Positions 1 to 34,354 of a DNA stretch of 34,354 nt are shown here, piece by piece (within the stretch, counting starts at the first letter, position 1; each line of letters opens with the position of its first letter). The translations under genes and the position numbers were made by a program. The stretch is from an uncultured Lachnospiraceae bacterium (GTDB taxonomy: Bacteria > Bacillota > Clostridia > Lachnospirales > Lachnospiraceae), in assembly GCA_902800325.1 (NCBI GenBank), contig CADCDW010000019.1, positions 23,291-57,644 on the forward strand, in the 5' to 3' direction. The notes beneath the pieces were generated by a model that saw only the letters and a list, made by a program, of their open reading frames with translations, was not told the origin of the DNA and made no database searches.

Positions 1-578
1 GACAGACCGTATATCTTTTTTCCTTTGAATAAAAGAATTATAAGGATAATTGCCGGAATAAGCTTGGCAGGTTCTTCAAAAAAACCTGCATAGGCAGAAT
101 CCTGCTTAAACTTATCAGGACCGATTTCGTTAGCTATCATATTGACAAAAAAGGAAAAAGCGCCACCCACAACAATAGAAAGAAATACCTCATAAAGAGC
201 TATATTTCTCGGTATATTTAATTCCCAGAAAAATATAACTACGACAAGCGGAACAATAAGCGGCGGAACAAAGGTTGCAAGTACAATTGTTCCTCCATCT
301 ACACCTCCGCCCTCGACAAATTTTGGAATAATCTTATACAGTCCGAAAATCAAAATCATAAGAATAATGCCATATATAAACATCCTGTAAAACAGCCATG
401 GCTTCTGCCACTTTTGAAGCATATTCTGCTCAGTTGCCTTATTAAAGTCCATACCTGCTGAAAGCTGATAGTCAAAATCTCTTCTGCTATGCTTTTTTGT
501 ACATTCTGACATTATTTCTTTAAATGTAATTTTATTTGGATTTTTTTTGACATCTTTATAAAAGACAGTATTCCCCAT
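1..578 (-). CDS. PrsW-family intramembrane protease, 3' end off the window
   Basis: Reading the minus strand from the ATG at 576-578 gives an open frame of 192 codons that runs off the left edge, so the C-terminal part is missing. A strong GGGGGAGG ribosome binding site sits four bases upstream of the ATG. The N-terminal ~60 residues are polar (starting MGNTVFYKDVKKN), followed by at least three hydrophobic segments. The motif FFEEPAKL in the last visible helix region matches the EExxK-type motif of PrsW/CPBP-like membrane proteases; PrsW in Bacillus subtilis performs site-1 cleavage of an anti-sigma factor. Substrate and role here are unknown. Family assignment rests on this motif and the topology. 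Confidence 0.72.
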   Translation of the reverse strand, partial: MGNTVFYKDVKKNPNKITFKEIMSECTKKHSRRDFDYQLSAGMDFNKATEQNMLQKWQKPWLFYRMFIYGIILMILIFGLYKIIPKFVEGGGVDGGTIVLATFVPPLIVPLVVVIFFWELNIPRNIALYEVFLSIVVGGAFSFFVNMIANEIGPDKFKQDSAYAGFFEEPAKLIPAIILIILLFKGKKIYGL

Positions 579-973
579 AGTGCCTCCCCCTTTTCTGATT
601 AAACTTGTCCCTCCACAATACATTACAAGTATATCAAATTTCCGTTTGTTTTACAATAAGTTTTACCACCTAAAGAATCTAAAAAAACAAAGCAAAATCT
701 TATTTTTACCAGTTTTGTCACGCCAAAATCATTGTTATTGTTTAATATTTGTTATTTTTCTTTTGATTATCGTTTATATAATTACTTTACCATTTTGTCA
801 ATTTGTAAGCCAATTTAAACAATCTCAATAGTTTTATTTTTAGTGTAGTGCTATAATAAAAGCAGTTTTGTTACGTTGATTAGTTATATATGATACGTTT
901 ATTTACATCTATTATTGATATGAATTTTTAACTAAAATATAAGTATAATTTTGACAGCTTTAGGAGAGATAAA
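579..973. other. Intergenic, AT-rich, between divergent PrsW and XRE genes
   Basis: About 395 bases separate the divergent PrsW-family and XRE genes. The tract is T-rich and must hold both promoters, but no convincing -35/-10 pair stands out. A TTGACA at 952-957 is too close to the XRE start to be its -35. An open frame on the plus strand at 580-831 has no ribosome binding site and reads as composition noise. No repeat or RNA gene seen. Confidence 0.5.
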
Positions 974-1300
974 ATGAAGAGCGAATTTGACGCTATTAAA
1001 AGAATTAAGGATCTTTGTGCCGAAAGACATTATTCATATTATGAATTAGCCAAACGTTCCAATATAGCATACTCTACTTTAAACAGTATGATTTTAAAAA
1101 ATAATTCACCTACACTTCCTACACTTTACAAATTATGTAATGGGTTTGGAATCAGTATACTTCAATTTTTTCAGATTGGGCCAAAATCTGATGCGCTTTT
1201 GCCTGAGCAGTCCGAGTGTCTCAAACTTTTTAGCATATTAACCCCCGAAGACCAGGAACTTGCTCTAACATATATGAAGGGCTTAGCGCACAAATTATAA
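974..1300 (+). CDS. XRE-family helix-turn-helix regulator
   Basis: A 108-residue protein with an N-terminal Cro/C1-type helix-turn-helix over residues 5-65: the pattern YSYYELAKRSNIAYSTLNSM is the usual first two helices, followed by a conserved TLPTLYKLCNGFGISILQFF third/fourth helix region. The C-terminal ~35 residues form an acidic helical tail. A GGAGAG ribosome binding site lies seven bases before the ATG. The gene stands alone, divergent from the PrsW gene and convergent with the zinc-ribbon gene, and is followed by a strong hairpin. It is probably a small DNA-binding repressor; its target cannot be named. Confidence 0.85.
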   Translation: MKSEFDAIKRIKDLCAERHYSYYELAKRSNIAYSTLNSMILKNNSPTLPTLYKLCNGFGISILQFFQIGPKSDALLPEQSECLKLFSILTPEDQELALTYMKGLAHKL

Positions 1301-1302
1301 AA

Positions 1303-1352
1303 AAGAGGCAATCTTTGTGAATGCTCTATCACAAGATTGTCTCTTAAATTTT
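1303..1352 (+). terminator. Hairpin terminator after the XRE gene
   Basis: A 17-18 bp near-perfect stem (1303-1320 with 1329-1345; one mismatch and one bulge) with an eight-base loop starts two bases after the XRE stop codon. The following tract is A/T-rich rather than a clean T run, so termination may be bidirectional with the convergent gene. Confidence 0.65.
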
Positions 1353-1370
1353 ATATAATGATTTATATTT

Positions 1371-1432
1371 TTTTATTAATGTTTTACGGTGTGTTTTATT
1401 AATGTTTTACGGTGTGTTTTATTAATGTTTTT
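1371..1432. repeat. 23 bp tandem repeat, two full copies and a partial third
   Basis: Copies begin at 1371, 1394 and 1417. The first two are identical and contain TTTTACGGTGTG; the third keeps only its first 15 bases. It lies between the XRE terminator and the end of the convergent zinc-ribbon gene. Similar short tandem duplications occur in several other intergenic gaps of this window. Confidence 0.8.
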
Positions 1433-1513
1433 CAGAAAGTTTTATTATAGTTTTTCGACCTGTTCTATTTAATTTTTTCTGAATGTTTTTATTCATTTCA
1501 AATATAGAAACAT

Positions 1514-2776
1514 CTATTTCACTATTTTTATAGATTTAACCACCCAGTCCATATCTCCTATGTTATATGAAGTATTGCAATAAGGACAAACCTTATTTTT
1601 AGTCGCATCGAAACTACCTGCACAGGAAGGACACTGAATCTTTTTTATTGAAAATCCAAGGTCTAAAGCTACATCTGTTTTTTTCTCCAAAACAACTTGA
1701 ACCTTATCTTCTTTCTTTTTTACCTTGCCGTTATTTTCATACAAATCAAGCATATATATATCCACCACCGTTTGAAGTACGCCGTTTTCTTCATTAATTT
1801 TTCTTACTGCCAAAGCGCCTCTGTTCATATCTATAATATTATCAAAGGTTCCATTAATCTTTTCACCGTCATAGAAAGGAAGATCATCGGGATCATCCGA
1901 AAAGATGATTACTCTTACAAGCGATGCGACCTTTGCCTGAAAATACTCATATGAAATATCATTATTATATCGCTTCATCCATTTATTGAAGTTTATCATG
2001 GTGCCCCCGACATTTGCCAAAAGTACAACGGCTTTACCGGCATCTTTAAACAATCTTCCTAACGTTGAAAATGCCCATGCAAAATAACCAATTATACCGC
2101 CAGACAAAAATCCCCCAAACGCTCCTGCTAAAATCGCCCATGGCAAACCTATGGTAAACAAAAAGTATACCGTATACCCTATAAAACCGGCTATCATAAG
2201 GGGATAGATAAATTTCCGGATTTCAGATTTAATTTCTTTCTCTGTTCGTGAATAGTCACGCAAAAAATAAAAATTAGAAACCTTAGGATATAATTCATCC
2301 ATTTTAAAAAAAGTATTGCAATAAGGACATCCTTCTACAAGTTCTTTAATCATTACACTTGCCCCGCAGTTAGGACAACAATATATATCATCATCAACAC
2401 GAACGTCGGACTTCACATCTGTCACAACCTGATACATATCCATATTGTCAAAATCCGAAAAAATCTTTTTTTCATCCTTATTTACAGTCTTTTTCAACTC
2501 ACATGTTCTGTAATAAAGTTTATTGATATAATGTTCGTCATTCCATTCACGAAAATTATTTCCATCCGAATTAAGTCCCCTTGCAGCGATATCGTATGAC
2601 ATCTTAAGCCCCTTTTTCTCAAGTCGGTTTCTCCAAAGTTCTATTCCATATCTTACATCCTGATTGCCGGTAGTAACCTTTGCACCGGTTTCTATCCCAT
2701 CCTCTAATTCTGCGGCAAATCTTTCAAAAATGTTGTTGCTGTTCTTTGACCATTTTATTTTCTTATCATCATTCAT
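1514..2776 (-). CDS. Zinc-ribbon membrane protein, possible Tim44-like domain
   Basis: A 420-residue protein with two zinc-ribbon units: CxxC pairs at residues 134/137 with 150/153 (CPNCG...CPYCN) and, near the C-terminus, 382/385 with 397/400 (CPSCA...CPYCN). Between them are two adjacent membrane segments at about 190-240, rich in glycine. The stretch from ~260 to ~375 (FQAKVASLVRVI, then a beta-rich region ending in VVDIYMLDLYENN) resembles the Tim44-like fold found in bacterial zinc-ribbon membrane proteins, but I hold that loosely. The start chosen is the ATG at 2774-2776, with GGAGAG seven bases upstream; a longer TTG start at 2806 has no ribosome site. The next gene (2822-3613) is in the same direction 45 bp upstream, so they may be cotranscribed. 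Function unknown. Confidence 0.7.
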   Translation of the reverse strand: MNDDKKIKWSKNSNNIFERFAAELEDGIETGAKVTTGNQDVRYGIELWRNRLEKKGLKMSYDIAARGLNSDGNNFREWNDEHYINKLYYRTCELKKTVNKDEKKIFSDFDNMDMYQVVTDVKSDVRVDDDIYCCPNCGASVMIKELVEGCPYCNTFFKMDELYPKVSNFYFLRDYSRTEKEIKSEIRKFIYPLMIAGFIGYTVYFLFTIGLPWAILAGAFGGFLSGGIIGYFAWAFSTLGRLFKDAGKAVVLLANVGGTMINFNKWMKRYNNDISYEYFQAKVASLVRVIIFSDDPDDLPFYDGEKINGTFDNIIDMNRGALAVRKINEENGVLQTVVDIYMLDLYENNGKVKKKEDKVQVVLEKKTDVALDLGFSIKKIQCPSCAGSFDATKNKVCPYCNTSYNIGDMDWVVKSIKIVK

Positions 2777-2821
2777 AACATTTCTCTCCACATATTTTTT
2801 ATTCAAAAAGCGCCTTTAAAA

Positions 2822-3613
2822 TTAGTAAAAATTATTCTCGTTTGGTTTATTATTCAACAAAGTTTTATATATTATTTCGCGCTTTTTATTTTGCTTATTG
2901 CCTTCCTTATCTTCTTCCTTTTCGTTATTATCTTTTTCATCTATGTAAGAAATATCATCTTCCGATTTAAAATCCATATCATCATTTATTTCGTACAATG
3001 GATACATATCATAATCGTTTTCATAAGATTTAATATAATTGTTTAAATCTGTTTTCTTATCATTACGTCCGAAATCATTATCATCCAACGACTTAAATGC
3101 TTCTTTTGGTTTTTTGCCTTTTAACCCTCCCTTGATCATCAAAACACCAAAACAGACTACTAAAGCACAGGCAACAGTTCCAAGATAATCATCATCATCA
3201 TCACCGGTCGAGGAGTTTACCCATTTATCTACCAACATCCAAAATAAACCCCAAACCGATAATGCCACTAAAAAAATGCCGATATCAACCGTAATGATAT
3301 TAGCCTTTCCTTTATTATGTAATATGAAATTTCCAAAGCAAAATAGACCGCCAACCATGAAACCGATTCCAAAAATCAAAAAAGGCACAGCCTCGTCTAT
3401 GTCTTTTTTCATATTTAGCAGGTCCTTTATTATATAAACATATATTAATACAAATATTACTATATGAATGCAGCCTGCTAAAAAATAAAACAACCTATTT
3501 AATTTGGGGTTTATTATTATCTGCTTTTTAGTTTTCATTTTCTTATTTATTTTTATATTGGATTTTATTTTTTTATCCATATAAGGTATAAAGAAATTAT
3601 TGTTTTTATACAT
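2822..3613 (-). CDS. Hypothetical four-helix membrane protein with acidic tail
   Basis: A 263-residue protein with a basic, lysine-rich N-terminus (residues 1-35), about four membrane segments between residues 40 and 165, and a long charged C-terminal tail rich in Asp, Glu, Lys and Asn (residues ~165-263). A run of five aspartates lies between the third and fourth helices. No domain is recognised. The ATG at 3611-3613 has only a weak GGAA upstream. It sits just upstream of, and in the same direction as, the zinc-ribbon membrane protein, which suggests a shared transcript and perhaps a shared membrane role. Its low-complexity tail and AT-rich codons fit the surrounding DNA. Confidence 0.65.
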   Translation of the reverse strand: MYKNNNFFIPYMDKKIKSNIKINKKMKTKKQIIINPKLNRLFYFLAGCIHIVIFVLIYVYIIKDLLNMKKDIDEAVPFLIFGIGFMVGGLFCFGNFILHNKGKANIITVDIGIFLVALSVWGLFWMLVDKWVNSSTGDDDDDYLGTVACALVVCFGVLMIKGGLKGKKPKEAFKSLDDNDFGRNDKKTDLNNYIKSYENDYDMYPLYEINDDMDFKSEDDISYIDEKDNNEKEEDKEGNKQNKKREIIYKTLLNNKPNENNFY

Positions 3614-4100
3614 TTTTCAATTCCACATTACTAAGAGCTTTTGTTTTATAATTTGTTCACTTTTCAAAAATCCGTCTTTAAACCACATCATATTATTCAA
3701 TATTACTAACAGCCAAAGAATGTTATAAATATTATTTTTTATATGTTTTTATATATGACATATACGCGGCTATTATCAAATCACAGCTTATATTATACCA
3801 TTCGTACCTACCTCCTTACAAGACTATTAAACCAACTTCATACCAAAACCCCAACATACTAAATTTTAATATTTCATAATTTTTACACAACATCAAAACG
3901 AATAACTTATCCTATGTCTGAATATAATATAAATAGCTCTTTCTTTTTAATAATCATAATTCTTTATAATTCCCTTATTTTGTATAAAGTTATATTAAAC
4001 CACAAAATATTGATATTGTTGACACATTTCTGAAGTTATCAACATCTTCGCTTGATAATCCACCAAGTTTTCCACATTTTCAACCATTTTGTTGTTACTA

Positions 4101-4116
4101 TGTTTCACGTGAAACA
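4101..4116. promoter_or_regulatory. parS site 1 (perfect)
   Basis: The 16-base palindrome TGTTTCACGTGAAACA is an exact match to the conserved chromosomal parS sequence that ParB binds and from which it spreads. Confidence 0.97.
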
Positions 4117-4189
4117 TACTAAATTAACAATTCAATAATAAAGCTGGTATTTTAAAGCATATAATTTCTATTAAATTATTTTACTATAA

Positions 4190-4205
4190 TGTTTCACGTG
4201 AAACA
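4190..4205. promoter_or_regulatory. parS site 2 (perfect)
   Basis: Exact TGTTTCACGTGAAACA, 89 bp from site 1. Confidence 0.97.
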
Positions 4206-4396
4206 TTAAAACATATTTTTTAATATTATTAAATTATATTATATAATATTTAAATTTATTTGTTATATCAATTGACTATGTTATATTGTTAACCAAACAA
4301 AACCTTTTCAAATATAAAAAACATATTATTTAATTTAGGAAACATATATTTTAATTATTATAAGATATTTTTAATAATTTAATAAATTTATTATAA

Positions 4397-4412
4397 TGTT
4401 TCACGTGAAACA
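4397..4412. promoter_or_regulatory. parS site 3 (perfect)
   Basis: Exact TGTTTCACGTGAAACA, 207 bp from site 2 and outside the tandem array. Confidence 0.97.
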
Positions 4413-4845
4413 TTATAAATACAAATTTGTTACGCTATTATAAAATTACTCAAATTCCAAAAGTCATCCTGCTTTTTTCTTGCAGGAATAATATTTAACT
4501 TAAAACTCGCTGAAACAAAAAAATGCGAATAGTGTAATGTATCAAAATACAAACTTTTCATTGAATAGTAAGAATTGCATTAGAAATTAAATAATTTAAA
4601 TATTACACTTTAAAAAAATAGTTTCAACTTACACATCATAATATTTATAGAAGTCTTATATGTTATTCTTAATATAATATGTAAAACAACAAATTATCAG
4701 ATAAACTATCCTTGATAAAAGAAAACTATATAAATCATTCTAAAAAGAAAAATAATATTTATAAAATTGCTATTATACAATCTGCTAAATATACTTGTTA
4801 GTATATAAACGCCATTACGAATTAATTGTAACATGAAATCTAAAA

Positions 4846-5127
4846 TGTTTCACATGAAACACAAAATGTCCTATTATAAAGCATTTCTGATAACATAACG
4901 GATAACAAAAACATGTTTCACGTGAAACATAAAGTAACTATTAAAAACTCTCATGATAACATAACAGGTAACAAATCATGTTTCACGTGAAACATAAAGC
5001 ATCTATTAAAAGCTCTCATAATAACACAACGGATAACAAAACATGTTTCATGCGAAACATAAAAGTATTTATTATAAAACTCACATATTAACATAGCAGA
5101 TAGCAGAGATATGTTTCACGTGAAACA
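4846..5127. repeat. Tandem array of five parS-bearing units, 65-68 bp period
   Basis: Sites start at 4846 (TGTTTCACATGAAACA, one change), 4914 (perfect), 4979 (perfect), 5044 (TGTTTCATGCGAAACA, two changes) and 5112 (perfect). Spacings are 68, 65, 65 and 68 bp. The spacers are related to one another (a common TATTAAAA / CTCATRATAACA / GGTAACAAA-like run), so the array arose by duplication of a whole unit. The period is close to six helical turns, which would place the sites on roughly one face of the DNA. Degenerate copies alternate with perfect ones. Confidence 0.95.
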
Positions 5128-5285
5128 TTGTCAAAAGAACAAAACACAATAATAAATTATAAATAATCAATAAATCCAAGCAAACATCATAATAAATCAT
5201 ATAAAACGCGCATAAAAAACTATATATTGTATTATGTAAAAAAACGTGACTATATTTAGATATGGCGAAATATGTCGGTTAGTGC

Positions 5286-5309
5286 TATAATGTTGAATAC
5301 ATACGGAGG
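5286..5309 (+). promoter_or_regulatory. parA promoter (extended -10) and ribosome binding site
   Basis: TGCTATAAT at 5283-5291 is an extended -10 element; the -35 position is weak. A GGAGG ribosome binding site at 5305-5309 precedes the ATG at 5318. The nearest parS copy ends at 5127, so a spreading ParB complex could repress this promoter, as known for other parAB operons (inference). Confidence 0.65.
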
Positions 5310-5317
5310 TTAGAAAG

Positions 5318-6109
5318 ATGGGAAGAATTATAGCTGTCGCCAACCAGAAGGGCGGAGTTGGAAAAACCACGACTTCTATTAATCTTGCAGCTTGTCTTGC
5401 AGAAAAAGGACAGAAGGTTCTTGCAGTGGACATGGATCCACAGGGTAACATGACAAGCGGTTTAGGTGTAGATAAAAATTCATTACAAAATACTATTTAC
5501 ACTGCTATGTGTGAAGAATGTAATGTAGGTGAGTGTATGATTGTTCATCCACTTGAAAACAAAAAAATGAACCTCAGTCTTCTTCCGGCCAACAGAGACT
5601 TAGCCGGAGCAGAGGTAGAATTATTTATAGAAGCCGATAAACCACAATATATTTTAAAGGAATTATTAGCGAAGGTAAGAGACAAATTTGACTTTGTAAT
5701 TATTGACTGCCCACCTGCACTTGGAATTCTTACTGTCAATTCCATGACAGCAGCTGACACAGTACTTGTACCTATACAGTGTGAGTTTTTTGCATTGGAC
5801 GGACTTACACAGCTTATGTACACAATTAACCTTATAAAGAAAAAGTTAAATAAGTCTCTTGAAATTGAAGGTGTTGTTTTTACAATGTTTGATGCCAGAA
5901 CCAATTTATCTTTGGAGGTTGTCGAAAACGTTAAAAACAATCTGGATCAATTTATATATAAAACAATCATACCGAGAAATGTACGTTTAGCTGAAGCACC
6001 AAGCTTTGGATTGCCAATTAATCTTTATGACAGCAGATCTGCAGGTGCAAAAGGTTATAGAGATTTAGCTGACGAAGTAATTAACAATAAACTATATGCC
6101 GGATTATAA
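5318..6109 (+). CDS. parA: Chromosome-partitioning ATPase ParA/Soj
   Basis: A 263-residue ParA ATPase, normal length for the chromosomal Soj family. The deviant Walker A KGGVGKTT is at residues 11-18, the switch I region DPQGN follows at about 41-45, and the Walker B-like VIIDCPPALG is near residue 130. ParA dimerises on ATP, coats the nucleoid and is stimulated by ParB to move origins apart; in Bacillus the homologue also regulates DnaA. It is followed by parB 115 bp downstream and preceded by the parS array. An AGGTTAG/GGAGG ribosome site supports the start. The symbol soj would be equally valid. Confidence 0.97.
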   Translation: MGRIIAVANQKGGVGKTTTSINLAACLAEKGQKVLAVDMDPQGNMTSGLGVDKNSLQNTIYTAMCEECNVGECMIVHPLENKKMNLSLLPANRDLAGAEVELFIEADKPQYILKELLAKVRDKFDFVIIDCPPALGILTVNSMTAADTVLVPIQCEFFALDGLTQLMYTINLIKKKLNKSLEIEGVVFTMFDARTNLSLEVVENVKNNLDQFIYKTIIPRNVRLAEAPSFGLPINLYDSRSAGAKGYRDLADEVINNKLYAGL

Positions 6110-6180
6110 ATTATAAACCAATAATTTAATTACAAATTATAAACCAATAATTTAATTATAAATTATAAACCAATAATTAA
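6108..6180. repeat. 26 bp tandem repeat, almost three copies, between parA and parB
   Basis: Copies begin at 6108, 6134 and 6160 and share AATTATAAACCAATAATTTA. The first copy overlaps the last bases of the parA stop codon. There is no terminator hairpin in this gap, so parA and parB are probably cotranscribed through the repeat. Confidence 0.85.
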
Positions 6181-6224
6181 ACTATCACATATACGTTACG
6201 ATAAATTAGGAGGAAAATAACCAG

Positions 6225-7151
6225 ATGGCAGTAAAACGAGGATTGGGAAGAGGGCTTGATAATCTTATTCCTACCGGAGATGATAAAAAAGGAAAAACAA
6301 CTGCGGCAAAACAACCTGTTAAAACTGAAGTTAAAGAAATAGTTAAAGAAGTAGTTAAAGAGGTTGAGCGCACCATTAACATAAACAAGATAGAACCAAA
6401 CAAAAGTCAGCCGAGAAAACATTTCGATGAAGATGCTTTAGCCGAGCTTGCTGATTCCATAAAACAATATGGCATAATCGAACCTCTTGTTGTAGCTAAA
6501 CGCAATAAATATTATGAAATAATTGCAGGTGAAAGACGTTGGAGAGCGGCCAGACTTGCAGGTCTTAAAGAAGTACCTGTAGTAATAAAAGATTTTACGG
6601 ATCAGGAGATAGTTGAAATAGCTCTTATAGAAAATATTCAACGTGAAGACCTTAATCCAATTGAAGAGGCTCATGCTTATGAAAGATTAATTAAAGAATT
6701 TAATCTTAAGCAGGATGAAGTTGCCGAACGAGTTTCAAAGAGTAGAACCACAATTACCAACTCGCTAAGGCTCTTAAAACTTGCGGAACCGGTTCAACAG
6801 ATGCTTATCGATGACATGCTAACAACCGGTCATGTAAGAGCATTAATCAGCATAGAAGATTCTGCTCTTCAGTATGATACTGCACTTTATGTATTTGATA
6901 AAAAATTAAGTGTTCGTGAAACTGAAAGTTATGTTAAGAAAGTACTTAAAGGTGGTACTCCTAAAAAAGCTGTTGAAGTAACTGAAGATTTTTCCTTCTT
7001 ATATAAAGAGATTGAAGAAAGACTTAAAAACACACTTGGAACAAAAACTACCATCAAAGCATCAGGCAGAAATAAAGGAAAAATTGAAATTGAATATTAT
7101 TCAGAGGAAGACTTGGACAGGATAGCTCACATGCTTTATAACGCAAGATAG
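6225..7151 (+). CDS. parB: Chromosome-partitioning protein ParB (Spo0J type, CTP-dependent clamp)
   Basis: A 308-residue ParB. The basic N-terminal tail (MAVKRGLGRGLDNLIP) is the ParA-stimulating segment typical of the family. The CTP-binding domain carries GERRWRA at residues 102-108 and ENIQRED at 136-142. A helix-turn-helix for parS recognition lies at about 161-185 (LKQDEVAERVSKSRTTITNS), and the C-terminal ~60 residues form the dimerisation domain. Residues 25-50 are a repetitive lysine/valine/glutamate linker. AGGAGG precedes the ATG. ParB clamps onto parS and spreads; eight sites lie 1.1-2.1 kb upstream. No separate noc gene is present nearby. Confidence 0.97.
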   Translation: MAVKRGLGRGLDNLIPTGDDKKGKTTAAKQPVKTEVKEIVKEVVKEVERTININKIEPNKSQPRKHFDEDALAELADSIKQYGIIEPLVVAKRNKYYEIIAGERRWRAARLAGLKEVPVVIKDFTDQEIVEIALIENIQREDLNPIEEAHAYERLIKEFNLKQDEVAERVSKSRTTITNSLRLLKLAEPVQQMLIDDMLTTGHVRALISIEDSALQYDTALYVFDKKLSVRETESYVKKVLKGGTPKKAVEVTEDFSFLYKEIEERLKNTLGTKTTIKASGRNKGKIEIEYYSEEDLDRIAHMLYNAR

Positions 7152-7194
7152 TTTTAAGTTCAAATAACATAATAATTAAACGGAGTAATTTAAT

Positions 7195-7845
7195 ATGGAA
7201 ACAACTGTACTTGGAATAAATATTAAAGCCTTCTGCGTTATTTTACTTGTATTGTTGGTTATACTCTTAATATTCCTTATCGCCATAATCAATAAGCTTA
7301 ATATCATGGCAAGAAAATACGAGGCTCTTATGAGCGGCAAAAAAGGAGCCGACTTAGAAAAGATAATCAGAGTCCGATTTAAAGAGATGGACCAGGTTAA
7401 GGCCAATGCCAAAAGAGTAACCAAAGAACACAAAGAGATTAAACGCACTTTAAAATCCTGCTACAGCAAATTAGGTATCGTAAAGTACGATGCATTTGAA
7501 CAGATGGCAGGAAAGCTAAGCTTTGTTATAGCATTGTTAAATGAAGACAATTCCGGTTTTGTATTTAACTCGATGCATTCACGTGAAGGCTGTTTTAATT
7601 ATGCAAAAGAAATAATAAAAGGTGAATCTTATATTCCTCTCTCCGACGAAGAAAAAGAAGCGATAGAAAAAGCCAAAACCGTCGAAGAAGAAATAGACGA
7701 TTTAACTAACGATGCAGATAATGATTTAAACTTTGAATTTGATATTCCGATAGATGATACCATAATTAACAGAGCATATGTCCAAAATGAAAATGTACCA
7801 TCCGAATATAATAATGAAGTAGAAATCGATGTGCATAATATATAG
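7195..7845 (+). CDS. DUF4446-family membrane-anchored protein
   Basis: A 216-residue protein with one N-terminal membrane segment (residues ~10-32), a basic coiled-coil region (~35-85) and the conserved core ...SCYSKLGIVKYDAFEQMAGKLSF...ALLNEDNSGFVFNS, which I recognise as the DUF4446 signature found next to parAB or serS in many Clostridia. The last ~60 residues are acidic and low-complexity. GGAG lies nine bases before the ATG. It follows parB by 43 bp on the same strand and is probably in that operon. Function is not established; the conserved neighbourhood suggests a link to the cell envelope or segregation, but that is inference. Confidence 0.85.
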   Translation: METTVLGINIKAFCVILLVLLVILLIFLIAIINKLNIMARKYEALMSGKKGADLEKIIRVRFKEMDQVKANAKRVTKEHKEIKRTLKSCYSKLGIVKYDAFEQMAGKLSFVIALLNEDNSGFVFNSMHSREGCFNYAKEIIKGESYIPLSDEEKEAIEKAKTVEEEIDDLTNDADNDLNFEFDIPIDDTIINRAYVQNENVPSEYNNEVEIDVHNI

Positions 7846-7905
7846 TAATTACCAAAAGATATCTTATTATATATGGTGATTACCAAAAGATATCTTATAA
7901 CATAA
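7845..7905. repeat. 31 bp direct repeat, two copies
   Basis: Copies begin at 7845 and 7876 and share ATTACCAAAAGATATCTTAT. The first overlaps the stop codon of the DUF4446 gene. Confidence 0.8.
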
Positions 7906-7980
7906 AATATATTTATGAAGTATATGATATTTACAACATAAAAATCAGGCGGAATCATCTAAATATATAGATTAAATTCA

Positions 7981-8028
7981 GTCAGATTGCAAATACGTCA
8001 GATTGCAAATACGTCAGATTAAAAATAC
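7981..8028. repeat. 16 bp tandem repeat, three copies, in the serS leader
   Basis: GTCAGATTGCAAATAC is present at 7981, 7997 and, with two changes, 8013. It lies immediately upstream of serS. No T-box riboswitch features (specifier loop, conserved GGTGG-type antiterminator bulge) are visible in the leader. Confidence 0.9.
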
Positions 8029-8070
8029 ATATTTTATATAATAAATATACCATACAAGGAGAATATAATA

Positions 8071-9351
8071 ATGTTAGATATTAAATTTGTCAGAGAAAAT
8101 CCTGATATCGTTAAGGAAAACATCAAAAAGAAATTTCAGGACAACAAGCTTCCAATGGTCGATGAAGTAATCGAACTCGATAAAGAGGTAAGAGAGATAC
8201 AGCAGGAAGCTGACGGCCTTCGTGCCAAGAAAAATACTATCGCAAAACAGATAGGTGCTCTTATGGCACAGGGTAAAAAAGATGAAGCTGAGGAAGTAAA
8301 GAAGGAAGTAGCAAAAAATGCTGCCAGACTTGCCGAACTTGAAGCAAAGGAACCTGATGTAAGAGAAAAACTTACCAAGCTTATGATGGTAATTCCAAAC
8401 ATTATAGATGAAACTGTTCCTATCGGAAAAGATGATTCCGAAAATGTTGAACTTGAGAGATTCGGTGATCCATTTGTACCTGAATTTGAAGTTCCTTATC
8501 ATACAGACATTATGGAAAAGCTTGGTGGCATAGACTTAGATAGTGCAAGAAAAGTTGCCGGAAATGGTTTCTACTATCTTATGGGTGATATCGCAAGACT
8601 TCATTCGGCAGTTATAGCATACGCCCGTGACTTTATGATTGACAGAGGATTTACTTACTGCATACCACCATTTATGATTAGAAGTGATGTCGTTACAGGC
8701 GTTATGAGTTTTGCGGAAATGGATGCCATGATGTATAAGATAGAAGGTGAAGACCTTTACCTCATCGGAACAAGCGAGCATTCCATGATCGGTAAATTTA
8801 TAAATACAATTACTGATGAAGAAAATCTTCCGAAAACACTAACAAGCTACTCTCCATGTTTCAGAAAAGAAAAAGGAGCTCACGGTATAGAGGAAAGAGG
8901 AGTTTACAGAATCCATCAGTTTGAGAAACAGGAAATGATAGTTGTTTGTAAACCAGAAGAAAGCAAAATGTGGTTCGACAAGCTTTGGAAGAATACAGTT
9001 GATTTATTCCGTTCCATGGATATACCTGTCAGAACCATCGAGTGCTGTTCAGGTGACCTGGCCGACCTTAAAGTAAAATCATATGATGTTGAAGCATGGT
9101 CTCCTCGTCAGAAGAAATACTTTGAAGTAGGAAGCTGCTCTAACCTTGGTGATGCTCAGGCAAGGAGATTAAAAATCAGAGTTAAAGGCAAGGACGGCAA
9201 TAAATATTTTGCACATACACTAAACAATACTGTAGTTGCCCCACCTCGTATGCTCATCGCATTTTTGGAAAACAATTTAAATGAAGACGGAAGTATAAGG
9301 ATACCGGAAGTTCTTCGTCCATACATGGGTGGTAAATCAGTTATAAAATAA
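8071..9351 (+). CDS. serS: Seryl-tRNA synthetase
   Basis: A 426-residue class II aminoacyl-tRNA synthetase of normal length. The N-terminal coiled-coil tRNA-binding arm covers about residues 1-105 (alternating charged and alanine-rich helices). The catalytic core shows TSEH (family TAE-type Ser-AMP pocket), motif 2 (CFRKEKGAHGIEERGVYRIHQF), ECCSGDLADLK, the SCSNLGDAQARR region and motif 3 near the C-terminus (NTVVAPPRMLIAFLENN). It charges tRNA-Ser with serine in the cytosol. AGGAGA precedes the ATG by eight bases. It lies 225 bp after the DUF4446 gene and is followed closely by the DUF3881 gene, with which it is probably cotranscribed. Confidence 0.97.
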   Translation: MLDIKFVRENPDIVKENIKKKFQDNKLPMVDEVIELDKEVREIQQEADGLRAKKNTIAKQIGALMAQGKKDEAEEVKKEVAKNAARLAELEAKEPDVREKLTKLMMVIPNIIDETVPIGKDDSENVELERFGDPFVPEFEVPYHTDIMEKLGGIDLDSARKVAGNGFYYLMGDIARLHSAVIAYARDFMIDRGFTYCIPPFMIRSDVVTGVMSFAEMDAMMYKIEGEDLYLIGTSEHSMIGKFINTITDEENLPKTLTSYSPCFRKEKGAHGIEERGVYRIHQFEKQEMIVVCKPEESKMWFDKLWKNTVDLFRSMDIPVRTIECCSGDLADLKVKSYDVEAWSPRQKKYFEVGSCSNLGDAQARRLKIRVKGKDGNKYFAHTLNNTVVAPPRMLIAFLENNLNEDGSIRIPEVLRPYMGGKSVIK

Positions 9352-9368
9352 TTATTTAAGGAGATTTT

Positions 9369-10244
9369 ATGCATTCCTATCTTAGAGCGATTGGTTTTAG
9401 CAAGTGTAAAACCCGAAAACAATTGGAAAATATATATTCTACTGCTTTGCGTAATCCCAATCGCAAGATGATTACAACTATAAGCATAGACACCTCTCTT
9501 ATTCAATTTGAAAAAGATTTTGGACCATCATTTGGACTTTCCCTTATAGGTGAGTATGGTATAGATGGGGATTTATCCATCGAACATTACTATCCTTATA
9601 TAAAAGGCAGTTCAAATACCGAAATGGAAAGAATATATATAGAAAAGCAAACAGATAAAGAATCCTACGCCGGTGTCTGTGAGGATACCCGACTTGGCAT
9701 GTCACTTATATTTTATCTTCAAAATATATCTGACTATGCCAAGTCAAAATGGTTTAATTATTCCAATAAAAACTTTTCAAGAGTAAGATTCTCAGCCTTG
9801 TCGATACAAGGTACCATACTCCTGGGTGTAAAGAAAAATGAGATTCAAAAAATAACCGATACCATAGAAAAAAGTTATCGGGATAATCTTCTTTATGCCA
9901 TCCGTCAGGGTAATCAGGAAGCTATAGATTATTTTGCACATGATGAAATGTATACCTATGAAAGCATCGCAAAGCGTGTCAAAAAAGAAGATGTGCTTTC
10001 CATAATAGATACTTCTATAATGCCTTGTGGTGTAGAGTGCGACCACTATGCTGTTATAGGCAATATTTTAAATGTAAGTGAAGAAAAAAATTCCTATTCG
10101 GATGAAATCGTATATAATCTTTTGATTGAGACATATGATTTAATGATTAATATAGGTATTAATAAAATTGATCTTGAAGGCGAACCCCTTCCGGGAAGAA
10201 GATTCAAAGGTGAAATCTGGCTTCAGGGCTATGTAAAAATATAA
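9369..10244 (+). CDS. DUF3881-family conserved protein
   Basis: A 291-residue soluble protein starting MHSYLRAIGFSK, which I recognise as the DUF3881 family, widespread in Lachnospiraceae next to serS. No catalytic motif is visible and there are no membrane segments. AGGAGA lies five bases before the ATG and the gene begins 17 bp after the serS stop, so the two form a transcription unit. The C-terminal segment (DLEGEPLPGRRFKGEIWLQG) is notably basic and glycine-rich. Function unknown. Confidence 0.8.
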   Translation: MHSYLRAIGFSKCKTRKQLENIYSTALRNPNRKMITTISIDTSLIQFEKDFGPSFGLSLIGEYGIDGDLSIEHYYPYIKGSSNTEMERIYIEKQTDKESYAGVCEDTRLGMSLIFYLQNISDYAKSKWFNYSNKNFSRVRFSALSIQGTILLGVKKNEIQKITDTIEKSYRDNLLYAIRQGNQEAIDYFAHDEMYTYESIAKRVKKEDVLSIIDTSIMPCGVECDHYAVIGNILNVSEEKNSYSDEIVYNLLIETYDLMINIGINKIDLEGEPLPGRRFKGEIWLQGYVKI

Positions 10245-10284
10245 TTATTCTCTCTTTATTTTACAAATCTGTATTTTTTTTTAC

Positions 10285-10313
10285 TTGTTAAATATTCAGT
10301 AAAGATGTATAAT
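10285..10313 (+). promoter_or_regulatory. Sigma-A promoter for tRNA-Arg
   Basis: TTGTTA (10285-10290), a 17 bp spacer and a perfect TATAAT (10308-10313) place transcription start about 7 bp before the mature tRNA. Confidence 0.8.
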
Positions 10314-10326
10314 GTAAAGAGTGTAT

Positions 10327-10400
10327 GTTTCCGTAGCTCAGCAGGATAGAGCAACCGCCTCCTAAGCGGTAGGTCGGGCGTTCGAATCGCCTCGGGAACA
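10327..10400 (+). tRNA. tRNA-Arg (anticodon CCT)
   Basis: A full cloverleaf folds: acceptor 10327-10333 with 10393-10399 (one G-U pair), D stem GCTC/GAGC, anticodon stem ACCGC/GCGGT around loop CTCCTAA, with the anticodon CCT at 10361-10363, variable loop AGGTC, and T arm GGGCG-TTCGAAT-CGCCT. The discriminator is A and no CCA is encoded. It reads AGG codons. Confidence 0.96.
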
Positions 10401-10479
10401 CTTATTTTATCAATATTTATTTGTTTTTATGAATGATTTTAACCACTGTTAAACTATAACATATAAGGAGGTTAATATT

Positions 10480-11073
10480 ATGAAGCATAAAAAGAGTGCC
10501 ACACTTACGGTAAGCGCAGTCGCATTTGTAGCAGCATTACTTGTTGATTTATATATGATTATTGCTTATCCGTCAAAGCTAAATATCATCATAGCAATTT
10601 CCTTGATTGTTGTGATAGATACTTACTTTTTGGTTGACAGTATTCTTTCGCTTGTAGATGATATAGCCTCTATAAATATTGATAAGCAAAATGAACTCAC
10701 CAAGGTTCAAAAAGGTATTTATTCGGTTGCTAAGCGCGAGGAAATTTCAAGAAGTGAGAATATCTCCTCAATTATAGATACTCTCACAAATATGAAAAAT
10801 GAAAACGCTCAACTTATGAATGATTTACTTGAACAGGATAAAGTTATCAATAAGCTTCAGATTAAGAAAAATATGGACAACACAACCCAGGTTGTAAACA
10901 GCAATGAAAAGCTCGCTATGCTTATAGCCAAAATGGCTACAGCCAATGCAAAATCTTCTGATGAAGCTATAGAAATATTAAACGACATATGTAAAGAGCT
11001 TGAAAAAAGAAGCGATGGAACAGGTAATAAAGATTATTCACACCTTCGTGTTATGAAAACAAATGTTGACTGA
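10480..11073 (+). CDS. Membrane protein with two N-terminal helices and a coiled-coil tail
   Basis: A 197-residue protein. Residues ~8-30 and ~34-58 are membrane segments separated by a very short turn; residues ~60-175 are a long cytoplasmic helical region rich in Glu, Lys, Asn and Ile, consistent with coiled coil. No known domain is recognised. AGGAGG precedes the ATG by nine bases. The exonuclease gene starts 14 bp downstream, so the two are probably one operon. The layout (two helices plus coiled coil) resembles small scaffold or sensor-like membrane proteins, but no function can be assigned. Confidence 0.7.
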   Translation: MKHKKSATLTVSAVAFVAALLVDLYMIIAYPSKLNIIIAISLIVVIDTYFLVDSILSLVDDIASINIDKQNELTKVQKGIYSVAKREEISRSENISSIIDTLTNMKNENAQLMNDLLEQDKVINKLQIKKNMDNTTQVVNSNEKLAMLIAKMATANAKSSDEAIEILNDICKELEKRSDGTGNKDYSHLRVMKTNVD

Positions 11074-11087
11074 TTTTGGAGTACATT

Positions 11088-12053
11088 ATGGACTACATCG
11101 TATTTGATCTCGAATGGAACCAATCTTACGGTTCACGTGAATATGAAGAATCACGTATGCCATTTGAGATAATCGAGATTGGTGCTGTACGACTCGATAA
11201 AAAATTCAATTTAATAGACCAATATTCAAGTATCATTAAACCAAGATTATATAAGCGACTTCAACCTCACATACGTGAGATACTTAACTATGATGAAAAG
11301 GTTCTTAAAAAAGGACGTCCGTTTGACATGGTTTGCAGAGAATTTTTGAAATGGTGCAATAACGGAACTGATTATTCTTTTGTAACATGGGGATCGATGG
11401 ATTTAAACTATCTCCAGAACAATATGGAATACTATCATATGAAACCATTTGAAATACCTCTCAAATATTATAATCTTCAAAAAATATATGCAGATATACA
11501 GGGTAATGAGTTAATTGCAAAACTCGAAACCGCTGTCAATAGCTTAGGAATTGAATCCGACAGACCTTATCATTCAGCATTAAATGATGCTTACTATACG
11601 GGAAATGTTTTAAAGAAGCTTCATCCTTCTGATTTTGAAGACAGATATAGTGTTGATATATATTACAATCCTAAAGATAAGGACGACGAGATTATCTCTT
11701 ATCACAAAAATTATATGGAACATATATCCATGGAGTATGACAGTAAAAAAGATGCCATGGATGACAAAGATCTTTTGAATGTGAAATGCTATAAATGTAA
11801 CAGAAAAACTTCAAAAAGAATCCGATGGTTTGCAAATACTCCAAATTCATATGTATGCGTATGCAAATGCTGGTATCATGGATATATTTCAGCAAAACTT
11901 AAATTTAAACAAACCAAGGAAGGAAAATTTTTCGTAATTAAAACAGTTAAACCTGAAAATAAAAAAGGCGTAGAAGCTATAAAAGAAAGACAGATTGAAC
12001 TTAGGGAAAAACGTCAGGAAAAACGCCATAATCGTAAAAAAACAGCCTCATAA
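11088..12053 (+). CDS. DEDDh 3'-5' exonuclease with C-terminal cysteine cluster
   Basis: A 321-residue protein with an RNase T/DnaQ-type exonuclease domain over residues ~1-180. Candidate metal ligands are D7 and E9 (VFDLEWN), D105 (WGSMDLNYL) and H162/D167 (YHSALNDAYY), the DEDDh set. Residues ~236-270 carry CYKCNRK...CVCKCWYHG, a probable zinc-binding module, and the C-terminus is strongly basic (REKRQEKRHNRKK), suggesting nucleic-acid binding. I chose the ATG at 11088, which has GGAG six bases upstream; a TTG at 11076 would place the ribosome site inside the gene. Substrate (RNA or DNA) cannot be told. The stop codon lies inside the terminator hairpin. Confidence 0.85.
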   Translation: MDYIVFDLEWNQSYGSREYEESRMPFEIIEIGAVRLDKKFNLIDQYSSIIKPRLYKRLQPHIREILNYDEKVLKKGRPFDMVCREFLKWCNNGTDYSFVTWGSMDLNYLQNNMEYYHMKPFEIPLKYYNLQKIYADIQGNELIAKLETAVNSLGIESDRPYHSALNDAYYTGNVLKKLHPSDFEDRYSVDIYYNPKDKDDEIISYHKNYMEHISMEYDSKKDAMDDKDLLNVKCYKCNRKTSKRIRWFANTPNSYVCVCKCWYHGYISAKLKFKQTKEGKFFVIKTVKPENKKGVEAIKERQIELREKRQEKRHNRKKTAS

Positions 12054-12071
12054 TCAAGAGGCTGTTTTTTT
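12041..12071 (+). terminator. Rho-independent terminator after the exonuclease
   Basis: A perfect 9 bp stem AACAGCCTC/GAGGCTGTT with an eight-base loop is followed by an unbroken T run. The stem begins within the last codons and the loop contains the TAA stop. Confidence 0.93.
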
Positions 12072-12115
12072 ATGGGTTTATGGATTTGTCAAGTAAAGTG
12101 TGTAATTTCTTTTAC

Positions 12116-12820
12116 TCAGCATAAAGGCTGTTTCTTTGCAGTACCGGCTTTTCTTGGATAGATTTTCGGAGTGTTTTTTTCCTTTTTTATAAATACGAAG
12201 CTTCTTCCATTTCCATCTATATCAAGTTTTTCAACCTTTTCAACTTTTCCACCAAGTATACTGACTGCTTTCTTTCCTTCATTTAATTCTTCTTCTATCT
12301 CATAGGATTTGTACGGTATAAAATAACCACCTTTCCTTACAAACGGAAGACAGTATTCAGATAAAACAGCCATATTGGCTACAGCCCTTGAAACGACTAT
12401 ATCATATGCTTCTCTCATATTATTATCCCGTCCGCCTTCTTCAGCTCTCCCATGCACAGCTTCGATATCCTTTAGTCCAAGTTCGTTTATAACTTCCTGT
12501 AAAAACAATATTCTTTTATTGAGAGAATCAAATAAAGTAACTTTAATATCAGGACATATAATCTTAAGCGGAATACCCGGAAAACCTGCTCCGGTTCCAA
12601 TATCGATTATCTTCTCATCTGAAAGTTTGCAGTATTGGAGCAATGCTACACTATCTATAAAATGTTTTAATATAACCTCGTCCCTATCGGTAATAGCAGT
12701 AAGATTCATAACTTTATTTTTCTCAATAAGCATTTCATAGTACTTTTCAAACTGCAGTATTTTATTATCGTCCATTAATTCTGTATCTATATTATCCAAA
12801 AATTCTTTCAATTTCTTCAT
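12116..12820 (-). CDS. rsmG: 16S rRNA (guanine-N7) methyltransferase RsmG/GidB
   Basis: A 234-residue SAM-dependent methyltransferase of normal length. The family hallmarks are MNLTAI near residue 40, the HFIDSVALL segment, the SAM-binding loop IIDIGTGAGFPGIPLKI and the SRAVANMAVLSEYCLPF region. It modifies a guanine in the 530 loop of 16S rRNA. The start is taken as the ATG at 12818-12820, preceded by GAGGA eight bases upstream; a longer TTG start at 12835 lacks a ribosome site. It follows mnmG on the same strand, as in many Firmicutes, but a 138 bp palindromic element separates them. Its 3' end is convergent with the exonuclease. Confidence 0.96.
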   Translation of the reverse strand: MKKLKEFLDNIDTELMDDNKILQFEKYYEMLIEKNKVMNLTAITDRDEVILKHFIDSVALLQYCKLSDEKIIDIGTGAGFPGIPLKIICPDIKVTLFDSLNKRILFLQEVINELGLKDIEAVHGRAEEGGRDNNMREAYDIVVSRAVANMAVLSEYCLPFVRKGGYFIPYKSYEIEEELNEGKKAVSILGGKVEKVEKLDIDGNGRSFVFIKKEKNTPKIYPRKAGTAKKQPLC

Positions 12821-12872
12821 AATCTTCGTCCTCAAATAAATAATATAAATTACTTTATTCCATATACTTTAG

Positions 12873-13010
12873 CGTTGTCTGAGGTTATATAAAGTATATC
12901 ACAGGCACGCTCCCGCTACTCTCGGACGCAGCAGTACTAAACCCGGAAACCTTGTTAAGTACCGGCGTCCGCAAAGTACCTGCTTATATACTTATATAAC
13001 CTCAGACAAC
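12873..13010. repeat. 138 bp palindromic element between mnmG and rsmG
   Basis: Outer arms GTTGTCTGAGGTTATATAA (12873-12891) and its exact complement (12992-13010) form a 19 bp perfect inverted repeat; pairing continues inward imperfectly (GTATAT, then GGACGC with GCGTCC, then AGTACT with AGTACC). The interior has higher GC than the surroundings. The left interior (12896-12923) recurs with 26 of 28 identities at 14987-15014. Confidence 0.88.
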
Positions 13011-13026
13011 TCAATAGCTCAGAATT

Positions 13027-14943
13027 TTATCCTTTTGCGGTAATATAGATAAGCAGTACGGAGATATCCGCCGGTGAAACCCCTGATATACGGGATGCCT
13101 GTCCTATGGAAGCAGGTCTTATGGCTGATAATTTCTGTCTTGCTTCCTTACGAAGATTAGAAACATCATCATAATTTATATCTTCAGGTATAAGCTTTTT
13201 TTCCATCTTCTTAAACTGCTCTACCTGCTGTTTCTGCCTTATGATATAGCCTTCATATTTGATATCTATATTAATCTGTTCAACTATATCCTGTGATAAT
13301 TCTCCAACCTTATCCCTTTCTTCATCTATCTCGGCTATCTTATCATAATCAAGTTCCGGACGTCTTATAAGTTCTGCAAGCGAAACTGCAGTTTTTAAAG
13401 GTGTACTTTCATACTTTTCAAGAAAACTTTGTACCTTTTTATTGCCGCCGACCATAGTTTCATTGAGCCTTGCAATCTCATTATTGATTTTATCTCTCTT
13501 ATCACAAAATGCGGCATATCGCTCATCATCTATAAGACCGATTTCATGTCCTATATCAGTAAGCCTTAAGTCTGCATTATCCTGTCTTAAAAGTAGTCTG
13601 TACTCTGCCCTTGATGTCATCATCCTGTATGGTTCCTGAGTCTCCTTGGTTACAAGATCGTCTATAAGAACACCTATATAAGCCTGTGAACGGTCAAGTA
13701 TAACCGCATCCTTCCCCTGAAGCTTTCTTGCAGCATTTATACCCGCCATAATTCCCTGGGCAGCAGCTTCTTCATAACCCGAACTGCCATTTATCTGACC
13801 GGCAGAAAATAGTCCGTCGATTTCTTTAAACTCAAGGTTAGCCTTTAAATTAACAGCATTTATGCAATCGTACTCTATAGCATAAGCATTTCTTACAATC
13901 TTTACATTTTCAAGTCCGGCGACCGTTCTTATCATGGCATACTGTACATCTTCGGGTAGAGAAGATGACATACCACCCATATACATTTCATTGGTAAACT
14001 CTCCCTCCGGTTCTATGAAAAGCTGATGCTTGTTTTTGTCCGGAAACTTCATAACCTTATCTTCGATAGAAGGACAGTACCTCGGTCCCGTTCCCTCGAT
14101 AAAACCTGAAAAAAGCGGCGAACGGTCTATGTTTGCCTTAATTATCTCATGTGTTTTTTCGTTGGTATAGGTAAGCCAGCAGGAAATCTGGTCGCGCTTT
14201 ATATCTTCTTCCCTATTGGTAAACGAAAATGGAACGATATGTTCATCACCCTTTTGTTCAACCATCTTTGAAAAATCTATAGTTTTCTTATCAAGTCGCG
14301 CAGGTGTACCCGTCTTAAATCTTCTTATAAATATACCCGCATTTTTCATAGAATCCGAAAGATGATTTGCAGCCATAAGTCCGTTCGGTCCGGTATAATT
14401 GACCACATCTCCATATATGCATCTTGCCTTAAGATAAGTTCCGGTACATAGTATAACAGCCTTGGCATAATAAACTGCACCCGAAAATGTCCTGACACCT
14501 TTTATTATTTTTTGAAAATTATCAGACTCATCCAAATCAACCTCATAAAGTAATTCTGAAACCTCTGCCTGCCTTAAAGTAAGATTTTCTTCATTTTGAA
14601 GCGTAAGTCTCATCTGCTTGGTATACTCAACCTTGTCAGCCTGAGCCCTAAGTGAATGTACAGCCGGTCCCTTTGATACATTTAACATCTTAGACTGTAT
14701 ATAAGTCTTATCAATATTTTTTCCCATCTCACCACCAAGCGCATCTATCTCTCGAACCAGATGTCCCTTGGAACTTCCTCCGACATTGGGATTGCAAGGC
14801 ATCATCGCCACACTATCCATGCTTATCGTAAATAAAATTGTATTCATACCCATACGTGCTGCTGCAAGCGCTGCCTCACAACCGGCATGGCCGGCACCAA
14901 CTACAACTACGTCATATTCTTCAACAACCGATTTAACTTCCAT
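13027..14943 (-). CDS. mnmG: tRNA uridine-34 carboxymethylaminomethyl modification enzyme MnmG/GidA
   Basis: A 638-residue FAD protein, normal for the family. The Rossmann motif [14 protein letters not shown] lies at the N-terminus; [48 protein letters not shown] and the C-terminal [21 protein letters not shown] are all clear. With MnmE it makes the cmnm5/nm5 modification at tRNA wobble uridine. The ATG at 14941-14943 has AGGAAGG upstream; an in-frame ATG at 14964 is possible but poorly placed. Unlike the common mnmE-mnmG order on one strand, mnmE here lies 1.9 kb away in the opposite orientation. Confidence 0.97.
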
Positions 14944-14986
14944 TATTATTGCCTTCCTTATCATTCGATAATCTTAATTTATTAAC

Positions 14987-15014
14987 TATCACAGGCACGC
15001 TTTCGCTACTCTCG
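14987..15014. repeat. 28 bp repeat shared with the mnmG-rsmG palindrome
   Basis: Begins TATCACAGGCACGCTTTCGC and matches 12896-12923 at 26 of 28 positions. No palindrome partner of comparable length is seen here, so this may be a decayed or partial copy. It lies upstream of mnmG in the ~330 bp gap before the MarR gene, which otherwise holds only the MarR promoter. Confidence 0.8.
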
Positions 15015-15198
15015 TCTTGAAACGGTTCTAAGCTCGAAAATATCCCGCTAAAAACAGGCCAACTCAAAGTATCTACATATAGACATATAAATACAGATTA
15101 TCTGCATGAATCATATACTTTACTTTGCCTATTATACACTTTTAATCAAGGTTACTCAACTTAAAAATAATTGACATTAAAAAATATATTTTTTGCTA

Positions 15199-15254
15199 TT
15201 GACAATAAATAGGTAATATGTTACATTGTTTTTGAAATGTAATATATTACCTAT
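15199..15254 (+). promoter_or_regulatory. Promoter and operator of the MarR-flavodoxin operon
   Basis: TTGACA (15199-15204), a 17 bp spacer and TACATT (15222-15227) form the promoter. An inverted repeat, TAGGTAATATGTTACATT (15210-15227) with AAATGTAATATATTACCTA-type sequence ending at 15253, covers the spacer, the -10 and the start site. Such a placement fits autorepression by the MarR protein encoded next. Confidence 0.85.
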
Positions 15255-15276
15255 TTTTATGACAGGAGGTTTACCG

Positions 15277-15756
15277 GTGAACTACGATAAAGAAATGAAT
15301 ATGACTAATGTAGAATTTGGAGATATGCCGCCACAGGCATTTCTTCTGGGACTTCTAAGTGCATTTGATAATCGTTATCAGGCTGCGGCGGATGCATATT
15401 TTAAAGAAATAACATGGAAACAGTTTTTTGCGATTATCTGTATTAATCTTTGCAAAGAAGCACCGACCATAAATGAACTCTCTGACGTAATGGGAAGCTC
15501 TCATCAAAATGTAAAGCAAATACTTCTCAAGCTTGAGAAAAAGGGATTTATTTCAATGGTCAGTGATGAAAAAGACAAGAGAAAACAGCGTATTATTGTT
15601 ACTGATTTTGCCAGAGAATTTTTGGAAAATAATGATAATAACGGGCAGCAAAGCCAATATGTAATCGGACGCATTTTTGAAGGTGTCGATGAAAAAAGCC
15701 TTATAACCACAATTCAAACTATAATGAAAATGGAAAGGAATCTGAGTAAAATATGA
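15277..15756 (+). CDS. MarR-family transcriptional regulator
   Basis: A 159-residue MarR protein. The winged helix-turn-helix occupies residues ~50-115: PTINELSDVMGSSHQNVKQILLKLEKKGFI is helices and recognition helix, and SDEKDKRKQRIIVTDFAREF is the wing with the usual DxRxxR-like charged pattern. The start is the GTG at 15277, with AGGAGG eight bases upstream; reading from a TTG at 15226 would put the operator inside the gene. It overlaps the flavodoxin gene by four bases, so the three genes that follow each other are an operon. It probably represses that operon until a ligand or oxidant is sensed. Confidence 0.88.
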   Translation: MNYDKEMNMTNVEFGDMPPQAFLLGLLSAFDNRYQAAADAYFKEITWKQFFAIICINLCKEAPTINELSDVMGSSHQNVKQILLKLEKKGFISMVSDEKDKRKQRIIVTDFAREFLENNDNNGQQSQYVIGRIFEGVDEKSLITTIQTIMKMERNLSKI

Positions 15757-16295
15757 AAACATTAATTATTTATACTTCTCAAACCGGTTTTACAAAAAAA
15801 TATGTCGAATGGCTCGCAGAAAGAATGAAAGCAGATCTTATAGATTTGAAGGATGCAAAAAAGAAGGATGCAAAATTCTTTAATGATTATCAGGCAATTG
15901 TCTACGGCGGATGGGCAATGGCCGGAAATCTGGTTAAGTCAAAATGGTTTTTGGATAAATCTATTTCCTGGAAGGATAAACGCCTTGCAATGTTTTGTGT
16001 CGGAGGCAGCCCAAATGATAATCCGGATGTTGAGACAGCTCTTAAGAATATGCTCAATGATGAACAAAGAAAATATATTAAAGCATTTTATTGTCAGGGC
16101 GGGTTTAATTATGAAAAAATGAACGGGCCTTCAAAACTAGCGATAAAGGTGTTCGTAAGCACGCTTAAGAAAAAGAAAGATCCAACCGAAGAAGAAAAGA
16201 AAATGGTAGAAATGATTTCTTCGTCCTATGATATATCAGATATAAAATTTATCGAACCAATTGTTGAATATTTGGAAAGCGGTGATAAAAAATGA
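15753..16295 (+). CDS. Flavodoxin-domain protein
   Basis: A 180-residue flavodoxin-like protein. The N-terminal FMN phosphate loop is YTSQTGFTKKYVEWLA (residues 7-22), followed by IVYGGWAMAGNL (isoalloxazine-contact region) and MFCVGGSP. It resembles HemG-like/Flavodoxin_5 proteins more than classical electron-carrier flavodoxins. It overlaps MarR upstream and the FMN-binding protein downstream by four bases each, showing translational coupling. It is likely a cytosolic FMN-dependent redox protein that works with the membrane FMN-binding partner. Confidence 0.85.
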   Translation: MKTLIIYTSQTGFTKKYVEWLAERMKADLIDLKDAKKKDAKFFNDYQAIVYGGWAMAGNLVKSKWFLDKSISWKDKRLAMFCVGGSPNDNPDVETALKNMLNDEQRKYIKAFYCQGGFNYEKMNGPSKLAIKVFVSTLKKKKDPTEEEKKMVEMISSSYDISDIKFIEPIVEYLESGDKK

Positions 16296-16693
16296 AACAA
16301 TCACTAAAAAAGCTGTTTGGAATAGTTGCAGTTTTTATACTATTTATGATATTAATCTGTGGTGTAGTAATGATACGTATGAATAAACAAATAAATGCTT
16401 TTGATACAACACCTGTAGATATAAATAATGTTGCCGATGGAGTATACGAAGGACACAGCTCTACAGATCTTGTCAAAGCCGATGTCCGCGTAACCGTATC
16501 AGACGGAAAAATCACTGATATAAATATACTCAGACATGAATGCGGCAAGGGACGACCGGCTGAAAAAATGATTCCTGTTATGATACAAAACAACGATGTT
16601 GAAGTAGATGTCATATCGGGAGCGACCGTCTCAAGCGCAGTAATAAAGGATGCCGTCAGGGATGCTTTGAGAAAAGGATATAATAATAATTAA
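16292..16693 (+). CDS. Membrane-anchored FMN-binding domain protein (flavinylation motif)
   Basis: A 133-residue protein with an N-terminal membrane anchor (residues ~8-30) and an extracytoplasmic FMN-binding domain. DGVYEGHS (~49-56) and the motif SGATVSS (109-115) are the family hallmarks; T112 is the residue expected to carry covalent FMN transferred by ApbE in RnfG/NqrC-type proteins. It is the last gene of the MarR operon. No apbE is present in the window, so flavinylation would need one elsewhere. The pairing with a flavodoxin suggests a small trans-membrane electron-transfer route; that is inference. Confidence 0.88.
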   Translation: MKQSLKKLFGIVAVFILFMILICGVVMIRMNKQINAFDTTPVDINNVADGVYEGHSSTDLVKADVRVTVSDGKITDINILRHECGKGRPAEKMIPVMIQNNDVEVDVISGATVSSAVIKDAVRDALRKGYNNN

Positions 16694-16706
16694 TCTCAAT
16701 AATCTA

Positions 16707-16735
16707 TTGACAACAACTATAAACGAATATAAAAT
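16707..16735 (+). promoter_or_regulatory. Sigma-A promoter for mnmE
   Basis: TTGACA (16707-16712), a 17 bp spacer and TAAAAT (16730-16735). The leader downstream contains repeat copies before the ribosome binding site AGGAGA. Confidence 0.75.
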
Positions 16736-16800
16736 TTTTTAGAAAATATAAACGACTATAAAAATTCTTTAAAACTATAAACGAATATAAACCACTATAA
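16718..16800. repeat. Short AT-rich repeat TATAAACGAATATAAA, three spaced copies
   Basis: Copies at about 16719, 16747 and 16775 (the middle one has CGACTATAAA) occupy the mnmE leader; the first overlaps the promoter -10 region. Confidence 0.75.
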
Positions 16801-16815
16801 ATTCAGGAGACGAAT

Positions 16816-18189
16816 ATGAGTGATACAATAGCAGCCATAGCTACCGGGATGGGAAGCTCAGGTATAGGAATTATAAGAATAAGCGGCGACAAGGCGATTG
16901 AAATTGCCGATAAAATCTTTGTACCAAAAAATGATAAGAAAAAAATAAGTATGATGAAAAGCTATACTGCTGCCTACGGTCATATCTGCTATGAAGGTGA
17001 AATGTATGATGAGGCGGTTACTCTTGTTATGCGTGCACCACATACCTATACAACCGAAGATGTGGTTGAGTTTGATTGTCATGGCGGGATTACTGTTCTT
17101 AAAAGAATACTTGATTTAATCATAAGTTTGGGGATACGTCCTGCAGAAGGCGGCGAATTTACAAAAAGAGCCTTCCTTGGTGGAAGAATTGATATGTCAC
17201 AGGCTGAAGCTGTCATGGATTTAATCAATTCAAAAAATGAATATGCTGCAAAAGCTTCACTTAAAAAACTTCAAGGTGGATTAAAAGATATTATAACCAC
17301 TATGCGGGAAAAACTTTTATACAATATCGCCTACATAGAATCAGCCCTTGATGACCCTGAAAATTACTCTTTGGACGAGTTTCCACAAGAGCTTAAAAGC
17401 GTTGTGGAAAACTTGTTGATAACTATTGATAAGTTAATAAATTCAAGCGGTAACGGTAGGCTTATAAATGAAGGAATACGTACTGCAATTGTGGGTAAAC
17501 CCAATGCCGGTAAGTCCTCCGTATTAAACATGCTTCTGGATGAGGAAAGAGCTATAGTTACAGATATAGAGGGTACCACTAGAGACACCCTTGAGGAATA
17601 CTTAAATATCGACGGAATATCGCTAAATATCGTGGATACAGCAGGTATAAGAGATACTGATGACACAGTAGAAAAAATAGGTGTGGACAAGGCTTTGGAT
17701 ACAATCAAAGATGCCGATTTAATCTTATATATAGTCGATGGAAGTGTTCCTTTGAGTGACAGCGACCATACAATTATCGACAAATTACACGGAAAAAAAG
17801 TCATTACTATTATCAATAAAAATGATATGAATTTAGTTGTGGATAAGTTGTGGATAACTCAGAATATTGATACGAAAATCGTGGAACTTTCAGCAAAAGA
17901 AAGGACTGGCAAAGATGAACTCTATCATATTTTAAAAGAGATGTTTTTCAACAATGAATTATCATATAATGATGAAGTTTACATAACAAGTATCAGACAT
18001 AAGAATCTGCTGCTTGAAGCAAAAGAAAGTCTGAATAAAACTATTGAGAGTATAGATTTAGGTATGGGTGAAGACTTTTTTACCATAGACCTTATGGCTG
18101 CATATACTTCACTCGGCAAAATAATAGGTGAAGAGCTTGAAGATGACCTCGTCAATAAAATATTTTCAGAATTTTGTATGGGTAAATAA
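16816..18189 (+). CDS. mnmE: tRNA modification GTPase MnmE/TrmE
   Basis: A 457-residue protein of normal length. The N-terminal folate-binding domain covers residues ~1-118 (DTIAAIATGMGSSGIGIIRISG). The inserted G domain has G1 GKPNAGKSS (227-235), G2 TTRDT (254-258), G3 DTAG (274-277) and G4 NKND (334-337). The C-terminus ends FCMGK, the family's CxGK motif with C454. It acts with MnmG on tRNA wobble uridines. AGGAGA precedes the ATG. It runs opposite to mnmG, from which it is separated by the MarR operon. The codons for VVDKLW carry two tandem DnaA-box sequences (see findings). Confidence 0.97.
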   Translation: MSDTIAAIATGMGSSGIGIIRISGDKAIEIADKIFVPKNDKKKISMMKSYTAAYGHICYEGEMYDEAVTLVMRAPHTYTTEDVVEFDCHGGITVLKRILDLIISLGIRPAEGGEFTKRAFLGGRIDMSQAEAVMDLINSKNEYAAKASLKKLQGGLKDIITTMREKLLYNIAYIESALDDPENYSLDEFPQELKSVVENLLITIDKLINSSGNGRLINEGIRTAIVGKPNAGKSSVLNMLLDEERAIVTDIEGTTRDTLEEYLNIDGISLNIVDTAGIRDTDDTVEKIGVDKALDTIKDADLILYIVDGSVPLSDSDHTIIDKLHGKKVITIINKNDMNLVVDKLWITQNIDTKIVELSAKERTGKDELYHILKEMFFNNELSYNDEVYITSIRHKNLLLEAKESLNKTIESIDLGMGEDFFTIDLMAAYTSLGKIIGEELEDDLVNKIFSEFCMGK

Positions 18190-18313
18190 ATCGAGTAAAG
18201 AAGATAAAATCACACTCTACTCTTGCTTAAGCCGCCGGTCATCTATAGCTTGTATATTCCTTTCGACAAAGTTCACCCTCAAGGGCAGCTCTATTCATTA
18301 GCGCCGGTCATCT

Positions 18314-18480
18314 CTAGTGCAGCCGTCTTCAAATAAATCGACTATATAACTTGCCTAAATTGTCATCTGCGTCGCCTATCTCTCTCGCCGTAGCTACGGC
18401 TACGACTCGTTCGAGACGCCTTGCAGAATGATAATTTATACGGCGTTAATAGTCGAAGTATTTAAAAACGGATGCACTAG
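18314..18480. repeat. 167 bp palindromic element
   Basis: Arms CTAGTGCAGCCGTCTTCAAA... (from 18314) and its imperfect complement ending GCACTAG (18480) pair through most of the element; the centre is the perfect palindrome GCCGTAGCTACGGC (18387-18400). The outer arm sequence (TAGTGCATCCGTTTT..., then TTCGACTATTAACG) recurs at 32597-32640. Confidence 0.9.
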
Positions 18481-18594
18481 CTGACACATTTTTTCAGTGG
18501 CTATGTACATTAAAATATATCATAAAAATAATATTAAAAATTATGAATAATTAACGAAATATACCCATAATCAACATTTATAATGTATATTTAA

Positions 18595-18623
18595 TTGACA
18601 TAAAATATTAGTCGTGATATAAA
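18595..18623 (+). promoter_or_regulatory. Sigma-A promoter for the TIM-barrel/HAD-VanW operon
   Basis: Consensus TTGACA (18595-18600), a 17 bp spacer and TATAAA (18618-18623), 56 bp before the TIM-barrel start. Confidence 0.8.
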
Positions 18624-18678
18624 ATATTATGTTAAGTAACATTTATTTTACTAATGAAAGGATTCAGAGTGACTTAAA

Positions 18679-19350
18679 ATGCAGACTAATCCACATCTTA
18701 TTGTTATGCTTACATACAATGATAAAACTGTATTAAACGCTTCGGAAATATTTGAAAAATGTAAAAATTCATCCGCAGAATACTGGGGATTTAAAGAGGA
18801 AGGTCTTCCCATATCCCAGATGAAGAATCTATATAATCATATTAAATCAGCCGGAAAAACCGCAGTACTTGAAGTTGTAGCATATGACGAAGAAAATTGT
18901 CTCAAAGGAGCAAAAATGGCAGTAGATTGTGACTGCGATATTCTTATGGGAACCATGTATTTTGATTCAGTTAATAAGCTTTGTCATGAAAATAATATAA
19001 AATATATGCCTTTTGTAGGTGATGTATACGAAAGACCATCCATTTTATCAGGTGATATAGATGATATGATAAACAAAGCAAAAAGCTATATTGAAAAGGG
19101 AGCTTACGGTATCGATCTTCTTGCCTACAGATACACAGGCGACTATCATGATTTAATAAAAAGATTTGTAAATGAAGTAAATGCTCCTGTTTGCCTTGCC
19201 GGAAGCGTAAACAGCTACGAACGTCTTGATGAAATAAAAAAGATATCTCCATGGGCGTTTACGATAGGAAGTGCATTTTTTGATGATGATTTTGGTGATA
19301 ACTTCTTAGACCAGATAAATACAGTTTGCGATTACATAAAGGAGTCATAA
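18679..19350 (+). CDS. TIM-barrel protein, ribulose-phosphate-binding-like
   Basis: A 223-residue soluble protein. Its alternating beta/alpha pattern (HLIVMLTYND, TAVLEVVAYDE, CDILMGTMYFD, KYMPFVGDV, YGIDLLAYRYTG, APVCLAGSVNSYERLDEI, WAFTIGSAFFDD) is that of a TIM barrel; the last two strands, with AGSV and IGSAFF, resemble the phosphate-binding loops of HisA/NanE-type barrels. The exact enzyme is not recognised. The ribosome site is weak: AAAGGA is 17 bases from the ATG, and a short eight-codon frame ends one base before it, which could give translational coupling. The next gene starts one base after its stop, so they form an operon. Confidence 0.72.
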   Translation: MQTNPHLIVMLTYNDKTVLNASEIFEKCKNSSAEYWGFKEEGLPISQMKNLYNHIKSAGKTAVLEVVAYDEENCLKGAKMAVDCDCDILMGTMYFDSVNKLCHENNIKYMPFVGDVYERPSILSGDIDDMINKAKSYIEKGAYGIDLLAYRYTGDYHDLIKRFVNEVNAPVCLAGSVNSYERLDEIKKISPWAFTIGSAFFDDDFGDNFLDQINTVCDYIKES

Positions 19351-19351
19351 C

Positions 19352-20722
19352 ATGCTTAAAAAATATTATCCCTATGCTTATTTTAAAAGTGTGTTTGATA
19401 TCGACTATAAAGAACTTTTCGATAAAGGAATTAAGGGATTGATTTTTGATATAGATAATACCTTAGTTCATCATGGAGATGATGCGACACCTGAAATAGA
19501 AGCATTATTTCGCAAAATCCATAAAATAGGTCTTAAAACAGTTCTTTTATCTAATAATGATGATGAAAGGGTTAAAAGATTTATAAAAAATATCGATACA
19601 CCATATGTATGTGATGCTGATAAACCACATCCGTCAGGTTATGAAAAAGCACTTAAAATACTTGATTTGGATAAAGCCAATACAGTAGTAATAGGTGATC
19701 AGATTTTTGTAGATATAATAGGAGCAAATAATCTCCATATACCATCTATATTGGTGCATTATATAAAAGTACCCGGATCAAAATGGCCGGGATTTAAAAG
19801 AATTATCGAAATGATGATTCTTTTTATATACAAACTTGACAGAAGATACAATAATAGATTATTTAAAAATACAAAGGAAAATACTAAAATGCCAAAAAAA
19901 CAAAGAAAATTATTTTGTGAAATTAGTCCTCTTACCTATGCTATTTCAGTCAAAAAGAATGTTTTAACAAGACACATCAAAAATATTTTATCAAAAGAGA
20001 AGTTTGCAAAAAAAGTAAGCGATACAAAGCTTCCTCACCTTATATCATCATGCAGTTCCCAGCTTATAAAGCGTGGCAAAGGTATCGATCCTGTTCCACA
20101 GCAAAACAAGGCTGAAAATATACGTATTGCCTGCAGCCGCATTAACGGACTTATCATACATCCGGGCGAAACATTTTCCTTTTGGAACAGAGTAGGCAAT
20201 ACCACTGCAAGAAAGGGATATAAAGAAGGACGTGTAATTATATTTGGAAAACTTACAACCGGTCTTGGTGGAGGTCTATGTAATCTCGCCAATACCATTC
20301 ACAGAGTTGTTTTGGAAAGTCCTCTTACAGATACAGAGGTTCATATGCACTCAGATGCACTTGCACCAGATAAAGACGGTATACGTATTCCTATGAGTGC
20401 CGGAACTTCAGTAAATTATAATTATGAAGATTACAGATTCAAAAATAATACAGACCAGAATATTCAACTTATATCCTGGTGTGATGAAGATAACCTTTAC
20501 TGTGAGATAAGAAGTACCAAATCATTTCCAAATACATACTCCATATCCGAGGAAGATCACCATTTTACAAAAGAAGGTGATACATATTATCGTGTATCCA
20601 AGATTTTCAAAGATACCTACAATAAAAAGAGTGGCAAACTCTTGAAACATGATCTTATCCACGATAACCATTCCGAAGTCCTATTTGATCCGGAACTCAT
20701 ACCATCTGATTTACTTAGATAA
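19352..20722 (+). CDS. YqeG-type HAD phosphatase fused to a VanW domain
   Basis: A 456-residue protein with two clear parts. Residues 1-~175 match YqeG-type HAD IIIA phosphatases: FDIDNTLV (D33, D35), LLSNND (S67), K91 in ADKPHPSGY and GDQIFVDIIGAN (D116/D121); yeast Gep4, a phosphatidylglycerophosphate phosphatase, is in this superfamily. Residues ~185-456 match VanW proteins: ISPLTYAISV, NGLIIHPGETFSFWNRVG, GGGLCNLANTIH and AGTSVNYNYEDYRFKN. The two are normally separate genes; the junction (~175-185) is a lysine-rich linker and the frame is open throughout. No signal peptide is visible, so both domains would be cytoplasmic unless the hydrophobic stretch at ~152-162 tethers it. AGGAG precedes the ATG. 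VanW function is unknown. Confidence 0.85.
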   Translation: MLKKYYPYAYFKSVFDIDYKELFDKGIKGLIFDIDNTLVHHGDDATPEIEALFRKIHKIGLKTVLLSNNDDERVKRFIKNIDTPYVCDADKPHPSGYEKALKILDLDKANTVVIGDQIFVDIIGANNLHIPSILVHYIKVPGSKWPGFKRIIEMMILFIYKLDRRYNNRLFKNTKENTKMPKKQRKLFCEISPLTYAISVKKNVLTRHIKNILSKEKFAKKVSDTKLPHLISSCSSQLIKRGKGIDPVPQQNKAENIRIACSRINGLIIHPGETFSFWNRVGNTTARKGYKEGRVIIFGKLTTGLGGGLCNLANTIHRVVLESPLTDTEVHMHSDALAPDKDGIRIPMSAGTSVNYNYEDYRFKNNTDQNIQLISWCDEDNLYCEIRSTKSFPNTYSISEEDHHFTKEGDTYYRVSKIFKDTYNKKSGKLLKHDLIHDNHSEVLFDPELIPSDLLR

Positions 20723-20743
20723 CCTCCGGTTTATCGCATATAG

Positions 20744-21048
20744 GTTGGTACCGGATACTACTCATAGAACTTCACACCAATTTAGTTTTTTCAAACGAAA
20801 AGTATATGAATAAGGCTGATACACAACGTGCCATCGATTTGTTAAATCAATAAGCTCGAATCCTTTATAGGTGCTAAAAATCGAAAACTCGCTACGCTCA
20901 AACAGTTCGATTTTTTAACGCACCTATTTTGAATTCTCGCTTTTGATTTTACACAAATCGGGCAAAATGTTGTTGTATCAGCCTTTTCATATACTTTCCT
21001 TTTTAAATAAAAAAGTGTGAAGTTATATGAGCAGTACCCGGTACCAAC
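20744..21048. repeat. 305 bp imperfect palindrome (giant hairpin 1)
   Basis: The first 34 bases (from GTTGGTACCGG) pair with the last 34 with three mismatches. Pairing resumes with AAGTATATGAA...AAGGCTGATAC (20800-20823 with 20977-20999) and again near the apex (ATAGGTGC...TCGAA with TTCGA...GCACCTAT). The apical loop holds CTCGCTACGCTC. It starts 21 bp after the HAD-VanW stop codon and could also act as a bidirectional terminator. Confidence 0.92.
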
Positions 21049-21109
21049 AGCTCAAAACCACGCTATATAGCACAGTTTTAAACTACGAAAGCATAATTTA
21101 TTAATATTC

Positions 21110-21312
21110 AAAATAGAATACGGCTAACTGAACATATGTAAATGTCCTGATTTATAGCCTTATTCAAGCATCTTAAGGAAAAGCAAGTAGATTATGGCTA
21201 ACTGAACATGATAAAACATACCTATTTATAGCCATATTCAAATATCTTACGGAAGAATAAGCAGATTATGGCTAACTGAACATGATAAAACATACCTATT
21301 TATAGCCATATA
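21110..21312. repeat. 74 bp tandem repeat, about 2.7 copies
   Basis: GGCTAACTGAACAT recurs at 21122, 21196 and 21270, an exact 74 bp period. Copies two and three are nearly identical; copy one is diverged. Each unit holds an inner inverted pair, ATGGCTA with TATAGCCAT, about 35 bp apart, so each could fold into a small hairpin. Confidence 0.9.
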
Positions 21313-21366
21313 TTAAAATAACAAAAAATAAGAATTATATAAAAATATATTCATCACGCGAAGCGT

Positions 21367-21672
21367 GTCGATTATAGAGCGGTATGCACGAGGCAGGCTA
21401 TAAGTAAGGTGCTAAGCATAGCCGTTTGAAACATGTAAGCACTTAGCGAATAAATTTCTATTCTTCTTGCAAAGCAAGAAAAAATAAGGATAGAATATGA
21501 TACTTGCATTTATGCAAAAGTATCATATTCTATCCTTGTTTTAGAATTGGTTTGCATTAGAAGAATACAATTTATGAGCTTAGTACTTTTACATGTTTCA
21601 AAGAGTGCGAACGTGCTATGCGTGTACCTTTGCTTATAGCCTGCCTCTTACATACCATGCTCTATAATCGAC
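21367..21672. repeat. 306 bp imperfect palindrome (giant hairpin 2)
   Basis: Ends are GTCGATTATAGAGC and its complement. Arms share GGTATG, GAGGCAGGCTATAAG, GCATAGC, TTTGAAACATGTAA and others in order. The centre is a perfect 20 bp stem (21486-21505 with 21518-21537) with a 12-nt loop. On the minus strand this central stem is followed by ATTTTTTCTTG, terminator-like. The element ends 22 bp from the jag stop. Confidence 0.93.
21486..21537 (-). terminator. Perfect 20 bp hairpin with conserved loop, terminator-like on minus strand
   Basis: On the minus strand the loop reads TTGCATAAATGC and the stem is followed by ATTTTTTCTTG. The same loop with one change tops an unrelated stem at 32689-32736. 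It may terminate leftward transcripts from the jag operon. Confidence 0.7.
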
Positions 21673-21694
21673 CCTTACACCGACAAACTGGAAT

Positions 21695-22321
21695 TTAAGC
21701 CTTCTTAAGATATACTACAACTTTGCGGTAAGGTTCTTCACCTTCACTTCTGGTTGCTACGTATTTATCATTCTGTAATGCAGAATGAATAATTCTTCTC
21801 TCATAAGGATTCATCGGTTCAAGCGTAAATGATCTTCTTGTTCTCTTTACTTTAAATGCTATATTTCTTGCAAGATTTTCAAGAGTATCTTTTCTTCTTG
21901 CACGATAATTTTCAGTATCAAGCTTAACTCTTATATAAGATTCAGTTTTCTTATTGACATAAAGACTTATAAGATACTGAAGTGCGTCAAGAGTCTGACC
22001 ACGCTTACCTATAAGGATGCCCATATCAGGACCTTCGATATCGATATTCATAAGTGAAGCTTCTGCATCATAATCGATATTTACCTTTGTTTCAATATCC
22101 ATTGCCTTAAATAAGTTATCAAGATATTCCTTTATATCATCCAAAAAAGAATCCTTCTTCTTTGCATTTATAATTGCCGGCTTAGAACCTAAACCAAGGA
22201 AACCTGTACTACCCTTATCTATTACTTCATAATCAAGTTCTTCACTGGCAACACCGAATTCCAAAGAAGCAGCAGTTATAGCTTCTTCTACTGTCTTAGC
22301 TTTGAATTCTTTATATTCCAT
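21695..22321 (-). CDS. jag: RNA-binding protein Jag/KhpB
   Basis: A 208-residue protein with the three-part Jag layout: N-terminal Jag-N domain (residues 1-~52, VEEAITAASLEFGVASEELDYEVIDKGSTGFLGLGSKPA), a KH domain (~75-145, with the GILIGKRGQTLDALQYL loop) and an R3H domain (~150-208, RRSFTLEPMNPYERRIIHSAL). The long linker seen in some homologues is absent. It pairs with KhpA to bind RNA and affects cell division and elongation in other Gram-positives. The gene overlaps the yidC stop by one base and is in the rpmH-rnpA-yidD-yidC-jag operon. Confidence 0.96.
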   Translation of the reverse strand: MEYKEFKAKTVEEAITAASLEFGVASEELDYEVIDKGSTGFLGLGSKPAIINAKKKDSFLDDIKEYLDNLFKAMDIETKVNIDYDAEASLMNIDIEGPDMGILIGKRGQTLDALQYLISLYVNKKTESYIRVKLDTENYRARRKDTLENLARNIAFKVKRTRRSFTLEPMNPYERRIIHSALQNDKYVATRSEGEEPYRKVVVYLKKA

Positions 22322-23589
22322 TAATTTTTACCTCCATTTTTATCATTATACCTTTGCATGGCATTTGCTTTTGCTGCAAGACTTCCTTCTCTGTACTTAA
22401 CTCCACCATTGTTTTTAGACATAGTATTTGATGAATAGCTCTTTAAACTCTGATTTGCAATATTGCTGTTTACTCGAGGATTTGAGCTTGCATCCTGATT
22501 ACCATAAGCAGCTTCACTCATTCTCTCCATAAAAGATTTTTTACCTGAAGCTTTCTTCTTGGCAATCTTTTTAGCAGCTTTTGCCTTAGATTTTTCAATA
22601 AGCTTGTCCATATCACAATGTTTATAATAAGTATTGATTCCAACAGATGTAAGAAAACTGATAAATGCACCCGTTGCCCAGTATAAACCAAGTCCGGCAG
22701 GAACTGAAATTGTAATGAAGAAAGACATAAGAGGAAATACATACATCATTCCCTTCATCATCTTCATACTTTGTTCCTGAGCAGGATCACCTGAAGATTG
22801 CTGAGGAGTAACCTTCATACTTAAAAACTGGAAAACAAGTGAAAGAACAGGTATTGCAAATGCTGCAGTTAAAGCAAATCCCGGCTTAACTGTAAGATCT
22901 ATACCACCTATAAAACTGTTTACTTCAACTATTTTATCTTTATTACTGGTTATTGCATCTATTACACTTGAATTTGTAACAGTTTCTTTAAAAGCATCCC
23001 ATGCGCTTGAAGGAAATTTTGCAAGAGCATCTATAATACCATTGATACTATTGGTATTTGTATTTATACCTGCAAAATACGATTTATACTCTTCAATACT
23101 TTTAAAATCCTCAAGTGCTTTTGCAGCTGCCTCATCACCATGGATAGCATTTGCTATAGGCATATAAAGATCTTTTACCTGACTTACATAAGCAGGTACA
23201 TTTTGTATAACTCGGTAAAGTGCTAAGAATATAGGCATCTGTATAAGAGCTGTAAGACAGCTTCCTGACATACTTACTCCATACTTTTCCTGAAGTTCTC
23301 TCATCTCACGCTGCTGTGCGAGTATAGAATCCTGATCCTTCTTGCCTTTATATTTCTTAGTAATCTTATTCATTTCCGGCTGAATATAGGCTGTAATCTT
23401 TGAAGATTTATTTGAATTAATCATCAAAGGTATCAAACATAATCTTATAATAATAGTAAAAATAATTATAACAAAACCTATACTTACAATTCCGAATTTA
23501 TCAAACACATCATAAATAAGTCCAAATATCAATCCGAACAATTTGGCAATGGGTTTGATAATAAATCCACCTTGCTGTGTTAAAAACAT
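22321..23589 (-). CDS. yidC: Membrane protein insertase YidC/OxaA
   Basis: A 422-residue YidC. Conserved parts include IIIRLCLIPLMI (groove arginine), MRELQEKYGVSMSGSCLTALIQMPIFLALYRVI and the C-terminal helices TISVPAGLGLYWATGAFISFL. Compared with short Bacillus SpoIIIJ/YqjG (~260 aa) it has a long insert of ~80 residues between helices 2 and 3 (from VSQVKDLYMPIANA onward) and a basic, glycine/serine/asparagine-rich tail of ~85 residues that may contact ribosomes. No lipobox signal peptide is seen. The start is the ATG at 23587-23589, with CGGAGG six bases upstream; a GTG at 23631 would overlap yidD. It inserts membrane proteins with or without Sec. Confidence 0.96.
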   Translation of the reverse strand: MFLTQQGGFIIKPIAKLFGLIFGLIYDVFDKFGIVSIGFVIIIFTIIIRLCLIPLMINSNKSSKITAYIQPEMNKITKKYKGKKDQDSILAQQREMRELQEKYGVSMSGSCLTALIQMPIFLALYRVIQNVPAYVSQVKDLYMPIANAIHGDEAAAKALEDFKSIEEYKSYFAGINTNTNSINGIIDALAKFPSSAWDAFKETVTNSSVIDAITSNKDKIVEVNSFIGGIDLTVKPGFALTAAFAIPVLSLVFQFLSMKVTPQQSSGDPAQEQSMKMMKGMMYVFPLMSFFITISVPAGLGLYWATGAFISFLTSVGINTYYKHCDMDKLIEKSKAKAAKKIAKKKASGKKSFMERMSEAAYGNQDASSNPRVNSNIANQSLKSYSSNTMSKNNGGVKYREGSLAAKANAMQRYNDKNGGKN

Positions 23590-23608
23590 ATTTTCCTCCG
23601 AATTAAAC

Positions 23609-23824
23609 CTATGGTACAGGATCGTATCCACCCTTTGAAAATGGATTGCATCTTAAAATTCTCCATACAGTCAGTAAAGTTCCCTTAAAAAATCCATATT
23701 TTTCATATGCTTCCAGAGCGTACTGTGAACATGTCGGAGTATATCTGCATGAACCATATTTCTTATAAGGCGAAATATTTTTTCTATAAAACTTAATTAG
23801 TGCTATACAAATCTTTTTCATCAT
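23609..23824 (-). CDS. yidD: Membrane protein insertion efficiency factor YidD
   Basis: A 71-residue protein with an N-terminal amphipathic helix ([18 protein letters not shown]) and the family core [19 protein letters not shown]...[17 protein letters not shown]. YidD sits at the inner membrane and assists YidC-dependent insertion. It overlaps the end of rnpA by 32 bp. AAAGGA lies just upstream of two adjacent ATGs (23824 and 23821); the second may be the real start. Confidence 0.95.
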
Positions 23825-24161
23825 TTTCCTTTATAATATGATGTAATTTTGCAAGATGCATAAATGCACTTTCAATATCATGATAATCTTTGCCCTTTGC
23901 TGTCGTTCTTGCAACAATAACAATATCATATCCTGTTTTAATATTTTCTTTATTAAGTCTGTAGCTTTCTCTGATCAATCTGGTAATTCGATGCCTGACC
24001 ACACTATTTCCAACCTTTTTACTAACAGAGATTCCAATTCTACTGTAATCTAAGTCGTTGGATCTTAGATACATCACTAAATATTTATTGGCATACGATT
24101 CTCTTTGGTTATAAACCATGCCAAACTCTCTGTTATTTTTAAGTGTTACAATGTTTTTCAT
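23793..24161 (-). CDS. rnpA: Ribonuclease P protein component
   Basis: A 122-residue basic protein, normal for RnpA. The RNR signature region [24 protein letters not shown] is intact, and the N-terminal [23 protein letters not shown] is typical. It binds RNase P RNA and helps process tRNA 5' ends. The start is the ATG at 24159-24161 with GGAG six bases upstream; a TTG at 24173 would include that site. A hairpin with T run separates it from rpmH, so its level is probably set below that of L34 by partial termination. Confidence 0.95.
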
Positions 24162-24199
24162 ACTATTCTCCAATTAATCATTCTGAAAAACCTTTTCTG

Positions 24200-24231
24200 A
24201 AAAACAAAAGGTCACTTAATTTTAGTGACCT
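24200..24231 (-). terminator. Attenuating terminator between rpmH and rnpA
   Basis: GGTCACT (24210-24216) and AGTGACC (24224-24230) form a seven-pair stem; on the minus strand it is followed by TTTTGTTTTT. The stem overlaps the rpmH stop codon. It probably reduces readthrough from rpmH into rnpA. Confidence 0.75.
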
Positions 24232-24364
24232 ACGCTGATAACTGCTTTCTACCTTTTGCTCTTCTTGCGGCCAATACTTTTCTTCCGTTAGCTGTGCTCA
24301 TTCTCTTTCTGAAACCATGAACCTTTGAACGCTGTCTCTTCTTTGGCTGAAATGTCATCTTCAT
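24230..24364 (-). CDS. rpmH: 50S ribosomal protein L34
   Basis: A 44-residue, very basic protein, too short for a long-ORF search: it begins [20 protein letters not shown], continues [20 protein letters not shown] and ends QLSA, the standard L34 sequence. AGGAGG lies nine bases before the ATG. It is the first gene of the leftward rpmH-rnpA-yidD-yidC-jag operon, driven by a near-consensus promoter at 24423-24451. In most Firmicutes dnaA starts on the other side of this promoter; here dnaN does. Confidence 0.98.
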
Positions 24365-24422
24365 AATGGTAATCCTCCTTTTCTTCTTATTATAAATGTC
24401 ATATTAAAAGACACCTTTGCCT

Positions 24423-24451
24423 ATTATATGTAGAAACACACCATTAGTCAA
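24423..24451 (-). promoter_or_regulatory. Strong sigma-A promoter for rpmH
   Basis: On the minus strand: TTGACT (24451-24446), a 17 bp spacer and TATAAT (24428-24423), about 60 bp before the L34 start. Confidence 0.9.
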
Positions 24452-24479
24452 GCAATTTTTGACTTTTTTAAGTTCTTTT

Positions 24480-25200
24480 TATATTAAATTCCTTATTATT
24501 TATATAAATAATTATCCACCATTTTTTTATAAAAATATAACTTTTTTAATTAAATTTACATAACTTTTTCCACAAAATGTGTAAAACCTGTGGATAACTT
24601 ACTAATTTTATGTTTATTTTTTATTTTTTTAAGTAAATAAGACACTTTTCAAAATGTGTATAACTGTGAGTTAATAAATTTTTACTTTACATAAATTATT
24701 TATTTATTGATTTATTAATGAAAAATGTAAAAAACTAATTTTACTAATTGTCTCTTTTATGACAGGCGTAATATTTGTAATTTATTAATCTTTTGAATAT
24801 TAATTTGTTAAATATAATCTGTTAATTATTAATCTTTTAATTTTTCTATTAATGCTTTAAACGATAATTATGCATTTCTTTTACCGTAGAAATGCGTGAA
24901 CAATAATCAACACCTTATACTCCTGTTTACACATATATTTTTTATTATATTTCTTGATTATTCTTCCAATTTATAGTATTATATTTGATAGGTGTGCGAG
25001 TGGGTTTGAAAGGAAAAATTATCAACAATAATTAACATTAAATTTATTGAAAAACAACATTTTTTTAACAATCTTAAAGTTAGATTTTACCTAACGTTAA
25101 GGGACTTATATACAAATCCACAATCATTAATATTAAGTATACTGATTTATTATATATATTTATATATAAAGCGCGTCCACGAAGGGAGTTTATTTTTATT
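24480..25200. other. oriC region (DnaA boxes, AT-rich unwinding tract), no dnaA
   Basis: DnaA-box candidates: TTATCCACC (24512-24520), TTTTCCACA (24566-24574), perfect TGTGGATAA (24589-24597), perfect-consensus TGTGTATAA (24655-24663) and TTATCAACA (25019-25027). The tract 24600-24880 is almost pure A/T and suits an unwinding element. The position between divergent rpmH and dnaN is the classic Firmicutes origin. No dnaA gene or fragment is readable in any frame here. A GTTAGATTTTACCTAAC palindrome lies at about 25079-25095. Confidence 0.82.
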
Positions 25201-26316
25201 ATGAAAATCAAATGTTCAAAGTCAAATCTTTTATCTGCTTTAAATATCGTTTCAAAAGCAGTTTCAACCAAGACTACAATGCCTATACTTGAATGTATAT
25301 TAATTGAAGTATATGCAGATAAAATTAAGCTTACGGCAAATGACCTGGAGTTAGGTATAGAGACTATACTTAAAGGTGATGTTGTTGAAATGGGAAGAAT
25401 AGCTATAGAAGCTAAAATTTTCACTGACATTATAAGAAAACTTCCTGATAGTGAAGTATTTATAGAATCAACTGAAGATTATAAAACTATCATAAGATGT
25501 GAAAAGTCAAAATTCAGTATTCCTTCCAAGTCAGGTGATGATTTTACGGAGCTTCCGGAGATAGAAAAAGGTAAGGGTATTAATATTTCACAGTTCACTT
25601 TAAAAGAAATAATCAGACAGACTATTTTTTCAATCTCAGATAATGAAAATAATAAGCTTATGACAGGTGAATTATTTGAAGTAAAAGATGGTAAACTTAC
25701 TGTAGTATCTCTTGATGGTCATAGAATTTCTATGAGAAATGTTGAAATTGATTCCAATATAGAGGATACAAAAGTAGTTGTTCCGGGAAAGACACTGAGC
25801 GATCTTTCAAAGATAATTGATGGTGGAGTAGATGATATGGTTAATATCTATTTCTCGGACAGACATATTTTATTTGAATTTGAAGATACGCTTGTTGTAT
25901 CACGTCTTATAGAAGGTGAGTATTTTAAGATTGTTCAGATGCTTTCTATGGATCATAAGATTAAGATTAATGTTAATAATAAGGAGTTTTTAAATTGTAT
26001 AGACAGAGCTTCTCTTCTTATCAAAGAATCAGATAAGAAACCTATAGTTATGAGTATCAAGAATGATAATGTTATGTATCTTAAGGTTGATACCCTTATG
26101 GGTTCCATGAATGAAGAAATAGAAATAGCTAAAGAAGGTGATGAATTAATCATCGGCTTTAATCCAAGATTTTTAATGGATGTTTTAAGGGTTATTGATG
26201 ATGAGGATATTACAGTTTATATGAGAGATTCCAAGTCACCGTGTATTATAAAAAATGATGCAGAGGATTATATATACGTAATTTTACCTGTAAATATAAA
26301 TGCTGACGCTTATTAA
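25201..26316 (+). CDS. dnaN: DNA polymerase III beta sliding clamp
   Basis: A 371-residue clamp of normal length with the three repeated clamp domains (about 1-125, 128-245, 246-371). Recognisable segments are KSNLLSALNIVSKAVSTKTTMPILECILIEV, TVVSLDGHRISMRN and the C-terminal YVILPVNINADAY close. It holds the replicative polymerase on DNA. GGGAG lies about ten bases upstream of the ATG. It is the first gene of the rightward dnaN-yaaA-recF-gyrB-gyrA series, a place normally taken by dnaA. Confidence 0.97.
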   Translation: MKIKCSKSNLLSALNIVSKAVSTKTTMPILECILIEVYADKIKLTANDLELGIETILKGDVVEMGRIAIEAKIFTDIIRKLPDSEVFIESTEDYKTIIRCEKSKFSIPSKSGDDFTELPEIEKGKGINISQFTLKEIIRQTIFSISDNENNKLMTGELFEVKDGKLTVVSLDGHRISMRNVEIDSNIEDTKVVVPGKTLSDLSKIIDGGVDDMVNIYFSDRHILFEFEDTLVVSRLIEGEYFKIVQMLSMDHKIKINVNNKEFLNCIDRASLLIKESDKKPIVMSIKNDNVMYLKVDTLMGSMNEEIEIAKEGDELIIGFNPRFLMDVLRVIDDEDITVYMRDSKSPCIIKNDAEDYIYVILPVNINADAY

Positions 26317-26383
26317 GATTAATTATTTATGATTATCTCTTTGATTTGAAAAGTTTTTAAATCATGGAAAGGATATTGTCAGG

Positions 26384-26602
26384 ATGAATCATATTTTAAA
26401 ATTAAGAGATGGTGAAGAATTCATAAAGCTTGGACAGGCTTTAAAAGCAACAGGAATTGCAGACTCAGGTATAGATGCAAAGGAGATTATAATACAAGGT
26501 CTTGTTCTTGTGGATGGAGAAGTTGAAACCAGAAGAGGAAGAAAGCTTTATGATGGAATGGAAGTATGCTATGACGATGAAGTTATAAGCATACAAAAAT
26601 AG
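26384..26602 (+). CDS. yaaA: S4-domain RNA-binding protein (YaaA/RlbA type)
   Basis: A 72-residue S4-like RNA-binding protein: FIKLGQALKATGIADSGIDAKEIIIQGLVLVDGEVETRRGRKLYDGMEV is the family pattern. It is found between dnaN and recF in many Firmicutes, and in Bacillus subtilis this gene is yaaA. It probably binds rRNA or ribosomal subunits. It lies 67 bp after dnaN and 18 bp before recF. Confidence 0.93.
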   Translation: MNHILKLRDGEEFIKLGQALKATGIADSGIDAKEIIIQGLVLVDGEVETRRGRKLYDGMEVCYDDEVISIQK

Positions 26603-26620
26603 TTTGGAAAGTGAATTATA

Positions 26621-27697
26621 ATGTTTATTGAAAATCTTGCATTAAATAATTATCGTAACTATGATAATGCAGATATTACATTTTCTGATGGGATAAATAT
26701 CTTGTACGGAGATAATGCCCAGGGGAAAACAAATATTCTTGAAGCTGTTTATATGACTGCTACAACAAAGTCTCACAGGGGCAGCAAGGATAGAGAAATT
26801 ATAGAATTTGGAAAAGATGAGAGTCATATAAAGACTGAAATTAAAAAAAATAATATAAGTCACAGGATAGACATTCATCTGAAAAAGAGTAAAAGTAAAG
26901 GCATAGCCATAGATATGATACCTATAAAGAGGTCGGCAGACCTTTTTGGTATGATTAATATTATATTTTTTTCACCGGAGGATTTATCTATTATAAAAAA
27001 TGGTCCTTCGGAGAGAAGAAGATTTATGGACATGGAACTTTGCCAGCTAAACAGGATTTATTACAATAATTTATCCACATACAATAAGATTTTAAATCAG
27101 AGGAATAATCAGCTTAAAGATGATTTATATGGAAAAAATCAGGATATTCTTGATGTATGGGACAGTCAGCTTATAGATTATGGTTCAAAAATCATAAAAG
27201 AAAGAAATAATTTTATTGAAATGATCAATGAAATTATAGAAGATATACATGGACATCTTACTCATGGTAAAGAAAGGCTAAAACTTATATATGATAAAAA
27301 TGTTTCAGAAGAAGGATTTGCCATGGAGCTTTGCAATAAAAGAAGCATAGATGTCAGGATGATGAATACATCAGTGGGACCTCACAGGGATGATATTATA
27401 TTTATGATAAATGATATAGATGTCAGAAAATTCGGTTCCCAGGGGCAGCAAAGGACAGTGGCTCTTTCACTTAAGCTTGCAGAAATTGAATTTGTTAAAA
27501 GAATAATAAATGATAATCCTATTCTTTTACTTGATGATGTAATGTCAGAACTTGATTCAAAAAGAAGAGATGCACTTTTATCTTCCATAAGCAGTATACA
27601 AACTATTATAACCTGCACAGGCTATGATGATTTTATAAAGGAAAGGCTCAGTATAGATAAGATTTATAAGATTGAGCAGGGAAAGATTATAGTATAA
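26621..27697 (+). CDS. recF: DNA replication and repair protein RecF
   Basis: A 358-residue SMC-like ATPase of normal length. Walker A is GDNAQGKTN (residues 30-38), the ABC signature is GSQGQQRT and Walker B is ILLLDDVMSELD. RecF helps load RecA at gaps during recombinational repair. GGAAAG precedes the ATG. It belongs to the dnaN series and is followed by gyrB 62 bp downstream. Confidence 0.96.
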   Translation: MFIENLALNNYRNYDNADITFSDGINILYGDNAQGKTNILEAVYMTATTKSHRGSKDREIIEFGKDESHIKTEIKKNNISHRIDIHLKKSKSKGIAIDMIPIKRSADLFGMINIIFFSPEDLSIIKNGPSERRRFMDMELCQLNRIYYNNLSTYNKILNQRNNQLKDDLYGKNQDILDVWDSQLIDYGSKIIKERNNFIEMINEIIEDIHGHLTHGKERLKLIYDKNVSEEGFAMELCNKRSIDVRMMNTSVGPHRDDIIFMINDIDVRKFGSQGQQRTVALSLKLAEIEFVKRIINDNPILLLDDVMSELDSKRRDALLSSISSIQTIITCTGYDDFIKERLSIDKIYKIEQGKIIV

Positions 27698-27759
27698 GTT
27701 TCTAATAAACTTATGCAATGCCATATATTAAAAGGCATATGATTTGTAAGGAGGACACT

Positions 27760-29682
27760 ATGAGTAACAAAAATGAAACTAACTACGGTGCAGACCAAAT
27801 CCAGATTTTGGAAGGTTTGGAAGCAGTTAGAAAAAGACCCGGTATGTATATAGGAAGTACATCTACAAGAGGTTTACACCATCTTGTTTATGAGATTGTT
27901 GATAATGCTGTAGATGAAGCACTTGCAGGTTATTGTACTGAAATTAATGTTTCTATCAATGAAGATAATACAATAACAGTTGTAGACAACGGTAGAGGTA
28001 TTCCTACAGGTATACATGAAAAAGCAGGCATACCTGCGGTTGAAGTTGTATTTACCATACTTCATGCCGGTGGTAAATTTGGCGGTGGCGGATACAAGGT
28101 TTCAGGTGGACTTCATGGTGTTGGCGCATCGGTTGTTAATGCGCTTTCTAACTGGCTTGAAGTTGAAGTATCACGTGACGGTAAGATTTACAAACAACGT
28201 TACGAAAGAGGTCATGTAATATATAAACTTAAAGAAGTTGGAAAAACGGATAAAACCGGTACAAAGGTAACATTTGAACCTGATGATACAATATTTGATG
28301 ATGTAGTATTTGAATATGATATACTTAAAACCCGTCTTCGTGAGATGGCATTTCTTACCAAGGGACTTAAGATTACTCTTGAGGATAAGAGGGAAGGTCA
28401 GGAAAAGAAGGGTGAATTTCATTATGAAGGTGGTATAAAGGAATTTGTAGAATACCTTAACAGACATAAGACCGTGCTTTACGATAAGGTTATTTATTGT
28501 GAAGGTCAGAAGGATGATATATATGTTGAAGTAGCATTGCAGCATAATGATTCCTACAATGAAGCCACATACAGCTTTGTAAATAACATAACAACTCCGG
28601 AAGGAGGTATGCACCTTACAGGATTTAGAAGTGCTATAACAAAGGTATTTAATGATTATGCAAGAACCAACAAGATTCTTAAGGATAAGGAAGAAAACCT
28701 TTCAGGTGATGACTTAAGAGAAGGTTTAACTGCTATAGTAAGTATAAAGATTCCTGAACCTCAGTTTGAAGGTCAGACCAAGCAGAAACTTGGTAATGCA
28801 GAGGCAAGAACTGCGGTCGAAGGTATAGTTTCGGAAAAGCTTACTTATTTCCTTGAGCAAAATCCTCAGATTGCAAAGGCTATAGTTGGTAAAGCGGTTC
28901 TCGCTCAAAGAGCCAGAATGGCAGCCAGAAAAGCAAGAGATGTAGCCAGAAAATCATCTCTTGAAAGCAGTATGGCTTTACCGGGTAAGCTTGCGGACTG
29001 TTCGGATAAGGATCCTAAAAACTGCGAAATATATATAGTTGAGGGAGATTCTGCAGGTGGTTCGGCCAAGACTGCAAGATCAAGAGCTACTCAGGCTATA
29101 CTTCCTCTTAGAGGTAAGATTCTTAATGTAGAAAAAGCAAGAATAGACAGAATCCTTGGCAATGAAGAGATAAAGGCTATGATTACAGCCTTTGGTACAG
29201 GTATTAAAGAAAACTTCAATATAGAAAAATTAAGATATAACAAGATAATTATTATGACAGATGCCGATGTAGACGGAGCTCATATCGCAACTCTTATGCT
29301 TACGTTCTTCTACAGATTTATGCCTGATCTTATAAGACAGGGACATGTGTATCTTGCACAACCACCTCTTTATAAGCTTGAGAAAAATAAGAAGACATGG
29401 TATGCATACAGCGACGATGAGCTTGCAAAGATACTTGATGAGGTCGGACGCGATAACAATAATAAGATTCAGCGTTATAAAGGTCTTGGTGAGATGGATG
29501 CGGAGCAGTTATGGGATACAACCATGGATCCTGAAAAGAGAATTCTTCTCCGCGTATCTATAGATGATGACAATGAGTCAGAGCTTGATGTAACATTTGA
29601 CACACTCATGGGTGAAAGAGTGGAACCTAGACGTGAATTTATTGAGACAAATGCGAAATTCGTAAAGAATCTCGACATCTGA
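27760..29682 (+). CDS. gyrB: DNA gyrase subunit B
   Basis: A 640-residue GyrB, the short Gram-positive form. The GHKL ATPase domain shows [42 protein letters not shown] and [15 protein letters not shown]. The TOPRIM domain shows [10 protein letters not shown] and [10 protein letters not shown]; the C-terminal [21 protein letters not shown] is intact. The ATG at 27760 follows AGGAGG; an in-frame ATG at 27718 has no ribosome site. It pairs with GyrA to introduce negative supercoils. Confidence 0.98.
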
Positions 29683-29698
29683 TGGAGGTAAGGTTTAA

Positions 29699-32290
29699 AT
29701 GGATGAGAATACAATTTTTGATAAAGTCCAGGAAGTAGATTTGAAGAAAACAATGGAAAACTCATACATTGATTATGCGATGAGTGTTATCGCTGCCAGA
29801 GCTTTGCCGGATGTAAGAGATGGTCTTAAGCCTGTACAGAGAAGAATTCTTCATTCTATGGTTGAACTTAGTAATACGCCGGATAAGCCGCACAGAAAAT
29901 GTGCCCGTATCGTCGGTGATACAATGGGTAAATATCACCCTCATGGTGACAGTTCCATATATGAAGCATTGGTTAAGCTTGCTCAGGAATGGAATACAAG
30001 ATATCCTCTTGTAGACGGTCACGGAAATTTTGGTTCTGTCGATGGAGACGGAGCTGCCGCAATGAGATATACGGAAGCAAGACTTTCCAGGATTTCTCTT
30101 GAAATGGTAGCAGATATCAACAAGGATACTGTTGATTTTGTGCCAAATTTTGATGAAACAGAAAAAGAACCTGTGGTACTTCCAAGCCGTTATCCTAACC
30201 TTCTGGTAAACGGCACATCAGGTATAGCAGTAGGTATGGCTACAAACATACCGCCACATAATTTAAGAGAAATTGTCAATGCCGTTGTTAAGATAATTGA
30301 TAACAGGGTATTGGAAGACAGAGAAACTGAGATAGATGAAATCTTAGATATAGTTAAAGGTCCGGATTTTCCGACGGGTGCACAGATACTTGGTACTTCA
30401 GGTATAGATGAAGCTTATAGAACAGGTAGAGGTAAAATTAAGGTAAGAGCTATATCCGAGATAGAACCTATGGCCAACGGAAAGCAGCGTATAGTAGTGA
30501 CAGAGCTTCCTTATATGGTCAATAAAGCCAAGCTCATTCAAAAGATAGCTGAGCTTGTTAAGGAAAAGAAGATAGACGGTATAACAGACCTTCGTGATGA
30601 ATCCTCACGTGAAGGTATGAGAATAGTTATCGAACTTAGAAAAGACTGTAATGCCAATATCATACTTAATCAGTTATATAAACATACTCAGATGCAGGAT
30701 ACATTTGGTGTAATCATGCTTGCTCTTGTAGATCAGGAGCCAAAGATACTCAATCTCCTTGATATGCTTGGATATTATCTTAAGCATCAGGAAGATGTAG
30801 TAACCAGAAGAACTAAGTTTGATCTGGACAAGGCAGAAAGACGTGCCCATATAGTTGAGGGCTTACTTATCGCACTTGACAATATCGACGAAGTAATAAA
30901 GATAATAAGAGGATCAAAAGCAGTAGCAGATGCTAAGCTTGCTCTTATGGAAAAATTCGGACTTACCGAGATTCAGGCAGAAGAAATCGTAAATATGCGA
31001 CTTCGTGCTCTTACCGGTTTGGAAAGAGAAAAGCTTGAAAATGAGTTTAAGGAGCTTATGGCTAAAATTGCAGAATTGCGTGCAATCCTTGCAGATGAGA
31101 AGAAGTTGCTTGGAGTTATCAAGGAAGAAATACTTATACTTGCTACAAAGTATGGCGATGACAGAAGAACTTCAATAGGTATAGATATGGATGATGATCT
31201 TACAGTAGAGGATCTCATCAAGAAGGAAAATGTAGTTATTGCCATGACTAAGCTTGGTTATATCAAGAGAATGACAGTCAATAACTTCAAGAGTCAAAAC
31301 CGAGGAGGTAAGGGTATAAAGGGTATGCAGACAATTGAAGATGACTTTATCGAAGATCTCTTCATGACCACAACCCATCACTATATTATGTTCTTTACCA
31401 ATATGGGTAAGGTATACAGACTTAAGGCATATGAGATACCTGAAGCAAGCAGAACTGCCAGGGGTACTGCAATTGTAAACCTACTTCAGCTTATGCCTGA
31501 TGAAAAGGTTACAGCAGTAATTCCTATCCTTAAGTATAGAGAAGACAGATACTTATTTATGTGTACTAAAAATGGTATCGTCAAGAAGACAAAGATTACA
31601 GAATATGCAAATGTAAGAAAATCAGGACTTGCAGCCATAACCTTAAAGGAAGGCGATGAGCTTATCGAGGTTAAGGCAACTGACAACAGAAAAGATATCC
31701 TTCTTGTAACTAAGCATGGTATGTGTATCAGATTTAATGAATCTGATGTAAGAAGTACAGGCAGAACATCTATGGGTGTTATCGGTATGAATGTAAATGA
31801 TGGAGATGAAATCATTGGCATGCAGCTTGATACCCAGGGTGAAGCTCTTCTTATCGTATCAGAAAATGGACTTGGTAAGCGTACACCTATCGAAGAATTT
31901 ACTCCACAGAGACGTGGTGGAAAGGGTGTTAAGTGCTATAAGATTAATGACCGTTCAGGTGAAGTAATCGGATTTAAGGCGGTAAATGATGACAATGAAA
32001 TCATGTTGATAACTAACCAGGGAATTGTTATTAGAATTCTTTGTAAAGATATCTCCAAGCTTGGAAGAATCACAACCGGCGTTAAGCTTATCAATATGGA
32101 TATCGAGCATGATGTCACTGTTGCAAGTATTGCCAAGGTTAGACAGAAGTCAGCAGAAGAATCCGAATCTTTAGATCAGTCTCTTGAAGCTCTCGAAAAA
32201 GAGATGAATGATAATGACAATGCAGAGGGAGCACCTGAGATTGAAACAGATGAGTCAGATGATACAAGCGATGGCTCTGATAATAAGTAA
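29699..32290 (+). CDS. gyrA: DNA gyrase subunit A
   Basis: An 863-residue GyrA. The catalytic tyrosine is Y124 (AAMRYTEARLS). The quinolone-determining region reads HPHGDSSIYEAL, with Ser at position 85 (E. coli S83) and Glu at 89 (E. coli D87), i.e. no common resistance change. The C-terminal domain contains QRRGGKG, the GyrA box needed for DNA wrapping, and a related QNRGGKG. The last ~45 residues are an acidic tail (ESLDQSLEALEKEMNDNDN...). GGAGG precedes the ATG, 16 bp after gyrB. Confidence 0.98.
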   Translation: MDENTIFDKVQEVDLKKTMENSYIDYAMSVIAARALPDVRDGLKPVQRRILHSMVELSNTPDKPHRKCARIVGDTMGKYHPHGDSSIYEALVKLAQEWNTRYPLVDGHGNFGSVDGDGAAAMRYTEARLSRISLEMVADINKDTVDFVPNFDETEKEPVVLPSRYPNLLVNGTSGIAVGMATNIPPHNLREIVNAVVKIIDNRVLEDRETEIDEILDIVKGPDFPTGAQILGTSGIDEAYRTGRGKIKVRAISEIEPMANGKQRIVVTELPYMVNKAKLIQKIAELVKEKKIDGITDLRDESSREGMRIVIELRKDCNANIILNQLYKHTQMQDTFGVIMLALVDQEPKILNLLDMLGYYLKHQEDVVTRRTKFDLDKAERRAHIVEGLLIALDNIDEVIKIIRGSKAVADAKLALMEKFGLTEIQAEEIVNMRLRALTGLEREKLENEFKELMAKIAELRAILADEKKLLGVIKEEILILATKYGDDRRTSIGIDMDDDLTVEDLIKKENVVIAMTKLGYIKRMTVNNFKSQNRGGKGIKGMQTIEDDFIEDLFMTTTHHYIMFFTNMGKVYRLKAYEIPEASRTARGTAIVNLLQLMPDEKVTAVIPILKYREDRYLFMCTKNGIVKKTKITEYANVRKSGLAAITLKEGDELIEVKATDNRKDILLVTKHGMCIRFNESDVRSTGRTSMGVIGMNVNDGDEIIGMQLDTQGEALLIVSENGLGKRTPIEEFTPQRRGGKGVKCYKINDRSGEVIGFKAVNDDNEIMLITNQGIVIRILCKDISKLGRITTGVKLINMDIEHDVTVASIAKVRQKSAEESESLDQSLEALEKEMNDNDNAEGAPEIETDESDDTSDGSDNK

Positions 32291-32303
32291 TTTTTAACAA
32301 GTT

Positions 32304-32354
32304 CCGGGAATAGGTTAGTATAGAATTATTTTCTGTACTAACTTTTCCGGTTTT
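32304..32354 (+). terminator. Hairpin after gyrA, probable terminator
   Basis: CCGG-GAA-GTTAGTA pairs with TACTAAC-TTTTCCGG through a long interrupted stem, followed by TTTTAG. The T run is short, so readthrough to the small gene at 32396 is possible. Confidence 0.6.
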
Positions 32355-32395
32355 AGATGAAGCTTATATTTTAAGCTAATGAGAGGTGAATTTAT

Positions 32396-32599
32396 ATGGG
32401 AGATTCTATAAAAGAAGGTCTTGAAGGTTTAAGTAAAATCGAAAGCTTTTCAGATCACTTATACATAGCAATATACTGGGTAGGAGTTATATTTATAATT
32501 CTTTTCGTTGCCTATTTATTTGCAGCCGTAAACTGTTACATAAACAGAAAGCGTAGAGGCGTATCAAGTGCTGACAACGATGACTTCCTTGATGATTAG
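32396..32599 (+). CDS. Small single-span membrane protein
   Basis: A 67-residue protein with a polar N-terminus (MGDSIKEGLEGLSKIESFSD), one membrane helix (residues ~24-48, YIAIYWVGVIFIILFVAYLFAA), a basic patch (NRKRRG) and an acidic end (DNDDFLDD). A GAGAGGTG ribosome site precedes the ATG. No family is recognised. Its TAG stop codon overlaps the first bases of the repeat arm at 32597, whose relatives begin CTAGTGCA, so the element appears to supply the stop. Positive-inside charge suggests the C-terminus is cytoplasmic. Confidence 0.7.
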   Translation: MGDSIKEGLEGLSKIESFSDHLYIAIYWVGVIFIILFVAYLFAAVNCYINRKRRGVSSADNDDFLDD

Positions 32600-32757
32600 T
32601 GCATTCGTTTTCAAATACTTCGACTATTAACGCTGCATAAATTGTATTATTCTAATGCAAACCAATTCTAAAATACCAATTTTAAAATAAGAATAAGGAT
32701 ATGCTTTTGTATAAATGCAAGCATATCCTTATTCTTTTTTTTCTTGTAATAGTCCTT
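32597..32757. repeat. Left half of a palindromic element (arm, shared core, hairpin)
   Basis: From 32597 the sequence follows the outer arm of the 18314-18480 palindrome (TAGTGCATTCGTTTTCAAAT, then CTTCGACTATTAACG). From 32636 to 32673 it matches the minus strand of giant hairpin 2 (21576-21539) with one change, and is followed by the loop-sharing hairpin. No complementary right arm is found immediately downstream, where the Fic block begins. Confidence 0.85.
32689..32742 (+). terminator. Perfect 18 bp hairpin plus T run, conserved loop TTGTATAAATGC
   Basis: Stem 32689-32706 with 32719-32736, loop 12 nt, then six Ts beyond a T-rich stem end. It is a textbook intrinsic terminator for the gyrA/small-protein transcript and faces the convergent fic gene. 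Confidence 0.9.
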
Positions 32758-32782
32758 CCTTTCCCTTATAATATCCTGTATA

Positions 32783-32815
32783 TTAAGGGAAAGCTGTTCT
32801 TCTTAAGGGAAAGCT
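32783..32815. repeat. Direct repeat TTAAGGGAAAGCT, two copies, at the fic 3' end
   Basis: Copies at 32783-32795 and 32803-32815, 20 bp apart. Each contains TTAAGG, the half-site also seen in the fic promoter. The second copy overlaps the fic stop codon. Confidence 0.8.
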
Positions 32816-33860
32816 ACTTTATTCTGTAATAGCAGATGTTTTTACCACTGCCCTCCCGTTTCAGTTCGCCGGAAGCCACAAGTTTGCGCAGCGCGCCCTC
32901 AACGGAACTGATGCTGAGAGACGGACAAAGTTCGCGGATGTCCTGCTTGGTAAATCTCCCAATCTTGTTCTGTGTGGCAAGTCTCACCGTATCAAGAGCA
33001 GAGCGTTTAGTCTCCACAAGGGAGAAACGATCTTCAAAATCCTTATATGCCGCAAGAATCGTCCCCAGCAGATATTTGATAAACGGAACAGGATCATCTA
33101 CTCCCTCATGCCAGCCATCCTGTGATGCAGACAGCGCATCATAATACAAATCCTTGTTCTTTGCGATTTTTGCTTCCAGCGATATATATTTCCCGACATA
33201 GAATCCGCTTCTGTATAGAAGGAGCGTTGTCAGCAGTCTGCTCATACGCCCGTTTCCGTCATTGAACGGATGGATGCAGAGAAAATCGTGAATGAAAACG
33301 GGTATCGCAATCAGCGGCTCAAGCTCCAGATTTCCTATAACCCGGTTGTATTCCTCGCACAGTCTGTCCAGCGCATCCGGCGTTTCATATGGTGCAAGCG
33401 GAGTAAAGAGCGTTTGAGTATGCCCATCCGGATATGTCGCACTGATATAGTTCTGCACCGTCTTTGTCCTGCCTGCCAGAGGATTGTTCATGTGGCTGTA
33501 TAGGATTTTATGCAGCTGCAGGATATAGTTTTGCGTAATCGGAATCGCATCAAAGCTCTCATGAATAATTCCAAGCACATCTCTATAACCGGCGATTTCC
33601 TGTTCATCACGGTTTTTCGGTGTTGTTTTCTCCTCGACAAGCTGTCTGATGCGTGTGTTCGTGGTGACAATCCCTTCGATGGCATTTGAAGCCTCCGTAC
33701 TCTGCACCTTGGCTATATCCACCAGCTTTTCAAGTTCCTCCGGTCTCTGCTTCAGATACATTTCCTGTTTTCCGGCCTCTTTGTATATGGCAGCAATAAG
33801 CCCCAGCAGATCGGAGTCCCACTTTTTATCCCTAATCAATGAGTAGTTGAACTCTCTCAT
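32814..33860 (-). CDS. Fic-domain protein with C-terminal winged helix
   Basis: A 348-residue Fic protein. The catalytic motif HPFNDGNGR is complete at residues 197-205 (H197 base, N203/G204/R205 phosphate loop), so AMPylation of a target hydroxyl is expected. An N-terminal inhibitory motif SNAIEG fits (S/T)xxxE(G/N) at residues 58-63, making this a self-inhibited class II Fic. Residues ~295-348 form a winged helix (GRFTKQDIRELCPSLSISSVEGALRKLVASGELKREGSG). The start is the ATG at 33858-33860 with GGGAGG seven bases upstream. Codons are richer in G and C than the neighbours (CCG, GCG, CTG), suggesting transfer. The target is unknown. Confidence 0.93.
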   Translation of the reverse strand: MREFNYSLIRDKKWDSDLLGLIAAIYKEAGKQEMYLKQRPEELEKLVDIAKVQSTEASNAIEGIVTTNTRIRQLVEEKTTPKNRDEQEIAGYRDVLGIIHESFDAIPITQNYILQLHKILYSHMNNPLAGRTKTVQNYISATYPDGHTQTLFTPLAPYETPDALDRLCEEYNRVIGNLELEPLIAIPVFIHDFLCIHPFNDGNGRMSRLLTTLLLYRSGFYVGKYISLEAKIAKNKDLYYDALSASQDGWHEGVDDPVPFIKYLLGTILAAYKDFEDRFSLVETKRSALDTVRLATQNKIGRFTKQDIRELCPSLSISSVEGALRKLVASGELKREGSGKNICYYRIK

Positions 33861-33882
33861 TACCTTACCTCCCATCATATTC

Positions 33883-33960
33883 CCTTAAATATTAGCATAT
33901 TTTAAGGTAAATATCAAGTTGTTGAGGGAATTTCCCCTTAATATTGTCTCCTTTTTAAGG
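33883..33960 (-). promoter_or_regulatory. fic promoter with two CCTTAA-N13-TTAAGG operators
   Basis: On the minus strand TTGATA (33917-33912), a 17 bp spacer and TAATAT (33894-33889) form a promoter. Two inverted half-site pairs with identical 13 bp gaps, 33883-33907 and 33936-33960, lie over and just upstream of it; the first covers the spacer and the -10. This fits a dimeric repressor, most simply the Fic protein's own winged helix. Confidence 0.8.
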
Positions 33961-33975
33961 TTAAATATACAGAGG

Positions 33976-34225
33976 TCAAATGAATAAAATGCCCCTTTCG
34001 TCATAGACCGAGGTAGCATTGTCGTTTCCACAGCGGATTGCACGGTCGAAAGCCATGATCGTTGCGATTGCACCATCTGAATGGCTCCCCAGCGGTCGAA
34101 AGCGATCTCGCGGATATTGAAGTGGTCACCGAGGTTCTCAATAAATTTCTCGATGTAGCCGTAGTGGACTACATTACCTTCCGTGGTCATAAGAAGTCCC
34201 TGCCGCTCCCGGACTTCGTACATAC
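33976..34225 (-). pseudogene. Phage terminase large-subunit remnant with internal deletion
   Basis: Reading the minus strand from about 34225, frame one gives YEVRERQGLLMTTEGNVVHY then GYIEKFIENLGDHFNIREIA and FDRWGAIQMVQ, the nuclease-region sequence of a phage large terminase. After about 34073 the frame shifts by one and continues GAIATIMAFDRAIRCGND then NATSVYDERGILFI and a stop at 33976-33978, which matches the terminase C-terminus. The middle is deleted; the junction lies in ATGGTGCAA, which reads as part of both sides. The N-terminal ATPase half is absent. It is not a working gene. Confidence 0.85.
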
Positions 34226-34258
34226 CATACTTTATAATCGACACTTACTCCTGTAAAC
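34218..34258. repeat. Copy of the end of giant hairpin 2
   Basis: TACATACCAT.CT.TATAATCGAC.CTTAC matches 21649-21678 with about three differences and the similarity continues for a few more bases (CAAACT/TAAACT). It directly borders the terminase remnant. Confidence 0.8.
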
Positions 34259-34285
34259 TTAAAGTATAATTTTAGTTGGCAATAA

Positions 34286-34320
34286 GAGAAAAAATAAAAG
34301 AAGAGGCACGAGGCCTCTTC
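34286..34320 (-). terminator. Terminator for a leftward gene beyond the window
   Basis: GAAGAGGC (34300-34307) pairs with GCCTCTTC (34313-34320); on the minus strand the stem is followed by TTTTATTTTTT. Confidence 0.85.
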
Positions 34321-34354
34321 CATATCTCATAAATAAATCTTATTATTAAGTTTG

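Follow-up and report, generated by a model that had tools for sequence, protein, structure and literature searches.

In the genome of an uncultured Lachnospiraceae bacterium (G000) and in two related species-level genomes (G012 and G027), the initiator gene dnaA is flanked by an alpha-amylase-family gene on one side and uvrB on the other, and the rpmH-dnaN region is dnaA-less. The sister genomes G030, G010, and G009 keep rpmH-dnaA-dnaN, with the amylase gene directly before uvrB and no dnaA there. As read from these genomes, the relocation is real, rare, and lineage-specific, with clear before-and-after states. We consider it quite probable that dnaA was relocated into the amylase-uvrB site in a rearrangement that also left a continuous origin, put dnaA under an amylase promoter, and left the old dnaA promoter to drive dnaN. 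The anatomy of this relocation is firm, while its regulatory and mechanistic consequences are what we infer from it.

The rpmH-dnaN region

The window, i.e., the whole 34,354-nt stretch analyzed here, is part of a 57,644-bp contig (C19) of G000, a genome of 2.77 Mb in 145 contigs. The start codon of the leftward rpmH (24362 to 24364) and the rightward dnaN are separated by an AT-rich gap of 836 bp (two 1-kb windows cover it, with GC values of 0.25 and 0.23; Table 1). The only ORF of at least 80 aa reaching into this gap was antisense and overlapped dnaN (25080 to 25430), and no dnaA was present. A tblastn search with DnaA found no remnant of the gene there (best E = 6.3) or in the corresponding gap of G012 (best E = 0.55), and DNA matches of the sisters' dnaA segment to the gap (E < 0.02) all involved the promoter-proximal 20 to 28 bases of that segment; a dnaA fragment left behind was thus ruled out. 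Exact DnaA boxes (TTWTNCACA) numbered four, against a shuffle mean of 0.17, and none of 300 shuffles reached four. With up to one mismatch allowed there were 10, against a mean of 4.3 (5/300 shuffles reached 10). The ORF, GC, box, and tblastn results bear out the first-pass annotation, which had described this gap as AT-rich, furnished with DnaA boxes and devoid of dnaA.

Downstream of dnaN lie a 72-aa ORF (yaaA; 26384 to 26602), then recF, gyrB, and gyrA; every member of the gene order expected at a Firmicute origin except dnaA is present, in order. In a comparison covering 18 loci, the 44-aa RpmH was 95 to 100% identical in 13/13 matched origin-side loci, including those of G012, G027, and the sisters. 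GC skew, which had been proposed as a way of mapping the origin, flipped sign at the gap: the windows adjoining it on the left had values between −0.15 and −0.26, those on the right between +0.21 and +0.32.

Table 1. Features of the rpmH-dnaN region in window coordinates
Feature	Position	Strand	Remarks
rpmH (ribosomal protein L34), bounding the origin region on the left	24230..24364	-	read from sequence
dnaA-less rpmH-dnaN intergenic region, apparently a fused, continuous origin	24365..25200	.	arrangement common to G012 and G027
oriC1-type DnaA-box cluster	24512..24663		starts 24512+ (1 mismatch), 24566+, 24578-, 24589-, 24655-; sisters' spacing within 1 bp
Spacer between the origin halves	24664..24950	.	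mostly poorly conserved; ~130 bp longer than in G012 and G027
Stranded dnaA promoter-like block, now facing dnaN	24954..25010	+	TTGATT, 17 nt, TATTAT
oriC2-type DnaA-box-like sites	25019..25114	+	starts 25019, 25062, 25106, each with 1 mismatch
ATCCACA, then degenerate DnaA-trio-like stretch and AT-rich putative unwinding region	25115..25170	.	alignment with genus members
dnaN (sliding clamp)	25201..26316	+	NCBIfam TIGR00663, 275.5 bits against a cut-off of 137.65

The gap is internal to its contig, its end being ~9.2 kb from the contig end, and equally dnaA-less rpmH-dnaN gaps of 703 and 704 bp were found in G012 and G027. That dnaA really sits in the origin and was lost from the draft through an assembly or binning artefact is a reading to which we give almost no weight. 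It could draw on the fact that the three relocated genomes are all multi-contig drafts and that three genomes of the genus contain contaminant origin contigs, but both junction types lie inside contigs and agree across the three assemblies, including RUG10816 and RGIG4472 (roe deer omasum), and the rejoined origin is ordered conserved sequence, not a random break. An assembly error, which the first-pass annotation had considered the way in which its proposal might fail, does not account for the gap, since both parts of the rearrangement recur in two further species-level genomes.

The box sets on either side of the former gene have kept their order. In their own coordinates, the oriC1-type boxes start at 146, 200, 212, 223, and 289 in G012 and at 104, 159, 171, 182, and 248 in G030. 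A 67-bp block (24538 to 24604) is identical between G000 and G012, even though linked genes have a synonymous divergence of ~0.5 to 0.8 (lower, 0.18, for rnpA). The oriC2-type sites are spaced by 43 and 44 in G000, G012, G027, and G030 alike. Reverse TTATCAACA sites just 3' of dnaA (two in G030, one in G010) are missing from the relocated genomes; some oriC2 sites beside the former dnaA 3' end evidently were lost along with the gene. In genus members that align with the sequence preceding dnaN, there are clear CTACTACTATTACTACTA trios, and these repeats resemble the published DnaA-trio of Clostridioides difficile (PMC7561715). The aligned trio position is conserved, the trio itself being degenerate in the three relocated genomes as well as in the sisters G030 and G010.

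In Bacillus subtilis and C. difficile, the bipartite origin is described as rnpA-rpmH-oriC1-dnaA-oriC2-dnaN (PMC7561715), and the region studied here is like it in its flanking genes, the box cluster after rpmH, the second box set, and the trio-like and AT-rich stretches before dnaN. The two differ in that here both clusters are kept and the spacer gene dnaA between them is gone. Measured between the final box of the oriC1-type set and the earliest box retained in the oriC2-type set, the distance was 364 bp in G000 and 233 bp in both G012 and G027; in two sisters that keep dnaA, it was ~1.65 kb (G030) and 1.6 kb (G010). With its halves 0.23 to 0.36 kb apart instead of ~1.6 kb, the split origin would thus have turned continuous, and DnaA boxes and putative unwinding region all fall within one intergenic stretch (24512 to 25170). 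The two-part origin is now apparently one piece, by loss of dnaA between its halves, a point that the first-pass annotation had not raised. In B. subtilis, both origin halves were reported to be essential in vivo (PMC6669920).

The promoter-like block in front of the second box set corresponds to the one preceding dnaA in the sisters, which reads TTG, ~20 nt, TATTAT, then GTATGCG; its genus-wide form varies around CTTG, ~20 nt, TAGTA and TAT, then GTATGCG. Thirty-seven base pairs of it (24974 to 25010) are identical in all three relocated genomes. The retained block lies ~0.2 kb upstream of dnaN, with upstream DnaA boxes still present. The case for a promoter rests on this conservation, since a promoter scan over the region was by itself near chance (11 matches found, 8.7 in shuffles). 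On the simplest reading, dnaN uses the former dnaA promoter block and stays near DnaA boxes. The first-pass annotation had argued that the move uncoupled dnaN from DnaA autoregulation; this is probably the reverse of what happened, as it was dnaA that left the block and the boxes and dnaN that retained both. Excess DnaA in B. subtilis has been reported to repress the dnaA-dnaN operon and to deplete DnaN (PMC6669920, citing Ogura 2001).

Two further features of the window were recorded. Six perfect parS palindromes (TGTTTCACGTGAAACA) and two near matches lie at 4101 to 5127, directly upstream of parA-parB (5318 to 7151) and ~20 kb from the origin, a count reached in 0/100 shuffles. At the right contig end, 32814 to 34244 has a GC of 0.43 to 0.45, above the rest of the window, and contains two leftward ORFs, one of them with HPFNDGNGR, which we take to be a Fic-like motif; this segment is possibly acquired DNA.

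The new site of dnaA

A profile search of G000, a 97% complete draft, gave a single protein with Bac_DnaA_C (103 bits) and two further PF00308 places lacking this domain. The gene lies on a different contig from the origin (C7, 23074 to 24441; L005, 8074 to 9441), between the amylase-family gene and uvrB. Initiator gene and origin are hence apart, as the first-pass annotation had proposed. Its product is full length (TIGR00362, 499.3 bits against a cut-off of 343.9; PF00308 and PF08299 above cut-off), and dN/dS values of 0.01 to 0.02 indicate strong purifying selection on the relocated gene. The upstream neighbor carries the Pfam domains Alpha-amylase and Alpha-amylase_N and is preceded by genes that we take to be tilS-hpt-ftsH. 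Downstream follow uvrB (assigned by Pfam), uvrA, fba, and rpsJ with an S10 leader.

The distance from the amylase stop to the dnaA start is 18 nt in G000, 27 nt in G027, and 76 nt in G012. In the sisters, the amylase-uvrB gap contains a long stem-loop, GTACAGAA...TTCTGTAC or near it (z = −8.4 in G030), around a GAAC-N4-GTTC core that is presumably LexA-like. In the relocated genomes, dnaA is inserted between the amylase stop codon and this old amylase terminator stem-loop. On the coding strand of G000, no terminator-like site was found in L005 6035 to 9532, the amylase-dnaA junction included. A putative promoter, TTGAGA-17-TAAAAT (a 10/12 match), is recognizable before the amylase gene in all seven genomes aligned, and an inverted repeat over its −35 element, TTATTGA-N7-TCAATAA, was spotted by eye (imperfect in G000). 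The promoter pattern, with up to three mismatches, occurs once each in G000, G012, G027, and G030 and not at all in G019; no amylase-promoter regulon was found.

From this arrangement, dnaA is likely carried on the amylase transcript. That it instead has a promoter of its own, in the amylase gene or in the short gap, and is no gene of an amylase operon strikes us as unlikely, though well worth keeping in mind. The 76-nt gap of G012 with its stable hairpin pairing the ribosome-binding site and a 9/12 promoter-like match in the G000 amylase tail (L005 7829) speak for it, but the gap is just 18 nt in G000 and 27 nt in G027, promoter-like matches in this region do not exceed those of shuffles (18 against 16.9), and no conserved promoter was noticed in the amylase-tail alignment. 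The G012 gap (L050 9915 to 10003) contains a GC-rich hairpin, and its predicted fold (−24.3 kcal/mol; z = −2.0; 6/200 shuffles fold as well) sequesters the ribosome-binding site of dnaA by base pairing; neither G000 nor G027 has a gap long enough for such a hairpin.

At its new site, behind the amylase gene and apart from dnaN, dnaA lacks a cluster of exact boxes and is not arranged as an autoregulated dnaA-dnaN operon. The ftsH-amylase interval of G000 (1,279 bp; L005 4641 to 5919) holds eight one-mismatch DnaA-box-like sites and no exact one (2/300 shuffles reach eight), and DnaA may bind upstream of the amylase-dnaA unit in this genome. In the last 400 bp before the amylase gene, there were three such sites in G000 (24/300 shuffles) and one each in G027 and G012, so the enrichment is not a common feature of the relocated genomes. 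The interval itself, which adjoins the new site of dnaA, is a variable spot (loci L159, L161, L040, L005, L162, and L169 were compared): ~0.35 to 0.4 kb in G013 and G019, 1.3 kb in G000, 4.3 kb in G027, and longest in G009 (6.8 kb) and G030 (7.2 kb).

Firmicute origins usually adjoin dnaA, and the origin could in principle have moved as well, with replication now beginning near amylase-dnaA-uvrB. GC skew is no proof of today's start site, since it could not have re-formed after a recent origin shift; the current skew is compatible with such a shift, and the somewhat enriched box-like sites between ftsH and amylase in G000 (above) fit it too. Even so, we regard a moved origin as very improbable. 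At the new locus, the amylase tail has one exact box, whereas the dnaA-uvrB gap and the ftsH-amylase interval have no exact box at all; box-like sites before the amylase gene are few in G027 and G012; GC skew is one-signed along contig C7 (11 windows of 4 kb); and the rpmH-dnaN box clusters have been kept between diverged species.

How far dnaA now lies from the origin was estimated from G019 (2,908,239 bp), the only genome of the genus assembled as a single contig, because all three relocated genomes are fragmented drafts. There, dnaA and dnaN sit at the skew minimum (based on 19/20 skew samples), and uvrB lies on the other side, ~301 kb away from dnaA. The order ftsH-amylase-uvrB-uvrA is shared, and, if gene order is conserved, dnaA would be ~300 kb from the origin in G000.

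Distribution and history of the rearrangement

Within the genus, 31/37 genomes had a DnaA_C match, with dnaN directly downstream in 28 of these 31. The remaining three, in which dnaA and dnaN are on different contigs, are G000, G012, and G027, all with amylase-dnaA-uvrB at one place and the dnaA-less rpmH-dnaN at the other. Among the named loci matched with a DnaA protein, dnaN was just downstream in 55/59, the four exceptions being the relocated loci L040 (RUG10816) and L050 (RGIG4472), a contig end (L096), and a locus without detected dnaN (L077). In the family sample, where 108 genomes of 219 searched could be paired among the matches listed, the match starts lay 457 to 923 bases apart on one strand in 106/108; the exceptions to canonical pairing, among the matches listed, were G000 and G178. 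In G178, and in the dnaN-bearing genomes without DnaA_C (G047, G054, G152, and G192), a contig ends 28 to 239 bases upstream of dnaN, so these five give no evidence of relocation. G013, with neither a dnaA nor a dnaN match, has amylase-uvrB without dnaA as in the sisters. Both sites in three genomes, together with the ancestral state in the sisters, uphold the proposal that dnaA changed its place and that the origin, dnaN, and the gene order beyond it remained as they were.

The dnaN of the window is 98 and 97% identical to those of G030 and G010. The discordant gyrB, gyrA, and uvrA trees suggest gene exchange in the group, and the relocated dnaA might accordingly be suspected of having come from outside and displaced the resident gene. 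We think this highly unlikely, since the G000 DnaA shares 95% identity with that of either canonical sister (G030 and G010) and is placed within the clade of these sisters (100/100), in a tree with few rows. All three relocated copies group in a single clade (100/100) nested in that of the sisters.

The three relocated genomes are also grouped by the yidC-rnpA-jag (100/99) and amylase (100/99) trees, more weakly by uvrB (83/87) and dnaN (67/80), and without support by recF (49/3). They are not grouped in the uvrA, gyrB, and gyrA trees, and the joint dnaN-recF-gyrB tree places G000 with G030 and G010 (95), the relocated three not being together. In the gyrB tree (97/96) and weakly in the gyrA tree (71/61), G012 and G027 go with G009 and not with G000 (window 27718 to 32290). 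This pattern suggests recombination next to the origin. Taken together, the trees are best read as probably a single move in a common ancestor with later recombination; there may have been more than one relocation event.

Several other candidates were rejected. Second dnaA copies in G012, G009, and G010 (L167, L171, and L172; dnaA 42 to 54%) were judged from their diverged neighbors to lie on contaminant contigs. A dnaA/dnaN dS ratio of 0.97 in one unmoved pair had first hinted at faster synonymous change after the move, but the ratios of the relocated pairs (2.13 to 2.35) fall within the range of 44 unmoved pairs (0.67 to 2.77; median, 1.76), taken from 325 pairs of 26 loci with dnaA dS of ≤2.5 and dnaN dS of 0.05 to 1.2. 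A mobile element as the cause of the move was also dismissed: apart from a 38-bp match at 84%, the spacer (24670 to 24965) occurs just once in the genome. Beside the relocated dnaA, we found no origin-derived sequence (best match, 10 to 15 bases).

We propose that, in the ancestor of the three species, dnaA and its ribosome-binding site, without promoter and DnaA boxes, would have landed between the amylase-family gene and uvrB, and that the copy inside the origin was lost. Replication would still begin at rpmH-dnaN, from a continuous origin of ~0.7 to 0.84 kb at which DnaA need not loop out a gene. dnaA would be transcribed mainly from the amylase promoter, as the second gene of a unit that extends to the old amylase terminator, and would thus not be repressed by DnaA at a promoter of its own. 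The old dnaA promoter would drive dnaN, which DnaA may still repress. If DnaA may repress dnaN but not dnaA, control would run one way, from DnaA to dnaN, with the loop open. The stronger physiological version, in which DnaA supply is open-loop under the amylase promoter, initiation tracks carbohydrate use, DnaA acts on dnaN, and the compact origin works unlooped, is a tentative idea that we would not expect to hold in full.

Relation to known origins and meaning

In the E. coli line, the separation of oriC from dnaA is old; here, it is recent and lies inside a single genus, whose sister genomes still show the ancestral state. The layout is otherwise like that of E. coli oriC (PMC4285127) in that initiator gene and origin are apart and the origin lies within one intergenic region. 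An engineered E. coli has been described in which the sole, constitutive dnaA sits at another chromosomal site and dnaN-recF is left at the old place (PMC10235992); its authors held that initiation control in that strain does not critically depend on autoregulation, and the construct argues that loss of autoregulation is survivable in E. coli. The present genomes are like it in having dnaA off its autoregulated promoter and dnaN with recF left behind, and unlike it in that the change is natural, the origin is apparently also fused, and dnaN keeps the old promoter-like block in place of a new promoter. Wigglesworthia and Blochmannia are natural dnaA-less endosymbionts (PMC4285127). They share with the relocated genomes the absence of dnaA from the origin neighborhood, but are without any dnaA, whereas here a conserved sole copy is present elsewhere. 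We found no report of a natural dnaA relocation or of such a fused origin in Firmicutes in the literature covered, in which subscription journals were thinly represented.

The initiator gene, its promoter, and dnaN, which are usually together in Firmicutes, are here separated. If dnaA is indeed ~300 kb from the origin, its copy number would be somewhat lower in growing cells. Origin finders keyed on dnaA would search the wrong place in such genomes. The clade without the spacer gene has persisted through the divergence of three species while its sisters retain the gene, and relocated and sister genomes together offer a ready comparison for the function of the split origin.
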